Source: Gottfriedia acidiceleris
GTDB taxonomy: Bacteria > Bacillota > Bacilli > Bacillales > Bacillaceae_G
Direction: 5' to 3'
Length of the DNA: 64,000 nucleotides
Assembly (NCBI RefSeq): GCF_002128425.1
Contig: NZ_NESS01000004.1
Location: forward strand, 310,001-374,000
A program made the translations under genes and the position numbers. Under the pieces are notes generated by a model. That model was not told the DNA's origin, did no database searches, and saw only the letters and a program-made list of their open reading frames with translations. Positions 1 to 64,000 of the stretch are shown here, piece by piece. Position 1 is the stretch's first letter. Each line of letters begins with the position of its first letter.

Positions 1-236
1 TGAACGCTTATAGTTGCTCCCAATAAACATATTGAGATCTCTAATAATTTACTTTCTGCAAACTTTCTACCGCCTTCAATATAAGGCTTTAATTGTACTG
101 TATTACCTACAACTAATCCGATTAAAATTGAAAAAGTAGCAGCCCCAACCGGCAATATATAAGAAAGTGTTTGACTAATAAGTGCAATAATAAGGCAAAG
201 AAGTAACCCTGGAATAACTTTAAAAATATTCCCCAT
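1..236 (-). CDS. YeiH/UPF0324-family putative sulfate exporter, N-terminal part
   Basis: This is the N-terminal end of a leftward gene cut by the window edge; about 78 codons are visible. The ATG at 236 is preceded by GGAG six bases upstream. The translation starts MGNIFKVIPG, then has hydrophobic segments and a VGNTVQLKPYIEGG-like stretch followed by LLEISICLLGATIS, which resembles the start of YeiH-type multi-spanning membrane proteins. Those are annotated as putative sulfate exporters. The assignment is from recognition of this short segment only, and the substrate is not shown by the sequence. Confidence 0.6.
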   Translation of the reverse strand, partial: MGNIFKVIPGLLLCLIIALISQTLSYILPVGAATFSILIGLVVGNTVQLKPYIEGGRKFAESKLLEISICLLGATISV

Positions 237-298
237 ATTATTCTCCAAGCTTTCACTAAAATATTATTCTATCTTTAATTATTATGTAACGAAAAAAG

Positions 299-325
299 AA
301 ATTCGACAAGATTCTTGTCGAATTT
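299..325 (-). terminator. Rho-independent terminator of the glycosyltransferase gene
   Basis: Arms AAATTCGACAAG (299-310) and CTTGTCGAATTT (314-325) form a perfect 12-bp stem with a 3-nt loop. A T-run follows on the minus strand (CTTTTTTCG). It lies just downstream of the leftward glycosyltransferase gene. Confidence 0.8.
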
Positions 326-348
326 CCAAATTTATCATATCGTAAAAT

Positions 349-1275
349 TTAATTTTCATCATAGCTAGAAGCCTCAACAATGTATTGTGGTCTTCTTTTT
401 GTTTCGTAATATATCTTTCCTAAATATTCTCCTAATACGCCAATCATCAAGATTTGAACTCCGCCAAATAACATAATGAAATTGGAAATCGTATATAAAC
501 CAGGAATTCTAATCCCAACTAAAAGTACTTTAAAGCTCATCATAATAAAGATTACAAGACTCATACCAATTAATAATAATCCGACTTTCGTTAAAAGTCT
601 CAATGGTCTTGTATTAAAACACAATATATATTCAATTGATCTTTTTAACGAATCTAGCCTTTTAACTTCTGACTCTTTGTTAATGATTCTTGATGTTATT
701 TCATACTCAATCGTTTTTATTTTATAACCAATCCAGTTAAAAATACCTTTTGAATATCGGTTTGATTCAGGCATACTTAAAATAGCGTTCACTACTTTTC
801 TACTTAACAAACGAAAGTCTGATTCGTTTTGCAAAATATCAGGGTCCACAAATTTTTTAATGACCTTCTCAAAAATGCCTTTTTTCGCTTTTTTTAGAAC
901 TGAATTCTCTAATTTTTTTGAAGCAACTACATGGTTATGACCCTTTTTGTATTCATCCATCATCTCTAGAATAACATTCGCTGGATGTACAAAGCTTCCA
1001 TCCATTAGAATGACTACATCCCCTTTAGCGTGTTCAAGTCCTGCACAAATTGCTCCCTCTCTTCCGAAGCGGCGAGTAAACGAGATATATTTCAAATGAC
1101 TGCTATGATTTGCAACAACTTGAAGTGCTAGTAGTGTATCATCAACACTTCCGTCATTTATATATATAATTTCATAATCTTCTTTAAGTAACTTTACTGT
1201 ATTTGATAAATTAACGTGAAATCTCTCAAAATTTTCTCCATTGTTATAACAATATACAACAACTGATAATTTCAT
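349..1275 (-). CDS. Family 2 glycosyltransferase, GtrB/DPM1-like, membrane anchored
   Basis: Predicted to move a sugar onto a polyprenyl-phosphate carrier at the inner face of the membrane, for surface glycan decoration. The 308-residue protein opens with a GT-A fold (KLSVVVYCYNNGEN), has the nucleotide-binding INDGSVDDT around residues 38-46, and a GDVVILMDGS segment. Two transmembrane helices lie near the C-terminus, followed by GEYLGKIYYETKRRPQY, typical of GtrB/CsbB-type enzymes. An upstream GTG at 1284 is in frame, but it overlaps the AGGTG ribosome site, so the ATG at 1275 is preferred. No GtrA-type flippase is adjacent. The donor sugar is unknown. Confidence 0.85.
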   Translation of the reverse strand: MKLSVVVYCYNNGENFERFHVNLSNTVKLLKEDYEIIYINDGSVDDTLLALQVVANHSSHLKYISFTRRFGREGAICAGLEHAKGDVVILMDGSFVHPANVILEMMDEYKKGHNHVVASKKLENSVLKKAKKGIFEKVIKKFVDPDILQNESDFRLLSRKVVNAILSMPESNRYSKGIFNWIGYKIKTIEYEITSRIINKESEVKRLDSLKRSIEYILCFNTRPLRLLTKVGLLLIGMSLVIFIMMSFKVLLVGIRIPGLYTISNFIMLFGGVQILMIGVLGEYLGKIYYETKRRPQYIVEASSYDEN

Positions 1276-1384
1276 ACAAAACACCTACTTCTCCTAAAAG
1301 CTATGAAGATATAACTTTTATCTATGTTATAGCACTTGGCAAAACAGTTCAATGATTTTTATATGAATTTATTTTTTTTAACGA

Positions 1385-3532
1385 CTAATGGATGAGTCTA
1401 CTTTTCTTCGAAAGATCAACAATTTTACTTGCTCTTTTATTAATAGGGGCTTTAAGAACAACTCCTACTATGATTGCGATAATGACAAAAAGAACTAACA
1501 TTGGAAGGTCCTTTTGGATAGTTTCCCATACGATTCCACCAGTCGCCTCCCTTAACAAGCTTAATGCATAGGTAAAAGGTAAAAACGGGTATATTTTTTG
1601 GAAAAATGGTGGAGTTACTTGGATCGGATAAACTCCTCCCGCTCCAGATATTTGAAGAACCAAAAAGATAATACCTATGCCTTTTCCAATATTTCCGAAA
1701 ACGGAAACAAGCGTATATACAATAAATGTAAATACAATGCTAATCAATAGTGCAAATAAGATAAAATATCCTCTACTTGCCGCATAAGTACCTAGTATCA
1801 GAAAGTTACCAATAGTTACGACTAATGTCTGTAATACCCCAATAGTAAGAAAGGTCAATAGTCTTCCAAAATAAACTTCTCTACTTTTATATGATTTTTC
1901 TTCATGAACTTCTGTAGTTAATAAAGATACCATTAATAAAGCTCCTACCCATAAACACAATGTTGTATAAAAAGGGGTCATGCCTGTACCATAATTTGGT
2001 ATTGGAAACATTCGCTCCTTTTTTATATCGATTGGACTTGAATAAAAGTCACTTACCTTCTCTATATCTGTTCGAAGAAAATTAATTAAATCCTCGATAC
2101 TTCCTTTTTCTTCTGCCTTTCTAATCTCATTTGCTATTTTTTTTATTTTCATTTCAATTATTGGTAACTCATTTACTAATTGTTGTATATCACCCTTTTT
2201 TGTTGCTAATAAACTTGAAGTATCTTCGAGTACACCTTTTATTGTAGGAATACTCGTTTTTGCATCAGCCAAAACAATCTGGGTATTTTTTATTGACTCA
2301 TTTACTAGTCTTGAAGCTTCCCTTATTTTTGGCGCTAAATTTTGATCAAAATTTCCATTTAAACTGTTTATCTTGTTATTTATACTTGCTGCTGTCTCAT
2401 TCATTTTTTGAAGTAAATCATTCGGTACATCGTTTCCGCTTTGGATTGTACTTTTTAATCGATCATTCTCATTTTGAATCATCGCTAGATCTGATTCTAG
2501 ATCTTTTAATGCACTAACATCTTTACTAAAATCTACTTTAGTACCTAAACCATTAAACGATTGAAGAACTTGATTTAAAGAAGAAACCATATTTCTCGAA
2601 TTAGGTAGTATTTTTCCGATTTCATTCATTAACCTCATCGATTCGTCCTGACTAATAGTTTGATTCTGTAATTGTGATAATGTACTTTGTATAACAACAG
2701 ACTGATTTTGGAGTAGGTTAAGTGTCTCTTTAATAAATGGAGTTGAATCTTGAATTGCTTGATTAATTTGATTAAAAAACCCACTTAAACTAACTGTTAA
2801 TTTTTCACCATTTGCTAAGATATTATTAATCAATTCCATGTCTTTTTTTGTAGTTTGAATAACGCTTTGTACTTTTCTATAGTCATTTAAGGCTGTATTT
2901 ACCGTTGTCCTTATTTCGGGTAAATCGTTTTCAAGCTTGAAAACCATTTGCTCAAATTTTTTTATTTCAGGTATATTGGCTTGTAAATTAATTCCTATTT
3001 TATTAAACTCCTGCAATACTTCCTTACTTACGGTCTTTTCAAATTTCTTTGTAATCTCACTTGCAATTCCGGTTGCTCCTTTTTCAGTATATTTGGGCGC
3101 AACGATATTTAGCTTTTCATTCACTTGATAAACTAGTTCGGGTGTTTGAGGATGATCTGTTACTATCGTGCTAATTTTCTTTGAAAAATCATTCGGTATT
3201 AAAATACTAGCGTAATATTTCCCTTGTTTAACTCCTTCATTAGCGACTTGCTTACTTGTAAATCTCCAACCTAAAGAAGGATTTTGTTTTAAAGAATTTA
3301 TTACTTCGTTTCCGATATTAATTTTATTGTTTAGAACGGTAGCACCATTATCCTCATTTACGATTGCAATCTTTAAGCCTTTTGTATTTCCATACGGATC
3401 CCAAGAAGACTTTATATTAAACCATGCATACATTGACGGCATAATAATTAAACCAATTATAATCATCAATGCAGCCCAATTCGTTACAACCCGCTTTACA
3501 TCACGAAAATAGATTTCAAATATTGAACTCAC
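1385..3532 (-). CDS. YhgE/Pip family ABC-2-type membrane protein
   Basis: A 715-residue protein with the YhgE/Pip layout. It has one N-terminal transmembrane segment (about 18-38), a long extracellular region rich in predicted helix and coiled coil (about 40-520), and five or six C-terminal transmembrane segments. Around residues 40-70 it has the GLKIAIVNEDNGA motif common to this family. Relatives include phage infection protein (Pip) and the membrane subunits of type VII-associated loci, but no type VII secretion genes are nearby. Downstream on the same strand is the glycosyltransferase, and upstream is a terminator, so it is probably transcribed alone. Its substrate is unknown. Confidence 0.8.
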   Translation of the reverse strand: MSSIFEIYFRDVKRVVTNWAALMIIIGLIIMPSMYAWFNIKSSWDPYGNTKGLKIAIVNEDNGATVLNNKINIGNEVINSLKQNPSLGWRFTSKQVANEGVKQGKYYASILIPNDFSKKISTIVTDHPQTPELVYQVNEKLNIVAPKYTEKGATGIASEITKKFEKTVSKEVLQEFNKIGINLQANIPEIKKFEQMVFKLENDLPEIRTTVNTALNDYRKVQSVIQTTKKDMELINNILANGEKLTVSLSGFFNQINQAIQDSTPFIKETLNLLQNQSVVIQSTLSQLQNQTISQDESMRLMNEIGKILPNSRNMVSSLNQVLQSFNGLGTKVDFSKDVSALKDLESDLAMIQNENDRLKSTIQSGNDVPNDLLQKMNETAASINNKINSLNGNFDQNLAPKIREASRLVNESIKNTQIVLADAKTSIPTIKGVLEDTSSLLATKKGDIQQLVNELPIIEMKIKKIANEIRKAEEKGSIEDLINFLRTDIEKVSDFYSSPIDIKKERMFPIPNYGTGMTPFYTTLCLWVGALLMVSLLTTEVHEEKSYKSREVYFGRLLTFLTIGVLQTLVVTIGNFLILGTYAASRGYFILFALLISIVFTFIVYTLVSVFGNIGKGIGIIFLVLQISGAGGVYPIQVTPPFFQKIYPFLPFTYALSLLREATGGIVWETIQKDLPMLVLFVIIAIIVGVVLKAPINKRASKIVDLSKKSRLIH

Positions 3533-3639
3533 CTATAACTCACCTAATCTTAATTTTTAAATAGTATGCAATAAATAATGTATAACTATTCTTAAAGGCA
3601 AGAATGGTATGGTTCTTCAAGACGCTATGCATTAAAAAA

Positions 3640-3665
3640 GACTTTCTCTAAATATAGAGAAAGTC
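3640..3665 (-). terminator. Terminator after the ABC-2 permease operon
   Basis: GACTTTCTCTA (3640-3650) and TAGAGAAAGTC (3655-3665) form an 11-bp perfect stem with a 4-nt loop. There is a run of A before it and T after it, so it can act on either strand. The leftward permease gene ends about 70 bases away. Confidence 0.85.
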
Positions 3666-3731
3666 TTTTCTGACTAATACTTATTATCTTTGTTATGCTT
3701 TACAGTTTCGATCTTTTCCTAGTTTCTGCCC

Positions 3732-4829
3732 TTACTCCCATCTAAATGTACGAGCAGCGATTAAGAAGCTTACGACCATCCAGACACATAACCAGCCGAA
3801 ATCTGGAAGTAAATCTCCAAAAGTTGCTCCGACATTCATGATATCACGCATTGCAGTTGATAGATGCGTAATTGGAATTGTCTTTATAATCGGTTGTAAG
3901 TATTCAGGCATATTATTTACAGGGAAAAACACTCCACCTAAAAACATTAGTGGGAACGAAATGAAGCCTGCAATTGGTCCAGCACTTTCTGGACTTTTCG
4001 CTAAACTTGCTATAATAAATCCAATGCTCATAAATGTTAATGTACCTAATACTACAAACAGTACGACTAATAGGAATGATCCTCGAATACTTACGTCAAA
4101 TCCAAAATAGCCAATTAGAATTGTTAAGATGGCTTGTAAGCTATTCAATATTAGCCTTGCTGTAATTTGCGCGGCAATAAATGTTGAGGCTCTTAATGTG
4201 GTGCCTTGCATTCGTCTTAAAACTCCTCGTTCTCTCCAAGAAGCAATTTGGCCAGCGACACCATTCATATTATTATTCATGATTTGCATTGCAATAATTC
4301 CAGGCACTAAAAAATCTAAATATGAAAGAGTAATTCCAGCTACACCTTTAAAGTCTGTAACGATTTTAGGTGTATACCCTGCCATTTGTTTACTAGCGGC
4401 ATCAACATATGCTGTAATCGTTGCTATTCCACCTTGGAGCTGGCCCGCATTACTTTCATTATAGAGAACTTTTATTTGTGCAGGAGCGGTTTGTTGTTTA
4501 GAGGTAACTTGATTTTGAAAACCTTTGTTAATGACGATTACAAAATCTGTTTTACCATCAGATAATAATTTCCTAGACTTTAATTCATTCGTTTTTTTAT
4601 GAATTTTAAGCGATTTTTGTTTATCTAAAACAGATGTAATTTGTTTACTTGCTTGACTGTTGTCATAATCAATTAAGTTTACTGAATAGCTAGTTGTATT
4701 CCCGTCGTTAAACATTAATCCAAAAATAATCATAAAGAAAAAAGGAAATAAGAGTGTCCAAATTAGTGCTTGACGATTACGTACATAAATCCGGAGTTGC
4801 GCTAAAGTCAATTGATAATAAGCCTTCAT
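3732..4829 (-). CDS. ABC-2 type transporter permease (drug/polymer export)
   Basis: Membrane subunit (365 aa) of an exporter whose ATPase is encoded just upstream. One transmembrane segment lies near residues 22-40 (WTLLFPFFFMIIFGLMF). An extracellular domain follows, and then five C-terminal segments with the GGVFFPVNNMPEYLQPI region typical of ABC-2/DrrB-like permeases. Its start codon overlaps the stop of the ATPase gene by four bases (ATGA), which indicates translational coupling. No regulator or substrate gene is adjacent, so the exported compound cannot be named. Confidence 0.88.
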   Translation of the reverse strand: MKAYYQLTLAQLRIYVRNRQALIWTLLFPFFFMIIFGLMFNDGNTTSYSVNLIDYDNSQASKQITSVLDKQKSLKIHKKTNELKSRKLLSDGKTDFVIVINKGFQNQVTSKQQTAPAQIKVLYNESNAGQLQGGIATITAYVDAASKQMAGYTPKIVTDFKGVAGITLSYLDFLVPGIIAMQIMNNNMNGVAGQIASWRERGVLRRMQGTTLRASTFIAAQITARLILNSLQAILTILIGYFGFDVSIRGSFLLVVLFVVLGTLTFMSIGFIIASLAKSPESAGPIAGFISFPLMFLGGVFFPVNNMPEYLQPIIKTIPITHLSTAMRDIMNVGATFGDLLPDFGWLCVWMVVSFLIAARTFRWE

Positions 4830-5746
4830 TCCTCACGTAACCCCCTTCCAGTCATATGTAAGAATACGTCCTCAAGAGTCGCAGTTCTAGTCGATAAATC
4901 AGATATCGTCATATCTTGATCTTTTGTATATTCAAGCAATGCCATTAATGAAGCTTGTAAGTTACGAGTGTATAATGTTACGAAATCATGATTGATCACG
5001 ACATTCATTACACTGTCTAAATGTGCGAACTTTTCTTCTTGCTCTGGTAGTTTTGTTTTAAATTCAATCGCGCTCTCTGCAGATATTGAACTAACTAGAT
5101 TGTTTGGTGTATCTAGCGCAATTAATTTTCCTTTATCCATGATACCGATACGATCGGCTAGTACATGAGCCTCATCCATATAGTGGGTTGATAACACAAC
5201 TGTTTTACCACGTTCTTTTAGTTTTAATATGATATCCCACAACGTTCTACGAGCTTGTGGATCGAGCCCTGTAGTTGGCTCATCTAAAAATATGATTTGA
5301 GGATCATGAATTAATGCTAATGCAATCGCTAATCGCTGCTTTTGTCCACCTGATAATCCTTTTACTAGACTATTTTGTTTTTCGGATAAAAGCATTTCAT
5401 CAATCAACGGTTGAATTGGGATATGGCTTGGATAAAAGCTTGCATACATTTCAATGATTTCTTTAACTTTTAACAGTTCAAATAATGATGTTGATTGGAG
5501 TTGTATTCCAATCTCTTGCTTGATTTTATATGAGTCTTTACCGATCACATGCCCTGCAATAGTAGCCGTACCTTCATCTGGTTTTCTTAATCCTACAAGC
5601 ATTTCCATTGTTGTAGATTTACCAGCTCCATTTGGACCGAGTAATCCAAAAACTTCACCTTTTTCAACTTCAAAACTAATACCATTTACAGCGTAAAAAT
5701 TTCCATATCTCTTTTTAAGATTTTCAACGTTAATAATTGAGCCCAT
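4826..5746 (-). CDS. ABC transporter ATP-binding protein (DrrA-like)
   Basis: ATPase subunit (306 aa) for the adjacent permease. It has Walker A GPNGAGKST near residues 37-45, signature LSGGQKQR near 133-140, Walker B IIFLDEPTTGLDP and the switch histidine in STHYMDEA. The C-terminal 80 residues form the DrrA/CcmA-type extension. A GAGGTG ribosome site precedes the ATG at 5746. It is the first gene of a two-gene operon that ends at the terminator near 3650. Confidence 0.92.
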   Translation of the reverse strand: MGSIINVENLKKRYGNFYAVNGISFEVEKGEVFGLLGPNGAGKSTTMEMLVGLRKPDEGTATIAGHVIGKDSYKIKQEIGIQLQSTSLFELLKVKEIIEMYASFYPSHIPIQPLIDEMLLSEKQNSLVKGLSGGQKQRLAIALALIHDPQIIFLDEPTTGLDPQARRTLWDIILKLKERGKTVVLSTHYMDEAHVLADRIGIMDKGKLIALDTPNNLVSSISAESAIEFKTKLPEQEEKFAHLDSVMNVVINHDFVTLYTRNLQASLMALLEYTKDQDMTISDLSTRTATLEDVFLHMTGRGLREE

Positions 5747-6102
5747 TTTATTTCCTTCACCTCGACTAATTAAATGGTTATTTAAAAAGTTACTTTCTTT
5801 TTTAATTCAGCCTGCTAAGTATATAATGCAGAACATAATTTATATGTCGAAAGAACTGGTTATTAATAATTTTTAATAAAACTTACATATTTTACCAACT
5901 CGTGTCATCCGATGCTATACTTATCTCCAAATTTATTTGCAGAATTTATGAAATAATCATTTACATTTTATTACTTGATTGTAACGTCCATGTTGTCACT
6001 TTGTAATACTCATCAGTTACAATATGTTGGACATTATTAAAAAAATTTGGCTATGATTTAAAGTTATTTACTTTAAGCGAGCCATAAAAACAAGGTGATA
6101 AA
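5747..6102. other. Divergent intergenic region
   Basis: 356 AT-rich bases between two divergent genes. The only structure seen is an inverted repeat, ATTGTAAC (5978-5985) and GTTACAAT (6016-6023), separated by 30 bases. It could be an operator for either side, but in such AT-rich DNA it could also be chance. No small gene or RNA was recognised. Confidence 0.4.
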
Positions 6103-7152
6103 ATGAGAATAGAACGTGAAAAATGGTTGGATGTTGCCAAAATGATCGGCATCTTTTTGGTTGTTTATGGTCATTCTACAGAAGGTCCGAATTCTATTAC
6201 ATTTATTTACTGGTTCCATATGCCTCTGTTTTTTATTATTAGTGGCTATTTATTTAAACCGGTCAATTCGATTAATGAACTCAAATTTTTTATAAAAAAA
6301 CTAACATGTAGATTACTTGTACCTTACTGTACGTATTTATTTTTATTTAGTTTATATAACATTACAATTGAAGTACTAAACGGAACTATTAACCAATCAA
6401 ATTTATCAAAAGAAGTCCTTTCACTGTTAATTGGTGGTAGATTTATTACTGGAGTCCACGGCGTATTTTGGTATGTGACATGTTTATTTATTACACAAAT
6501 ATTATTTGCGTTAATCTGTTTATACTTTAAAAAGAATAGTACCCGTCTGATTATTGTTATTGCATGCTATTTACTTGCACATTTTGAAACAATTAAATTA
6601 ATTCCACAAATTGGTAAAAACACCTTTAATCAAATTTCGATTCCGTGGAATATGGATGTTGCTCTACTGGCAATTTTCTTTTTAGGGTTAGGATTCTTTT
6701 CAAAAAAATTGATCGCGTCAATTTCTAACTTCTTTGGAATTTCATGTATTGCGCTTAGCATCTTTTATATGACCTTATATGAATTGAATAAATTAGACTA
6801 TCATTTAAGTCTTAAATATTTAAGATATAACCATTTATTTTTAGATGCATTAATTCCAATAACAATGACGATTGCAGTGCTTTATTTATGTCAAAAGCTT
6901 GCTAAATTACAATTTATTCAGCCTTGCACAATTTTTGGTAAGGAATCGTTAACAATTATGTACATTCACATTTTTGCAAATGCTGTATTATCGCAGTTTT
7001 TCGATTATGGTCCGTTGTTGTACACCATAATCGGTTTAGCCGTCCCTATGATCGCAAAGAAATTTATTATTGAATCACAACCTACCATAAAACCCCTGTT
7101 CATTGGGTTAAATGTAAAACGAAAACAACATTTAAAAGTAAGAACTGCATAA
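6103..7152 (+). CDS. Acyltransferase family 3 membrane protein
   Basis: Predicted integral membrane acyltransferase (349 aa, about 10 transmembrane segments) that transfers an acyl group, often acetyl, to surface sugars or polymers. The N-terminus REKWLDVAKMIGIFLVVYGH carries the conserved basic and histidine residues of the family. It is followed by YWFHMPLFFIISGYLF, the second signature of Acyl_transf_3/OafA proteins. The ATG follows an AAGGTG site. It is single and convergent with the EIIA gene. The acceptor is unknown. Confidence 0.85.
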   Translation: MRIEREKWLDVAKMIGIFLVVYGHSTEGPNSITFIYWFHMPLFFIISGYLFKPVNSINELKFFIKKLTCRLLVPYCTYLFLFSLYNITIEVLNGTINQSNLSKEVLSLLIGGRFITGVHGVFWYVTCLFITQILFALICLYFKKNSTRLIIVIACYLLAHFETIKLIPQIGKNTFNQISIPWNMDVALLAIFFLGLGFFSKKLIASISNFFGISCIALSIFYMTLYELNKLDYHLSLKYLRYNHLFLDALIPITMTIAVLYLCQKLAKLQFIQPCTIFGKESLTIMYIHIFANAVLSQFFDYGPLLYTIIGLAVPMIAKKFIIESQPTIKPLFIGLNVKRKQHLKVRTA

Positions 7153-7154
7153 AA

Positions 7155-7180
7155 AAAATAGCCCTAGGAAGGGCTATTTT
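7155..7180. terminator. Bidirectional terminator
   Basis: AAAATAGCCC (7155-7164) and GGGCTATTTT (7171-7180) flank a 6-nt loop, with A-run and T-run on either side. It serves the rightward acyltransferase gene and the leftward EIIA gene, which converge here. Confidence 0.88.
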
Positions 7181-7182
7181 TT

Positions 7183-7734
7183 TTATTTTATTGTAGCAAC
7201 AGCTGCATCTGAACCTTTTTGAATTGAGCCAGTTGCTGTAACTTTAATATTTTCTAGCGCATCTCCGTTTGTAAAAATAACTGGAGTAATTGTGCTTTTT
7301 GCATTTTCTTTTATGTAGTCCATATTGAATGTTAATAAATGATCTCCAGCATTAACATTTTGTCCTTCTGTTATATGAGCATCGAAACCTTCACCATTTA
7401 ATTTAACTGTTTCTAGTCCAACGTGAATTAAGATTTCCACACCTTCTTTTGAACGAATTCCAATAGCGTGTTTCGTATGGAATACTTGTACGATTTCTCC
7501 ATCAAATGGCGCTACAACAACACCTTCTGAAGGTGTAATAGCAAATCCATCACCCATCATTTTTTCTGCAAATACAGGATCTGGTACTTCAGATAGTGGA
7601 TGTATTTGTCCAGTTAATGGCGCTTTAATAACAACTTCCTTAGCTGCTCCTGTAGTTACTGATGCAGATCCTTGTTGTTGTTCATTTTCCTCTAAACCGA
7701 ACATTTTTTTTAATTTGTTAAACATATTACTCAC
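7183..7734 (-). CDS. crr: Free-standing PTS EIIA-Glc type protein
   Basis: Soluble phosphocarrier (183 aa) that takes phosphate from HPr and passes it to an EIIB domain. The phosphorylated histidine is expected at His104 in EILIHVGLETV, assisted by His89 in HTKHAIG, both as in EIIA-Glc/Crr. An unusual charged N-terminal stretch of about 30 residues (MSNMFNKLKKMFG, then Gln/Ser-rich) precedes the domain and resembles the amphipathic membrane anchor of Crr. TreP and MurP in this window have EIIB and EIIC but no EIIA, so this protein is a reasonable partner for both. That pairing is inferred. Confidence 0.9.
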   Translation of the reverse strand: MSNMFNKLKKMFGLEENEQQQGSASVTTGAAKEVVIKAPLTGQIHPLSEVPDPVFAEKMMGDGFAITPSEGVVVAPFDGEIVQVFHTKHAIGIRSKEGVEILIHVGLETVKLNGEGFDAHITEGQNVNAGDHLLTFNMDYIKENAKSTITPVIFTNGDALENIKVTATGSIQKGSDAAVATIK

Positions 7735-7927
7735 CTTTTCTTTAAATTAGATTCCAGTCTTATCATTATCTTTTCAAAAAAAATAATACTAATTATCCTA
7801 ACAGAAAAAATACTTTTATGCTAAAGAAAAGATGAACTTTTATTGAAATATTAACGAAACTGTATCATTTCTACAATAAAAGACATGAAAATCCTACCAT
7901 TTATCATTAATCAGCTAGTTCTAAAAA

Positions 7928-7956
7928 TTGGCAATACTTGTGATAAAATTAATAAT
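7928..7956 (+). promoter_or_regulatory. Candidate sigma-A promoter of the siroheme dehydrogenase gene
   Basis: TTGGCA (7928-7933), a 17-base spacer and AATAAT (7951-7956) lie about 50 bases before the start codon at 8005. The -35 box is good; the -10 has one mismatch. Confidence 0.4.
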
Positions 7957-8004
7957 GAACAAAATTTATCCAATCAAATCAAATTAAAAGATAGGAGCAA
8001 TTAA

Positions 8005-8502
8005 ATGACTGAAATGGTTCCATTAGTTTTCTCACTTCAAGACAAAAAGATAACAATCATCGGAGGAGGGAAAATCGCTTTTCGTAAAGCAAAAGCATTT
8101 ATAAAAAGTGGTGCTTCTATTACGATAATTAGCCCTCAACTATGTGATGAATTTAAACAGTTACCTACTATAAAATGGATGAAAAAGTATTTTGAAAAAG
8201 ATGATCTTAATGGAGTTCATATTGTTATTGCAGCTACAGATGATAAAAGTATAAATAAATTCGTCAAAGATTGTACCTCAGATTTCCAATGGTTTAATGA
8301 TGTAAGTGATCAAAATAATAGTGATTTCCATACTCCGGCTGTGGTTCGTAGAGGAGACCTTATTGTATCAGTCTCAACTTCAGGTAAAAGTCCAGTCCTA
8401 TCAAAAAAGTTAAAAAAGGAATTAGAAAGTCATTTTGACGATCATTATAGTGAAATCGTAAATGAATATGCAATTGAACGAAATAAACCAGTCATAGAGT
8501 AG
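8005..8502 (+). CDS. sirC: Precorrin-2 dehydrogenase (siroheme synthesis), SirC/YlnF type
   Basis: Expected to oxidise precorrin-2 to sirohydrochlorin with NAD+. The 165-residue protein has the Rossmann motif IIGGGKIAFRKAKAF near residues 19-33 and the STSGKSPVLSKKL segment of the CysG/Met8 N-terminal domain. It lacks the C-terminal methylase domain of CysG. In Bacillus this gene usually sits with ylnD/ylnE, but here it stands alone between two convergent or unrelated genes. An AGGAG site precedes the ATG. Confidence 0.85.
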   Translation: MTEMVPLVFSLQDKKITIIGGGKIAFRKAKAFIKSGASITIISPQLCDEFKQLPTIKWMKKYFEKDDLNGVHIVIAATDDKSINKFVKDCTSDFQWFNDVSDQNNSDFHTPAVVRRGDLIVSVSTSGKSPVLSKKLKKELESHFDDHYSEIVNEYAIERNKPVIE

Positions 8503-8519
8503 ACTTTTATGACTGGTTT
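8485..8519. terminator. Bidirectional terminator overlapping the sirC stop
   Basis: AAACCAGTCAT (8485-8495) and ATGACTGGTTT (8509-8519) form an 11-bp stem followed by a short T-run. The sirC stop codon lies in the loop. It can also end leftward topB transcripts. Confidence 0.8.
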
Positions 8520-8545
8520 TAAGAGCAGAACCAGGGGTAGTTTCC

Positions 8546-10738
8546 CTATTTTTCTGCATTTTTATTTTTTAGTTTTGCTAAGGCTTCTGCAAATGGGTTA
8601 TTAAATGGTTCATCATCTTGTTTGTTCTGTTGCTTTAAATATTTTTGAACATCTCGTTTTGAAACTTTACTATTTTTTTCTTTCGAACGTCTATCTTTAA
8701 AAGTAGAAAGTTTTTCTCTATGCCCACATGCACATACAAAAATTTGACCTTCTCCTTCGCCTCTTAGTTCTAAACGTTTGAAGCAATTAGGACATCTCGC
8801 GTTAGTTGACTGTGAAATGGTTTTACGATGACCACATTCCCTGTCCTGACAAACTAACATTTTACCGCGCTTACCATTTACTTCCAACATTAACTTACCG
8901 CAGTCCGGACATTTTGTACTAGTCATGTTATCATGTTTAAATTTTTGTTCAGTTTGTTTTATCTCTTTAACAGCATCTGAAGAAAAACTAATCATTTCAC
9001 TCATAAATATTGACTTAGCTAACTTACCTTTGGAAATGGCTTGAAGCTTCTGCTCCCACTCAGCCGTTAGGGCTGGTGACTTCAAAGCTTCTGGAACAAG
9101 GTTTAATAATTGTTTGCCTTTATTTGTGATGAAAATATCTTTTCCCTTTTTTTCAATTAAAAAGCTACTGAAAAGTTTTTCAATAATATCCGCTCTTGTT
9201 GCAACTGTTCCCAATCCTCCTGTTTCGCCAATCGTCTTCTTTAAATCATTACTATTCCCAGACATAAAATGAACTGGATTTTCCATTGCACTTAATAGTG
9301 TGGCTTCATTAAAGTACGCTGGTGGTTTCGTATACCCTTTGGTTTCAATAACATTAGCTACTTCAATACGCTCATTCTCATTCATAATTGGTAATCTCTG
9401 ATCTTCTGCACTATCAAGATCGTCTTCGTCTTTAAAGACTTCTTTCCAGCCTAGTGATATAACCCTTTTACCTTTCGCAACAAATACCTCATTATCAATT
9501 TCTGCGATAACTTTTTCTTGTTCATAAACGTACGGAGGTAGTAAGACTGCTAAAAATCTTCTTACAATAAGATCATATATTTTAAATTCTTTTGAAGAAA
9601 GTTCACTTATTATAGGTGCCTGTTCTGTCGGTATAATCGCATGGTGATCCGAAACCTTATTATCATCGACAAATGACTTATTTACTTTAATCGGTTGATT
9701 CGTTAACTTCATAATAATTTTTCCATAAGGTTTTATGTTACATGCTAATAAGCGTTCCTTTAATGTATCAACTAAATCCGATGATAAGTATCTAGAATCA
9801 GTTCGTGGATACGTGACAACCTTATGGTGCTCATATAGCTTTTGCATGATGGACAAGGTTTCTTTTGGTGAAAAGTTAAATCTTTTATTCGCTTCTCTTT
9901 GGAGCTCAGTTAAGTCATAAAGCTGTGGAGCAAAAGATTTTTTTTCCGTCGTCGAAACTTCCTTAATCTTTAGCTGTTTTCCTTTTACCGCTCCAATAAT
10001 TGTTTGTAATTCTTCGGACGTTTTAATTTTCTGGTCATTGGACTTACGATTTTGCCACGTAAAGGTTACATTATTTGCTAATACTTGTAACCCGTAATAA
10101 GTTTGCTGCTTAAATTCTTTAATTTCCTTTTCACGCTCTAAAATCATCGAAAGTGTCGGAGTTTGAACCCTACCACATGAAAGTTGAGCATTATGCTTAC
10201 AAGTTAGTGCTCTCGTTGCATTAATCCCTACAATCCAATCTGCCTCAGCTCTTGCTACAGCAGAAAGATATAAATTTTCATATTCCTTACCACTACGTAA
10301 ATTTTCAAAGCCTTTTTTTACCGCCTGATCTGTTGCAGAAGAAATCCACAGTCTTTTAATTGGTTTATTAACCTTTGCCAATTGAAGAATCCATCTTGCA
10401 ACAAGTTCACCTTCTCGTCCTGCATCCGTTGCGATAACGATATCTGAAACATCTTTTCTTAATAATTGAGTTTTGACAGCTTGAAATTGCTTACCTGTCT
10501 TTTTAATAACAACAAGCTTTAATTTCTCTGGAATCATTGGTAAATCTTCTAAATTCCATGACTTATACTTATTATCATATCCCTCTGGATCAGCCAAAGT
10601 CACAAGATGCCCTAACGCCCAAGTCACAATATACTTTTTACCTTCTAAAAAACCATTACCTTTTTGATTGCACCCTAGCACTTTAGCTATATCTCTAGCA
10701 ACTGAAGGCTTTTCCGCTAATACTACAGTTTTGCTCAT
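8546..10738 (-). CDS. topB: DNA topoisomerase III
   Basis: Type IA topoisomerase (730 aa) that decatenates DNA and relaxes negative supercoils. The TOPRIM domain opens with AEKPSVARDIA, and the acidic motif ATDAGREGELVARW lies at residues 103-116. The catalytic tyrosine is Tyr310 in VVTYPRTDSRYL. The C-terminus carries two zinc-ribbon-like modules (CPDCGKLM...CQDRECGH and CPNCFKRLE...CACGH) and a basic tail. An AGGAG site precedes the ATG. It stands alone in transcription. Confidence 0.95.
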   Translation of the reverse strand: MSKTVVLAEKPSVARDIAKVLGCNQKGNGFLEGKKYIVTWALGHLVTLADPEGYDNKYKSWNLEDLPMIPEKLKLVVIKKTGKQFQAVKTQLLRKDVSDIVIATDAGREGELVARWILQLAKVNKPIKRLWISSATDQAVKKGFENLRSGKEYENLYLSAVARAEADWIVGINATRALTCKHNAQLSCGRVQTPTLSMILEREKEIKEFKQQTYYGLQVLANNVTFTWQNRKSNDQKIKTSEELQTIIGAVKGKQLKIKEVSTTEKKSFAPQLYDLTELQREANKRFNFSPKETLSIMQKLYEHHKVVTYPRTDSRYLSSDLVDTLKERLLACNIKPYGKIIMKLTNQPIKVNKSFVDDNKVSDHHAIIPTEQAPIISELSSKEFKIYDLIVRRFLAVLLPPYVYEQEKVIAEIDNEVFVAKGKRVISLGWKEVFKDEDDLDSAEDQRLPIMNENERIEVANVIETKGYTKPPAYFNEATLLSAMENPVHFMSGNSNDLKKTIGETGGLGTVATRADIIEKLFSSFLIEKKGKDIFITNKGKQLLNLVPEALKSPALTAEWEQKLQAISKGKLAKSIFMSEMISFSSDAVKEIKQTEQKFKHDNMTSTKCPDCGKLMLEVNGKRGKMLVCQDRECGHRKTISQSTNARCPNCFKRLELRGEGEGQIFVCACGHREKLSTFKDRRSKEKNSKVSKRDVQKYLKQQNKQDDEPFNNPFAEALAKLKNKNAEK

Positions 10739-10994
10739 ATAATACTCCTTAGCTTATTTTCAATTTTCTTATTAACTAACTTTAACACTTCTACTTATCT
10801 AAATTCAAAATCTAAATTACTTTGGTTCACCAATACTATTCGTCACTCAAAAGAATGCTAGAGTTTATTTTCACATAATTTGTCCACATTTTGCACCCTT
10901 AATCTCGGCTATTAGCTTATATAATAAAAACAATTGAAAATTAAATTAACTATATATTTTTTGTTATTCACATTGGAAAGGAGTAAATATAACC

Positions 10995-11257
10995 ATGTAT
11001 TCTATATTGTTAATTACCCTTATTTCAAGCTGTTTTCTTATATTTATTTTATTATTTCTTAATAGAAAACAATCATTATTTCAATATGTTTTACCATTAA
11101 TTATATCAATCGTAAGCCTCGCTTTAATAATTTTTGGAATTGTAGTAGGAAGGTGGGAAGGGATTGGATTAAGTGCAGTTGGATTGCACTCTTAATTTCA
11201 TCAATTATATGTATTATTGCAGTATCTGTTGTATCTTACGGAAAAAGCCATCATTGA
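10995..11257 (+). pseudogene. YesK-like small membrane protein with a frameshift
   Basis: The ATG at 10995 opens a 66-codon frame with two or three hydrophobic segments and the GRWEGIGLSAVGL motif of YesK-like proteins, ending early at 11193. In the -1 frame, from 11186 (GCA), a further hydrophobic helix continues: ALLISSIICIIAV, then SYGKSHH and a stop at 11255-11257. The two parts together give about 87 residues, near the usual length of the family. A single missing base near 11184-11187 would explain it. There is no homopolymer at the junction. It could be a sequencing error or a real inactivation. Confidence 0.55.
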
Positions 11258-11283
11258 AAAATGCCGACTTTTTCTTTTTTTTG
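11241..11283 (+). terminator. Probable terminator after the YesK-like gene
   Basis: GAAAAAG (11241-11247) and CTTTTTC (11268-11274) form the base of an imperfect hairpin with CAT/ATG pairing inside. A long T-run follows. It overlaps the end of the frameshifted gene. Confidence 0.45.
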
Positions 11284-11378
11284 CAGAAAATTGACGTTTT
11301 ATTTTATGAATAAAACAAAGGAATTTACTCTCTATATGGCAAATTTAGTAATTAATTCCATATATAAGGAGAGAGACC

Positions 11379-12962
11379 ATGATTAATAAGATTGTATCTG
11401 TACTTTTAGGGGTATTTTTATTCCTATTACCCACAGCCAACGCGACTTCTTTTTCACAAAGTTTTAGTGATGATGAGTTATCAAATTATATAGATAATCT
11501 AAATTTAAACACTACTGAAGCCACTTTTGGACAATCTATTGAAATTGGATTAACAACTAAAAAACATTTCGACAATGTAGTTCTTACGTTTAAAAACGGG
11601 ACTAATTTGACGGATGTTTTACTAAAAAATTCATCGTCATCAGATCTTTACTATTCTGGAAAAATAGGGGTTACAGCTTCCTTTACAAAAGGTACTTATC
11701 AACTAAGTTCAATCACGTTAGGTGATCAAACTCTAACTGTTTCAGACCAAAATATTAAATTTATGATTAAAGATTTACCAACTCCGAAAATCAATCCAAT
11801 GACTAATAAATCTACTTCCGTGACAGGAATATTTTTAGAAAAAAGTAGCGTCCAAATTCAGATTAATAATAAATTAGTAAGCACTGTACAAACGGATGCA
11901 AAAGGCAATTTTCAATACAATACTAAACCTCTAAAGGAATTTACTAAAATAAATGCAGTTGGTGTTTCAATTGGATTAAAAAGTAAGACTACTACATCAT
12001 ATGTTTCTGATGTAATCGCACCTTCTATCACTTCTATACCTTCAATCTCAGATCAATCTCAAAGTATATCAGGTAAATCGGAGCCGAATGCTGATGTTCT
12101 CATTTACTTTAACAAGAAAGTATTAGCAAAAGGTAAAGTTAACACAGCAGGAAAGTTTACGATAAAAATGGTGAAGCAAAAGGCAAATACAGTTCTTCAA
12201 GTTGTTGCAGTTGATAAGAGTAAAAATCAAAGTAAACCTGTTACAATTCGTGTGTTAGATCGTACTGCACCTTCAGCACCTACCATCCAAACAGTTAAGG
12301 AAAACGCTACTGTCATTAGTGGAAAAACAGAACCAAATGCTTCCGTTAAACTATATCTAAACGGTAAATATACGGCTAAAACGTCTGCGTTAAAGAATGG
12401 TAGTTATACTTTTAAGGTCAGTAAATTAAAAGTATTTACTCCTATAAAAGTACAATCAATTGACGCAGCTGGAAATCAAAGTAAGCCTTCATCTACCGAG
12501 GCAAAGAGCTCCAAACCACTTTCGAATGGGCAGTTAATTATTGTTAATACAAAAACAAATAAACTTTCTTATTACAATAAAGGAAAACTAGTAAAAACAT
12601 TTAGTGTTGCAACAGGAAAAGCTTCTACACCTACACCTACTGGTAAGTTTAAAATCTTAAATAAGATTAAAAATAGACCTTGGTATAAGGGAAATATTCC
12701 CGGCGGCGCACCAAATAATCCTCTTGGTAAACGATGGATGGGCTTAAGCATGGGTAGCTCTCCTGGAAGCTCATACGGGATACATGGAAACGCTAATGAA
12801 AGTTCAATCGGAAAATCAGTTAGTTCAGGTTGTATCCGAATGCATAACAGTGAAATTCAATGGTTATTCGATCAATTAAATGTTGGAACGACAGTTATTA
12901 TTGCAAAATCTTCTAATACAAATGGGCAAATTGCTCACTCATATGGTATTTCCATCGTATAA
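11379..12962 (+). CDS. L,D-transpeptidase (YkuD) with bacterial Ig-like domains
   Basis: Secreted cell-wall enzyme (527 aa) predicted to form or edit peptidoglycan cross-links. A signal peptide covers about residues 1-23 (hydrophobic, ending ATANA-like). A unique N-terminal region follows, then at least two Ig-like repeats (about 210-290 and 300-375). Each repeat has SGKSEPNADV or SGKTEPNASV and a VDKSKNQSKP or IDAAGNQSKP end, so they are internal duplications of one another. The YkuD domain (about 385-505) has HGN and SSGCIRM with catalytic Cys485. A GGAGAGAG site precedes the ATG. The Ig repeats probably bind the wall or act as a spacer. Confidence 0.9.
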   Translation: MINKIVSVLLGVFLFLLPTANATSFSQSFSDDELSNYIDNLNLNTTEATFGQSIEIGLTTKKHFDNVVLTFKNGTNLTDVLLKNSSSSDLYYSGKIGVTASFTKGTYQLSSITLGDQTLTVSDQNIKFMIKDLPTPKINPMTNKSTSVTGIFLEKSSVQIQINNKLVSTVQTDAKGNFQYNTKPLKEFTKINAVGVSIGLKSKTTTSYVSDVIAPSITSIPSISDQSQSISGKSEPNADVLIYFNKKVLAKGKVNTAGKFTIKMVKQKANTVLQVVAVDKSKNQSKPVTIRVLDRTAPSAPTIQTVKENATVISGKTEPNASVKLYLNGKYTAKTSALKNGSYTFKVSKLKVFTPIKVQSIDAAGNQSKPSSTEAKSSKPLSNGQLIIVNTKTNKLSYYNKGKLVKTFSVATGKASTPTPTGKFKILNKIKNRPWYKGNIPGGAPNNPLGKRWMGLSMGSSPGSSYGIHGNANESSIGKSVSSGCIRMHNSEIQWLFDQLNVGTTVIIAKSSNTNGQIAHSYGISIV

Positions 12963-12988
12963 AAGCAAACCAATTATGGTTTGCTTTT
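12961..12988 (+). terminator. Terminator of the L,D-transpeptidase gene
   Basis: AAAAGCAAACC (12961-12971) and GGTTTGCTTTT (12978-12988) form a perfect 11-bp stem with a 6-nt loop, followed by T. The stem starts at the stop codon. Confidence 0.9.
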
Positions 12989-13093
12989 TTTATAGTTTAA
13001 TAGACTGCTATCTTTATTTCTCATAGCATTCTTTTCATTTTTCACTGATAATATTTAGTAAAAAGGAAATAGTTAGAAAGGGGTAATTTTATT

Positions 13094-13729
13094 TTGAAGA
13101 GGTATCTACCTATATTTATTTTGTTTTTTAGTATTCTCTATATCTTTTTTATTCCTTCAGAGCCAGTAAGCATAAAAATACTAGTTAAGTTAATCCCAAT
13201 GTTGTTGATTATTAGTTATGCCTTTTCACAAACTCCTTATCAATCAACTAAATATCGCACGCTAATACTTATAGGTCTTATTTTTTGTATGGTTGGTGAC
13301 GGTACATTAATATGGTTTGTAATCGGTTTAAGTGCATTTCTAATTGGGCATTTGTTTTACTCTGCCGGTTTTATATCTGGATGGAAATTTTCAATTTATC
13401 GCGTACTAGCGATCATTCCAATTGCAATTTATGCGTTTTTTCTATGCTCTAATTTAGTAAACTCTTTAAACGAAAGTGGAAAAGATAACTTAGTTATTCC
13501 GGTAATTGCATATTCAGTTGCAATTTCAATGATGGTATTTACAGCGGTAATGACTGGAAATAAATGGGCCATTTTAGGGAGTCTATTATTCATCATTTCA
13601 GATTCTATATTATCGTGGGACCTGTTTGTAGAAAGCATTAAATATGGTCATGAATTGATTATGATTACCTATTACTCAGCACAGTTTTTAATTGCTAAAA
13701 GCATTTTAAATTTAAAGAGAACTGCGTAA
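13094..13729 (+). CDS. YhhN/lysoplasmalogenase family membrane protein
   Basis: Integral membrane protein (211 aa, seven or eight transmembrane segments) of the YhhN family, related to lysoplasmalogenase TMEM86B. Recognisable parts are the FCMVGDGTLIW and GHLFYSAGF segments and SDSILSWDLF near the C-terminus, which carry the conserved acidic residues. It begins with TTG at 13094, after an AAAGGGG site. Whether it cleaves lysoplasmalogens here is not known, since many Bacillus do not make plasmalogens. Confidence 0.75.
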   Translation: MKRYLPIFILFFSILYIFFIPSEPVSIKILVKLIPMLLIISYAFSQTPYQSTKYRTLILIGLIFCMVGDGTLIWFVIGLSAFLIGHLFYSAGFISGWKFSIYRVLAIIPIAIYAFFLCSNLVNSLNESGKDNLVIPVIAYSVAISMMVFTAVMTGNKWAILGSLLFIISDSILSWDLFVESIKYGHELIMITYYSAQFLIAKSILNLKRTA

Positions 13730-13748
13730 TATTTTACTTTCAATCAAC

Positions 13749-13780
13749 GAAAGAACTACAATATAGGTGTAGCTTCTTTT
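13749..13780 (+). terminator. Terminator of the YhhN gene
   Basis: GAAAGAACTACA (13749-13760) and TGTAGCTTCTTTT (13768-13780) pair with one bulge around a short loop and end in T. Confidence 0.6.
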
Positions 13781-13846
13781 CACTAAAAATAAAAAATGAA
13801 AGCGCATTATCTACGGATTATGAAATGTAAAAAAGGAGATTTTCAT

Positions 13847-15085
13847 ATGAAAAATGAGTTAATTAATCGTTTAATTAGTTATGCAAAAGTTGATACACAA
13901 TCAAATGCAAGTAGTGAAACATGCCCTTCTACACCTGGCCAATTAACTTTGGGCCGCATGTTAGTTAGTGAGTTAAATAAAATTGGATTAGTTGACGTAA
14001 CAATGGATGACAACGGTTATGTAATGGCTACGCTTCCAGCAAATTCCGACAAAGATATTCCGACAATTGGATTTTTAGCACATTTAGACACAGCGACAGA
14101 CTTTACTGGAAAAAATGTTAATCCTAGGTTAGTTGAAAATTACGACGGAAATGACATCGTTTTAAATGAAAGTTTAAACGTTGTATTATCTCCAAGTCAT
14201 TCACCGGAGCTTAGTAAATATATAGGTCACACATTAATGACAACTGATGGGACGACATTACTTGGTGCAGATAATAAGGCTGGAATCGCCGAAATTATGA
14301 CTGCGATGGAGTATTTAGTTCAACATCCAGAAATCAAACACGGCAAAATCAGAGTCGCTTTCACACCGGATGAAGAGATCGGTAGAGGTCCACATAAATT
14401 TGATGTAAAGGCATTCGATGCTAAATATGCTTACACAATGGACGGCGGTCCACTTGGAGAGCTTCAATATGAGAGCTTTAATGCTGCAGGTGCACAGATT
14501 ACAGTAAAAGGTAAAAATGTACACCCAGGTACTGCTAAAGGTAAAATGATAAATTCTATGAAAATTGCCATGGAAATAAATAATTTATTACCTGTTGAAG
14601 AAGCGCCAGAATCAACTGAAGGTTACGAAGGCTTTTATCATCTAGTATCAATTGAAGGTGATGTAGAGTTAACAAAAATGCACTACATTATTAGAGATCA
14701 TGATAAAACGAAATTTGCTAATCGAAAAGAGACATTAACGAATATTGTAAATCGTTTAAAAGAAACACATGGTGAAAACAGCATAATTTTAGAGTTAAAA
14801 GACCAGTACTATAACATGGGTGAGAAAATCTTACCTGTTAAAGAAGTTGTTGATATTGCTCACGAAGCAATGACGAACCTTGAAATTACACCAATTGTCG
14901 AACCAATTCGTGGTGGTACAGATGGTTCACAGCTTTCTTATATGGGACTACCTACTCCAAATATTTTTACAGGTGGAGAAAACTACCACGGTAAATTTGA
15001 ATACATCTCAATCGACAATATGATGAAAGCAACAAATGTTATGATTGAAGTTATCAAATTATATGAACAAAAAGCTTCTAAGTAA
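13847..15085 (+). CDS. pepT: Peptidase T (tripeptide aminopeptidase)
   Basis: Cytosolic M20 zinc peptidase (412 aa) that removes the N-terminal residue of tripeptides. Metal-binding segments are visible: [28 protein letters not shown] and [19 protein letters not shown] near the C-terminus is a further signature. The open frame extends upstream to 13796, but AAAAAGGAGA lies just before the ATG at 13847, and [12 protein letters not shown] fits the family N-terminus, so that start is chosen. It is followed directly by a strong terminator. Confidence 0.95.
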
Positions 15086-15097
15086 ATAACGAAAGGA

Positions 15098-15142
15098 CTG
15101 ACCCAAAAAGTTGTTGAAAAATGACTTTTTGGGTCAGTTTTT
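15098..15142 (+). terminator. Strong terminator of pepT
   Basis: CTGACCCAAAAAGT (15098-15111) and ACTTTTTGGGTCAG (15124-15137) form a perfect 14-bp stem followed by TTTTTG. Confidence 0.9.
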
Positions 15143-15264
15143 GATTTTTATTAAAGTTTTTGGAAATGCATTCGATTATTTGTCAAAAATACCAGTTCCA
15201 CGTCGGTTTTTATTTTTCGATATTTTCATGAATCCAAAAGAACGAATTTCTTATTTTTATGCTA

Positions 15265-15299
15265 AAAAAGGGGTGCCCCACTTTTTGGACACCCTTTTT
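15265..15299 (-). terminator. Terminator of the RlmI-type methyltransferase gene
   Basis: AAAAAGGGGTG (15265-15275) pairs with CACCCTTTTT (15290-15299) with one bulged base. On the minus strand it ends in a T-run. About 120 bases without a supported gene lie between this and the pepT terminator. Confidence 0.8.
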
Positions 15300-15301
15300 C
15301 C

Positions 15302-16510
15302 TTATTTAATCTTACGAATAAATACAACCTTTAAATAGTTACCTTCTTTAAACTGTTTAATTGTTTTAAAATCATTAGGAAGACTGAATTCTTCCATTAA
15401 TTTATATTGCCCGCCTAATTCTTTAAACGCTGTATCAATAAACCCTTTAAATTTATTCATTCCAAAAGTACTACAATTCGTCGATGCAACAATTACACCA
15501 TCATTTTCTGTAATCGTAATTGCTTCTTTCAACAGGTTTTTATAGTCCTTTTCGGCACTAAATGTATGTTTTTTAGATCTTGCAAAGCTTGGTGGATCTA
15601 ATATAACCATATCAAATGATAGGTTCTTTTTAACTGCATATTTAAAATAATGAAAAACATCCTCAACAATAATGCTTTGAGTAGCAGGATCGATTCCATT
15701 AATTTTAAATTGTTCTTTTGTTTTATCTAAGCTTCGATTTGCTAAGTCAACACTTGTTGTCTTACTTGCCCCTCCGACTGCTGCAAAGACAGAGAATGCG
15801 CCTGTATAAGAGAAAGTATTTAAAACTGTTTTCTGGTAAGCATATTTATCTCGAATTAGTTTTCTAACTTCACGTTGATCTAAGAAGACACCTACCATTG
15901 CTCCATCATTTAAATATATAGCAAAATTAACGCCGTTTTCCTTTACGATAATAGGAAATTGACCTCTTTCCCCCATCACATAGTCATCTTCCTCAATATA
16001 CTGACCTTTTGTATCAAAACGCTTTTTCTGATAAATCCCTTTGAATTCGACAATATTTTTTAATGATTGAATAACCCAATCTTTGAATTGGTAAATCCCT
16101 TCGCTATACCAACTAATCAAATAAAATCCTTCAAAAAAATCAATCGTTAACCCGCCAATACCATCGCCCTCTCCATTAAATACTCTAAACGCTGTCGTAT
16201 CAGAGCTATTATAAAGCTGTTGGCGGTTTTCGATTGCTTGTTTAATTTTATCTTCAAAGAACCCAGCGTCAATATTTTCATGTTCCTTTAAGCTAAGGAT
16301 CCAACCTAAGCCCTTATTTTGCTTTCCATAGTAACCCTTTCCAATAAAACCATTACGTTCATCCACTAGTTTAATGGGTGTACCCTCAATTTTTAAATCC
16401 TTACTATTCAATATCGAATCTTTTGAAATTAATGGATACCCGTTTTTATAATCTCTTACAAATTTTTGTTTAATTTTAAGATTCATTTCTTTATCCATAA
16501 GCCCATCCAT
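15302..16510 (-). CDS. Class I rRNA cytosine-5 methyltransferase, RlmI/YwbD-like
   Basis: SAM-dependent methyltransferase (402 aa) with a PUA-like N-terminal part (about 1-80), an EEHE middle domain, and a Rossmann domain from about 220. Diagnostic segments are DQREVRKLI, NTFSYTGAFSVFAAVGGA (SAM site) and VILDPPSFARSKK, followed by ASTNCSTF with the conserved cysteine of the RlmI (23S m5C1962) group. The start at 16510 has a weak AAAGTGA site; a second in-frame ATG lies at 16498. Gene alone, convergent with pepT. Confidence 0.85.
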   Translation of the reverse strand: MDGLMDKEMNLKIKQKFVRDYKNGYPLISKDSILNSKDLKIEGTPIKLVDERNGFIGKGYYGKQNKGLGWILSLKEHENIDAGFFEDKIKQAIENRQQLYNSSDTTAFRVFNGEGDGIGGLTIDFFEGFYLISWYSEGIYQFKDWVIQSLKNIVEFKGIYQKKRFDTKGQYIEEDDYVMGERGQFPIIVKENGVNFAIYLNDGAMVGVFLDQREVRKLIRDKYAYQKTVLNTFSYTGAFSVFAAVGGASKTTSVDLANRSLDKTKEQFKINGIDPATQSIIVEDVFHYFKYAVKKNLSFDMVILDPPSFARSKKHTFSAEKDYKNLLKEAITITENDGVIVASTNCSTFGMNKFKGFIDTAFKELGGQYKLMEEFSLPNDFKTIKQFKEGNYLKVVFIRKIK

Positions 16511-16557
16511 TCACTTTCTTTTTACTCATTATTTCCACATTTTTTATATTGTGACCC

Positions 16558-16663
16558 TTTTAGATAAAATTGTTAATTTGAGTAATATTCTTTATTTTTC
16601 TTAGAAACACTACAAAACCGTAGAGTTTTAATATCCAGATAAGTATTGCAAATTTTATCTAAA
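16558..16663. repeat. Widely spaced inverted repeat in an intergenic region
   Basis: The region 16511-16795 has no supported gene. It holds TTTAGATAAAATTG at 16558-16571 and its near-complement CAAATTTTATCTAAA at 16649-16663, about 77 bases apart, enclosing a short CTACAAAACCGTAGAG hairpin. The role is unknown; AT-rich composition makes chance pairing possible. Confidence 0.35.
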
Positions 16664-16795
16664 AAACATAAGTGTAGATTTAGTCTACTCGTTTTCTTAT
16701 TTTAATAATGAGTTATATTTATTTTCTTTATAAGCTTGATTAAGCATAGTATACACTTGAATGAATAGCAATTTTAAGCTAAGAAAAAATAAAAA

Positions 16796-16819
16796 AACCT
16801 TATCCAATTGAATAAGGTT
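16796..16819 (-). terminator. Terminator of the tre operon
   Basis: AACCTTAT (16796-16803) and ATAAGGTT (16812-16819) flank an 8-nt loop, with a seven-T run on the minus strand, just after treR. Confidence 0.8.
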
Positions 16820-16826
16820 CTTTATA

Positions 16827-17561
16827 TCATTCGTTAACCTGTTGAATTCTTCTAGCAAAATCGACAAATTTGAACTTATCAGGGCGATGTCTAGACTGAC
16901 CGTATTGTAATAGAGAACCATCGTCTAAGTATACGAAAGTATTTACAACTACTACCATATCATAGCCATCTAAATCTAAATATTTTTGGTCATCTTCAGT
17001 ACTAGCTTGTACAACAATTTCTTTTTTTGCAAAGCCAATATTTAAGTGTAGTGTATTTTCTATATAGTCAAAAATTGACCCTTCGCAGATCGACCTTGAA
17101 AGCTTTTCGACATATGCACTATTGTAGTACTCTTTGTCTAAAATAATTTTTTTCCCATCGATTTTTCTAGCTCTAACTACTTTCCAAATCGCCGTTTGGT
17201 CATCTATTTCTAATTGTTCGCTTATAAATTTACTAGGTCTCTTCTTTTCAAGAATTTCTACAATCGTTTCTGCTTCTCTACCGATTTGATTTGATAATTC
17301 TTTAAAACTAATTAAACCTGTTACCGGGAAATTTAATTTAGCAGTGTCTAAAATAAAGGAACCTTTACCTTTGACTTTATTAATATAACCGTTTTGCTCA
17401 AGCATTTGTAATGATTTTCTAATTGTATCTCTAGAAACACCGAATTGCTCCATTAATGACTTTTCAGAAGGGATTTTACTACCAACAGTAAAAGCCCCTT
17501 TTTCAATCTGTTCAATTAACTTATGATAGATTGAAATATACTTTGCGTTCATTTTCATCAC
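16827..17561 (-). CDS. treR: Trehalose operon repressor, GntR/UTRA family
   Basis: DNA-binding repressor (244 aa) expected to respond to trehalose-6-phosphate. The winged helix-turn-helix covers about residues 5-75 (KIPSEKSLMEQFGVSRDTIRK), and the UTRA ligand domain covers about 90-235. It is the last gene of treP-treA-treR; 14 bases separate it from treA. The paired palindromes before treP (20793-20839) are its likely target. Confidence 0.93.
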   Translation of the reverse strand: MMKMNAKYISIYHKLIEQIEKGAFTVGSKIPSEKSLMEQFGVSRDTIRKSLQMLEQNGYINKVKGKGSFILDTAKLNFPVTGLISFKELSNQIGREAETIVEILEKKRPSKFISEQLEIDDQTAIWKVVRARKIDGKKIILDKEYYNSAYVEKLSRSICEGSIFDYIENTLHLNIGFAKKEIVVQASTEDDQKYLDLDGYDMVVVVNTFVYLDDGSLLQYGQSRHRPDKFKFVDFARRIQQVNE

Positions 17562-17575
17562 CTAAAAAAATTTTA

Positions 17576-19252
17576 TTATATTCTCCCATTTTTCTCAAGA
17601 AGGTAACAAATAGACTCATATGGACGCAACGTAAATTCGGTTATATCCTGACTAGAATCACTATAATTCGAAATTAAGATCTGCTTGTTATACTCACCAA
17701 TAACAAGTTCTTCTGGTAGTTTAAATAGTGTATCCTCGCCATAAAAATTATTAACTACTAACAACATTTGATTACCCAGCTTACGAGTGTATGCAAAGAT
17801 TTGTTCATGATTCATTAATATAGAATCATACGTACCTGTCGAAATAATGTCGAATTCTTTTCTTAAATTAATTAGTTTTTTATAATGATGGAACACTGAA
17901 TCTCCATCAGCAAGAGACCTTTCGACATTTATTTGTTCGTAGTCCTTTCCAGTTGAAATCCATGGTGTTCCAGTTGTGAATCCTGCATGTTTTGAATCAT
18001 CCCATTGCATAGGCGTACGAGAATTATCTCTTGATTTGCTCTGTAAAATGGCTAATATTTCGCTTTCTGGAACCCCATTTTCTTTTAATATTTTATAATA
18101 ATTTAAGCTTTCCACATCTCGATAGTCTTCAATTGCATCAAATTTAGGATTAGGCATTCCTATTTCTTCACCTTGGTAAATATATGGAGTTCCCCTTAAT
18201 AAATGCATTGAAGTAGCAAGCATTTTGGCAGATTCTTTATGATATTTCTGGTCATTTCCAATTCGTGAAACAATGCGCGGCTGGTCATGGTTACACCAAA
18301 ATAAGGCATTCCAGCCATTTCCTGATTGCATACCTTTTTGCCATTGATCCAAAATTGACTTAAGCGACATAAAATCAAAATCCATTAATGACCATTTTTG
18401 TCCATCTTTATAGTCAATTTTTAAATGATGGAAGCTAAAAACCATTGATAACTCATTCTCAGATGGATTTGAGTATCGAATACAATGATCAATTGAAGTT
18501 GAAGACATCTCACCAACAGTAATGATTTCCTCACTCTTACCAAATGTCTCCTTATTTAACTTCTTTAAATACTCATGAATACGAGGTCCGTCTGTATAAT
18601 ATTTTCTGCCATCACCTGTTTCATCATCAACCATAACTTCTGGCTTAGAAATAAGATTAATGACATCCAAACGAAATCCTTTTACTCCTTTATTAATCCA
18701 GAAATTTACGATATCAAATATTTCGTTTTGTACCTCAGAATTTTCCCAGTTTAAATCTGGTTGAGTTTTATCGAATAGATGTAGGTAATACTCATTCGAG
18801 TTCTCAATTTTTTCCCAAGTTGAACCACCAAATTTTGAGATCCAATTCGTTGGCTTTTTCCCGTCTTTGTCTTCTCTAAAAATATAGTAATTTTTATATT
18901 TTTCATCTCCATCAAGAGCTTTCTTAAACCATTCATGTTCTGATGAAGTATGGTTAAAAACCATATCTAGCATTATTTCTATATCAAAGCGTTTTGCAAC
19001 CTTTACTAATTCATCGAAATCTTCCATTGTTCCGTATGCTGGATCAATCTTTCGATAATCTGCGACATCATAACCATTATCATTTTGAGGAGATACATAA
19101 AATGGAGTAAGCCAAATGTAGTCAATACCTAATTCTTTTAAATAATCAAGCTTGTTTGTAACTCCTCTTAGGTCTCCAAAACCGTCTCCATTTGAATCAT
19201 AAAAAGACTTAGGATAAATTTGGTATACGACACTGTTCTTAAAATCCTTCAT
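17576..19252 (-). CDS. treA: Trehalose-6-phosphate hydrolase (GH13)
   Basis: Alpha,alpha-phosphotrehalase (558 aa) that splits trehalose-6-phosphate, delivered by TreP, into glucose and glucose-6-phosphate. The GH13 regions are all present: MLDMVFNHTSSEHEWF, GFRLDVINLISKP with the nucleophile Asp, ITVGEMSSTS with the acid/base Glu, and WCNHDQPR with the third acidic residue. It follows treP, with a hairpin in the 73-base gap that may set relative expression. Confidence 0.95.
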   Translation of the reverse strand: MKDFKNSVVYQIYPKSFYDSNGDGFGDLRGVTNKLDYLKELGIDYIWLTPFYVSPQNDNGYDVADYRKIDPAYGTMEDFDELVKVAKRFDIEIMLDMVFNHTSSEHEWFKKALDGDEKYKNYYIFREDKDGKKPTNWISKFGGSTWEKIENSNEYYLHLFDKTQPDLNWENSEVQNEIFDIVNFWINKGVKGFRLDVINLISKPEVMVDDETGDGRKYYTDGPRIHEYLKKLNKETFGKSEEIITVGEMSSTSIDHCIRYSNPSENELSMVFSFHHLKIDYKDGQKWSLMDFDFMSLKSILDQWQKGMQSGNGWNALFWCNHDQPRIVSRIGNDQKYHKESAKMLATSMHLLRGTPYIYQGEEIGMPNPKFDAIEDYRDVESLNYYKILKENGVPESEILAILQSKSRDNSRTPMQWDDSKHAGFTTGTPWISTGKDYEQINVERSLADGDSVFHHYKKLINLRKEFDIISTGTYDSILMNHEQIFAYTRKLGNQMLLVVNNFYGEDTLFKLPEELVIGEYNKQILISNYSDSSQDITEFTLRPYESICYLLEKNGRI

Positions 19253-19290
19253 TTGATAATCTCCTTGATCTATAAATAATAAAGAACGAA

Positions 19291-19316
19291 AGGAAGGAAA
19301 AATTACTTTCCTTCCT
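19291..19316 (-). terminator. Intercistronic hairpin between treP and treA
   Basis: AGGAAGGAAA (19291-19300) and TTTCCTTCCT (19307-19316) form a perfect 10-bp stem. There is no clean T-run, so partial termination or RNA processing/protection of the treP message is more likely than full termination. Confidence 0.55.
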
Positions 19317-19325
19317 CTTAAATAA

Positions 19326-20744
19326 TTATGAGTTTTTCACTAGCAGTTTTTTCTTGTTAAAGATAATTGTTAGTACGAATGGGACTACGACGGCAACTAG
19401 CATAGCAATCGAAAACATTCCAATATGTTTAGGCTGGATAGATAAAATCGCTGGAAGACCTCCAACCCCAATTGAATTAGCCATTACACCTGTACCAACA
19501 GAAACAATTGCAGCTATACCAGAACCGATCATAGCAGCTAGGAATGGATAAGCATACTTTAAGTTAATACCAAACATAGCTGGCTCTGTTACCCCTAAGA
19601 AACAAGAGATAGCAGCAGGAATTGATACTTGCTTTTCTTCTTCATTCTTTCTATTCAAATAAATGATTGCTAAAACAGCTGAACCTTGAGCTATGTTTGA
19701 TAAAGCGATCATCGGCCACAGATTTGTACCATGGAGCTGACTCATTAGTTGTAAGTCGATTGCGTTAGTCATATGATGCAATCCAGTAATAACTAATGGC
19801 GCATAAAAGAATCCAAATACTAATGCAAATAGCCATCCAAATGAAGATGTTAATCCTGAATAAACTAAATGTGAGATAACTGAACCGATTTTCCAACCGA
19901 TTGGACCTAATACTACATGTGCAATTAAAACGGTTGGTACTAGTGCAAAGAACGGTACCACGATCATTGAAATTGCACTTGGAACGATTTTTCGAATATT
20001 TGTCTCTAAAATGGCTAAAGTGAAACCTGCTAAAATAGCTGGAATAACTTGCGCTTGGTAACCAATCATATCAATTTTAGCAAAACCAAAATCCCAAACT
20101 GGCGGTACAGCCCCACCTGCTACTGCGTATGCATTTAGTAACTGTGGTGAAACAAGTGTAATACCTAAAACAATCCCTAGAATTTGAGTCGTACCCATTT
20201 TCTTTGTAATTGACCATGTAATACCAACTGGTAGGAAATGAAAAATGGCTTCGCCAATTAACCATAAAAATGAATGTGTACCTGCCCAAAATTGAGAGGT
20301 TTCGACAAGCGTTTTTGTACCGTGATCTAGAAGTTTGATATCTCCAATTACATTACGGAAACCTAAAATCAGACCCCCTACAACGATGGCTGGAATTAAT
20401 GGTGAAAAGATTTCCGCTAGGTGAGCAAGTAGCCTTTGAATCCATGTCATATTTTGCCTTGCAGCTACTTTAGCTTCTTCTTTTGATGTTTCTTCTACCC
20501 CAGCTAATTTCACAAAATCATTATAAAAAATAGAAACTTCATTACCGATAATTACTTGAAACTGCCCAGCTTGCGTAAAAGTACCTTTAACTATTTTGAT
20601 TTCTTGAATCTTTTTTTCATCAGCTTTTTTAACATCTTTCAGCACAAAACGCATACGTGTTGCACAATGAGATACAGTAGCAATATTTTCTTTACCACCA
20701 ATAAATTGAAGTAATTGTTTTGCTTCATCACCAAATCGGCTCAT
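19326..20744 (-). CDS. treP: PTS trehalose transporter EIIBC
   Basis: Trehalose permease (472 aa) that imports and phosphorylates trehalose. The EIIB domain has the phosphocysteine Cys27 in VSHCATRMRF. The EIIC domain (about 105-470) has around ten transmembrane segments with GLHHMTNAIDLQL and GVTEPAMFGINLKY. The protein ends after EIIC, with no EIIA, as in Bacillus subtilis TreP, so it must borrow an EIIA such as the one at 7183-7734. A GAGGAGGGG site precedes the ATG. It is the first gene of the operon. Confidence 0.95.
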   Translation of the reverse strand: MSRFGDEAKQLLQFIGGKENIATVSHCATRMRFVLKDVKKADEKKIQEIKIVKGTFTQAGQFQVIIGNEVSIFYNDFVKLAGVEETSKEEAKVAARQNMTWIQRLLAHLAEIFSPLIPAIVVGGLILGFRNVIGDIKLLDHGTKTLVETSQFWAGTHSFLWLIGEAIFHFLPVGITWSITKKMGTTQILGIVLGITLVSPQLLNAYAVAGGAVPPVWDFGFAKIDMIGYQAQVIPAILAGFTLAILETNIRKIVPSAISMIVVPFFALVPTVLIAHVVLGPIGWKIGSVISHLVYSGLTSSFGWLFALVFGFFYAPLVITGLHHMTNAIDLQLMSQLHGTNLWPMIALSNIAQGSAVLAIIYLNRKNEEEKQVSIPAAISCFLGVTEPAMFGINLKYAYPFLAAMIGSGIAAIVSVGTGVMANSIGVGGLPAILSIQPKHIGMFSIAMLVAVVVPFVLTIIFNKKKLLVKNS

Positions 20745-20792
20745 GATATCCCCTCCTCGAGCAATCTATTATATATTTATAATTTTTCAAAA

Positions 20793-20839
20793 CAATCCTG
20801 TACGTACAAGATAAGTATATTCTTGTACGTACAGGATTG
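20793..20839 (-). promoter_or_regulatory. Paired TreR-type operators
   Basis: Two copies of a CTTGTACGTACAGG-type palindrome face each other inside one large inverted repeat: arms 20793-20811 and 20821-20839, 19 bp each, with a 9-base centre. Each arm contains TGTACGTACA, itself a perfect palindrome. The position over the treP promoter and the match to GntR/TreR-type sites make them the likely TreR operators. Confidence 0.8.
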
Positions 20840-20842
20840 CAA
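20814..20842 (-). promoter_or_regulatory. treP promoter
   Basis: On the minus strand TTGCAA (20842-20837), a 17-base spacer and TATACT (20819-20814). One operator fills the spacer and the other covers the expected start of transcription, an arrangement for tight repression. Confidence 0.7.
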
Positions 20843-20850
20843 GCGTTTTT

Positions 20851-20864
20851 TGTAAACGTTATCA
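20851..20864 (-). promoter_or_regulatory. Catabolite-responsive element (cre) of treP
   Basis: TGTAAACGTTATCA matches the Bacillus cre consensus TGWAANCGNTNWCA at every position. It lies just upstream of the -35 box. This suggests CcpA control of the tre operon. A second, weaker cre-like sequence overlaps 20838-20850. Confidence 0.75.
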
Positions 20865-20873
20865 CTTCTTAGT

Positions 20874-20889
20874 AATTTCCATGGAAATT
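20874..20889. repeat. 16-bp perfect palindrome
   Basis: AATTTCCATGGAAATT is fully self-complementary. It lies ten bases beyond the cre in the space between treP and the ROK gene. The function is unknown; a regulator site is possible. Confidence 0.45.
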
Positions 20890-20942
20890 GCTACTATTAA
20901 CCACTAATAATTTTGATAGTCTAATACCAAGAATTTTTATTT

Positions 20943-21004
20943 CCTAGTGCACAGGGGAAATTAACAGCTTGGCCCCAATTTAAAACACCGGTCCTTTAAC
21001 TAGG
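20943..21004. other. Candidate structured RNA or conserved intergenic element
   Basis: A GC-richer block in AT-rich untranslated DNA. CCTAGT (20943-20948) pairs with ACTAGG (20999-21004), GGGG (20954-20957) with CCCC (20973-20976), and ACCGGT (20987-20992) is palindromic. No reading frame or known RNA family was recognised, and the strand is undecided. Transcription has not been shown. Confidence 0.35.
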
Positions 21005-21073
21005 TGAAAATTACGATAACCAAGTACTAGCAGACTATATTTTATTTGATATTTAAGACATAAAAAGCACAAA

Positions 21074-21120
21074 AAAACCGTTAACTTCTATCTGTTCTCA
21101 GTTAGAGCATTAACGGTTTT
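21074..21120 (-). terminator. Terminator of the ROK gene
   Basis: AAAACCGTTAA (21074-21084) and TTAACGGTTTT (21110-21120) form an 11-bp stem with a long loop, followed on the minus strand by a T-run. Confidence 0.75.
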
Positions 21121-21128
21121 AGCTTTTA

Positions 21129-22343
21129 TTATATAGTTTCTTCTGTAAAGTAATCCAAAACAATACAGCCCGCTCCTTGTGCAACAATATTATAAGCTGT
21201 TGAAGATTTAATAATTTGAACAGAGCTGCTTGGATATTTTTTCATTCTTCCTTGTGCTATTTCGCATGCTACGTCAAAGAATAATGGCTTTGGAACTAAT
21301 GTGCCTCCACAAATTACAATATCTGGACGCACGATATAAATAAGATTAGTAAGTCCAATTCCAAAGTAATTTGCTGCCTTTTTTATTACTTCCAAACAAA
21401 GTGGATCTTCCTTCTCTAAAGCTTCAAGAATTTGATGATAGCTTATATTTTCGGCATCGTTTAGTTCGCCCTTCAGAGAAGTGATCTCTCCCCGCTTAAC
21501 ACGTTTGATAACCTCTTCCCGAATCGCGGGTAAACTACTGTACGCTTGTAGACAACCATAAGTACCACACGAACAAAGTTTACCATGAATATCTACGATC
21601 ATATGTCCAAAGGCATCGTCCATTTCGTTTTTATTACTTATTAGTTTGCCTTGCTGAATAATGCCACATCGAATTCCCATATCACTCGAGACAAAAACAA
21701 TATTTTCATTTTCTTTACTATAATTTAGTCGGTACTCTGCTAAGGCAGCTAAATTTGTACCGTTATTAAGTAATACGAGGCACTGATTAGCTTCTTCTAA
21801 GTACTTAACAATATTTAAATCGTCCCACCCATCAGCTAAAAATGATTCCGATTTTATTATTACTCCCTTTTCATGATCAATTGGGTCCAAAACTCCAATA
21901 CCAATACCTAATAATTTTTCTCTATTAATCTTATTTTGATCTAATAATTCACTTACACTTTTCGTTACAAAATTTAATGTATATTCTCCAGTATTCTCAT
22001 TGTTCATTTTTAATTTTTTTGATTCGACAATTGTTAAATTTAGGTCAAGCAGTAGTACCGTTGTAAATAAATTCGTAATTTCGACACCAATTAAGTAGAA
22101 TGCAGTTGGGTTAATCACAAACATTGCTGGTCTCCTTCCACCGCTAGAAACCCCTAAACCACTGTCGTATATAAGTCCATCCTGCGTTAACTCGTCTAAT
22201 AACCGGACACAAGTAGTATGCTTATATCCTGTCATTTCAGTTAATGAACTAACTTTAATTGGTCCTAATTTTCGTATTAAGCTATATAAAAGCTTTAAAC
22301 TTTTGGTTTTAGGCGACTGATAGCCTATAAATTGCCTGATCAT
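21129..22343 (-). CDS. ROK family transcriptional regulator
   Basis: Sugar-responsive regulator (404 aa) of the NagC/XylR class. An N-terminal winged helix (about 15-75; SLTEMTGYKHTTCVRLLDEL) precedes an actin-fold ROK domain with VFVSSDMGIRCG and the zinc motif CSCGTYGCLQAY. It lies downstream of and codirectional with nothing, between the tre operon control region and pupG, so its target is not given by context. It might be the missing xylose repressor for the xyl locus 20 kb away, but no XylR-type operator was found there. Confidence 0.8.
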   Translation of the reverse strand: MIRQFIGYQSPKTKSLKLLYSLIRKLGPIKVSSLTEMTGYKHTTCVRLLDELTQDGLIYDSGLGVSSGGRRPAMFVINPTAFYLIGVEITNLFTTVLLLDLNLTIVESKKLKMNNENTGEYTLNFVTKSVSELLDQNKINREKLLGIGIGVLDPIDHEKGVIIKSESFLADGWDDLNIVKYLEEANQCLVLLNNGTNLAALAEYRLNYSKENENIVFVSSDMGIRCGIIQQGKLISNKNEMDDAFGHMIVDIHGKLCSCGTYGCLQAYSSLPAIREEVIKRVKRGEITSLKGELNDAENISYHQILEALEKEDPLCLEVIKKAANYFGIGLTNLIYIVRPDIVICGGTLVPKPLFFDVACEIAQGRMKKYPSSSVQIIKSSTAYNIVAQGAGCIVLDYFTEETI

Positions 22344-22460
22344 TAGCTCCTCCTAAACTCTAATCTGATTTTCCTACCCACACATCGATTAACTTTTTAT
22401 ATTTTATGAATTAAGTATAGCTATTTATACGATGTAATTACAGTATTTTTATAAAAAAAG

Positions 22461-22495
22461 AATAAACTTTTTACCAAAATGAATTTTAGTTTATT
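22461..22495. repeat. Inverted repeat between the ROK gene and pupG
   Basis: AATAAACT (22461-22468) and AGTTTATT (22488-22495) lie 19 bases apart. This could be an operator for the ROK protein on its own gene. AT-rich composition lowers confidence. Confidence 0.3.
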
Positions 22496-22594
22496 TACAA
22501 GTAAGGAATTATCCATTAGACTTATGGTGAAAGCATTATTATTTTATAGATTTCTTATTAACATCCTTATAGCTCATTTCAGGAGGAAAAATAA

Positions 22595-23413
22595 ATGCAT
22601 AAAACTGAACATATTTTAGAAACAAGAGATTTTATTTTAAGTAAAACTAGCTACCGTCCAACGGTTGGATTAATATTAGGCTCTGGCTTAGGAACTCTTG
22701 CAGATGAAATCGAAAACTCTGTTGTAATCCCTTACAGTGAAATACCTCACTTTGCAAAGTCTGAGGCAGTTGGACATGCAAATGAATTAGTAATCGGTGA
22801 ATTAAAGGGACAAGCTGTAGTAGCAATGAAAGGCCGTTTCCATTATTACGAAGGCTTTACTTTAGATGAAGTAACGTTCCCTGTGCGTGTAATGAAAGCA
22901 CTTGGAGTAGAAAAGTTAATCGTAACAAATGCTTGTGGCGCTGTTAATACGAGCTTTAATCCAGGCGACTTAATGTTAATTACTGACCATATTAATTTAG
23001 TAGGAACAAATCCTTTAATCGGACCAAATAACCCAGAACTAGGAACTCGCTTCCCTGATGTTTCTGAAGTATATAACAAAGAATTACGCAACCTTGCATT
23101 AAATGTAGCAACAAAACAAGATATTAAATTACAACAAGGTGTCTATGCTTGGTGGAGTGGCCCTTCATACGAAACACCTGCTGAAATCCGAATGATCCGT
23201 ACACTTGGTGCTGATTCAGTAGGAATGTCAACAGTTCCTGAAGCAATCGTTGCTGTTCACGGAAGTATGAAAGTTTTAGGTATCTCTTGCCTAACAAACA
23301 TGGCTTGTGGCATCCTAGACCAACCATTAAACCACGAAGAAGTAATTGAAGTAGCAAGCATGGTTAGAACTAAATTCGTTAACTTAGTTAAAGGCATATT
23401 AGAAGAAATGTAA
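22595..23413 (+). CDS. pupG: Purine-nucleoside phosphorylase, PupG/PunA type
   Basis: Trimeric-type purine nucleoside phosphorylase (272 aa) that releases guanine or hypoxanthine and ribose-1-phosphate from nucleosides. Phosphate-binding GLILGSGLG is at about residues 26-34, GRFHYYEGFTLDEV follows, then VTNACGAVN and the substrate segment MSTVPEAIVA. An AGGAGG site lies before the ATG. It is probably transcribed alone; in many Bacillus species it is next to deoB, which is absent here. Confidence 0.93.
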   Translation: MHKTEHILETRDFILSKTSYRPTVGLILGSGLGTLADEIENSVVIPYSEIPHFAKSEAVGHANELVIGELKGQAVVAMKGRFHYYEGFTLDEVTFPVRVMKALGVEKLIVTNACGAVNTSFNPGDLMLITDHINLVGTNPLIGPNNPELGTRFPDVSEVYNKELRNLALNVATKQDIKLQQGVYAWWSGPSYETPAEIRMIRTLGADSVGMSTVPEAIVAVHGSMKVLGISCLTNMACGILDQPLNHEEVIEVASMVRTKFVNLVKGILEEM

Positions 23414-23568
23414 TACGAAATGCGGAAGGCGTTTGATCAGCCCCGACAAGCATAAGACGAAGAACGATAAAGGTGGTCTTTAACCTTTATTGGGCTTTGG
23501 CTTATGACCTCGAGGGGCTAACGTCTGGAGCTAGACAATACGAAATGCGGAAGGCGTTTGATCAGCCC
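23412..23568. repeat. Bacillus-type intergenic hairpin repeat with direct-repeat end
   Basis: A 32-base sequence beginning AATACGAAATGCGGAAGG occurs at 23412-23443 and again at 23537-23568. Between them lies an imperfect long hairpin: GCCCC near 23440 with GGGGC near 23515, CATAAG with CTTATG, and an inner ATAAAGG/CCTTTAT. From general knowledge, very similar sequences occur in many copies in Bacillaceae genomes. The second copy is only the first part of the unit. It starts at the pupG stop region. Its origin and role are unknown. Confidence 0.65.
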
Positions 23569-23665
23569 TATAAGGGAAATATTCCCGGAGAAATTAATTG
23601 CCTGATTAGTCCGTAATTAAATATGAAATTAGATATATGTAAAAAGGTTTTTCCTCTTTACTTCG

Positions 23666-23823
23666 GTGTGTGGACAAAGTACTAAAAACTTGATTTTCAG
23701 ACTGATTGCAAGCGCTTGTCTTTCGAGGCGCGAAACCTGGTGAGGAGCGGAGTTACCTTAGACGGTAATGAGCACCGCGACAGGCGAAGCAACGAAGAAA
23801 GCGAGCGTTTGTCAACAGTCTGA
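23666..23823. repeat. Terminal-inverted-repeat element, long copy
   Basis: A leader GTGTGTGGACAAAGT (23666-23680) and AAAAACTTGATTTTCAGACTG run into TTCAGACTGATTGCAAGCG. The element ends with GCGTTTGTCAACAGTCTGA at 23823. The ends TCAGACTG (23697-23704) and CAGTCTGA (23816-23823) are inverted. The interior is GC-richer and has no reading frame. A 36-base minimal copy lies at 31058-31093 and a partial one at 62429-62466. Confidence 0.6.
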
Positions 23824-23850
23824 AGTAAAGAGGTTTTTCCTCTTTACTTC
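23822..23850 (+). terminator. Terminator hairpin before the DMT transporter gene
   Basis: GAAGTAAAGAGG (23822-23833) and CCTCTTTACTTC (23839-23850) form a perfect 12-bp stem, followed by TTTTTATT. It probably ends pupG transcription. Confidence 0.85.
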
Positions 23851-23874
23851 TTTTTATTAGAACGGGGTGTTATC

Positions 23875-24786
23875 TTGAAAGGTATACTATATATCATTAT
23901 AGGTTCTATTTGTTATGGCGTTTTGTCTACCTTTGTAAAATTGGCTTATGGTGATGGTTTTATTGTAAATGATGTAGTCGGTATGCAAATGTTTGTTGGG
24001 GCTATATTATTATGGTCCATCGTACTTTTTAATAAAAGTAGATCCGCTAATTCAAATAACGAACAATATATAAAGCCTACAAAGAAGGATATTTTATTAC
24101 TTGTTGTATTAGGGTCTACCACTGGCTTAACAGGGATGTTTTATTATTTGGCTTTACAATATATTACCGCATCATTAGCCATTGTGCTGTTGTTCCAGTT
24201 CACATGGATTGGTGTTTTATTAGAATCAGTCGTCAATCGAAAACTTCCAGAAAAAAGTAAATTACTCTCATTGATTCCACTCGTAGTCGGCACGATTTTT
24301 GCGACAAATGTTTTAACCGATGGACTTGGTTCATTGAATTGGTTAGGAGTTTTATTTGGGGCGTTGTCCGCACTTTCATATAGTACTTTTGTGTTACTTA
24401 GCGGTAGAGTTGCTTTAAAGGCCAACCCGATTACAAAAACAGCATTAATGATAACAGGTGGTTTTATAATTTGTGCAATCTTCCTCCCACCTACATTTTT
24501 CACAAATTGGCACTTATTTGTAGAACTTTCAATAAAGTATGGCTTGATTCTTGGCTTTCTAGGTCCGTTTTTCTCTACTTTAATGTTTTCAAAGGGTGTT
24601 CCTTTAACAGGTTCTGGTCTTGCCTCTATTTTAGGAGCGGCAGAGTTACCGACGGCTACATTAATGTCAGCGATTGTGTTAAAGGAAGCAATTGGATCAT
24701 CACAATATTTTGGTATTATTTTAATTTTAATCGGTATCATTTTACCTGAATTCCTTAAAAGAAAATCACTTCAATTCGCAAAATAA
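23875..24786 (+). CDS. EamA/DMT family transporter
   Basis: Integral membrane protein (303 aa, ten transmembrane segments) made of two EamA repeats (about 3-140 and 155-295). It is a drug/metabolite or amino-acid exporter by family. It starts with TTG at 23875 after a GGGGTG site. Motifs include GSICYGVLSTFVKLAYGDGF at the start and ASILGAAELPTATLMSAIVL in the second repeat. The substrate cannot be told from sequence. Confidence 0.85.
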   Translation: MKGILYIIIGSICYGVLSTFVKLAYGDGFIVNDVVGMQMFVGAILLWSIVLFNKSRSANSNNEQYIKPTKKDILLLVVLGSTTGLTGMFYYLALQYITASLAIVLLFQFTWIGVLLESVVNRKLPEKSKLLSLIPLVVGTIFATNVLTDGLGSLNWLGVLFGALSALSYSTFVLLSGRVALKANPITKTALMITGGFIICAIFLPPTFFTNWHLFVELSIKYGLILGFLGPFFSTLMFSKGVPLTGSGLASILGAAELPTATLMSAIVLKEAIGSSQYFGIILILIGIILPEFLKRKSLQFAK

Positions 24787-24855
24787 TGTCCAATGCAATG
24801 AATAATTTAATTGATATTCCAAATAATATCTTTGTTATATTATGGAGGTGTTATT

Positions 24856-25269
24856 ATGAGAGTAAAAGACGTCATGTCTAGTAATGTTGAATGTTGTTCA
24901 AATCAGGATTCTTTACAATCTGTGGCAAGTAAAATGGAATCGTTAAATGTTGGTGCAATTCCAGTTGTTGAAAACGGACAAGTAGTTGGGATGATTACAG
25001 ATCGAGATTTAGCTTTACGTGGTATTGGTCAAAGTGGAAACTCAAATGCTTCTCAAGTTATGTCCAATAATATTGTGACAATTGATTGTGATGCTAGTCT
25101 TCAAGAAGCGTCAAATTTAATGGCTCAGCATCAGATAAGAAGACTACCGGTCGTTGAGAATGGTAATCTTGTAGGAATGCTTTCACTGGGTGATTTAGCT
25201 GTACAAGAGCAGTCGGACGAAAGTGCTGGCGAAGCGTTGTCACAAATCTCAGAGAATGATATTCAATAA
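24856..25269 (+). CDS. Tandem CBS domain protein
   Basis: Small cytosolic protein (137 aa) made of two CBS domains (about 7-60 and 70-125), a Bateman module that binds adenosine ligands. Repeats are visible as VGAIPVVENGQVVGMITDRDL and IRRLPVVENGNLVGMLSLGDL, each with the conserved Asp. The open frame reaches back to 24811, but TGGAGGTG lies just before the ATG at 24856, so this start is chosen. It is similar to Bacillus YhcV-type proteins. The ligand is unknown. Confidence 0.88.
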   Translation: MRVKDVMSSNVECCSNQDSLQSVASKMESLNVGAIPVVENGQVVGMITDRDLALRGIGQSGNSNASQVMSNNIVTIDCDASLQEASNLMAQHQIRRLPVVENGNLVGMLSLGDLAVQEQSDESAGEALSQISENDIQ

Positions 25270-25282
25270 TTTTAAAATGAAC

Positions 25283-25312
25283 AAAGGGACCGTAGTTTCA
25301 CTCGGTCCCTTT
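25283..25312. terminator. Bidirectional terminator between the CBS gene and the par locus
   Basis: AAAGGGACCG (25283-25292) and CGGTCCCTTT (25303-25312) form a perfect 10-bp stem with a 10-nt loop at the convergence of the two genes. Confidence 0.85.
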
Positions 25313-25321
25313 TATGATTCC

Positions 25322-25924
25322 TTATTTATTCATTTGTGCAAGAAAATCTCCAAGGAGACTATCCATATCTTCCTCTTCAATTTCTTCCTCAGCTGCTGAA
25401 ATTTCATTTTTGCTTGCAACTTCCCAATTAAAGTTATCTAAATCATCATCACGATCGCTTTTGCTTCCAATGTTATCTAGATTTATTACTTTCCGTTCGT
25501 TTGTAAGAATATTGGTCTGAACGGGTTCCAATTCTGGCTCTAACTCATTCATTTCTTCTTGAAGATATAGAGCTTCTTCAATCGCTAAACTATTACTATT
25601 TAGCGATGTAATAAGAGATGCCGTACGAATTGGGTTGGATAATAGTTGATACACTATACTACCTAATAATGCCTCAGAATGTTCATGTTTTAACCAATCT
25701 CTTTGAGCTTTATCTAAGCTTTTCGGAAGTGGAATCGTTATTGTTTGCCTTTGCTTGGATAATGAGTCATTAATTCCGCTTATTACGTACTCAGCAATCT
25801 TACTTGAAAAGTTTCGCCTTTCGCTTTGCTTAAGCTGTTGCAAATGTTTTATGATTTGTTCAGGCGTATCGGAAGGGATACGAAATGTAATAGGTTGTCC
25901 CCTCGTCAATTCTTTTTCCTTCAT
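25322..25924 (-). CDS. ParR-like partition adaptor protein (inferred)
   Basis: A 200-residue protein encoded 9 bases after the actin-like gene, in the place of a ParR adaptor. The N-terminus looks like two ribbon-helix-helix-like units in a row: ITFRIPSDTPEQIIKHLQQL with following helices (about 12-55), and TITIPLPKSLDKAQRDWL (about 60-95). The C-terminal 60 residues are very acidic (EEEIEEEDMDSLLGDFL) and end MNK. A DNA-binding N-terminus and a C-terminal peptide that contacts the filament are known of ParR-type proteins. No direct sequence match was recalled, so the role rests on position, size and fold pattern. Confidence 0.6.
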   Translation of the reverse strand: MKEKELTRGQPITFRIPSDTPEQIIKHLQQLKQSERRNFSSKIAEYVISGINDSLSKQRQTITIPLPKSLDKAQRDWLKHEHSEALLGSIVYQLLSNPIRTASLITSLNSNSLAIEEALYLQEEMNELEPELEPVQTNILTNERKVINLDNIGSKSDRDDDLDNFNWEVASKNEISAAEEEIEEEDMDSLLGDFLAQMNK

Positions 25925-25933
25925 GGAATCACC

Positions 25934-27136
25934 TTATTTTGCTTTAGACATTTTTTGTTCTTCTCTTTGAGTTTGTTGAGTTTCTCTTCTGGATTCTCTT
26001 ACTCTTTTTATTTCAAAATCAGCGATTAGCTTATAATAAGCATTCGCCATCATCCAGATACTTTCCTTCTCATCCTCAAAGAAATCAATATTATATCCAT
26101 CTAGATTATTATTAAGTGTCTTAAGATATTCTTTTAAGATTAGCGATCCTCCACCAATGAAATAGCATATTTCAGTTTGAGAGTTTTTCTGCCAAATATT
26201 TCGTAAATGGCGATACTGTTTTTTTGCTAATTCTAACAGAATTCGGTCTACAATATCATGTACGCTTGTCCGACTACCTTTAACCATTATATGATTTCGG
26301 TCACTTTTCTTAGTAATGATCTCTACAACGTCTCTTCGGCTATCAAGTTCAACTCCATGTCTAGAACGAATCTCTTCACGAATTGCTTCTAACGACTCTG
26401 CAACGCCGAGATTAAAGCCTTGAGCTTTATCGTCATCTACCTTTCGATTCCTAATGACTGCAATATCAGTTGATAATCCTCCGATGTCTTGAATAAGGAT
26501 TTTTTTATCTATAAGGTCTTTATTAATTATGTTTAAATGATTGTCCATAACTAAGTTAATAAAAGCAGCAAATCCTTCAGGATAAACTTTAACTTCTTCA
26601 AATTTAATATTAACTTTTAATCCTTGATGTCTTGGTGTTACTAAAAACTCTACTTGGTGAACTGAGCCTAGTAATCGTGATCGATAACCAACGTCCTTTC
26701 CTTCCTTAACTTCTCTAAGCGGAAGACCAGTTCCTAATACGTAAGTTGCTTCGATTACATTATTAGAGTTCTTTACAATCTGTTTGTTTTCTTCTCTAGC
26801 TGCATCTAACGCTAATGCTGCAAATAACATGATAAGTGTTTGATCCTCTTCAGACTTATTACTCCCAGGATCTAGTTCTGTTGCATTACCACTTTTAGTT
26901 GCTAAGTTTCCTACACGATAAACAGTGTTATTCTCTTTCAAAGTAGGGGAGTGAACGCGAATATGTATTCCATCAACTGGATCTTGGTTGTCTAATTCTT
27001 CTATCCCAATGATTGGACGATCTTCTGTATCCCTTGCAATAATATTAGGAATATTTATCTCAGATTCCATCTTCCCAAAAATTCCTTTGAGTGAATCGTT
27101 TCCTACATCAATAGCAGCTATACGAGCATTTACCAC
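25934..27136 (-). CDS. parM: ParM/StbA family actin-like ATPase
   Basis: Actin-fold protein (400 aa) that would form filaments to move DNA copies apart. The nucleotide-binding motifs are in order: AAIDVGNDSLKG (phosphate 1, residues 7-18), IQDIGGLSTDIAVI (phosphate 2, 215-228) and FIGGGSLILKEYL (adenosine, 326-338). The C-terminus has a charged Arg/Gln-rich tail. Upstream on the same strand lies the iteron array, so the order is centromere-actin-adaptor, as in plasmid type II partition loci. It may instead be a phage or integrated-plasmid relic; no replication gene is nearby. An AAAGGGATG site precedes the ATG. Confidence 0.88.
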   Translation of the reverse strand: MVNARIAAIDVGNDSLKGIFGKMESEINIPNIIARDTEDRPIIGIEELDNQDPVDGIHIRVHSPTLKENNTVYRVGNLATKSGNATELDPGSNKSEEDQTLIMLFAALALDAAREENKQIVKNSNNVIEATYVLGTGLPLREVKEGKDVGYRSRLLGSVHQVEFLVTPRHQGLKVNIKFEEVKVYPEGFAAFINLVMDNHLNIINKDLIDKKILIQDIGGLSTDIAVIRNRKVDDDKAQGFNLGVAESLEAIREEIRSRHGVELDSRRDVVEIITKKSDRNHIMVKGSRTSVHDIVDRILLELAKKQYRHLRNIWQKNSQTEICYFIGGGSLILKEYLKTLNNNLDGYNIDFFEDEKESIWMMANAYYKLIADFEIKRVRESRRETQQTQREEQKMSKAK

Positions 27137-27235
27137 CTAAATCATCCCTTTCGTTAATAGGTTTACATATTAATAGATAATTCTGATATTAGATTATCTA
27201 AATTTAGCCATCCGGTCAATGTCCCATACTGAACT

Positions 27236-27241
27236 ATTATA
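27236..27241 (-). promoter_or_regulatory. Candidate -10 box of the par operon
   Basis: TATAAT on the minus strand, between the iterons and parM. No good -35 box was found at 16-18 bases, and that position abuts the first iterons, so adaptor binding could control the promoter. Confidence 0.35.
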
Positions 27242-27264
27242 AAAATGTAACTGAATTGACATCT

Positions 27265-27511
27265 TGTATACAAAAATGTAAACACATAAACTTGTATACA
27301 TTTTCGTATACATGTGTACAAAAATGTATACAATTGTTTACAAAAACGTGTACTTGTACACATAAGTGTATACTTATCCTTTTTATTCTAAAATTTTTTT
27401 CAGAATCGTTGTTTCCTACCTGTTAATAAAATGTGTACAATTCGTGTACAAGTATACTTTATCGTATACAATTGTTTACAAAATGTATTCTTGTTTACAA
27501 ACATGTGTACA
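27265..27511. repeat. Centromere-like iteron arrays (parC candidate)
   Basis: About 18 copies of an 8-base motif close to TGTNTACA (variants TGTATACA, TGTGTACA, TGTTTACA, CGTATACA). Copies start at 27265, 27278, 27293, 27305, 27313, 27325, 27335, 27347, 27355 and 27367. After a gap they resume at 27432, 27443, 27451, 27463, 27473, 27484, 27492 and 27504. Motif starts are about 10 bases apart on average, near one helical turn. It lies directly upstream of parM. A ParR-type protein would bind such an array. Three copies are degenerate: 27347, 27451 and 27484. Confidence 0.8.
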
Positions 27512-27548
27512 ATTCTCTTTAAATCGATTTTCCTCTAAAAATTAAAAA

Positions 27549-27571
27549 ACAGGCAGATGGCTTCTACCTGT
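27549..27571 (-). terminator. Hairpin with T-run before the iteron array
   Basis: ACAGG (27549-27553) and CCTGT (27567-27571), with inner AG/CT pairs, followed on the minus strand by TTTTTTAATTTTT. It would end leftward transcription before it enters the centromere. Confidence 0.6.
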
Positions 27572-27574
27572 CAG

Positions 27575-27618
27575 CATGTGGATAAATCCTTTTATTAATA
27601 GTATCCACATGTGGATTA
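27575..27618. promoter_or_regulatory. DnaA-box-like sequences in a hairpin
   Basis: TGTGGATAA at 27577-27585 is a perfect complement of the DnaA box TTATCCACA. GTATCCACA (27601-27609) and TGTGGATTA (27610-27618) each differ at one position. The first two also pair as a stem, CATGTGGATA with TATCCACATG, and a T-run lies a few bases on, so a plain rightward terminator is an alternative reading. Confidence 0.4.
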
Positions 27619-27637
27619 CTTTTTTTATAATGATTAA

Positions 27638-27844
27638 CTAGCCTTTGAATAGGATTTTCTTCAAAGAAAAACCACAAAAGACTCCAAATAAAATAAAAAA
27701 ACGTATGTCATGATTCATCATTTTGAAATAGAACTTTACTATTTTTATAGATCGATTATTGTAATTTATTAGCGAACTATTGAAAAAAGCTATTTCAATT
27801 ATGTAATAGATCCAAACTACTATGCTTGTAATAGTACTAATCAC
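27638..27844 (-). CDS. Hypothetical small membrane protein
   Basis: Possible 68-residue protein with two hydrophobic segments (about 4-22 and 50-65), starting with GTG at 27844 after a weak site. No relative was recognised. It lies upstream of a terminator on its own strand, which gives modest support. It may be a chance frame in AT-rich DNA. Confidence 0.25.
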   Translation of the reverse strand: MISTITSIVVWIYYIIEIAFFNSSLINYNNRSIKIVKFYFKMMNHDIRFFILFGVFCGFSLKKILFKG

Positions 27845-28068
27845 TTCACTTAGCCAATTTTTCTTTGGCGATTACTCCAGCTTCCCCTTCCCCCTGTCTA
27901 GACTCGTTCATGTTGAATAACCACCTTTTATTCTTGATTTAATTGCTTTAGGTTATGTAAACATCACAATTATTGCATTTAAAACCCAATATATCTCCTA
28001 TCTCAACAGTCTAATAATAGTAGCCAATATCGCATAATTATTTCTTGTCCACTTTGCGCCTAACGAAT
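27845..28068. other. Intergenic region without recognised features
   Basis: 224 bases between the small hypothetical frame and the transposase remnant. It contains several in-frame stops on both strands and no recognised RNA, promoter or repeat. The region from 27137 to 28700 as a whole has low gene content compared with its surroundings. Confidence 0.4.
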
Positions 28069-28393
28069 TCATTGATTCCAAATTCCTTTTAATGTTTCAG
28101 GGACTAACATCCGGCACAGTGTACGTAATTCATAGCGAATACCCCAAAACCAGAACCTTTCTTGAAGCTTCCAACATACTGCTATATCCTCTTTAATCAT
28201 GTCACTTTCCCATATCCTATATCGACAAGTACTTTTTTCCGAAATGCAACAACTTGCCAAATAAAGTCATCATTTTACCTAACGTTCTTTGTGAACTTTT
28301 TATAACTCCAATAATAGAAGCATATTCTACTATTTGTAATCTACTCCGAAGCGCATCGCGATGTCGAATTCTTGGATTTAACGTTCCAACACC
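28069..28393 (-). pseudogene. Decayed transposase fragment (IS3/IS481-like), tentative
   Basis: On the minus strand one frame from about 28393 to 28217 reads NPRIRHRDALRSRLQIVEYA, then [16 protein letters not shown], like the N-terminal helix-turn-helix of IS3/IS481 transposases. A second frame ending at 28069 reads [17 protein letters not shown] and VPETLKGIW, resembling the RYPxWGxRRIAxEL...VSxxTVxRIW segment that follows. The two frames differ and lack proper starts, so the gene is broken. The match is by pattern only. Confidence 0.35.
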
Positions 28394-28469
28394 TTATCTT
28401 CCCCCGCTAGGTGGAAAATGTGTTTTTTTAACCTTCTATTTGTAATTTTTTACTTTCTTACAAAAGTTT

Positions 28470-28498
28470 TTGTTCTTTTAACATGAAACGATTATAAT
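28470..28498 (+). promoter_or_regulatory. Promoter of the que operon
   Basis: TTGTTC (28470-28475), a 17-base spacer and TATAAT (28493-28498), about 80 bases before the preQ1 aptamer. A small hairpin, ATTGTAC/GTACAAT (28509-28529), stands near the 5' end of the transcript. Confidence 0.55.
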
Positions 28499-28580
28499 GG
28501 GAATTATGATTGTACTTTTCTAGTACAATTTAATAGATAGAAAATTAAATAAAAAAATCCATAAGTTATATTACTTATGG

Positions 28581-28616
28581 TAGAGGTCGCAAACTCCCCT
28601 CTACAAAAAAATAAGG
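28581..28616 (+). promoter_or_regulatory. preQ1-I riboswitch
   Basis: TAGAGG (28581-28586) pairs with CCTCTA (28598-28603). The loop CGCAAACTCC contains the cytosine-rich part, and the A-rich tail ends in ATAAGG (28611-28616), as in preQ1 class I aptamers. The arrangement and position before queCDEF make the call strong. preQ1 binding is expected to favour the terminator at 28619-28650 and lower que expression. Confidence 0.88.
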
Positions 28617-28618
28617 CG

Positions 28619-28650
28619 AAAAACAATATTTGTCGTATTGTTTTTATTTT
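28619..28650 (+). terminator. Riboswitch-controlled terminator of the que operon
   Basis: AAAAACAAT (28619-28627) and ATTGTTTTT (28637-28645), then ATTTTT. It begins three bases after the aptamer tail, the usual expression platform of preQ1-I riboswitches. Confidence 0.75.
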
Positions 28651-28701
28651 TGTTATTCGGGATGCCCTCTTCTTTTTAATCATGTAAAGGAGAGAAGAAA
28701 T

Positions 28702-29367
28702 ATGAAAAATGAAAAAGCAATCGTTGTATTTAGCGGTGGCCAAGACAGTACTACTTGTTTATTCTGGGCTATGCAACAATTTGGTGAGGTTGAAGCTGTT
28801 ACGTTTAATTACAATCAACGCCATAAACTAGAATTAGATGTAGCTGCAGATATTTGCAAGGAATTAAATATTCCCCACCATATCCTTGATATGTCCTTGT
28901 TAAATCAGCTTGCACCAAATGCTTTAACAAGATCAGATATTGATATAACTCACGAAGAAGGTGAACTACCTTCTACATTCGTCGATGGACGTAACTTATT
29001 ATTCCTATCTTTTGCAGCAGTACTTGCTAAACAAAAAGGAGCAAAGCACATTATTACTGGTGTTTGTGAGACTGACTTTAGCGGATACCCTGACTGCCGA
29101 GATATCTTTGTTAAATCATTAAATGTAACTCTTAATCTATCAATGGATTATCCATTCGTTATCCATACTCCACTTATGTGGATTGATAAAGCTGACACAT
29201 GGAAATTAGCTGATGATTTAGGCGCATTTGAATACGTTAAAAATAAAACATTAACTTGCTATAATGGCATTATTTCTGATGGTTGTGGAGAATGTCCGGC
29301 ATGTGAGCTTCGTCAGGCTGGTTTAGATCGTTACCTACAATCGAAGGGAGCCACAAAGCATGTTTGA
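28702..29367 (+). CDS. queC: 7-cyano-7-deazaguanine synthase
   Basis: Converts 7-carboxy-7-deazaguanine to preQ0 with ATP and ammonia in queuosine synthesis. The 221-residue protein has the PP-loop [13 protein letters not shown] at about residues 11-23 and a C-terminal zinc site [14 protein letters not shown]. The frame is open from 28630, but AAAGGAGAG lies before the ATG at 28702, which is chosen. First gene of queCDEF; it overlaps queD by 8 bases. Confidence 0.95.
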
Positions 29368-29836
29368 TTTTCGCATCGTAGAAAGACTTCATAAAATTGA
29401 TGAACATATCAAAAAAGAAGACTTAAAATATCACCATAAACGCGTTCTTGTTAATAAAGAATTTACCTTTGATGCTGCACATCACTTACACTGCTATGAA
29501 GGTAAATGCAAGAACCTACATGGCCACACATATAAAGTTATTTTTGGAATTAGTGGTTTTGTTGACGAGATCGGTTTAGTAATCGACTTCGGTGATATTA
29601 AACAAATTTGGAAAGAAAAAATTGAAATTTATTTAGATCACCGTTATTTAAATGAGATGCTACCTCTGATGAATACAACAGCAGAGAATATGGTTGTTTG
29701 GATTTTTGAGCAAATGGAAAATGCGCTTAAAGATGAAACAAATCCTGCACAAGATATTAGAGTTGAGTTTGTTCGTTTATTTGAAACGCCTACAAGCTAT
29801 GCAGAAGCTCGTAGGGAGTGGATGATCAATGAGTAA
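29360..29836 (+). CDS. queD: 6-carboxytetrahydropterin synthase
   Basis: Makes 6-carboxytetrahydropterin from dihydroneopterin triphosphate. The protein has 158 residues with an N-terminal extension of about 35. The zinc histidines appear in [13 protein letters not shown] and NLHGHTYKV, the catalytic cysteine is in that segment, and [13 protein letters not shown] is the conserved C-terminal helix. It overlaps queC and queE by 8 bases each, so translation is coupled. Confidence 0.95.
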
Positions 29837-30545
29837 AATTCCAGTACTTGAAATATTCGGACCTACTGTACAAGGTGAAGGAATGGCAATCGGTCAAAAA
29901 ACAATGTTTATTCGTACTGCTGGTTGTGATTATTCTTGTAGTTGGTGCGATTCTTCTTTCACATGGGATGGTAGTGAAAAAGAGAATATAAAATGGATGA
30001 CTGCAGAAGAAGTTTGGGAGAATTTAGTGAATTTAGGTAGCGATACATTCTCTCATATAACGATTTCTGGTGGAAACCCCGCGCTTCTTCCTTCATTAGG
30101 CCCTGTAGTTGAGTTTTTAAAAGAAAAGAATATGACTTTGGCTCTTGAAACTCAAGGTAGTAAGTGGCAAACTTGGTTACCTTCTATTGATGAAGTAACT
30201 TTATCACCTAAACCGCCTAGCAGCGGCATGAATACTGATTTTGATATGCTCGGAAATATCATTCAAAATTTAGAAAACCATCCTAAATTTTGCTTAAAGG
30301 TTGTTATTTTTGATGAAAAAGATTTAGCTTATGCTGAAACTGTTCATCAAAAGTTTCCACACGTTCCGTTCTTCTTACAAGTCGGTAATAGTTGGCTAAA
30401 TGCAGATGATGGCACTTTATTGCAATACATGCTAAATCGTTATGAATGGCTTATAGATGAAGCAATGAAATCAAAAGTCTTTAAAAATGTAAAAGTTTTA
30501 CCTCAATTACATGCATTTGTTTGGGGAAATAAGAGAGGAGTTTAA
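29829..30545 (+). CDS. queE: 7-carboxy-7-deazaguanine synthase (radical SAM)
   Basis: Radical SAM enzyme (238 aa) that contracts the pterin ring to 7-carboxy-7-deazaguanine. The cluster motif is [12 protein letters not shown] near residue 35, the CX3CX2C form of the QueE family, after the substrate loop [22 protein letters not shown] is the SAM GGNP motif. It is translationally coupled to queD. Confidence 0.95.
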
Positions 30546-30550
30546 CCAAA

Positions 30551-31048
30551 ATGGTAGGAAGATCAAAAGGATCACTTGAAGATGTATCATTACTTGGCAG
30601 CAACAACACAAAATATTTATTTGAATATGATCCAGGAATATTAGAAACATTTGATAATACTCACCCTGATCGTGATTATTTCGTAAAATTTAATTTCCCT
30701 GAATTTACTTCACTTTGTCCAAAAACTGGTCAACCAGACTTTGCAACAATTTATATCAGCTATATTCCTGAGAAAAAAATGGTTGAAAGTAAATCATTAA
30801 AACTATACTTCTTTAGCTTCCGTAATCATGGTGACTTCCATGAAGATTGTATGAATATCATTATGGATGATCTAATCAAATTAATGGATCCTCGTTATAT
30901 TGAGGTTTGGGGAAAATTCACTCCACGTGGCGGAATTTCAATTGACCCATATTGCAACTATGGTCGCCCAGGTACAAAATACGAAAAAATGGCTGAACAT
31001 CGTATGATGAACCATGATTTATATCCTGAAAAGATTGATAATCGATAA
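30551..31048 (+). CDS. queF: preQ1 synthase (NADPH-dependent nitrile reductase)
   Basis: Reduces preQ0 to preQ1, the product sensed by the upstream riboswitch. The 165-residue protein has the active cysteine in [14 protein letters not shown] and the binding segment [20 protein letters not shown], typical of short (unimodular) QueF. Last gene of the operon; a terminator follows. Confidence 0.96.
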
Positions 31049-31057
31049 GAAATAACT

Positions 31058-31093
31058 TTCAGACTATTGATAAACGCTTGCAATCAGTCTGAA
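31058..31093. repeat. Minimal copy of the terminal-inverted-repeat element
   Basis: TTCAGACT (31058-31065) and AGTCTGAA (31086-31093) are inverted ends. Read on the minus strand it gives TTCAGACTGATTGCAAGCG, the same 19 bases as the left end of the 23697-23823 element, followed directly by the TTATCAATAGTCTGAA right end. It is a 36-base version lacking the interior. It lies just after queF. Confidence 0.65.
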
Positions 31094-31101
31094 TAAAAAA
31101 T

Positions 31102-31133
31102 GTGCACTGTATAAAATACAGTGTACTTTTTTT
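31102..31133 (+). terminator. Terminator of the que operon
   Basis: GTGCACTGTA (31102-31111) and TACAGTGTAC (31117-31126) pair with one mismatch, followed by a T-run. Confidence 0.8.
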
Positions 31134-31223
31134 ATTCAAGTAAATACTATATTCGTTTATGGCACTTAATTTGTTTTTATTTTACAATTAATGGAAAGTA
31201 AATAAAAAGTGTGGTGAAACCAT

Positions 31224-31910
31224 TTGTTTAAACTATTACTCATTGAAGATGATTCTTCTCTTTTCACTGAAATTAAAGATCGCTTATCAGGATGGTCCTA
31301 CGAGGTATATGGGATAACAGATTTTAGTAAGGTAATTCAAGAATTTACAGAGATAAAACCAGATTTAGTCATCATTGATATACAACTCCCAAAATATGAT
31401 GGTTTCCATTGGTGTCGTATGATCCGCTCCCATTCAAACGTACCAATTATCTTTCTATCTTCAAGAGATCACCCCTCAGATATGGTCATGTCGATGCAGC
31501 TTGGAGCAGATGATTTTATACAAAAGCCATTCCATTTTGATGTACTAATTGCAAAAATACAGGCTACCCTCAGACGTGTCTATAATTACAATACTGAAAA
31601 AATTGCTCTTAAAACTTGGTGTGGTGCAACCGTCGACTATGAAAAAAATACTGTTTCAAATGAAAATGGAGCAATTGAACTTACAAAGAATGAGGTCTAT
31701 ATTTTAAAACTGCTAATTGAACAAAAAAATAAAATCGTAAGTCGTGAGGATTTAATTAATGCCCTTTGGGACGATAAACGATTTATTAGTGATAACACTT
31801 TAACAGTAAACGTAAATCGATTGCGTAAAAAACTAGATGAAATAGGATTAGGACAATTTATTGAAACAAAGGTTGGACAAGGCTATATTGCTTTAGAAGA
31901 GGTCATCTAA
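31224..31910 (+). CDS. Response regulator, BceR/OmpR family
   Basis: DNA-binding response regulator (228 aa). The receiver domain has LLIEDDSSLF, the phosphorylated Asp in LVIIDIQLPKYDG and the Lys of FIQKPFHFDVLIAK. A C-terminal winged helix follows (about 130-225), ending in VGQGYIAL. The start is TTG at 31224 after a GGTG site. It overlaps the kinase gene by one base (TAATG). With the following genes it forms a Bce-type module for peptide antibiotics. Confidence 0.9.
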   Translation: MFKLLLIEDDSSLFTEIKDRLSGWSYEVYGITDFSKVIQEFTEIKPDLVIIDIQLPKYDGFHWCRMIRSHSNVPIIFLSSRDHPSDMVMSMQLGADDFIQKPFHFDVLIAKIQATLRRVYNYNTEKIALKTWCGATVDYEKNTVSNENGAIELTKNEVYILKLLIEQKNKIVSREDLINALWDDKRFISDNTLTVNVNRLRKKLDEIGLGQFIETKVGQGYIALEEVI

Positions 31911-32914
31911 TGATTAAAAAATTTCTAATTGAGCGATTTAGTTGGATTCTTTTTTTTCTACTTACACAGGTCCTTGTTGTATTTGTTTCATTTATTGATT
32001 CGTCAATACCTTTAAAATCACTACTTTATATTGTCTTCTTATCCCTAATATTGTTTATCATTTTTTTATTTATTCGATATCCTAACGAAACAAAATTTTA
32101 TACGAGTCTTGTCGAACGTGAAGACAACCTTGACTTGACAGGGATTGAAGATTCAAATAGTCCATTTGAAGAAATTGTTGAAAACAGTTTAACGAACCAA
32201 ACAAGCCTATTAAAAAAAATAGCCATTCAGAATCAAACTTATTTAGAGCAAGAAAAAGACGAGCTCCTATCGTGGATTCATGAAGTAAAAACGCCTTTAA
32301 CAGCAATGCATTTAATGATTGATCGTATGAAGGATGAAAAGTTGAAATCAAATTTGACCTATGAATGGTTACGTATCCACTTATTACTAGATCAGCAGCT
32401 TCACCAAAAAAGAATACCTTTTATTGAAAATGATCTTTATATAGAAAAAATTCAGCTTGAAGATGTCATTTATCCTGAGATTAAAACTTTGCAATCATGG
32501 TGCATACATAAAGGTTTAGGATTTGATATTGAATTAGATGAGCTAGAAGTATTCAGTGATGCTAAATGGCTTTCGTATATAATACGACAACTATTAACAA
32601 ACGCAGTGAAATATAGTACATCTTCAGACATTCGGATTATAAGTAAGCAAAAAAATGAGCAAGTAATTCTTGAAATTGAAGACTTTGGTCGTGGCATTCA
32701 TTCAAAAGATTTGCCGCGAATATTCGAAAAAGGATTTACTTCTACGATTCAGCATCAAGACAATGCTTCAACAGGGATGGGTTTATATTTAGCAAAGAAG
32801 GCTGCACAGTCCCTTCATATAACTATCCAAGTAAAATCAGAGTTGGATAAAGGTTCAATTTTCACGCTAACCTTCCCTAAACGAAATGAATTTGTAAAAA
32901 TAACAAGCATGTGA
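31910..32914 (+). CDS. Intramembrane-sensing histidine kinase, BceS type
   Basis: Histidine kinase (334 aa) with two N-terminal transmembrane segments (about 12-28 and 38-56) joined by an extracellular loop of under ten residues. It therefore cannot sense the ligand itself and relies on the ABC transporter. The dimerisation motif is WIHEVKTPLTAMHLM with the phosphorylated His, and the ATPase domain has LLTNAVKYS and EDFGRGI, then STGMGLYLAKK. It belongs to the BceRS-type pair. Confidence 0.9.
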   Translation: MIKKFLIERFSWILFFLLTQVLVVFVSFIDSSIPLKSLLYIVFLSLILFIIFLFIRYPNETKFYTSLVEREDNLDLTGIEDSNSPFEEIVENSLTNQTSLLKKIAIQNQTYLEQEKDELLSWIHEVKTPLTAMHLMIDRMKDEKLKSNLTYEWLRIHLLLDQQLHQKRIPFIENDLYIEKIQLEDVIYPEIKTLQSWCIHKGLGFDIELDELEVFSDAKWLSYIIRQLLTNAVKYSTSSDIRIISKQKNEQVILEIEDFGRGIHSKDLPRIFEKGFTSTIQHQDNASTGMGLYLAKKAAQSLHITIQVKSELDKGSIFTLTFPKRNEFVKITSM

Positions 32915-32930
32915 CAAAATTGTCACATGC
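32907..32930 (+). terminator. Terminator/attenuator between kinase and ABC genes
   Basis: GCATGTGACAA (32907-32917) and TTGTCACATGC (32920-32930) form a perfect 11-bp stem with a 2-nt loop, followed by TTTTG. The kinase stop lies in the stem. It separates constitutive two-component genes from the inducible transporter genes, which would have their own promoter. Confidence 0.7.
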
Positions 32931-33018
32931 TTTTGTTTATTGTTCGGTTAATCAAAGGAAACGGTCTTTGTAACCATTTATACTAAATTTATCGAATGAA
33001 AATAAAGGAGTGGACGAT

Positions 33019-33780
33019 TTGAATATTTTAGAAGCAAATAAAATTCATAAAAGTTACGGAAATAAATTTAATAAACAAGAAGTGTTAAGTGGTATTAATA
33101 TAAACATTGAAAAAGGTGAATTTGTTAGTATTATGGGTCCATCTGGATCTGGTAAAACAACTTTACTAAACGTTCTTTCCTCGATTGATAAGATTAATAG
33201 CGGAACGATTGCAATTGAAGGTAAAGATATAACGGATATGAGAGAAAAACAATTAGCTGAATTTCGTAAGTACTATTTAGGCTTTATTTTTCAAGAGTAC
33301 AACTTACTAGATACATTAACTGTAAAAGAAAATATTCTTCTACCTTTATCAATAACAAATACGTCAGCAAAAGAAGCCAATCAAAAGTTTGATGTAATTG
33401 CTAAAGAGCTTGGTATTTATGAATTAAAAGATAAGTATCCTAACGAAATCTCTGGGGGACAAAAACAACGTACTTCAGCCGCTAGAGCATTTATTCATGA
33501 ACCTAGTATTATTTTCGCAGATGAACCTACAGGCGCATTAGATTCAAAATCTGCATCTGATTTATTAAATAAATTAAGTGAACTAAACGAAAAAAGAAAT
33601 GCGACTATTGTAATGGTCACACATGATCCAGTGGCAGCAAGCTTTTGCAATCGAGTTGTCTTTATTAAAGATGGACAAATCTATTCACAACTACACAAAG
33701 GCGATGAAACGAGACAGAATTTCTTTAAAGATATCATGAAAACCCAAGGTGTATTAGGTGGTGTTCACCATGAGCATTAA
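33019..33780 (+). CDS. ABC transporter ATP-binding protein, BceA type
   Basis: ATPase (253 aa) of a peptide-antibiotic resistance/sensing transporter. Walker A is GPSGSGKTT, signature SGGQKQR and Walker [15 protein letters not shown]. The frame extends to a GTG at 33010, but that codon overlaps AAAGGAG, while the TTG at 33019 has a good seven-base spacing, so the TTG is preferred. It overlaps the permease gene by 11 bases. Confidence 0.92.
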
Positions 33781-35713
33781 TCATTTGATATTCCGAAATT
33801 TAAAAAAGAATTTAAAAAATTATTATCTATATGTTTTTGCTTTAATATTTAGTGCTGCCTTGTACTTCTCATTCGTTACATTGCAGTATGACCCTTCAAT
33901 GGAAGCAACAAAAGGTTCGATTAAAGGAGGAGCTGCAATTCGCTCAGCGTCAATTTTACTTGTTGCAATCGTTTCGATTTTCCTTTTATATGCAAATATG
34001 ATTTTTATAAAAAGAAGAAGTAAAGAAATTGGTTTGTTTCAATTAATCGGAATGACTAAAAACAGGATATTTGGTATTTTAACAGTTGAAAATTGTATTC
34101 TTTATTTTAGTTCATTGATACTTGGTATCTTAGTAGGTTTTTCAATTTCAAGACTGATCATTATGATTTTATATAAAATCGTAGGAGTTAAAGCGATTGC
34201 GACTTTACATTTTTCTACACAAGCATTAGTACAAACATTAATTGTATTTGTTGTAATATACGCGTTCATTATGTTAATGAATTATAGTTTTATTAAAAGA
34301 CAAACTATTTTATCTTTATTCCGAGTAGTCTCATCGACTGAAGGAAAGCTTAGAAAGATGTCTATTTTTGAGATTTCCATTGGAGTTTTAGGTATATTAT
34401 TAATTATATCTGGCTACTTTTTATCATCAAAACTATTTGATGGTGATTTTACAACTATGACTGAACTGTTTACAGTAATGATCTGTATTTTAGCGTCTGT
34501 CATTATTGGAACTTATTTAGTGTATAAAAGCTCTGTTCGTTTTATTTTAAATATAGTTCGCAAAAAGAAAAATGGATATTTAAATATTAATGACGTTCTA
34601 TCTTTATCATCAATTATGTTTAGAATGAAGTCTAATGCCTTATTACTAACAATTATAACAACTGTTTCAGCACTAGCGATTGGTTTATTATCTTTAAGCT
34701 ATATATCTTATTATTCTGCAGAAAAGACGGCCGAGAGCCATGTCCCTGCTAATTTTTTCTTAAATAATAAGAAGGATTTACAAACTTTCACGTCTGCGCT
34801 AAATGACAATGGCATTAAATATACAGAAAAACACACTGAGGTTATTCAAGTTAATGCAAATATAAAGAATATACTCGATAATGAATTAGAAGGCATGATG
34901 AAGGATGCAGACAAGTTTCCACTTGCTGTCGTAAGTGAAAAAGCAGTTAAAGTAAACCTTTCCTCAAATGAAGCGCTATTTACTGGTTATGATGATATGC
35001 TTCAAAAATTTATGACCTTAAAGGATTCAGGGCATATTGAATTAACTAGCAGCAAGAAAACATTTAAACTAAACTATTTAGGTTTAAAAAGAGAAAAGAT
35101 TATACCTTCCTATTTCACAAATGGAGGATTTCCTACTGTCATAGTAGACGATCAAGTGTATAAAACGTTAAAACAGAATCTTGATTCTTCAATTCAAAAA
35201 GATTCTACTGTCTACAATGGGATTAATATAAGTGATGAAAAATTAATAGAAAAAGCAAATAATATTTATGTGGACCATCAATTTGATAAGAATTATCCTA
35301 ATGCTTCACGACTTGAAATCGTTAAAAGTCAGAAAGCAAATATGGGACTAATTATGTTCATCGTCGGGTTTTTAGGACTAACGTTCTTAATGACATCAGG
35401 ATGTATTTTATACTTCAAACAAATGGATGAAAGTGTTGACGAAAAACCAAATTATACAATTTTACGTAAACTAGGTTTCTCCCGTAGAGACTTATTAAGA
35501 GGCATACGTTCTAAGCAATTGTTTAATTTCGGTATCCCATTAGTAATCGGACTGATTCATAGCTACTTTGCAGTCCAATCTGGATGGTTCTTATTTGGTA
35601 CTGAAGTCTGGACACCAATGATTATCGTGATGGTTTTATATGCTGTTTTATATTCTATATTTGGTCTCCTATCCGTTCTTTATTATAAAAAAGTGATTAA
35701 AGAGGCCCTTTAA
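33770..35713 (+). CDS. ABC transporter permease, BceB/FtsX type
   Basis: Permease (647 aa) with ten transmembrane segments in an FtsX-type arrangement. One large extracellular domain (about 315-510), expected to bind the peptide, sits between segments seven and eight. [20 protein letters not shown] is the conserved cytoplasmic segment. An in-frame ATG at 33758 lacks a good site; GGTGG precedes the ATG at 33770. The target peptide, bacitracin-like or other, cannot be assigned by sequence alone. Confidence 0.9.
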
Positions 35714-35780
35714 ATGAAATGTATAAGTAAGGGAAGATTATTAAAATTTTTTCTCCTCCCTTCTACTCTATCGCATTAAA

Positions 35781-35813
35781 AATAATAGAAGCTCGAACTG
35801 AGCTTCTATTATT
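35781..35813 (+). terminator. Terminator of the Bce-type module
   Basis: AATAATAGAAGCTC (35781-35794) and GAGCTTCTATTATT (35800-35813) form a perfect 14-bp stem followed by T. Confidence 0.9.
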
Positions 35814-35866
35814 TTTTTACTTTTATGATTTATAATAACCTTATACGAATTTAAAGGTGGATCGGG

Positions 35867-36544
35867 ATGACAAAAACAATTGTTGAAAAGCTAAACTTAA
35901 AAAAATATAAAAAAGCTACCGTTTTAAATCAACCAAGTGATACAAATTATTTTACAGATTTACCACATTTTGATACGGATTTACTAAACAATCCTTACGA
36001 TCTTATATTTGCTTTTGTACTAGATATGGACTCGCTTAAAGAACTAGTTACAAAAATTATTAAGAATCACTATTTAGATAAAAATGGCTATATTTTTATT
36101 GCTTATCCTAAAAAAGGAAACAAAGTATATCCTACCTATATTCATCGTGATGATTTATTTGTAGGATTAGGTGCAGATGAGAGTGGCTATATTGGTTCAA
36201 GTTCAAGTACAATTAAATTTGCTCGAATGGTTGGGTTGGATGACGTCTTTACGGTTGTTGGATTAAAGGATGAATCTAAAACAAAAGCTACTAACTCATC
36301 AAAAGCAAGTCAATGTGTAGATGATTATATCGATATGATTCCAAACGTGGAAAAGGATTTAGAAGATTCTCCTGAATTACTTACGATCTATAAGTCTCTA
36401 ACTCCTGGATATCGTAAAGATTGGGCTCGCCACATATATAGTGCTAAGCAAGAAGCAACGAAAGCAAAAAGACGTGACGAAATGAAAATGGCCCTTGGCG
36501 CTGGTTATAAAACGATGGATTTATATCGTAGAGATAAAAAATAA
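35867..36544 (+). CDS. YdeI/OmdA family protein
   Basis: 225-residue protein whose C-terminal third (TPGYRKDWARHIYSAKQ, then KRRDEM) matches the YdeI/OmpD-associated (bacteriocin-protection, OmdA) family. The N-terminal 130 residues look like a DUF3052-type domain (FAFVLDMDSLKELV, YPKKGNKVYPT). Such two-part proteins are common in Bacillus and of unknown biochemical role. An AAAGGTGG site precedes the ATG. It stands alone with its own terminator. Confidence 0.7.
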   Translation: MTKTIVEKLNLKKYKKATVLNQPSDTNYFTDLPHFDTDLLNNPYDLIFAFVLDMDSLKELVTKIIKNHYLDKNGYIFIAYPKKGNKVYPTYIHRDDLFVGLGADESGYIGSSSSTIKFARMVGLDDVFTVVGLKDESKTKATNSSKASQCVDDYIDMIPNVEKDLEDSPELLTIYKSLTPGYRKDWARHIYSAKQEATKAKRRDEMKMALGAGYKTMDLYRRDKK

Positions 36545-36559
36545 GATTGCAAAAGTCAA

Positions 36560-36587
36560 AAATCCACAAGGAATTCCTCGTGGATTT
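36560..36587 (+). terminator. Terminator after the YdeI-family gene
   Basis: AAATCCAC and AGG (36560-36571) pair with CCT and GTGGATTT (36576-36587) around AATT, with one mismatch, then TTC. Confidence 0.65.
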
Positions 36588-36625
36588 TCTTCACTTACTA
36601 GATCATTTTAGACGGTTTCTATTCT

Positions 36626-36829
36626 TTAGCAACAACGAGTAACTTTACCACCTTTAGAATTAAAACGTGATTCTTGCGCTTCGATAAAGAACTCTTTTCT
36701 AGATTGAATTTGTTGATCAGGATGGTGTGCCTTCATATGTTCAACATATTTCTCATAGCTAGGTACACCTACTAATAAACTAATAAACTGTTTATAATAT
36801 TTTCTGAACTCCTTCATCTTATAATGCAT
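36626..36829 (-). CDS. YbdD/YjiX family CstA-associated protein
   Basis: Small protein (67 aa) that regularly accompanies CstA-type transporters. It has PSYEKYVEHMKAHHPDQ and ends GGKVTRCC, which match the YbdD/YjiX family. The frame is open further upstream, within cstA, but the family starts near MHYKMKEFRKYY, so the ATG at 36829 is chosen; an ATG at 36817 is an alternative. It overlaps the end of cstA. Its molecular role is not established. Confidence 0.85.
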   Translation of the reverse strand: MHYKMKEFRKYYKQFISLLVGVPSYEKYVEHMKAHHPDQQIQSRKEFFIEAQESRFNSKGGKVTRCC

Positions 36830-38903
36830 AATTTTTCGATTCACTTTCTTCGCGTTTAATGTACGGAGTTTCATGTAATTTTATTGGTTTATTAGACAAT
36901 ATATTTATCCAATTTCGAATTGAAGCAATTAGAACTAAAAGCACAATCACCATAAACAATCCACAAATTGTGGCATCAATGTAGTCATTTAAAATAATTT
37001 GTTTCATTTGTGCTTTACTAGCTGCCGGAGCAAGGATTTTACTAGCATCTAAACCATCTTTAAAAATTTTAGCATGCGCTAAAAATCCTATTTTTGGTAA
37101 TGAATGAAACAGCTTTTGCCAACCTGCAGTCATTGTGACGATTAATATCCAAATCGTTGGCACTAGTGTAATCCATGCATATGCCTTTTTCCCCATCTTC
37201 AGCAATATCGTTGTGCCTAGCAATAATGCAATCGCTGCAAGCATTTGATTTGCGATACCGAATAATGGCCATAAAGTATTAATGCCTCCAAGTGGATCAA
37301 TAACTCCTTGATATAGAAAATATCCCCAGCCGAAAACGCAAATAGCTGTCGCAATTAAATTTGCAGGAAGTGAATCCGTCTTTCCAAATGGCTTGTACAC
37401 ATTTCCTAAAATATCCTGTGTCATATAACGCCCAATCCTAGTTCCAGCATCGATTGTTGTTAATATGAATAAAGCTTCAAATAAAATAGCAAAATGGTAC
37501 CAAAAAGCCATTAATGCCTTACCACCTATTACTTTAGAAAACAGTGCTGCCATGCCGATTGCTAAAGTCGGTGCCCCACCAGTACGAGAAAGGATCGTTT
37601 GTTCACCTACATCTTTGGCAAGCGAAGTCAAATCATTTGGAGCTATTGTAAAACCCCAACTTGAAACTACTTGGGCCACTTGATTCACATCAGTTCCGAT
37701 TATGGCAGGTGGACTATTTATGGCAAAATATGCTCCTGGAGTTAATAAACAAGCTGCAATCATAGCCATTACTGCTACAAAAGACTCCGTTAACATAGCA
37801 CCATAACCAATAGCACGTGCATGCGTTTCACGCTCAATCATTTTAGGTGTAGTGCCAGAAGCAACTAATGCGTGGAATCCAGAAACAGATCCACAAGCAA
37901 TTGTTATAAATAAAAATGGAAATAGATTTCCGGCAAATACTGGACCTGTTCCGTCAATAAATTTTGTAACGGCCGGCATTTGTAAGTCTGGTGCTACAAT
38001 CATAATTCCAATTGCTAAAGCTAAAATCGTACCAACCTTTAAAAAAGTACTTAAATAATCACGTGGAGCTAATAGTAGCCAAACTGGAAGTACAGATGCT
38101 ATAAATCCATAACCAATTAACATAAGAGCAATCGTTTCGCCCTTAAACGTAAACATTGCCGCTAGTGTTGGACTTTCTGCTACATATTGTCCTGCATATA
38201 ATGAAAGTAGTAATAAAATCACACCAATAAAAGATCCTTCTCCTACTCGGCCAGGACGTATGTATCGCATATAAATACCCATAAAAATCGCGATTGGGAT
38301 AGTTGCCGCGATCGTAAACATTCCCCACGGACTCCCTGCAAGCGCTTTGACTACAACAAGAGCTAATACAGCTAATAAAATAACCATAATTCCTAAAATA
38401 CCTATTAAAGCGATGACCCCAGTTACTGGACCAATCTCTTCTTTAATCATTTCTCCAAGCGATTTACCATTTCTCCGTGTCGAAGCAGCTAATATGACAA
38501 AATCCTGTACTGCTCCAGCAAATACAACTCCTACAATAATCCAAATCGTTCCGGGTAAATAACCCATTTGCGCAGCTAAAATTGGTCCAACCAATGGTCC
38601 AGCCCCTGCTATCGCTGCAAAATGATGACCAAATAATACCCACTTATTCGTCGGTACAAAGTCTTTACCATCGTTATTAATTTCAGCAGGTGTTTTACGA
38701 TCTTCATCAAGTTTAAATACTTTTTCCGCAATAAACTTACTATAAAAACGATAAGCCACTGCATATGTACAAACTGCCGCTGTGAGGAGCCAAATTGCAT
38801 TAATTGTTTCCCCTCTTTTTAAAGCTAATACAGAAAAACAGAAAGCCCCAAGTACTGAAATTAATCCCCAAACTACTATTGATTTCAAAGATTTCACAAA
38901 CAA
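36819..38903 (-). CDS. cstA: Carbon starvation protein CstA
   Basis: Polytopic membrane transporter (694 aa, about 16 transmembrane segments) of the CstA/BtsT family, which takes up pyruvate or peptides during starvation. NKWVLFGHHFAAIAGAGPLV (residues 66-85) is the signature. GCGSVSGFHALVASGTTPK-like and TIDAGTRIGRYMTQD segments are also conserved. A strong AAGGAGG lies before both TTG (38903) and GTG (38897); either may be used. ybdD follows in the same operon. In relatives a LytS/LytT pair can regulate it, but none is here. Confidence 0.93.
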   Translation of the reverse strand: MFVKSLKSIVVWGLISVLGAFCFSVLALKRGETINAIWLLTAAVCTYAVAYRFYSKFIAEKVFKLDEDRKTPAEINNDGKDFVPTNKWVLFGHHFAAIAGAGPLVGPILAAQMGYLPGTIWIIVGVVFAGAVQDFVILAASTRRNGKSLGEMIKEEIGPVTGVIALIGILGIMVILLAVLALVVVKALAGSPWGMFTIAATIPIAIFMGIYMRYIRPGRVGEGSFIGVILLLLSLYAGQYVAESPTLAAMFTFKGETIALMLIGYGFIASVLPVWLLLAPRDYLSTFLKVGTILALAIGIMIVAPDLQMPAVTKFIDGTGPVFAGNLFPFLFITIACGSVSGFHALVASGTTPKMIERETHARAIGYGAMLTESFVAVMAMIAACLLTPGAYFAINSPPAIIGTDVNQVAQVVSSWGFTIAPNDLTSLAKDVGEQTILSRTGGAPTLAIGMAALFSKVIGGKALMAFWYHFAILFEALFILTTIDAGTRIGRYMTQDILGNVYKPFGKTDSLPANLIATAICVFGWGYFLYQGVIDPLGGINTLWPLFGIANQMLAAIALLLGTTILLKMGKKAYAWITLVPTIWILIVTMTAGWQKLFHSLPKIGFLAHAKIFKDGLDASKILAPAASKAQMKQIILNDYIDATICGLFMVIVLLVLIASIRNWINILSNKPIKLHETPYIKREESESKNYAL

Positions 38904-39140
38904 GCAACCTCCTTTTTCATTTATAAAAGAAAGTATATCATCAATTCAGAATTTTTTGTCAATTAATGGTAAAAAAAGTATAATAACGACATTTATACTG
39001 ATTTTAAAGTGGGATTTCTTCATAAAAGTAGACAAAAGTTGTATTGAAGTTTTCTAACAGAAGAATTTCAAGGGAAAATACAACTTTAGCTATAATAATA
39101 TTTAAGATCATTTAATACTTTTTTTAAGCAAAAAGAAAAC

Positions 39141-39168
39141 CATCCTTAACATTAAAAGTTAAAGGATG
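39141..39168 (-). terminator. Terminator of the TetR gene
   Basis: CATCCTTAAC (39141-39150) and GTTAAAGGATG (39158-39168) pair with one bulge. A T-rich run follows on the minus strand. Confidence 0.65.
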
Positions 39169-39177
39169 ATTTTCAGG

Positions 39178-40068
39178 TTATTTAACGTGTTGAATGAAAT
39201 TAATGTCGATTAGTTCATTCAGTCTTTGTAGTTCTTTTTCTCCTAGTAAGGTTTTCCCTTCGTTTAAGGATCCTAAAGCACTCTCAATTAAGTACTTTCG
39301 TGGTGTTTTTGACTGTAACAATTCGTTTTGTAAAAAGTCTAGTAACTCATTGTATTTTTGTTGTTCATCACTATTTAACACAGATTTTTTCATTATACAA
39401 ATAATACTACAAAGCTTTTGTTGAAGATTTTCTTCGGTCTTTCTTACTGGTAACCATCTATCTAATAATTCCAAATTGAATAATTGCTCACCAGATTCCT
39501 CAACATCCTCAACGATTTTTATCATTCGTTTAACACTATAGCGGACAACTTGATCCATACTAATGCTGATATCTTTAGCAAGGTCATAATATCTCACATT
39601 ATGGTGTATAATCCCTAAAAACATAATGGCACTATCTAATAAAAAATCTTTCTTTTCACTACCAAAAATGTCTAAAAAACGTGTATACACCCAATTTAAT
39701 GTCTTAAAATTACCTTCTCTTATGAACTGCTTTATATCTAAGTCATTTATATAAATTACTTCTTCAAATAGAGAAATCAATTTATTATCCCTATTTGCCT
39801 CCATTAATAAGGTAATTTGTTTAATAAAAATTTCAATATTTGAAGGGCTCTGTCCGATTAACAACTCATTTCTTTCATGTTCAAGTTTTTTATAAATCAT
39901 ATTAAATAATGCGACTACTAAATCACTTTTAGACGAAAAATAATTATAAAATGTACCTTTAGAAATACCGCTATAGTCTAATATGTCTTGAATTGACGTT
40001 GCTTGAAATCCCTTTTCAATAAACAATTCATGAGCTATTTTTACAACATGTTGTTTACGATCATTCAT
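39178..40068 (-). CDS. TetR/AcrR family regulator
   Basis: Repressor-type protein (296 aa, long for the family). The helix-turn-helix is at about residues 8-52 (FQATSIQDILDYSGISKGTFYNYF). The C-terminal region is a variable ligand domain with Glu/Leu-rich helices. It is divergent from the MFS exporter gene, whose expression it probably controls through the palindrome at 40238-40257. The ligand is unknown. Confidence 0.88.
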   Translation of the reverse strand: MNDRKQHVVKIAHELFIEKGFQATSIQDILDYSGISKGTFYNYFSSKSDLVVALFNMIYKKLEHERNELLIGQSPSNIEIFIKQITLLMEANRDNKLISLFEEVIYINDLDIKQFIREGNFKTLNWVYTRFLDIFGSEKKDFLLDSAIMFLGIIHHNVRYYDLAKDISISMDQVVRYSVKRMIKIVEDVEESGEQLFNLELLDRWLPVRKTEENLQQKLCSIICIMKKSVLNSDEQQKYNELLDFLQNELLQSKTPRKYLIESALGSLNEGKTLLGEKELQRLNELIDINFIQHVK

Positions 40069-40237
40069 ATAATCACCTTGGTTCTAGTTAATAACTGTTT
40101 AAAAAACATAGTACATTATTTTAACATTTTTAACTAGTAAATATCTGATTAGTTTATTAAAGATTTCTAATGGTTATTATAATTGCATCTAATGAATGAA
40201 TGGTATATCATATTGTGTTATATAGAAGATGGAAACA

Positions 40238-40257
40238 TAGTTCAAAAATTTGAACTA
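40238..40257. promoter_or_regulatory. Operator palindrome for the TetR regulator
   Basis: TAGTTCAAA (40238-40246) and TTTGAACTA (40249-40257) around two bases. It lies in the divergent space, 23 bases before the MFS start, in a typical place for repression. Confidence 0.65.
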
Positions 40258-40279
40258 GATGTACAAAGGAGGGGAAATC

Positions 40280-41821
40280 ATGGATCATTCCATGAATAAA
40301 TCGGTTCGTCCACCGTATGGGATTATTACAATCCTAATGATTGGGGCGTTTATTGCTTTCTTAAACAATACATTACTTAATATTGCTTTACCTTCTATTA
40401 TGAAGGATTTGGACGTTGAGCCTTCGACTGTTCAATGGCTTTCTACTGGATATATGCTAGTTAATGGAATTTTAATTCCGACTACTGCTTTTTTAATCCA
40501 AAAATATTCTGTTAGACATTTATTTATAACTGCACTACTTTTATTTAATATCGGTACTTTAACTGCAGGATTTGCACATGTATTTCCTTTTTTATTAGCG
40601 GGCCGTATGATTCAAGCTTCCGGTTCGGCTATTTTAATGCCATTATTAATGAATGTTATGCTAACAAGTTTCCCTGTTGAAAAACGAGGAACTGCGATGG
40701 GCTTCTTTGGCTTAGTAATGATGGGTGCACCAGCAATCGGACCAACATTATCTGGTTGGATCATTGAACATTATGACTGGAGAATGCTTTTCCATGTTGT
40801 TTCACCGATTGCATTGACGATTTTAATTATTGGCTTTTTCTTGCTTAAAGATAAAAAAGAAAAATCAAATAGTACCATTGACCTTTTCTCTGTTCTTTTA
40901 TCTAGTATAGGTTTTGGTGGATTATTGTACGGTTTTAGTACTGCAGGAACAAAAGGATGGGATAGTCCAGAAGCTTACGTTACTCTAATTGTAGGGGTTA
41001 TTTCATTAGTACTATTTATCTTACGTCAATTAAAACTTGATACACCAATGCTAAACTTTAGAATTTATCGCTACCCTATGTTTGCTTTATCATCAGCGAT
41101 TTCAATTGTTGTTACAATGGCTATGTTCTCAGCAATGATGCTTTTACCGATTTATACTCAAACGCTTCGAGGCATTAAACCTTTTGATGCAGGCTTAATG
41201 CTGTTACCAGGTGCCTTATTAATGGCAATTATGTCGCCAATTAATGGTAAATTATTTGATAAAATTGGCGGAAGAATACTTGCAGTAACTGGTTTAACAA
41301 TTATGACGGTAACAACTTATTTTCTAAGTAAGTTAACAATGGATACAACTTATACTCATATTATTATTTTATACTCATTACGTATGTTAGGTATGTCGAT
41401 GGTAATGATGCCAGTATCAACAAATGGTTTAAATCAATTACCTAAGCGATTTTATCCACATGGTACTGCGATGAATAATACTTTACAACAAGTATCTGGT
41501 GCGATTGGTACTGCTTTACTTGTAACAGTAATGTCAAATCGTACAGATTCAAAAGCTAAAGAACTTGCTGCTGAAGCGATGAAGCATGTGACTAGTAAAC
41601 CTACACCTGAAATGCTTGCTCAAATTAAACAAGAGATAACAATGAAAGCAATGTTAGATGGAATTAACTTCTCATTTTATGTGACTGTTTTCGTTGCGGC
41701 TGTTGCATTGGTTCTTGCATTCTTTATCAAGCGTTCAACACCAGCCGAAGACGCTGTAGTGAAGGAAAACACTAGTACTAACACAAGTACAAATTTTAAG
41801 AAAAAGTTAGCAGAGAATTAA
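40280..41821 (+). CDS. DHA2 family MFS drug exporter (EmrB/LmrB-like)
   Basis: Proton-driven exporter (513 aa, 14 transmembrane segments). TLLNIALPSIMKDLDVEPST is the start of the DHA2 signature, and GRMIQASGSAILMPLLMNVM and FFGLVMMGAPAIGPTLSGWI carry motifs A and C. The frame begins at 40259, but AAAGGAGGGG precedes the ATG at 40280. It forms a unit with the divergent TetR gene. Confidence 0.9.
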   Translation: MDHSMNKSVRPPYGIITILMIGAFIAFLNNTLLNIALPSIMKDLDVEPSTVQWLSTGYMLVNGILIPTTAFLIQKYSVRHLFITALLLFNIGTLTAGFAHVFPFLLAGRMIQASGSAILMPLLMNVMLTSFPVEKRGTAMGFFGLVMMGAPAIGPTLSGWIIEHYDWRMLFHVVSPIALTILIIGFFLLKDKKEKSNSTIDLFSVLLSSIGFGGLLYGFSTAGTKGWDSPEAYVTLIVGVISLVLFILRQLKLDTPMLNFRIYRYPMFALSSAISIVVTMAMFSAMMLLPIYTQTLRGIKPFDAGLMLLPGALLMAIMSPINGKLFDKIGGRILAVTGLTIMTVTTYFLSKLTMDTTYTHIIILYSLRMLGMSMVMMPVSTNGLNQLPKRFYPHGTAMNNTLQQVSGAIGTALLVTVMSNRTDSKAKELAAEAMKHVTSKPTPEMLAQIKQEITMKAMLDGINFSFYVTVFVAAVALVLAFFIKRSTPAEDAVVKENTSTNTSTNFKKKLAEN

Positions 41822-41845
41822 TAGTTTTAATCTCAAGTAAAAATA

Positions 41846-41874
41846 AAAGTTCAACCAGTAAATGGTTGAACTTT
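41846..41874. terminator. Terminator between the MFS gene and the xyl locus
   Basis: AAAGTTCAACCA (41846-41857) and TGGTTGAACTTT (41863-41874) form a perfect 12-bp stem. T-runs lie on both strands, so it also ends the leftward xylosidase transcript. Confidence 0.85.
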
Positions 41875-41878
41875 TTTA

Positions 41879-43483
41879 TTAGCTCTTATAAATAAAATAA
41901 TCAAAATCAGCGTGAAGACCTTGTCCAGTTGTATCCTGACATTGCATTCCAACGAATGCACCTGTAAAGAATCCTCCGCCTTGAATATAGTCATCAGACA
42001 GTTTATATGAGTATAGAGATATAGGGATAGTTGTCCACTCTTCCCCATCAAATGAATAAGAGTACTTGTAAACATTCGTTTTCACATCTACTCGAAGATA
42101 CACATATTCAATATGTTCTGGAATGATAACCTCGTTGCCTTGAAGAGGTTGATCGAACGTAAAATTATCACATGTTACTAATTCAAGAATTCTACCCTTT
42201 TCTTCATTCCAAGTAATTTGACATGAAGTCCAATTTTGAGTGTTATAATAATTGACTAAACCGGCTGATTGATGAAATGTATTTGGATTAAATGCTACTT
42301 TTGTTTCTGCAATAAAGTTAAAGTGTTGCCAACGTCTAGCTATAAATGACTGAGTAAACTTAGATGTTAATGACTCTCTTCCATAAAGACGTAGATTTCC
42401 TGGATTATCTTTTAGTGAAACGATGTTTTCACCTAATGGAATTCTCAAATTTTGAAAGTGAGGGTTTAATAATTCTGAGTTAAAGTCATCCTTCATGGGG
42501 TATTCACTTTCCCATTTTACTTCTTCTATTTTTGGACCCTCTATTTCAAGTGATGGACTATTCCCTCCTACGACATACGGCCAATCATTTTTCCACTCAA
42601 GCCTTTGAATAGCAGTTTCTCTTCCTAATGGGCAGAAACCTCTTGGGTCTAACAACGGTTGCCCTTCTCTTGGTAATGGTCTTCCTGTTAAATGCACAAG
42701 GAACCATTCATCAGTATGCGTTTGAACAATTGATGCATGTCCTGCTTTTTGAAGAGGAATTCTTGGCGCATGGAATGACGAAATTAACGGATTTTCTGGG
42801 TGTACTTCATATGGACCTTTTAACTGTTTTGATCTAGCAATTGTAGCTTGGTGATCATATTTCGTACCACCTTCTGCCGTAAGTAAGTAATAGTAATCAT
42901 TGATTTTATATAAATGCGGTGCTTCCGTCAGTTTAATATCAGTTCCTTTGAAGATAACCTCTGCTTTTCCAATAAGTTTCTGTTCTTCAACACTGTATTC
43001 TTGACATGAAATACCATAAAAATGATGATTTCCTACGCGATGATCCCAAACCATATTAACTAAATATTTTTTACCATCCTCATCGTGGAATAGCGATGGA
43101 TCAAATCCAGTGCTATTTAAGTAAATTGGATCTGACCATTCTCCATCAATCGTTTCACATGTTGCGAGGTAGTTGTGACAATCTTTCCATTGACCTTCAA
43201 CTACTTTTACATCAGTGTAAATTAACCAAAATTGTCCGTCTCGATATGATAATGCAGGAGCCCAAATTCCACCCGAATCTGGATTACCTGTCATGTTTAA
43301 TTGGCTTAAACGATTCAAAGGTCTTGATACTAAGCGCCAATTCTTTAAATCCTTTGAGTGATAGATTCCAACTCCTGGAAACCATTCGAATGTTGAAACT
43401 GCAATGTAATAATCTTCCCCAACTCGGCAAATACTTGGATCCGGATTAAATCCCGGTAAAATTGGATTACTAATTTTAGCCAT
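41879..43483 (-). CDS. xynB: Beta-xylosidase / GH43 family
   Basis: Cytosolic GH43 enzyme (534 aa) that releases xylose from xylo-oligosaccharides taken up by the ABC importer upstream. The catalytic base lies in [13 protein letters not shown] (about residue 15), with [15 protein letters not shown] and [17 protein letters not shown] further on; the C-terminal 200 residues are the beta-sandwich. The frame is open to 43504, but TGGAGGAG lies before the ATG at 43483, which is chosen. Last gene of the leftward locus. Confidence 0.92.
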
Positions 43484-43529
43484 TTTAAACTCCTCCATAT
43501 GCATCTATATAATTTATTACATTACTTTT

Positions 43530-44513
43530 TTAGTAAGCACCTTTGATAAATTCAGAAACATTCTTTTCATAGAAAAGCTCTAATTGATCCAATTCAGCTT
43601 TCGAAAAGGATTGTATACTCATTGCTTCTAAGTTTGCATTCACTTGGCTTTCGTTTCTAAATCCAGGTATTACGCATGTAATTTCCTTTTGATCTAAAAT
43701 CCATCTAAGTGCCGCACTTGCCATTGATGACCTTCCTTCAGCAATCCAGTTAATTCGATTTGCCAATTCTACTCCTTTTTTAAAGCCTAATCCTGCAAAT
43801 GTTTCTCCGATATTAAAAGCCGCTCCATTTTCATTAAAATTTCGGTGGTCATCTTCTTCAAAAACATGATCAGCCTTATACTTTCCAGACAAAAGTCCAC
43901 TAGCTAGTGGTAATCTTACAAGAACTCCAACCCCACGCTTATAAGCCTCTGGAAGTAATACTTCTAATGGCTTTTGTCTAAAAATATTAAAGATAACCTG
44001 TAAACTTTTCACATTTTGGTTTTCTAAACAAATCATTCCTTCTTCAACCGTTTCTACACTTACCCCGTAATGGCGGATTTTTCCTTCACTTTTTAAACGG
44101 TCAAGTACATCAAATACTTGTCCATCTTTTAAAATTTCAGTTGCTGGGCAATGTACTTGATATAAATCAATCACTTCACGATTTAAGCGTTTTAGACTAT
44201 CCTCACAATACGATTTAACCGCATCATATGAGTAATTTTCCGGAGAAAATATATCACCTTTTCGACAAAACTTTGTTCCGATATAAATTTTGTCCTCAAG
44301 CCCTTTTGTAGCTTTAGCCAATAGTTCTTCGCTATGACCATCACCATAAACATCTGCAGTATCAAAAAAATTCACGCCTTGATCGATTGCATATTGTAAA
44401 GATTTTAAAGCTTCAGTATCATCTGTTTTTCCCCACGCACCACCTATTGCCCAAGTGCCAAAACTAACTTCACTAATCATTAAACCTGTATTACCAAGTT
44501 CTCGATAATTCAA
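43530..44513 (-). CDS. Aldo/keto reductase
   Basis: NADP-dependent oxidoreductase (327 aa). GVNFFDTADVYGDGHSEELL contains the catalytic Asp and Tyr, YIGTKFCRKGD the Lys, and DLYQVHCP the His of the AKR fold. Within the xylose locus it might reduce xylose or arabinose or detoxify an aldehyde; the substrate is inferred from context only. No arabinose genes are near. Confidence 0.85.
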   Translation of the reverse strand: MNYRELGNTGLMISEVSFGTWAIGGAWGKTDDTEALKSLQYAIDQGVNFFDTADVYGDGHSEELLAKATKGLEDKIYIGTKFCRKGDIFSPENYSYDAVKSYCEDSLKRLNREVIDLYQVHCPATEILKDGQVFDVLDRLKSEGKIRHYGVSVETVEEGMICLENQNVKSLQVIFNIFRQKPLEVLLPEAYKRGVGVLVRLPLASGLLSGKYKADHVFEEDDHRNFNENGAAFNIGETFAGLGFKKGVELANRINWIAEGRSSMASAALRWILDQKEITCVIPGFRNESQVNANLEAMSIQSFSKAELDQLELFYEKNVSEFIKGAY

Positions 44514-44552
44514 GTAAAACTCCCCCTTTAGTGCTATTTTTAGCGTCTCATA

Positions 44553-46052
44553 CTACTTTCTAAATTCAGATAACATTGTATTTAGTTCCTTCGTTTTGGA
44601 ATAAACTTGCTTATAAATAGAATAAAGCTTCTCATATTGTTTAACGTTTTCACTAACTGGTTTATATGAAGTGATTGGCTTTATGAACTCTTCTGCACAA
44701 GCCTCTAATGATTCAAACCAATTACATCCATAAGCAGCAAGCATCGCCGCACCCATCCCAGGACCTTGCTCGCTTGAAAGCTTAATAATCGTCGCATTAA
44801 AAATATCTGCTTGCATTTGAAGCCATACAGAATTTTTTGCACCGCCTCCAATTGAAATAACCGAATCAATCTTTTTACCGTTATTTCGGAAAATTTCAAT
44901 TGACTCGTTCAATGAAAAAGTAATACCTTCCATGACAGCCCTCGTAAAATCTCTTCTCTTATGTGCCGCATCCATACCGATAAAACTACCTCTAATAGTT
45001 GAATCAGCATGAGGCGTTCTTTCACCAACCAAATACGGAGTAAACATTAAACCATTTGAACCAATTGAAACGCTATCGACATCCTCTAATAACTGTTCGA
45101 AATGCTCATTCTCAGCAAAAGTATCTTTAAACCAGCTTAACGAAAACCCTGCGGCTAGCGTTACACCCATTGAATAGAAAGCATCTTCTTTCCCGTGGTT
45201 AAAATAATGAACTTTCCCTTTGAAATTGTGTTCTCCATGCTCTTCATAAGAAAGGACAACTCCTGAGGTACCAATACTACATAGCGTACTGCCTTCTTTT
45301 AAAATACCTGAGCCAATTGCGCCACATGCATTATCCGCCCCGCCCGCAAATACTTTCACTTCACGATTAAGTCCTGTCAAATTAGAAACCTCTTTTGTAA
45401 TTGTTCCAACACAATCATGAGACTCGACAATTGGTGGGAAAAGGTGTAATGGTATATCAAATTTATTACATAACTCTTCACTCCACTGCTTTTCTTTTAC
45501 GTTTAAAAGTAATGTTCCAGCAGCATCCGAGTATTCAGTATAAATTTTTCCAGTTAGACGATAACGAAGATAGTCTTTAGGTAACAAAAATACTGCTGCC
45601 TGGTGATAAATCTCCGGTTCAAATTCCTTTACCCATAAAAGTTTTGGTAAAGTAAATCCTTCAAGCGCTGGATTTTTCGTTATCTCAAGTAGTCGTTCTT
45701 TTCCTACTATTTCATTGATATAGTCACATTGCTTAGTCGTTCTTGTGTCATTCCATAAAATTGCATTGCGAAGGCTTTCATTTTCTTTATTCAATAACAC
45801 TAGACCATGCATTTGACCTGAAAAACTAATCCCTTGTATATCATTCGGATTACCATTAAAATCTCTAACTAGTTCGGCAAGTCCATCGATTGTTTTTTCA
45901 ACCCATTCTTCTGGATTTTGTTCACTATACCCGGATCTCTCTTGTATTAATGGATAGGCACGAGATACTTCTTGGCATACCTCTCCAGATTGATTAACTA
46001 ACAAAATTTTTACGGCACTTGTACCTAAATCAATACCTACTACATATTTCAT
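44553..46052 (-). CDS. xylB: Xylulokinase
   Basis: Phosphorylates D-xylulose to xylulose-5-phosphate for the pentose-phosphate pathway. The FGGY kinase (499 aa) has the phosphate motif GIDLGTSAVKILLV (about residues 6-19), SFSGQMHGLVLL, and FAGGADNACGAIGSG in the second domain. The reading frame extends to 46139, but GGGATG precedes the ATG at 46052 and the protein N-terminus MKYVVGIDLG fits, so this start is used. A hairpin separates it from xylA. Confidence 0.95.
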   Translation of the reverse strand: MKYVVGIDLGTSAVKILLVNQSGEVCQEVSRAYPLIQERSGYSEQNPEEWVEKTIDGLAELVRDFNGNPNDIQGISFSGQMHGLVLLNKENESLRNAILWNDTRTTKQCDYINEIVGKERLLEITKNPALEGFTLPKLLWVKEFEPEIYHQAAVFLLPKDYLRYRLTGKIYTEYSDAAGTLLLNVKEKQWSEELCNKFDIPLHLFPPIVESHDCVGTITKEVSNLTGLNREVKVFAGGADNACGAIGSGILKEGSTLCSIGTSGVVLSYEEHGEHNFKGKVHYFNHGKEDAFYSMGVTLAAGFSLSWFKDTFAENEHFEQLLEDVDSVSIGSNGLMFTPYLVGERTPHADSTIRGSFIGMDAAHKRRDFTRAVMEGITFSLNESIEIFRNNGKKIDSVISIGGGAKNSVWLQMQADIFNATIIKLSSEQGPGMGAAMLAAYGCNWFESLEACAEEFIKPITSYKPVSENVKQYEKLYSIYKQVYSKTKELNTMLSEFRK

Positions 46053-46093
46053 AAAAATCATCCCTTTTTTGTTTTTGATCGTATCGTATGAGA

Positions 46094-46131
46094 AAAATGT
46101 GCTGGAAATAGTGAATTTCCCAGCACATTTT
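46094..46131 (-). terminator. Intercistronic hairpin between xylA and xylB
   Basis: AAAATGTGCTGG (46094-46105) and CCAGCACATTTT (46120-46131) form a perfect 12-bp stem, extended by GGAAA/TTTCC, followed by TTTCTC on the minus strand. It probably weakens read-through or protects xylA mRNA. Confidence 0.7.
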
Positions 46132-46146
46132 ATGGTCAAGAGATTT

Positions 46147-47481
46147 TTAAACTGTTGCGAATTCAGAAATCGCTTCTAATAAATATTGGTTTAATACTGA
46201 TTTAAGACGCTCTTCACGACCAGATTTATTTTGGATATCACCTAAATTTAATGCATATGCTTCAAGTGTATGGAAATTTGCTTTATTCTCTACGATTTCT
46301 TTACCAATACCATAAGTAAAGCTGCTATAACGATCTTCAATAAAGCTTTCAAATACTTTATCTTCAATTAGTTTATTTGCTACTAATGTGCCAATTGCAA
46401 AGCTATCCATTCCAGCAATATGTGCATGGAATAAATCTTCTACATCAAATGATCCTCTTCTTACTTTTGCATCAAAGTTCAGGCCGCCTTTTCCTAAGCC
46501 ACCATTTTTTAAGATTTCATACATTGCTAATGTAGTAGAGTAAAGATCTGTAGGGAACTCATCTGTATCCCAACCAATTAACTTATCACCTTGGTTTGCA
46601 TCGACTGAACCAAGCATTCCATTCATTCGAGCAACGCGTAATTCATGCTCAAATGTATGACCAGCAAGCGTTGCATGATTTGCTTCAATATTGAATTTAA
46701 ACTGTTTCTCTAATCCATTAGCTTGTAAGAAAGCTAGTCCAGTTGCCACATCAAAGTCATATTGATGTTTCGTTGGTTCTTTTGGTTTTGGTTCAATTAA
46801 GAACTGACCATCGAATCCGATTTCTTTTGCATAATCCACAGCCATATGGAAGAAACGTGCTAAGTTATCTTGCTCAAGCTTCATATCTGTATTCATAAGC
46901 GTGTCATACCCTTCACGTCCACCCCAGAATACATAGTTAATTGCACCAAGTTCTTTCGCAATTTCTAAACCTTTTTTCACTTTTGCTGCCGAATATGCAA
47001 ATACGTCCGCGTTGTTAGAAGTTGCAGCTCCATTTACATAGCGAGGATGAGTAAACATATTTGCCGTGTTCCAAAGTAATTTTGTTTTACTTGTTTTCAT
47101 GTATTCTTTTATCATTTCTACAATTACATCTAAGTTTTTATAAGTTTCACCTAGTGTATTTCCTTCAGGAGCAACATCTGAATCATGGAAACAGAAGAAA
47201 GGAACATCTAGCTTTTCATAAAACTCAAACGATGCTTCTACACGCGCTTTAGCAAGATCCATTCCCGTTAAATGGTTCCAAGGACGTTGCATTGTTCCTG
47301 CTCCAAACGGATCTGAACCATCTGCAGTAAATGTATGCCAGTAAGCAACTGAAAAACGAAGTAAATCTTCCATTTTTTGGCCATTAATTATTCTTTGAGG
47401 ATCATAATACTTAAATGAAAATGGATTTTTTGATTTAGGACCTTCGAATTTAATTTTGTTAATATTAGTAAAGTAACTCAT
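46147..47481 (-). CDS. xylA: Xylose isomerase
   Basis: Converts D-xylose to D-xylulose. The 444-residue protein is the long class II type. Metal and substrate residues are visible in [14 protein letters not shown] (His/Asp), [46 protein letters not shown] and GSVDANQGD. An AGGAGG site precedes the ATG. It is upstream of xylB in the same locus. No XylR-type operator was seen before it. Confidence 0.96.
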
Positions 47482-47514
47482 GTTTAATTCCTCCTAAAAT
47501 AGTAGTTTAAAATT

Positions 47515-48486
47515 CTATGACTTATTTGAAATAACAATCCATGTGCGCAATACCTTCATATCATCTGGCTCAATTCCTTGTAAGCCAGTCAATTCTTCAT
47601 TTACTTCAAGATTAGGAGCGTTAGTTACCCATGTGTAAGGCTCTGGGCATAAAAAACCGCTTCTCCCATCCTTGTTATAAACGACCCAATGCTTAAAACT
47701 TTGGTCAACGGTATAATTAATCTCAACTCCGGTTGAATTGTTCGTTATTTGTGCCGTGTGAAGGCCACTGTTATTGGGATTAGATAGAAATACATCATCT
47801 AACTCTAGCCCGGACAAGCTCATTCCCTCACCCAACTCATACTTGTACTCAATATCTTCTAATTCCCCCGTTGGTAAAAATCGATCATTTAGTTTCCAAC
47901 GTTTATCAACTGGCAGCTTGAAGATTGAAGTTTCTTCTGGGAATAAAAAACTAGTATGATATCCAAAGCCAAACGGTAAAACTTCTTTACTTTTATTAAT
48001 AATTTCTGCTTTTTTAGCAAATAAATTATCATTCAGAATAAAGCTCATCCTTATAATAAAATGATGTGGGAATTGAACCATTACATCTTCGTGCTTACTT
48101 GAATCAAACTCAGTTATAATTTTCACTGTTTGCTCATTAACTTCTACACTCGAAATATTCCACTTCCTTGTGTGAACAAAACCATGAATGTGATTCTGCT
48201 TGTCTATTTCATTAATTTCAAACTGATACGTTCTTTTGCCAAATCTAAACTTACCTTGGTCAATTCGATTTGGTGGGAACAAGATTGGTGTACCGAACAG
48301 AACCGGATTATTCAAATATTCCTCGGTTGAGTTAGGGACTCTCAAAAGCTCAGTATTTGATTTTTTATGAACCATGGAAATCAAGTTTGATCCCCATCCA
48401 GGAATAATGATAATCTCCAATTCACTATTACCTGCTTTAATCGCCGGTTCTTCTAAAAAAGAGATTTCCTTTGCATAAGTATTCAT
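47515..48486 (-). CDS. Aldose 1-epimerase (mutarotase) family
   Basis: Interconverts the alpha and beta anomers of the sugar released by the xylosidase. The 323-residue protein has the mutarotase fold with FGTPILFPPNRID, HIHGFVHTRKW (catalytic His) and GYHTSFLFP (second His), and a Glu-containing CPEPYTWVTNAPN segment that is the third signature. It is likely cotranscribed with xylA. Confidence 0.85.
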   Translation of the reverse strand: MNTYAKEISFLEEPAIKAGNSELEIIIIPGWGSNLISMVHKKSNTELLRVPNSTEEYLNNPVLFGTPILFPPNRIDQGKFRFGKRTYQFEINEIDKQNHIHGFVHTRKWNISSVEVNEQTVKIITEFDSSKHEDVMVQFPHHFIIRMSFILNDNLFAKKAEIINKSKEVLPFGFGYHTSFLFPEETSIFKLPVDKRWKLNDRFLPTGELEDIEYKYELGEGMSLSGLELDDVFLSNPNNSGLHTAQITNNSTGVEINYTVDQSFKHWVVYNKDGRSGFLCPEPYTWVTNAPNLEVNEELTGLQGIEPDDMKVLRTWIVISNKS

Positions 48487-48518
48487 CTATATTCCCCGTT
48501 CTGTTATAATTTCTACAT

Positions 48519-49154
48519 TTAGACTTTGCTAATCTTACCTTGTCTTTCGTCTATTCGATTAAAGCTGTACATACCGCAGAACATCAAAATCCAGGCAATT
48601 GATACGACACTAAAGAATGGAATTAATCCTGGCTGATAGAGCAACAAAAATAGTATAGCGATTAGACTAACTAGCATTAGCAAGGTAATGTGAAAATGAA
48701 ATATACTTAAGAAGAATGCATTTTTTAAATAGTCTTTAAATTTAAATTCGTAATGTACATATAGTGGGAAAATATAAAGTAAAACCATTAAATAAACTGC
48801 TGCAATGATTAATAAAGCCATGATTAAGATTAATTGGAACAACCCTTCGATCGTTCGAATGTAAAATACATCAAACGTTAGGAAGATGCCGCTAAAAATG
48901 AATACTAGCCCAAGTTTGTTAGAACTTTTGAATTCCTTCAAGAAGACAGTTAGAAATGTTCTCCAAATTGGAAGATCCGTTTCTTTTACGATCCATTTAC
49001 GAACAATTGTAAAAAGGGCTACCGTAGCAGGGAAAAAACCAAATATGACTAACCCTCCTATTGAAAAAAGGAACCATAGTAGATTGACATATGCTAATTT
49101 CATAATCCATTCACATATCGTAAACAATTTTCCCATTGTTTTTCCGAGTATCAT
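48519..49154 (-). CDS. YesL/DUF624 family membrane protein
   Basis: Integral membrane protein (211 aa, five or six transmembrane segments) of the YesL family, which is nearly always placed with ABC importers for oligosaccharides and YesMN-type regulators. NLLWFLFSIGGLVIFGFFPATVA-like segments are typical. An AGGAGGG site precedes the ATG. The role is unknown; a function in controlling or assisting the importer is only suggested by context. Confidence 0.85.
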   Translation of the reverse strand: MILGKTMGKLFTICEWIMKLAYVNLLWFLFSIGGLVIFGFFPATVALFTIVRKWIVKETDLPIWRTFLTVFLKEFKSSNKLGLVFIFSGIFLTFDVFYIRTIEGLFQLILIMALLIIAAVYLMVLLYIFPLYVHYEFKFKDYLKNAFFLSIFHFHITLLMLVSLIAILFLLLYQPGLIPFFSVVSIAWILMFCGMYSFNRIDERQGKISKV

Positions 49155-49200
49155 TAATCACCCTCCTTTACGAACTCATCTATAGCTTTATTTAATGTAA

Positions 49201-50100
49201 TTAACCTTTTACTGACCCAGAAGCAATTCCTTCTACAATTCGATTACTCAATATAAAGAAGGCAATCAGGATTGGTAGAATACTAATAACTAATGTAGCT
49301 CCAATTGCTCCCCAATCAGTCGTATACTGCCCAATAAAATTTTGAATACCAACAGTGAGTGTTTTAAATTGATCGGAACTAATAAATGTATTAACAAAAA
49401 CAAACTCATTCCAGTTGTAAATCATATTAATAATTGCAGCTGTAGCAATTACTGGTGATGTCATTGGTAAAGTAATCTTAAAAAAGATATGGTTAATTGA
49501 TGCCCCATCCATTATCGCTGCTTCTTCTACTTCTCTTGGTAGAGCTTCATAAAAACCAATTAAAATCATAATCGTAATTGGCAGGTTAAAAGCTGTATAC
49601 GTAAGAATTACCGAGAGTGGATTATCAATTAAATTTATTTTTGTAAAAGTATTAAATAAAGGAATCAGTGTTGAATGGACTGGAATCATTAAACCTACCA
49701 TAAATAATCCCAATACCCATTTACTTGCTTTCCAATTCATTCTTGTAATTGCGAAGGTCACCATACTTGCTAATACAACCGTTAAGATAACAGCAGCGAT
49801 TGTATAAGTCACACTGTTAAAGAAATACTGGCTAATGTTTCCTTCAGTCCAAACTTTCGTATAATTTTCCCACTTTGGGCTTTCAGGTAATGAAAAAGGA
49901 GACATATTGAAAACTTCTTGGTTATTTTTTAGTGAAAAAAGAAACAACCAGATGATCGGAAATATTTGAAAAATCGCTACGATTATAAGGAAAAGATACA
50001 TAAATCCGTAAGCAATTTTACTAAAAATACTATTCTTGCTACGGTCAATTTTCTTTTCAGTTACAATGGCTTGTGAACCAGTAGCTCTTACCGTATCCAT
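49201..50100 (-). CDS. Carbohydrate ABC transporter permease (MalG type)
   Basis: Permease (299 aa, six transmembrane segments). The EAA loop is EEAAIMDGASINHIFFKITLP near residues 190-210, so it pairs with an MsmX-type ATPase, which is not encoded in this window. With the next gene it makes the channel for a predicted xylo-oligosaccharide importer. An AAAGGGGG site precedes the ATG. Confidence 0.93.
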   Translation of the reverse strand: MDTVRATGSQAIVTEKKIDRSKNSIFSKIAYGFMYLFLIIVAIFQIFPIIWLFLFSLKNNQEVFNMSPFSLPESPKWENYTKVWTEGNISQYFFNSVTYTIAAVILTVVLASMVTFAITRMNWKASKWVLGLFMVGLMIPVHSTLIPLFNTFTKINLIDNPLSVILTYTAFNLPITIMILIGFYEALPREVEEAAIMDGASINHIFFKITLPMTSPVIATAAIINMIYNWNEFVFVNTFISSDQFKTLTVGIQNFIGQYTTDWGAIGATLVISILPILIAFFILSNRIVEGIASGSVKG

Positions 50101-50118
50101 TTAAAATCCCCCTTTCTT

Positions 50119-50994
50119 TTAGTAAATGTCATTATTTGATTCAGTAAACTTTCGAATAATCCAAGTAACAACTAAACAAATAACTAATAAGAAAAATCCA
50201 ATCGCACTTGCATATCCAAAATCAAAACCTTTGAATGCTTTTTGATACATATAGGAAGCCATTACTTCACTTGAACCATTAGGACCCCCACCTGTCATAA
50301 CGTAAATTAAATCAAAATATTTAAGTGATCCAACGACAGCAAGAACAATCGTTACTTTAACAACATTCATTATTAATGGTAATTTTATTTTTAGTGCGAT
50401 CTGTATTGGTGTCGCCCCATCAATTCTTGCAGCTTCAATAAGAGAGTCTGGAATATTTTTAAGAGCTGCATAGTAAATCAGAATATAAAAACCGGCATAC
50501 TGCCAAATAATCGGAATAATAATCGCATATAATGCTAAGTTTGTTTCTGCTAACCATGCTGGTGGATTATTAACTCCTAGTGAAACAAGTAAGCTATTTA
50601 GAATACCGTTAGTAGGGTGATAAATTTTAAGCCAAAGCTGAGCAATTGCAACAGAAGCAAGTAGCATTGGAATAAGATATATTTTTCTAAGAAGGTCTGC
50701 ACCTTTAATTTTTCCTGCAAGTATAAATGAGATGAACAAATAACCAATTAAACTAACTGCCGAAAATACTGCTAATAAAAAGGAGTGGAAAGCACTTTTC
50801 CAAAATAGAGGATCATGTAGTAAGTGGGAGTAATTCTTTAAACCTATGAACTCCTTTTCCCCAATTCCATTCCATTTCATTAAGCCAAAGTATCCAGTTT
50901 GTACGATTGGAACGTATATCAAAGCAAGGATCAGAAAAAGAGCTGGTGTAATATACAGGGCAATTATTTTTTTATTAGACATAGTTTTATTCAC
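50119..50994 (-). CDS. Sugar ABC transporter permease (MalF/UgpA type)
   Basis: Second permease (291 aa, six transmembrane segments) with the EAA loop EAARIDGATPIQIALKIKLP. It is 18 bases upstream of the MalG-type gene. No ATPase gene is present in the locus; Bacillus importers of this class share the ATPase MsmX encoded elsewhere. Confidence 0.93.
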   Translation of the reverse strand: MNKTMSNKKIIALYITPALFLILALIYVPIVQTGYFGLMKWNGIGEKEFIGLKNYSHLLHDPLFWKSAFHSFLLAVFSAVSLIGYLFISFILAGKIKGADLLRKIYLIPMLLASVAIAQLWLKIYHPTNGILNSLLVSLGVNNPPAWLAETNLALYAIIIPIIWQYAGFYILIYYAALKNIPDSLIEAARIDGATPIQIALKIKLPLIMNVVKVTIVLAVVGSLKYFDLIYVMTGGGPNGSSEVMASYMYQKAFKGFDFGYASAIGFFLLVICLVVTWIIRKFTESNNDIY

Positions 50995-51028
50995 TTCGAT
51001 TCAACTCCTTCCCCTTAATTTTAAAATC

Positions 51029-51060
51029 AAGGGCATATAAGAATGAATCTATATGCCCTT
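51029..51060 (-). terminator. Hairpin between binding protein and permease genes
   Basis: AAGGGCATATA (51029-51039) and TATATGCCCTT (51050-51060) form a perfect 11-bp stem with a 10-nt loop and a short T-rich tail. Such hairpins usually allow higher expression of the binding protein than of the permeases. Confidence 0.75.
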
Positions 51061-51079
51061 TTCTTTAATAAATCAGAAA

Positions 51080-52387
51080 TTATTTATCTTCTGCCTTTAA
51101 AGCATCTTCATGTTGTTTAGCAAAATCTTTTGGTTTTACTTCATTTCCAAATAGAGATTGAATTAGGTTTAAGTGAGTTTCTGCTACTGAAGCACTCATT
51201 TGAACATCTGCAAATAATGTTAAGTTGCTAGCTTTATTTAATTCATTTAACACGTCAATATATAACGGTGGTAAATTTACTTTTGATGTATCAACTTTAG
51301 TTGCTGGAATTACACCCGCTTTTTCAACCGATTGTTCTCCCCACTTCTCTACAAAGAATTTAACAAAGTCTTTCGCTTCAGCTTTAACCTTTGAATGTTC
51401 TGATACAAATAGTCCTACTCCAGGGCCACCAACCCAGCTGTTAATATTACCTTTTCCGCCTTCATAAGTAGGGAATTTAAAGAAACCTACATTATCACGG
51501 AAATCTTTTGATATTTCTTCATTTGTCGTAAAGTTTGGAAGCTCCCATGTTCCCATTAAGTACATAGCTGCATTACCATTTAAGAATTCAGATTTACCTT
51601 CATCATTAGATAATCCATTAAAACCTTTATTAAATGCTTTTTCTTTAACTAGGTTCTGAACCTCTTGAGCCGCTGATACAAGTGCAGGATCTTCGAATGT
51701 GCCTGTACGATTAATTGCTTTATTTAATACATCAGACCCACCAATTCTGTCTGCTAAATACATATACCAAAGTGAACCTGTCCAACGATCTTTATTTCCT
51801 AAGGCGATTGGAGCAACCCCATTTTTAGCAAGTGTTTTAACAACATTTTGGAATTCGCTATAAGTTTGTGGTACTTGAAGATTATATTTTTCAAAAATTG
51901 CTTTATTGTAATAAATTGGAGCGATGTTCAGTTCCAGAGGTAATCCATAAGTTTTACCATCGATTGCATATGCTTCAGTTGTTCCACTTACAAAAGAATC
52001 TTTTAACCCGTTATTTAACACGTCATCTAAATCAGCAAAAAGACCGCCTTTTACAAATGGTGTCATATATCCTGCTGCCCATGTAAACCCTACATCAGGA
52101 AGTTCGTTAGAAGAAGAAAGAACTTTAATCTTATTTTTGTATTGCTCATTTTCAAGTACTTCTACTTCAATTTTTACATCCTTATGTTCAGCCTCATATT
52201 GCTTAATAATGTCAGATACAATTAAGTTTTGCTGCTTGGAACTTCCAGCTGGCCAAAGATGCATAAATTTAATTACTTTTTTGGAACCGCTTTCACTTGA
52301 CGCGTTATTAGATTTACCACAGCCAGTTAAAGCAACCATCAGTATAAGAACTAGTGCTAACATTAATGAAGACGCTTTCTTAAACAT
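51080..52387 (-). CDS. Extracellular sugar-binding lipoprotein
   Basis: Solute-binding protein (435 aa) for the importer. The signal peptide ends in LMVALTGC, with the lipid-bearing Cys23. It is a family-1 binding protein (MalE-like) with MHLWPAGSSKQQNLIVSDII near the start, FTWAAGYMTPFVKGGLFADL, and AAMYLMGTWELPNF. The position upstream of xylA and the GH43 suggests xylo-oligosaccharides; no binding data support it. Confidence 0.9.
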   Translation of the reverse strand: MFKKASSLMLALVLILMVALTGCGKSNNASSESGSKKVIKFMHLWPAGSSKQQNLIVSDIIKQYEAEHKDVKIEVEVLENEQYKNKIKVLSSSNELPDVGFTWAAGYMTPFVKGGLFADLDDVLNNGLKDSFVSGTTEAYAIDGKTYGLPLELNIAPIYYNKAIFEKYNLQVPQTYSEFQNVVKTLAKNGVAPIALGNKDRWTGSLWYMYLADRIGGSDVLNKAINRTGTFEDPALVSAAQEVQNLVKEKAFNKGFNGLSNDEGKSEFLNGNAAMYLMGTWELPNFTTNEEISKDFRDNVGFFKFPTYEGGKGNINSWVGGPGVGLFVSEHSKVKAEAKDFVKFFVEKWGEQSVEKAGVIPATKVDTSKVNLPPLYIDVLNELNKASNLTLFADVQMSASVAETHLNLIQSLFGNEVKPKDFAKQHEDALKAEDK

Positions 52388-52444
52388 GTCAAACCCCCAT
52401 TTTTTTGAATTTTTCGTTACAAGTAAATTCTAGCACTAAAAAAA

Positions 52445-52468
52445 AATCGCGGTAAGGTAACCACGATT
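52445..52468 (-). terminator. Terminator of the yesN/yesM-like operon
   Basis: AATCGCGGT (52445-52453) and ACCACGATT (52460-52468) pair with one mismatch, followed on the minus strand by ten T. It separates the two-component genes from the importer operon. Confidence 0.8.
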
Positions 52469-52481
52469 GGATAAAATTCCA

Positions 52482-53276
52482 CTATTTTTGGATTAGGGAA
52501 TCATCAAGTTCTGACACTTTTCTAAATTTACTTGGCGTAATTCCCTCGTAATCCTTAAAGATCTTAATGAAATATTTTGCTGTCTGATAGCCTACTTCTA
52601 GTGCAATTTCTTCAATTTGCAAATCCGTCGTCAGTAGACGATTTTTTGCAATTTGTAGTCTCTTTCTAGTTAAATATTCACTAAATGTTAACCCGACTTG
52701 CTCTTTAAATAACACACTAAAATAGCTTGCATTTAGATGTACAGCTTCTGCAACATCCTTTAATGAAATTTGGTTTCTTATATTTTTATTTATAAATGTT
52801 TTTGCTGCCTTAATGGATTTAGAGCGGCTATTAACTTGATCTAGTTTTAATAATTTCTGATCAGTCACCTTTTCCATATACTCAATACGTTCAATATTCG
52901 CTTCCTTTTCAAGCGCTTGTTCAATGGCTTCAATTAATTTTTGCTTACTTACTGGTTTTAATAAATAGTTTACAACTCCTAGACGAATAGCCTCCTGGGC
53001 ATATTCAAAGTCAGGGTGTCCAGAAATAATAATTGAAACAAACTTATGGCCTTTATTCTTTAGGTTTTTTAAAAGCTCTAAACCATCCATTTCAGGCATA
53101 CAAATATCCGTTACTAATAGATGAATTTTTGTTCTACTCATTTGTTCAAATGTTTCTTGACCATTCGCCGCACTAAGAATTTCAAACTGACCATTTGACC
53201 ATTTCTCTAATGTTTTTTTTAGCCCTTGCCTAGTTGCTTGTTCATCATCAACAATTAGAATTGTTTTTGTATCCAC
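52482..53276 (-). CDS. Response regulator with AraC DNA-binding domain (YesN-like)
   Basis: Activator-type regulator (264 aa). The receiver domain has ILIVDDEQATRQG and the phosphorylated Asp57 in LLVTDICMPEMDG, with LKPVSKQKLI following. The AraC domain (about 160-255) has VHLNASYFSVLFKEQVGLTF and EVGYQTAKYFIKIFK. It is encoded 2 bases after the kinase gene. It probably activates the importer operon that follows in the same direction. Confidence 0.92.
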   Translation of the reverse strand: MDTKTILIVDDEQATRQGLKKTLEKWSNGQFEILSAANGQETFEQMSRTKIHLLVTDICMPEMDGLELLKNLKNKGHKFVSIIISGHPDFEYAQEAIRLGVVNYLLKPVSKQKLIEAIEQALEKEANIERIEYMEKVTDQKLLKLDQVNSRSKSIKAAKTFINKNIRNQISLKDVAEAVHLNASYFSVLFKEQVGLTFSEYLTRKRLQIAKNRLLTTDLQIEEIALEVGYQTAKYFIKIFKDYEGITPSKFRKVSELDDSLIQK

Positions 53277-53278
53277 TA

Positions 53279-55030
53279 TTATTCCCCACCTTTGTCTGGA
53301 ACTTCGAATAATACAGTTGTACCTTTACCAATCTCACTTTCTAAACGAAGACCACTTAAGTCATATCCTTCGTAATATAATTTAATTCTTTTATTTACAT
53401 TAGTAAGCGCCATACCCATTCCTTTAAAGGACGATACATTATCATTTTTTATTGCTAGATTAAGAGCATTAAGATCATCCTTATTAATACCTGGTCCATT
53501 GTCCTTAACAGTCACTAACAAATTAGATGAGTCATTAATCCTTTTAATCTTTACTAAAACAATTCCTTGTTCGCGACTACTTTCAATACCATGCATAATG
53601 GCGTTCTCAACTAATGGTTGGATTAGCAGCTTAGGAATTCTAATGTTTAATAGATTTGGATCAACAGATATCTCCCATAACAACCGTTCTCCTAATCTCA
53701 TTTTCATAATCTGTAAATAACGTTCAATTTGCTCGAGAGCAGCTTGTATAGTTACCCATTCACTACTGTTTGCATTGCCAATTGTATAGCGAAATAACCC
53801 TGACATTGCAATGACTATTTCAGCTAAATCATCTTCGCCCCTATCATCTAAAGACCAGTAAAGTGCATTTAGCGTATTATAAAGGAAATGCGGATCAATT
53901 TGGGCTTGTAGCGCCTTCAACTCAGTTTGACTTCGAAGTAATTCCTTTTCATAAACGACTTGTATTAAATGATTTGTATTTTCTACCATCTGGTTATAAG
54001 TTCTATTTAATTCAATTATTTCTAATGAAGCTGCACTTTCCTTGTTAATTTTCAACTCATCCATTTTCGCATTCTTCATTGTATTTGTAAGTTTTTTTAT
54101 TGGTCTTGTGATCATTGTTGCTAGAATAATTGAAGATACGACAAAAATAATAAATCCAATCACACCAGAAAAAAGAGTCGCTTTTCTTACCGGTGTTACC
54201 CGCTCATTTAAAAAGCTTGTAGGTTTTAAAATGACAAGCGTCCAGCCTGTTTTTTGAGATGGTTGTGTCACAATCATATATTGTTTTTTATTGATCTTTA
54301 TCGATTCATATCCTTCTAGTAAAAATTTTTGAATATCAATGCCGTAATTATCTGTTATTGGTGTTAAATCCCTATCAAGAAGCATCATATAATCCTTCTC
54401 CCCAGGAGATAAATTACTTTCTTCAACCTGAAAGTAACTATTAACGATTCTTACTACTAAATATCCTCCATTTGAAAACCATCGATCCATTAAACTTACT
54501 CTTCTTATTGCATATGAATAGTTACCATTTTTAGGATCTTTCCCTACCCATACTAATCTTCCTTTTTCTGCTTCTGCTTCCTTTACCCATTTCTCATCGA
54601 TTACACTTGATAAATTTTTTTCACCGAATGGAAAAATACGATTTCCTTCCGAAGAATATAACTCAAAAGAAGAGATTCCATTTGAATAAGCTAAAAAGTT
54701 ATTTATTACTCTAATCAATGATTGTCTTTTTGCAAAATCAACACTATCTCCGTTTTTCAATCCGAGTAATATTTGTTGAACCGTCTCGTTCGTCATTAAT
54801 TGATTCGATAAAGTATCAATTTGCTTATACAAGGTTTCCATTCTTCCGTTTGCTTCAACTGCCGTTTGTTTGATTTGCTTCTCTGTTGTATCCTTCATTA
54901 AAGTTCCAACTTGGTTATATACCATAATGGATAAAACAATCACCATAACAATCAAGAAGACGGCCAATATTTGATTTCGTAAAGTGTTTAATTTTTTTAA
55001 CCGTAATCTAATTTTGAAGATTGTAATCAC
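53279..55030 (-). CDS. Sensor histidine kinase (YesM-like)
   Basis: Kinase (583 aa) with a transmembrane segment near 20-40, an extracellular dCache-type domain (about 45-285), a second transmembrane segment (about 290-315), and a HAMP. The His_kinase motif is QIDPHFLYNTLNALYW, and NAIMHGIE and DNGPGIN mark the ATPase domain. It would sense a sugar or sugar-binding protein outside the cell. The start given is GTG at 55030, which overlaps AAAAGG; a start a little downstream is possible. Confidence 0.88.
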   Translation of the reverse strand: MITIFKIRLRLKKLNTLRNQILAVFLIVMVIVLSIMVYNQVGTLMKDTTEKQIKQTAVEANGRMETLYKQIDTLSNQLMTNETVQQILLGLKNGDSVDFAKRQSLIRVINNFLAYSNGISSFELYSSEGNRIFPFGEKNLSSVIDEKWVKEAEAEKGRLVWVGKDPKNGNYSYAIRRVSLMDRWFSNGGYLVVRIVNSYFQVEESNLSPGEKDYMMLLDRDLTPITDNYGIDIQKFLLEGYESIKINKKQYMIVTQPSQKTGWTLVILKPTSFLNERVTPVRKATLFSGVIGFIIFVVSSIILATMITRPIKKLTNTMKNAKMDELKINKESAASLEIIELNRTYNQMVENTNHLIQVVYEKELLRSQTELKALQAQIDPHFLYNTLNALYWSLDDRGEDDLAEIVIAMSGLFRYTIGNANSSEWVTIQAALEQIERYLQIMKMRLGERLLWEISVDPNLLNIRIPKLLIQPLVENAIMHGIESSREQGIVLVKIKRINDSSNLLVTVKDNGPGINKDDLNALNLAIKNDNVSSFKGMGMALTNVNKRIKLYYEGYDLSGLRLESEIGKGTTVLFEVPDKGGE

Positions 55031-55187
55031 CTTTTCAGTAGTAAGTTAATGTAAGGGTTTTCTTTAAAAATTATCATACTATATTTAGTATTAGTCTGAA
55101 TATTAAAAACAACTATCTAGTAATAACTTCCAGAATAAAGGACAATTTAGGGATAGAGGAAATTTAATTAAATTAAAAACAACACGA

Positions 55188-55229
55188 AAAAAAGGAGCCT
55201 AAAACTTCACTTGTTTAGGTTCCCTTTTC
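55188..55229 (-). terminator. Terminator of the acyl-CoA ligase gene
   Basis: AAAGGAGCCTAAA (from 55191) pairs with TTTAGGTTCCCTTTT (55214-55228) with two mismatches, and a T-run follows on the minus strand. Confidence 0.65.
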
Positions 55230-55273
55230 ATTTTATTATTTACTATTCATTTACTCTTTGCCCATATTTCTAG

Positions 55274-56962
55274 CTATTCTGACTCACTAACTTGTTCAAC
55301 TTTACTCCATTCTGCTTCCTGAAGAGTCCTCCATAAAATTTTCCCGCTTGCCGTAGTTGGTAATTTTTTAGTAAATTCGACATATCTAGGATATTTATAG
55401 CTAGCCATATGCTCTTTTGACCAATCGATAATGTCATCCTCACTTACTTTGCCTAAATAAACAGGATTTAAGATTACATATGCCTTTACCGTTTCGCCCC
55501 TTTTTTCATCAGGCTTACTAACAACACAAGCTTGTTGAATGGCTGGATGTTTATAAAGTAGGTTTTCCACCTCGGTTGGCCACACTTTAAAGCCCGACGC
55601 GTTAATCATCCTTTTAACACGGTCAACGATAAAATAATACCCTTCATCGTCAAACCGACCGATATCTCCTGTACGGAAAAACAGTTTTCCGTCTATTTCA
55701 ATAAGGGCGTCTTTTGTTTCTTCTGGGCGGTTAAAGTAGCCTTTAAATACTTGTGGCCCATTTACAACAATTTCGCCAACTTCACCAACACCTAGCTGTT
55801 TCATTGTTATTGGCTCGATAATTCTAGCGTCTACGTCGAATGATGGAATTCCAAGACATTGAAGTTTTGGTCGATCTGGCGGATTAAAATGAGTTTGTGC
55901 AATTGTTTCTGATAATCCATAGCCTTCAACAAACTTTAAACCTGTTAATTGAAATAGATGCTCACCTACTGCTTCTGGAAGAGGAGCTCCACCACCTGCA
56001 ATATTTACAAGAGACTTGATGTCATCTGTATTTAAACTTGGATTCGCTAAAAAGTCGATTAGCATTGTACTAATATTTACCCAATGGGTACACTGATAGT
56101 TTTCAATTAGTTTGCATGCATGGTTTCGATTCCATCTCGTTAGCAATACCATACTTGAACCGGTAAAAATCGGTGTATGCATTCCATGAACCATTCCTGT
56201 TACATGGAACAGTGGCAAAGTTGAAAAACTAACAGCATTTGCAGAAATATTCATCCAAACTGCAGATCCTACTACATTTGCTTGTACCGTTTTATGTGTG
56301 TGTATACAGCCTTTTGGTAAACCTGTTGTTCCTGAAGTATATGGAAGGACTGCAACATCTTCACAATTACCTTCATATAATGATGGAGTTAGCTGTGTTT
56401 GTATAGCATCCTCCCAATAAAATATATTTTCGCTTTCATAAATTTTCTTTGGCTGAGTTATTTCTGTCGATAAATCAGAAACTAAAGGAATTGCTGGTAA
56501 GTATTCAGAGTAAACTGCAACTACTAAATTCTCTAAACCAGTTTTAGCTTGTAAAGGTTCAATTTGAGGGGATAATTCTTGGCCAATGAATGCAGTTTTA
56601 ATTTCGCAATCATTAATATAAAATTCGAGTTCATCAGTGGTGTTCATCGGGTTAATTGGTACTACAATTCCTCTTACTCTTAAAATTGCATAAAAGGCGA
56701 TGACGTATTGAGGTGAGTTTTGCATATAAAGCATTACGCGTTCACCAGGGTAAACTTCTAACCTATGCTCAAGATATCCTGCTAAATGATCAACCTCCTC
56801 AAGAAGCTGCTTGTACGTTTTTGAAGCACCATAATACTCTATTGCCGTTTTATTTGGATATCTTTTTGCCGAAACGACTAAATTATCATAGAGTGTCGTC
56901 TCAGGTACAGTTAAAGATTTCGAAACCCTTTTTGGCCAATATGCAAAATGTGAAGTACTCAT
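55274..56962 (-). CDS. Long-chain-type acyl-CoA ligase (AMP-binding)
   Basis: Adenylate-forming enzyme (562 aa) that activates a carboxylic acid as CoA ester. Motif A3 is PYTSGTTGLPKGCIHTH, the Rossmann-like VEGYGLSETIAQTHF follows, with FFRTGDIGRFDDEGYYFI and the catalytic Lys in PTTASGKILWR. It resembles FadD/YhfL-type ligases, but the acid is not predicted. A cre with one mismatch lies upstream (57107-57120), so catabolite control is possible. It is transcribed alone. Confidence 0.88.
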   Translation of the reverse strand: MSTSHFAYWPKRVSKSLTVPETTLYDNLVVSAKRYPNKTAIEYYGASKTYKQLLEEVDHLAGYLEHRLEVYPGERVMLYMQNSPQYVIAFYAILRVRGIVVPINPMNTTDELEFYINDCEIKTAFIGQELSPQIEPLQAKTGLENLVVAVYSEYLPAIPLVSDLSTEITQPKKIYESENIFYWEDAIQTQLTPSLYEGNCEDVAVLPYTSGTTGLPKGCIHTHKTVQANVVGSAVWMNISANAVSFSTLPLFHVTGMVHGMHTPIFTGSSMVLLTRWNRNHACKLIENYQCTHWVNISTMLIDFLANPSLNTDDIKSLVNIAGGGAPLPEAVGEHLFQLTGLKFVEGYGLSETIAQTHFNPPDRPKLQCLGIPSFDVDARIIEPITMKQLGVGEVGEIVVNGPQVFKGYFNRPEETKDALIEIDGKLFFRTGDIGRFDDEGYYFIVDRVKRMINASGFKVWPTEVENLLYKHPAIQQACVVSKPDEKRGETVKAYVILNPVYLGKVSEDDIIDWSKEHMASYKYPRYVEFTKKLPTTASGKILWRTLQEAEWSKVEQVSESE

Positions 56963-57106
56963 AATTTTCCCTCCGTTTATTTACTTTTTATATTTAATTT
57001 TTAATATGACAGTACTTTCTTTTATGTTTTAAATATTTTGTCATTAACAAAAAAATTCAGGATAAATATTCATATATGATCTCTACTTAATGAATAACCT
57101 TCTAAC

Positions 57107-57120
57107 AGAAAACGCTTACA
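57107..57120 (-). promoter_or_regulatory. Candidate cre in the region before the ligase gene
   Basis: AGAAAACGCTTACA differs from TGWAANCGNTNWCA only at the first base. It lies about 145 bases upstream of the ligase start in a 430-base divergent region that otherwise shows only the rightward promoter noted separately. CcpA action is inferred. Confidence 0.4.
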
Positions 57121-57237
57121 AAATATTTTGCTTTTAATATTATCTTTGAAATTATTTGAAAGTAAATTGCAAAATGAGGCAATTGCTAAGTTCAGTGTGG
57201 GAAGACAAGTTTGAATGGAAAAAGGAATAGTAAATCT

Positions 57238-57267
57238 TTGTAAAAATCCTTTAGAACTTATTATAAT
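57238..57267 (+). promoter_or_regulatory. Candidate promoter of the Gfo/Idh gene
   Basis: TTGTAA (57238-57243), an 18-base spacer and TATAAT (57262-57267), about 130 bases before the start codon. The long leader shows no recognised RNA. Confidence 0.45.
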
Positions 57268-57395
57268 GGAAAGGCTTAAATGAATAAATAGTTTTTCGAA
57301 AATTTAAAAAACATTTTAACTTAACTGAAATACATACAATTACTTACTTTACAACTTTTCTATGTTTCAATAAATAACAAGTGAGGTGTTATCAT

Positions 57396-58307
57396 ATGAG
57401 AATTGGAATAATTGGTTTAGGAGATATAGCTACAAAGGCCTATCTACCAGTTCTTTCCGAAAAAGAAAAGATCGAATTGGTTCTATGTACAAGAAGTAAT
57501 GAAACACTAGACTATTTATCAAACAAATATCGGATCAATGAAACCGTTCATTCAGTAGAAGAATTGTTAGAAAAGAATCTTGATGCAGCTTTTGTTAGTA
57601 CAACTACAGAAGCTCATTTTGAGATAACTAAAAAGTTATTATTAAATGGTATAAACGTTTATATTGATAAACCTATTTCGATGAATTTTCATGAAACTGA
57701 ACAAATTGTCACTCTAGCAAAAGAACAAGGAAAAATAGCGATGGTTGGATTCAATAGACGATTTATCCCTAAAGTAAAAGATCTTACTATGCATGGAAAG
57801 GCTAACTTAATACTCATGCAAAAAAATAGATTTAACTCTCCTGAATATACTAGAAGATTTGTTGTAGAGGATTTTATTCATGTGGTGGATACACTTAGGT
57901 ATTTAATGGCTACTAATGTAATTGATTTAAAAATCAATTTCTTAAAAAATAATAATATGCTTGAACACCTAGTCATTCATCTTATAGGTGAAGGATGCAC
58001 AGCAATTGGAATAATGAACAGAAACAATGGTGTTACGGAAGAAATTATTGATTATATGACACCACAAAATAAATATGTAGTAAATAGCTTAGTTGAAACA
58101 ACCCATTATCATAATAAAGAAATCAACATTTCGAAATTTGGCGATTGGGAACCGACTTTATTTAAACGTGGTTTTTACCAAATAGTAGACCACTTTCTAG
58201 ACTGCATAGAACAGAATAAAACCCCAAATCCATCAATTAATGATTCATTGATTACTCATGAAATTTGCGAAAGAATTGTCCAGTATATCGATTCAAATGT
58301 AAATTGA
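57396..58307 (+). CDS. Gfo/Idh/MocA family oxidoreductase
   Basis: NAD(P)-dependent dehydrogenase (303 aa). The Rossmann motif is IGIIGLGDIATKAYLP at the start. VYIDKPISMNFHETEQIV contains the conserved EKP-type Lys, here as DKP, and VGFNRRFIP is a further family motif. The frame opens at 57381, but GAGGTG precedes the ATG at 57396. The sugar substrate is unknown; the mur genes beside it are on the opposite strand. Confidence 0.85.
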   Translation: MRIGIIGLGDIATKAYLPVLSEKEKIELVLCTRSNETLDYLSNKYRINETVHSVEELLEKNLDAAFVSTTTEAHFEITKKLLLNGINVYIDKPISMNFHETEQIVTLAKEQGKIAMVGFNRRFIPKVKDLTMHGKANLILMQKNRFNSPEYTRRFVVEDFIHVVDTLRYLMATNVIDLKINFLKNNNMLEHLVIHLIGEGCTAIGIMNRNNGVTEEIIDYMTPQNKYVVNSLVETTHYHNKEINISKFGDWEPTLFKRGFYQIVDHFLDCIEQNKTPNPSINDSLITHEICERIVQYIDSNVN

Positions 58308-58311
58308 ATAA

Positions 58312-58354
58312 AAAACCCGAATAATTAGACTGTAATTCTAATTATCCGGGTTTT
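58312..58354. terminator. Bidirectional terminator between the Gfo/Idh gene and murP
   Basis: AAAACCCG and ATAATTAGA (58312-58329) pair with TCTAATTAT and CGGGTTTT (58337-58354), with one mismatch in a 17-bp stem. T-runs lie on both sides. Confidence 0.88.
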
Positions 58355-58363
58355 ATTTAAGTT

Positions 58364-59776
58364 TTATTCTTGTTCAGCCATTGCATCTTTTGGTGTGCCG
58401 AAGAAATACGTTAGGACGAAACCGCCAGCATAACCAGAAAGTAATCCGATCACATATTTTAACCACATTCCATTTGCAATAAGTGGAACTAAAGCAATTC
58501 CTGAAGGACCAATTGCAATTGCACCAACGTGTCCAAACATTCCAATTACTGCACCTCCAATACCACCACCAATACACGCAGTGATAAATGGACGACCAAG
58601 AGGTAAAGTAACACCATAAATTAATGGTTCACCAATTCCTAAAATACCTACTGGAAGAGCACCTTTAATCATGTTTGATAATGATTTATTCTTTTTGCAA
58701 CGTAACCATAGTGCTAAAGCTGCTCCGACTTGTCCAGCACCTGCCATTGCTAGAATTGGTAATAATTGTGTTGCACCAGTTGTGTTAATTAACTCGATAT
58801 GAATCGGTGTTAATACTTGGTGTAAGCCTAACATAACTAATGGTAAGAATCCCATACCTAATACAAATCCTGCAAAAATACCGCCTTTTGCAATAATCCA
58901 GTTAATAGAGCCAATTAAGTTATCAGAAATAAATCCTGCGAATGGCATAATGAAGAAAATTGTCAGTAAACCAACTACTAGTAAAGCAATCATAGGTGTA
59001 ATAATGATATCTAAAGAATCAGGAACAATCTTACGTAATTGTTTTTCTAAAAGTGATAGTAAATATACTGCAAGTAGAACACCAATAACGCCACCTTGAC
59101 CAGGAGCTAACGGGTCACCATTAAAGATATTTTTAATTGGTTGTTCAGGAAGCATACCTGTCAAAAGTGTTACACCACCAATTACTCCCCCAAGGGATGG
59201 TGTCGCCCCGAATTCCTTCGCTGCGTTGATACCAACATAAATTACTAAATATGAGAAGATTGCATTTTTAATTACATTTAAAACTGTAACATACTGTGAC
59301 CAAGTCGCTGCATCTAAATTTTGAGCCGTAATATTATTTGATAAAATCGAAGCAATACCTGCAATTAAACCTGCTCCAACGAATGCCGGAATTAATGGAA
59401 TAAAGATATTACCGACTTTGCGTAAGAAATTTTTAAAAGTTGTGTTATTTTTCTTTTTTAACTCAGCTTTCATATCTGCGCCCTTATCTTTTAAAGCCGC
59501 TGATGAAGTTCCTTGTTTTCCAGTTGAACCATTTCCTAATAGACCAAATTGTTCAGCAACTTTTGTTACTGTACCAGGACCTAAGATGATTTGGTAAGTC
59601 TCATCATCAACAGTTCCAAGAACTCCGTTAATTTTTTTAACTTGGTCTTCATTGATTAAACTGCGATCAGCTACATTGACACGAAGTCTTGTCATACAGT
59701 TTGTATATGAAACTACATTACCAGTACCGCCAATAGCATCAGCAATTTCAGAAGCTAATCTTTGATATTTATCCAT
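58364..59776 (-). CDS. murP: PTS N-acetylmuramic acid transporter EIIBC
   Basis: Imports and phosphorylates N-acetylmuramic acid from cell-wall turnover. The EIIB domain has phosphocysteine Cys27 in VVSYTNCMTRLRVNV; EIIC covers about 110-465 with around ten transmembrane segments, including GLHQVLTPIHIELI and GIGEPLIYGVTLPL. There is no EIIA domain, so it needs a Crr-type partner such as the one at 7183-7734. It is placed 20 bases after murQ. Confidence 0.9.
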   Translation of the reverse strand: MDKYQRLASEIADAIGGTGNVVSYTNCMTRLRVNVADRSLINEDQVKKINGVLGTVDDETYQIILGPGTVTKVAEQFGLLGNGSTGKQGTSSAALKDKGADMKAELKKKNNTTFKNFLRKVGNIFIPLIPAFVGAGLIAGIASILSNNITAQNLDAATWSQYVTVLNVIKNAIFSYLVIYVGINAAKEFGATPSLGGVIGGVTLLTGMLPEQPIKNIFNGDPLAPGQGGVIGVLLAVYLLSLLEKQLRKIVPDSLDIIITPMIALLVVGLLTIFFIMPFAGFISDNLIGSINWIIAKGGIFAGFVLGMGFLPLVMLGLHQVLTPIHIELINTTGATQLLPILAMAGAGQVGAALALWLRCKKNKSLSNMIKGALPVGILGIGEPLIYGVTLPLGRPFITACIGGGIGGAVIGMFGHVGAIAIGPSGIALVPLIANGMWLKYVIGLLSGYAGGFVLTYFFGTPKDAMAEQE

Positions 59777-59795
59777 CTTCTACTCCCCCTAAAAT

Positions 59796-60686
59796 TTATT
59801 TTTGTATCGCTTTTCGAACAAATCCTTCTGATTTTTTCAATTGCTCAATTGCTTGCTCGTAACTAAATCCAGTAAGAATCATAACGATGGCAACTTTTGG
59901 GCTTTGATTCGACTTCATTAAATACTCTTCTGCAATTTCATACGTACAAGAAGTTGCTTCCATTACAATGCGTTTTGAACGCTCAACTAATTTTTCATTT
60001 GTTGATTGAACATCAACCATTAGATTACCGTATACTTTTCCAATACCAACCATTGATGCCGTAGATAACATGTTGCAAACTAACTTTTGAGAAGTACCGG
60101 CCTTTAATCGTGTAGAACCAGTTAATACTTCAGGTCCATTAACAACTTCGATTGCAATTTCTGCCTCTTGACCAATCTTCGAGCCCTTGTTACAACTAAC
60201 TGCTACAGTAGAAGCTCCAATTTCTTTGGCGTATTTTAAACCACCAATAACATATGGCGTACGACCACTTGCTGCAATTCCAACTACAATATCATTTTTA
60301 CTCAACTTAATTTCCTTTAAATCGTTAGTTGCAAGTTCTTCGCTATCCTCTGCGCCTTCAACTGCTTTTATAAAAGCCTTTTCTCCACCTGCAATTAACC
60401 CTACTACCTCTTCTGGGCTTGTTCCAAATGTAGGAGGACATTCAACTGCGTCTAAAAGTCCTATGCGGCCACTTGTACCTGCACCTATATAAATCAAGCG
60501 ACCCCCACTTTTGAAAGCAGTTACAATTTTTTCAACAGCTTTAGATATATTAGGAATTTCATTTCGAACAGCAGCGGCAACCTTTGCATCCTCTTCGTTC
60601 ATTACGGTCAAAAATTCTTCTATAGACATCTCATCTAAATTCATTGTTTTTTCATTTCTTGTTTCGGTTGTTAAATTCTCAAGCAT
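59796..60686 (-). CDS. murQ: N-acetylmuramic acid 6-phosphate etherase
   Basis: Cleaves the lactyl ether of MurNAc-6-phosphate to give GlcNAc-6-phosphate and D-lactate. The SIS-domain protein (296 aa) has YIGAGTSGRIGLLDAVECPP and AGGEKAFIKAVEGAEDS, both typical of MurQ, and SRTxR-type VLTGSTRLKAGT. A GAGGTG site precedes the ATG. First gene of murQP; the regulator gene murR is not present, although an operator-like palindrome is. Confidence 0.95.
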   Translation of the reverse strand: MLENLTTETRNEKTMNLDEMSIEEFLTVMNEEDAKVAAAVRNEIPNISKAVEKIVTAFKSGGRLIYIGAGTSGRIGLLDAVECPPTFGTSPEEVVGLIAGGEKAFIKAVEGAEDSEELATNDLKEIKLSKNDIVVGIAASGRTPYVIGGLKYAKEIGASTVAVSCNKGSKIGQEAEIAIEVVNGPEVLTGSTRLKAGTSQKLVCNMLSTASMVGIGKVYGNLMVDVQSTNEKLVERSKRIVMEATSCTYEIAEEYLMKSNQSPKVAIVMILTGFSYEQAIEQLKKSEGFVRKAIQK

Positions 60687-60735
60687 GTTTGCTTCACCTC
60701 AAGTAATTTTTTAAACTAAATTTAATTTCATACTT

Positions 60736-60765
60736 ATTATAACTATTATTGAAATAAAATTTCAA
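60736..60765 (-). promoter_or_regulatory. murQP promoter
   Basis: On the minus strand TTGAAA (60765-60760), an 18-base spacer and TATAAT (60741-60736). The palindrome at 60747-60767 overlaps the -35 box and spacer. Confidence 0.6.
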
Positions 60766-60767
60766 TA
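60747..60767. promoter_or_regulatory. RpiR/MurR-type operator candidate
   Basis: TATTGAAAT (60747-60755), AAA, ATTTCAATA (60759-60767) is a 21-bp palindrome with the TGAAAT...ATTTCA core known for RpiR-family regulators. It overlaps the murQ promoter. The regulator must be encoded elsewhere. Confidence 0.6.
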
Positions 60768-61096
60768 TAAAAGTTCATAAGGAAGAAATTTCATATTTTA
60801 TTTTCGTATATTTGTTTACATAAACGTCACATTCATAAAAATTACTACTAACAATTTTTCTTTTAAAAGAAGTATAAATCTATAATCTGTACATTAATTA
60901 GACCGACATAAAAGTTTAGACTCAATTTACAATTTCAAAACATAATTACTATATTATTGTGGTATTTTAAACCTATGTATTTTAAATTGTTTGTTAATCT
61001 GATGACAACATATCTAAAATACATTTCATTTTAAATGAAAACACAACATCCTCCATATGATTAAGGATATTTATGTCACTTAACTAGGGGTACACA
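60768..61096. other. Intergenic region before the Wzy-like gene
   Basis: About 330 AT-rich bases between the murQ control region and the rightward gene. ATTTCATTTTAAATGAAA near 61022-61039 is a short palindromic stretch. No gene, RNA or clear promoter was recognised. Confidence 0.35.
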
Positions 61097-62398
61097 ATGA
61101 AAAAGTTTTTACAGTTTTATAAAAATTTCTCGTTAGTGGAGAAAAGCGCACTTCTCTGCTTTCTCTTACCTCCAGTAGGTATTTCGTTGCTATTGATAAT
61201 CGGGCTTCGTACACTCTATACTCATTGGTTTATAAATAAGCGTTTTATTTATTCTTTTAGTTCGTACTTTTTCTTATGCCTATTTATTTCTACTATTGGT
61301 GCTGCCCTTTTATTTAGAAATATATTATTTTTATTGGTTAGTATCATGATTCTTGGTTATTGGGGTATATATTGTAGGATTTTAATAACTGAAAAAGGTC
61401 AATTATTTCAGAGATTTCGTATGATTATAATCTTTGGGGGCGTATATAGTTGTGTAATTGGATGGATATCCAAATGGTTTGTATTTCCTAAAATTATTGG
61501 TTATTTATTAGGGACTGTGCTTTTTGGGGAAGTTGAACCTAAGCATTTTAACCGGCTAATAGGTTGTGCATATAATCCCAATTTTACTGTTTTTATTTTA
61601 TTAATCGCTATTTCTTTTCTCTTTGCCAGCCTACTTTCTAGTTTAGAGAGGAAACACTATATTAACTTAGCGTGGCAGCTTCCGATCCAACTACTACTTA
61701 GTTATGGAATTTTTCTTACAGGTTCAAGAGCTGGATTTGCAACGATGATTTTGATTTATTTACTTTTTATCTTCCGACTTAATCGAATCTTTTTCTTTGT
61801 TTGTACAATCATCGGACTATTCTTTTCGAAATGGTTGCTCTATATAATGCCAAGAGCCGATTCTGTTATTCAAGCAGGGCAAAAAAGGTTGGACATTTGG
61901 AAAAACGCATATACTATGTGGAAAAATCACCCATTCTTTGGTGTGACACCGATTGGATTTGGTCAAGAATATGAAATACAATATGGTCATTTCATCCCCC
62001 ATGCACATAATTTATTGCTGGGTATGTTTGCAGAATATGGAACATTAGGAGGATTGGCCTTTATAACACTAATTAGTATAAATATTGTAAAATGCATTCA
62101 CTTATTCTTTTTTGAGCGCAGTAAAAAATGTTTTTTTAACAGTTTTTTTCTTGGCCTACCAGTTATTTTGTTTACAGGTGTATTTGATGAGCCAGTGTTC
62201 TCTCCACAAATTGGTTTCCTGACGGTCATTCTGCTTGGGTGTTGGGATCGGTATTCAAAACGTATGCAATTTAATATCGAGATTTCAGCAATTCAAGGTA
62301 AATTTATTAGTGTTTATGGCAGTACAGCTAGGTTAGTCGTTAGTTCACACATGATTTTTCATTATTTAAAATCGAAGTTTATTAGTAACAAATACTAA
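61097..62398 (+). CDS. O-antigen ligase / Wzy-like membrane protein
   Basis: Polytopic membrane protein (433 aa, about 11-12 transmembrane segments) of the O-antigen ligase/polymerase family (PF04932 type). The conserved segment FLTGSRAGFATMILIYLLF is present near residues 208-226, and the extracellular loop has HPFFGVTPIGFGQE, then HAHNLLLGMFAEYGTLG. Relatives include TuaE-like proteins in teichuronic acid synthesis. No polysaccharide cluster surrounds it, so the polymer is unknown. Confidence 0.85.
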   Translation: MKKFLQFYKNFSLVEKSALLCFLLPPVGISLLLIIGLRTLYTHWFINKRFIYSFSSYFFLCLFISTIGAALLFRNILFLLVSIMILGYWGIYCRILITEKGQLFQRFRMIIIFGGVYSCVIGWISKWFVFPKIIGYLLGTVLFGEVEPKHFNRLIGCAYNPNFTVFILLIAISFLFASLLSSLERKHYINLAWQLPIQLLLSYGIFLTGSRAGFATMILIYLLFIFRLNRIFFFVCTIIGLFFSKWLLYIMPRADSVIQAGQKRLDIWKNAYTMWKNHPFFGVTPIGFGQEYEIQYGHFIPHAHNLLLGMFAEYGTLGGLAFITLISINIVKCIHLFFFERSKKCFFNSFFLGLPVILFTGVFDEPVFSPQIGFLTVILLGCWDRYSKRMQFNIEISAIQGKFISVYGSTARLVVSSHMIFHYLKSKFISNKY

Positions 62399-62399
62399 A

Positions 62400-62427
62400 A
62401 AGGCCCCTACTTATTAGTAGGGGTCTT
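62400..62427 (+). terminator. Terminator-like hairpin after the Wzy-like gene
   Basis: CCCCTAC (62404-62410) and GTAGGGG (62417-62423), extended by A-T, A-T, G-C and G-U pairs, starting at the stop codon. There is no T-run, so termination may be weak. Confidence 0.55.
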
Positions 62428-62428
62428 A

Positions 62429-62466
62429 GTGTGTAGACAAAGTCCAAAAACTTGATTTTCAGACTG
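62429..62466. repeat. Partial copy of the terminal-inverted-repeat element
   Basis: GTGTGTAGACAAAGT, then AAAAACTTGATTTTCAGACTG (62446-62466), repeats the leader and left end of the 23666-23823 element: the last 21 bases are identical. The sequence then diverges and no right end is seen. It sits between the Wzy-like gene and the end of pbuX. Confidence 0.6.
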
Positions 62467-62498
62467 TCGACAAAGTACAGTAAACATTTTTGGATAAA

Positions 62499-63794
62499 TT
62501 ACGAGACTTTTTTCGTAACTTGTACTTCTATTGCTACATTTCGTTTTGTTAAGAATAAATTTAAAATAATCGCAGTTAATGAACCTGTTACGATTCCATT
62601 TTGCATTAACATTTTTAAAAAGTCAGGTAGTTGGTCAAACATTTGTGGAAGTGTTGCTGAACCTAACCCTACAGCTATACTACAAGCTGCGATTAATAGG
62701 TTTTCTCCTTTACCTAAATCGACTTCTGAAAGGATTGATATACCAGCAGCTGCGACAGATCCAAACATAACAATCATTGCGCCTCCAAGAACGGCATTTG
62801 GAATAACAGTCGTTAACGCTGCTAATTTAGGTAATAATCCAAGAACAACCATGATACTTCCCGCAGCATAAATAACTTCTCGAGATTTAACTTTTGTAAG
62901 CGAGATTAAACCAACATTTTGAGAAAAGGCTGTGTACGGAAATGCATTAAAAATACCACCGAGCATAATTGCAAGACCTTCTGAACGCAAGCCATTTACG
63001 ATCTGATCCTGTTTAACCTTCTGGTCAGTCGCTTTTCCAACTGCAAAATAGACTCCAGTTGATTCCACCATACTAACAATACATACGATAATCATTGTGA
63101 TAATAGCTGTAATACTGATTTTTGGTGCTCCGAAATAGAATGGTTGAGCGATACTAAACCATGATGCCTCTGATACGCTTGAAAAGTGAACGATTCCCAT
63201 TGCATAGCCAGCAATTGTTCCTACAACCAAACCAACAAGTACGGAAATTGTACGTAAAAATCCTTTACCAAATCGGTTAACAACTAAAATGACGATAAGT
63301 GTAAGAAGAGCTAGTAATAAATTGTGTACTTGACCGAAGTCTGGACTCCCTTGCCCACCTGCTGCATTATTCATAGCTACTGGTATTAGAGATAGTCCAA
63401 TAATCGTTACAACTGATCCTGTTACAATTGTGGGAAAAAATTTTAAAAGCTTTCCATAAAATGGGGCAGCTAGTATAACAAAGATCCCAGAAATGATTAT
63501 TGCACCGTATGCTGTCGGTAAATTTGAAGAGGATGCAATCGCAATAATGGGACCTACTGCTGTAAAAGTACATCCTAAAACAACTGGCAATCTGCTACCA
63601 ATATATTTTGTCCCCATGCTTTGCAGGATCGTTGCTATACCACAAGTAAATAAATCTGCTGCAATGAGATACGCGATTTGAGTTGGCGTAAGTTTAAGCG
63701 CGCCACCTATAATAAGAGGCACAACAACTGCACCTGCATACATAGCCATGACGTGTTGAAAACCTAATGTAAATGCTTTTTGTTTACTTAACAA
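62499..63794 (-). CDS. pbuX: Xanthine permease
   Basis: Purine/xanthine:cation symporter (431 aa, about 14 membrane segments) of the NCS2 family. MAMYAGAVVVPLIIGGALKL is the N-terminal signature; NxGxxxLTxVxSR is seen as QNVGLISLTKVKSR, and MVVLGLLPKLAALTTVIPNA follows. The frame has an ATG at 63815, but AAGGGAGAG lies seven bases before a TTG at 63794, so the TTG is the better start. Transcription comes from a structured leader with a terminator. Confidence 0.88.
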   Translation of the reverse strand: MLSKQKAFTLGFQHVMAMYAGAVVVPLIIGGALKLTPTQIAYLIAADLFTCGIATILQSMGTKYIGSRLPVVLGCTFTAVGPIIAIASSSNLPTAYGAIIISGIFVILAAPFYGKLLKFFPTIVTGSVVTIIGLSLIPVAMNNAAGGQGSPDFGQVHNLLLALLTLIVILVVNRFGKGFLRTISVLVGLVVGTIAGYAMGIVHFSSVSEASWFSIAQPFYFGAPKISITAIITMIIVCIVSMVESTGVYFAVGKATDQKVKQDQIVNGLRSEGLAIMLGGIFNAFPYTAFSQNVGLISLTKVKSREVIYAAGSIMVVLGLLPKLAALTTVIPNAVLGGAMIVMFGSVAAAGISILSEVDLGKGENLLIAACSIAVGLGSATLPQMFDQLPDFLKMLMQNGIVTGSLTAIILNLFLTKRNVAIEVQVTKKVS

Positions 63795-63856
63795 TCTGAT
63801 TCTCTCCCTTGTCATTGCTAGATTTATCTATATTTATTAGCGTACCGTTATTACTC

Positions 63857-63919
63857 TTTATAAAACAAAAAAGGACAGGTTCCACTTGAGTATGTTTCTC
63901 TCAAGTGAAACCTGTCCTT
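63857..63919 (-). terminator. Leader terminator of pbuX
   Basis: AAGGACAGGTTCCACTTGAG (63871-63890) and CTCAAGTGAAACCTGTCCTT (63900-63919) form a 20-bp stem with one G-U pair and a 9-nt loop. A T-run follows on the minus strand (63857-63871). It sits just after the riboswitch-like region. Confidence 0.85.
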
Positions 63920-64000
63920 CTGGGTTTTTATCCCTAATGGTGTAGCACGGGTAGTGCCCACATCGCTTGGACCAGCCATTTTCCTTATACAAAAATGCGG
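63920..64000 (-). promoter_or_regulatory. ykkC-class riboswitch leader of pbuX (5' end cut)
   Basis: Read on the minus strand: CCGCATTTT...AAAATGGCTGGTCC (GGCTGGTCC at 63977-63969), a GCAC-TACCC-GTGC hairpin, CTACACC, and GGGATAAAAACCC (63934-63922). These resemble the conserved parts of ykkC RNAs (guanidine-I, ppGpp, PRPP and ADP types). The first few bases are outside the window. Given the pbuX gene, the PRPP or another nucleotide type is plausible, but the ligand cannot be decided by eye. Confidence 0.6.

What the first reader, a model, noticed from the sequence alone, without database searches (positions are those of the whole stretch)
25322..27511. Plasmid-type actin partition locus among chromosomal genes
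The order is iteron array, ParM/StbA actin, then a 200-residue adaptor-like protein. That is the order of a type II partition system, which normally belongs to plasmids. It lies between a CBS protein gene and queCDEF, with no replication gene. Either a plasmid has integrated and decayed, or a chromosomal actin system has been kept for another job such as element maintenance. The actin motifs look intact, so it may still work.
Basis: partly seen in the sequence, partly recalled or inferred. Interest (0 to 1): 0.85.

Follow-up and report, generated by a model that had tools for sequence, protein, structure and literature searches.

The report
Origin-proximal chromosomal actin partition system
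A DNA-moving actin system of the kind usually carried by plasmids turns out to be a strongly conserved chromosomal gene pair with its own repeat array, found near the replication origin in many Bacillus-like genera, so it may help to move or hold the chromosome itself.

Summary
In detail: on the minus strand lie a 17-core repeat array, a ParM-type actin (400 aa) and a 200-aa partner. The 'integrated, decaying plasmid' reading is not supported. The actin is 74-100% identical in 98 of 199 genomes sampled from the order; plasmid relatives reach 44.2%. Among 80 named loci, partner and array are present in 80, yet no other gene family within about 6 kb occurs in more than 16. In 59 of 59 measurable genomes the actin lies 35-264 kb left of dnaA on the opposite strand. 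It sits in a variable gap between two conserved blocks, where no other ORF is kept in place in all four genomes compared. One relative without the actin keeps both blocks and lacks partner and array there too. The actin changes more slowly than DnaA; its partner changes fast but keeps an invariant tail. Best explanation: a resident ParMRC-type system acting on the oriC-left region beside Soj-Spo0J. Action on the chromosome is inferred. Chromosomal ParMs were described in 2025 (PMC12270681); the parts I read mention no origin link.

The parts
27266..27511 (.). Centromere-like array: 17 near-palindromic GTNTAC/GTANAC cores (consensus TGTATACA), spacings mostly 12, 8 and 10, in two blocks (27266-27373 and 27433-27510)
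   Evidence: arrays of the same core upstream of the actin in 80 of 80 loci, median 11, range 4-19
27191..27219 (-). Likely promoter of the actin-partner operon: TTGACC, 17-bp spacer, TAATCT; the nearest array core is 46 bp further upstream
   Evidence: read by eye; a simple scan called a TTGA..-N16-18-TATAAT-like element in 28 of 80 loci, some of the calls inside the array, so conservation of the promoter is only partly shown
25934..27136 (-). ParM/Alp7A-type actin, 400 aa (GTG start)
   Evidence: Pfam, PHROG 'partition protein' 4.7e-42, AlphaFold2 model pLDDT 73.1, pTM 0.72, Foldseek best matches BtParM, then Dh-cParM1 and Alp7A
25322..25924 (-). Partner (ParR-like) protein, 200 aa: conserved N-terminal half, hypervariable acidic linker, invariant C-terminal tail
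   Evidence: alignment of 52, i.e. window plus 51 representatives of the 80 loci; homologous to plasmid partners over residues 2-99, hhalign probability 99.8%, E 1.7e-28
25775..25903 (-). Codons for residues 8-50: putative ribbon-helix-helix segment (extended stretch then helices 22-34 and 39-49)
   Evidence: AlphaFold2 secondary structure (no strand predicted); plasmid homologue L211 matches an Arc-like regulator family weakly, E 0.0087 at residues 21-57; inconclusive
25325..25366 (-). Codons for the C-terminal tail (residues 187-200, consensus DDLLGDFLAQMN), the likely actin-contacting peptide
   Evidence: F194, L195, M198, N199 invariant in 52 sequences after a non-conserved linker; function inferred from R1 and pSK41 ParR (passages)
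25286..25309 (.). Hairpin GGGACCG...CGGTCCC between the convergent partner and CBS genes, a likely shared terminator
   Evidence: inverted repeat I2; terminator role inferred

Best explanation
This is a resident, mainly vertically inherited chromosomal ParMRC-type system of Bacillaceae and at least two Sporosarcina, not a plasmid remnant. Shown: an intact ParM/Alp7A-fold actin; a partner homologous to the partners of plasmid ParM relatives; an array beside the operon; strong purifying selection on the actin; a place to the left of oriC in every genome measured. Inferred: partner dimers bind the array about every 20 bp, forming a segrosome; the invariant C-terminal tails dock on actin subunits and make the array track, nucleate or cap filament ends; because the array is replicated soon after initiation, filaments between the two sister arrays push apart, hold or anchor the oriC-left region. 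It would work in parallel with Soj-Spo0J/parS, which the five actin-bearing genomes compared also seem to carry close to oriC (genes named by eye).
For: Distribution: 98 of 199 order genomes (42 of 97 genera), at 74-100% identity; 397 loci in the genome collection, of which the best 80 were kept and studied. Partner next to the actin in 80 of 80; array in 80 of 80, median 11 cores in 500 nt against 0.46 per 500 nt downstream of the actin, spacing peaks at 8 and 12 bp. No other flanking gene family in more than 16 of 80. Position: 59 of 59 measurable genomes left of dnaA, opposite strand, 35-264 kb, median 75 kb; 16 further genomes not measurable. queC control within 300 kb of dnaA in 3 of 24. 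Background: of 73 own ORFs at -120 to -30 kb only actin and partner are kept in place in all four distant genera; 44 match in none. The exact three-core pattern occurs only at the array in the 3 of 5 genomes that have it. Mean patristic distance over 30 genomes: actin 0.26, DnaA 0.46, partner 1.64; actin dN 0.001-0.014 against dS 0.16-0.38 in four within-genus comparisons. Partner tail invariant across a hypervariable linker. Joint absence in G016. Soj/Spo0J-like pair at about -9 kb in all five and parS-like sites within two mismatches near oriC. Published frame: two chromosomal ParMs polymerise (PMC12270681); B. subtilis RacA sites lie mainly in 250 kb left of oriC (PMC4949633, passages).
Against: No binding, filament or mutant data exist here. 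The locus is dispensable at species level: 101 of 199 order genomes have no match at E 1e-40. Gene order left of oriC is conserved in general (39 of 76 own ORFs at -200 to -120 kb are kept in all four genera), so origin proximity can be passive inheritance. The ribbon-helix-helix fold is not demonstrated: partner model pTM 0.29, no fold match. Actin and DnaA trees conflict in 16 pairs of well-supported splits, and partner and DnaA distances correlate only weakly (Mantel r 0.20, p 0.06), so some horizontal exchange is possible. Presence does not correlate with RacA. The array is not strictly unique in every genome: G027 has a second cluster of six cores just downstream of the partner and G117 a four-core cluster at -220 kb.
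Confidence: 0.58

Rival explanations
1. Integrated and decaying plasmid, or a passenger of an integrative element.
For: The nearest relatives outside chromosomes are plasmid-borne, and the six plasmid loci examined have the same gene order.
Against: Open actin frames in 80 of 80 loci, dN/dS far below 1, left of dnaA in 59 of 59 measurable genomes, no accompanying gene family, no phage match at 1e-5, no plasmid copy above 44.2% identity.
Confidence: 0.03
2. The array is only an autoregulatory operator, and the actin does a structural or cytoskeletal job not tied to DNA.
For: In two plasmid relatives (L211, L212) a few of the same cores sit around or inside the promoter, as an operator would, and L210 and L213 have a GCATAC variant there. 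No function is known.
Against: The chromosomal loci have a median of 11 cores, more than an operator needs, and in the 28 loci with a promoter cores lie upstream of it against 16 inside and 18 after. The layout resembles pSK41 parC. The partner keeps an actin-tail-like peptide.
Confidence: 0.17
3. The system acts on plasmids in trans: it stabilises, or by incompatibility destabilises, plasmids carrying similar TGTATACA sites.
For: Two of the six plasmid relatives examined have the same core motif at their promoters. Two Gottfriedia genomes carry both the chromosomal actin and a 40% relative (G008, G012); the G012 copy has the coordinates of a match on a 250-kb plasmid record (H26).
Against: The exact three-core pattern occurs once in the window's genome, at the locus itself. 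Only 2 of the 98 carriers show a second relative at E 1e-40 (weaker ones were not counted there).
Confidence: 0.12
4. Position near oriC is a by-product of conserved gene order; the system matters for something else, such as sporulation-specific DNA handling.
For: Macro-order left of oriC is conserved over much of 300 kb; presence is independent of RacA.
Against: In the variable gap around it no other ORF is kept in place in all four genomes compared, so the pair is held there while neighbours change.
Confidence: 0.1

Closest known systems
Chromosome-encoded ParMs (cParM; Dh-cParM1, Cb-cParM, Bt-cParM1/2), PMC12270681
   Same: ParM-fold actin on a chromosome with an adjacent ParR-like gene and, for Cb, a bound repeat site; Bt-cParM said to be highly conserved in Bacillus species
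   Different: In what I read (sections 4 and 13 and passages) there is no mention of origin proximity or synteny. Dh-cParM1 matches our actin only weakly by sequence (E 0.41). Whether Bt-cParM1 or 2 is an orthologue could not be tested: its sequence and the supplements were out of reach.
Alp7A group (Alp7A-Alp7R of pLS20, recalled) and the plasmid ParM/StbA relatives of Bacillaceae and Paenibacillus
   Same: Best Pfam family Alp7A_like_C; the six plasmid relatives examined have actin then a small partner whose profile matches ours, and two of six have the same core motif at the promoter
   Different: At most 44.2% actin identity; plasmid partners are 134-151 aa with a different tail; 1-5 cores in 500 nt upstream instead of a median of 11
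pSK41 parMRC (Staphylococcus)
   Same: Repeat array directly upstream of actin and adaptor genes; 10-bp repeats bound by ParR dimers-of-dimers; ParR C-terminus needed (passages of PMC4911067)
   Different: Plasmid-borne; 17% identity in the fold alignment
RacA/ram and Soj-Spo0J/parS chromosome anchoring in B. subtilis (PMC4949633, passages)
   Same: Acts on the region around and left of oriC, where this locus lies
   Different: Not an actin system; RacA presence is unrelated to this locus in 199 genomes

Membership tests
Type II (ParMRC) partition system | ParM-type actin with intact nucleotide site | tested here: met
Type II (ParMRC) partition system | Adjacent small adaptor homologous to the partners of plasmid ParM relatives | tested here: met
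   hhalign 99.8%, E 1.7e-28 with six plasmid partners; those partners are themselves annotated 'hypothetical protein'
Type II (ParMRC) partition system | Ribbon-helix-helix fold of the adaptor | tested here: inconclusive
   extended stretch plus two helices, but low-confidence model and no fold match; weak Arc-like hit of a homologue
Type II (ParMRC) partition system | Centromere-like repeated sites beside the operon | tested here: met
   present as sequence; centromere function not tested
Type II (ParMRC) partition system | Adaptor binds the repeats and filament ends; filaments are dynamic | not testable with these tools
   needs biochemistry
Type II (ParMRC) partition system | Carried by, and segregating, a plasmid | tested here: not met
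   carried on the chromosome near oriC; what it segregates was not tested; hence 'works like', with the cargo presumably changed
Chromosome-encoded ParM (cParM, PMC12270681) | ParM-fold actin plus ParR-like gene on a chromosome | tested here: met
Chromosome-encoded ParM (cParM, PMC12270681) | Orthology with Bt-cParM1 or Bt-cParM2 | not tested
Integrated plasmid | Accompanying plasmid genes, patchy site, decay | tested here: not met

The most novel reading that the evidence does not exclude
A large part of the Bacillaceae segregates or anchors its chromosome origin region with an actin spindle: a centromere-like array to the left of oriC, an adaptor, and an actin more conserved than DnaA, working beside ParABS-SMC. 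That would be actin-driven chromosome segregation in bacteria.
Probability: 0.35. Interest if true: 0.93.

Novelty: new variant of a known kind. Interest (0 to 1): 0.73.

Why it matters
ParMRC systems are known as plasmid machines, and the 2025 report of chromosomal ParMs says they have yet to be implicated in chromosome segregation. Here one such system is widespread, changes more slowly than DnaA in the 30 genomes compared, and lies in the region that in B. subtilis is used to anchor the origin side of the chromosome to the pole. That makes 'do bacteria use actin to move their own chromosome?' directly testable by deletion and imaging in safe laboratory Bacillaceae.

Tried and rejected
Integrated plasmid: rejected. 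Phage origin: tblastn of the actin in 50,697 phage records gave no match at 1e-5. Defence system: no PADLOC match at 0.01. RacA substitute: actin and RacA-like genes are unrelated in 199 genomes (50 both, 48 actin only, 54 RacA only, 47 neither, Fisher p 0.78), so I dropped the idea that the actin replaces RacA. The RacA query was an N-terminal fragment typed from recall; two of the best hits, looked at, are RacA-sized ORFs, but weaker ones may be other MerR-like proteins. In the window's own genome no hit passed 1e-6 (best 1.6e-4).

Dispersed centromeres: in the stretches fetched (300 kb left of dnaA, up to 20 kb right) three of five genomes show no cluster of four or more cores per 100 nt other than the array. 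G117 has a four-core cluster at -220 kb. G027 has a second cluster (-59.36 to -59.24 kb), just downstream of the partner gene; no downstream cluster of four or more cores in 300 nt was found in any of the 80 named loci. The strict three-core pattern gave no match at all in G063 and G027, so it is too strict for some genomes.

Origin proximity as proof of function: weakened by my own background test, since gene order left of oriC is conserved generally.

Partner fold search: no useful match. PDB profile searches: weak ParM hits for the actin (best 0.0027), none useful for the partner. Rfam (gathering threshold) and tRNA scans of the window: nothing. The neighbour of the 35% paralogue in L015 had no Pfam match at 0.01, so I do not call that paralogue an integrated plasmid. 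Paper searches for earlier work on this locus and its setting: of which I saw the listings; only PMC12270681 came close. Its supplements were not available.
Full report
WHAT IS THERE. On the minus strand of the window lie, in transcription order, an array of 17 near-palindromic GTNTAC/GTANAC cores (27266-27510), a promoter read by eye (TTGACC-N17-TAATCT, 27219-27191), an actin ORF (27136-25934) and a 200-aa partner ORF (25924-25322), ending at a hairpin shared with the convergent CBS-domain gene. One solitary core lies in the leader at 27161. The array is far beyond chance: 17 cores against a mean of 1.7 and a maximum of 8 in 2000 Markov resamples.

THE ACTIN. Pfam gives Alp7A_like_C at 7.3e-36, MreB-like_C and ALP_N, all over cut-off; the ParM C-terminal model falls under its cut-off. 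No NCBIfam model passes its cut-off. PHROG 'partition protein' matches at 4.7e-42. The AlphaFold2 model (pLDDT 73.1, pTM 0.72) finds Bacillus thuringiensis ParM first (E 1.2e-21), then Dh-cParM1 and Alp7A (TM 0.64-0.70) in the PDB. The nucleotide-site motifs are invariant among 43 aligned sequences, the window's and 42 representatives of 80.

THE PARTNER. No Pfam, NCBIfam or PADLOC family matches usefully. An alignment of 52 (window plus 51 representatives of 80) shows a conserved N-terminal half (to about residue 123), a hypervariable acidic linker, and a C-terminal tail in which F194, L195, M198 and N199 are invariant. I looked at six of the 32 plasmid records with an actin relative (41-44% identity). 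Each has a 134-151-aa ORF directly after the actin. The profile of these six aligns with ours over our residues 2-99 at 99.8% probability, E 1.7e-28. Two of the six (L211, L212) carry a few of the same TGTATACA cores around or inside the promoter; L210 and L213 carry a GCATAC variant there; L209 and L214 show no clear case. Thus the chromosomal system shares ancestry, and with some of them the DNA motif, with plasmid systems, but has more cores (median 11), mostly upstream of the promoter where one could be called (28 of 80 loci). The ribbon-helix-helix reading rests on helix order and a weak Arc-like hit of a homologue and is not proven.

IT IS NOT A PLASMID REMNANT. The genome-collection scan found 397 loci, of which the best 80 were kept, so the more distant ones were not seen. 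All 80 have an open actin frame (389-440 aa) and the partner directly after it. All 80 have at least four cores in the 500 nt upstream (median 11, range 4-19) against 0.46 per 500 nt downstream of the actin; spacing between neighbouring cores peaks at 8 and 12 bp. In a search of 199 genomes of the order, 98 carry the orthologue at 74-100% identity, spread over 42 of 97 genera; the two other matches at E 1e-40 are 35% and 42% identical. In the genus 12 of 13 carry it, and in the family sample 14 of 19. Of 32 plasmid records with a relative, none exceeds 44.2% identity; no phage record matches. Within the genus, actin dN is 0.001-0.014 and dS 0.16-0.38 in four comparisons. Across 30 named genomes the mean tree distance is 0.26 for the actin, 0.46 for DnaA and 1.64 for the partner.

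POSITION. I placed the actin relative to dnaA (TIGR00362) with actin places and contig lengths. For seven named genomes (L025, L059, L069, L077, L078, L079, L082) the actin place was worked out from the locus range, and that both genes lie on one contig follows from contig sizes. Fifty-nine genomes could be measured: 39 listed, 12 more, and 8 by wrapping contigs taken as circular. In 59 of 59 the actin is on the left side of dnaA and on the opposite strand, 35-264 kb away, median 75 kb. Sixteen distinct genomes were not measurable because the two genes lie on different contigs (6 of 43; 11 of 30, one genome being in both). Not all 98 carriers were put to the dnaA search. The set includes two Sporosarcina (G235, 207 kb; G238, 68 kb). 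Fragmented assemblies favour short distances, but 19 of the 59 have one to three contigs and three more are named as complete chromosomes, and none breaks the pattern. As control, queC, which adjoins the locus in Gottfriedia, lies a median of 1.48 Mb from dnaA and within 300 kb in 3 of 24 (two of the three are Gottfriedia); the window's own row was dropped. Related genomes are not independent, so I give no p-value.

BACKGROUND TEST. Within about 6 kb on each side (less where contigs end), no other gene family occurs in more than 16 of the 80 loci. On a larger scale I compared 300 kb left of dnaA in the window's genome with four genomes from other families. The order is a conserved block next to dnaA (26 of 28 ORFs at -30 to 0 kb found in all four), a variable gap, then another conserved block (39 of 76 at -200 to -120 kb). 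In the gap (-120 to -30 kb, 73 ORFs of at least 80 aa) three ORFs have reciprocal matches in all four: actin, partner, and an ABC ATPase whose place and strand disagree. Of the rest, 26 match in one or two of the four and 44 in none. So origin proximity itself may be inherited with the chromosome's gene order. What is remarkable is that this pair alone is kept in place in all four in a gap where neighbours change. G016, a relative in the same family without the actin anywhere in its genome at 1e-5, keeps both blocks and the gap; in the 320 kb fetched, the partner and any array are missing too (the rest of its genome was not searched for these two).

DISPERSED SITES AND OTHER SEGREGATION GENES. 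The strict three-core pattern occurs once in the window's genome, three times in G002 and twice in G117, in each case only at the array; it has no match in G063 and G027. With a looser measure, three of five genomes have one cluster only; G117 has another of four cores at -220 kb and G027 a second one just downstream of the partner, an arrangement that none of the 80 named loci shows. Soj/Spo0J-like genes, named by eye from their N-termini, lie about 9 kb left of dnaA in all five compared genomes, and parS-like sites within two mismatches occur within about 25 kb of dnaA in all five. The actin system therefore seems to add to ParABS rather than replace it. RacA-like genes show no association with it.

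TREE. Actin and DnaA distances correlate (Mantel r 0.45, none of 2000 permutations as high) and 8 of 27 splits are shared, but 16 pairs of well-supported splits conflict; partner and DnaA distances correlate only weakly (r 0.20, p 0.06). I read this as mainly vertical inheritance with some exchange or tree error.

HOW IT LIKELY WORKS. By analogy with pSK41 and R1 (passages of PMC4911067), partner dimers coat the array at about 20-bp phasing, and their C-terminal tails meet the ends of actin filaments. Because the array lies near oriC, the two sister arrays appear soon after initiation and could be pushed apart, held or anchored by filaments. In B. subtilis the DNA captured in the prespore is centred slightly left of oriC and RacA sites lie mainly in 250 kb left of oriC (passages of PMC4949633), which is the zone of this locus. 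Every step from binding onward is inferred.

RELATION TO PUBLISHED WORK. PMC12270681 (abstract passages, sections 4 and 13) reports chromosome-encoded ParMs, shows polymerisation for two, and says that Bt-cParMs of Bacillus tropicus are highly conserved in Bacillus. Orthology with the present locus could not be tested. In what I read there is no mention of origin proximity, of conservation across many genera, or of the array described here; [quoted passage not shown] Seven paper searches (listings seen) brought nothing closer, in a library that lacks most subscription journals. Hence 'new variant of a known kind'.

Noticed in passing
L015 (G002:C1:2349366-2350451): A second, 35% identical actin with a 126-aa partner sits about opposite the origin on the single-contig G002 chromosome (about 4.69 Mb); whether it is an integrated element is unresolved.
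   Followed up: partly
L072 (Fictibacillus), 500 nt upstream of the actin: Only 4 standard cores but several GTTTGC-type ones (by eye), suggesting that array and partner specificity drift together.
   Followed up: no
L159 (G027, -59.36 to -59.24 kb from dnaA): A second cluster of six cores just downstream of the partner gene, so that the operon is flanked by arrays; not seen in the 80 named loci.
   Followed up: partly
left of dnaA, about -30 to -120 kb in the window's genome (C34): A variable gap between two conserved blocks next to oriC, seen in the actin-bearing genomes compared and in G016; 44 of 73 own ORFs there match in none of four other genera.
   Followed up: partly
window 27325-27361 and 27444-27480: The two blocks of the array hold a long imperfect inverted repeat (37 nt, 84%, 82 nt apart).
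   Followed up: no
199 order genomes: 47 of 199 genomes have neither a RacA-like hit nor this actin by these queries; what anchors their origins is unclear.
   Followed up: no
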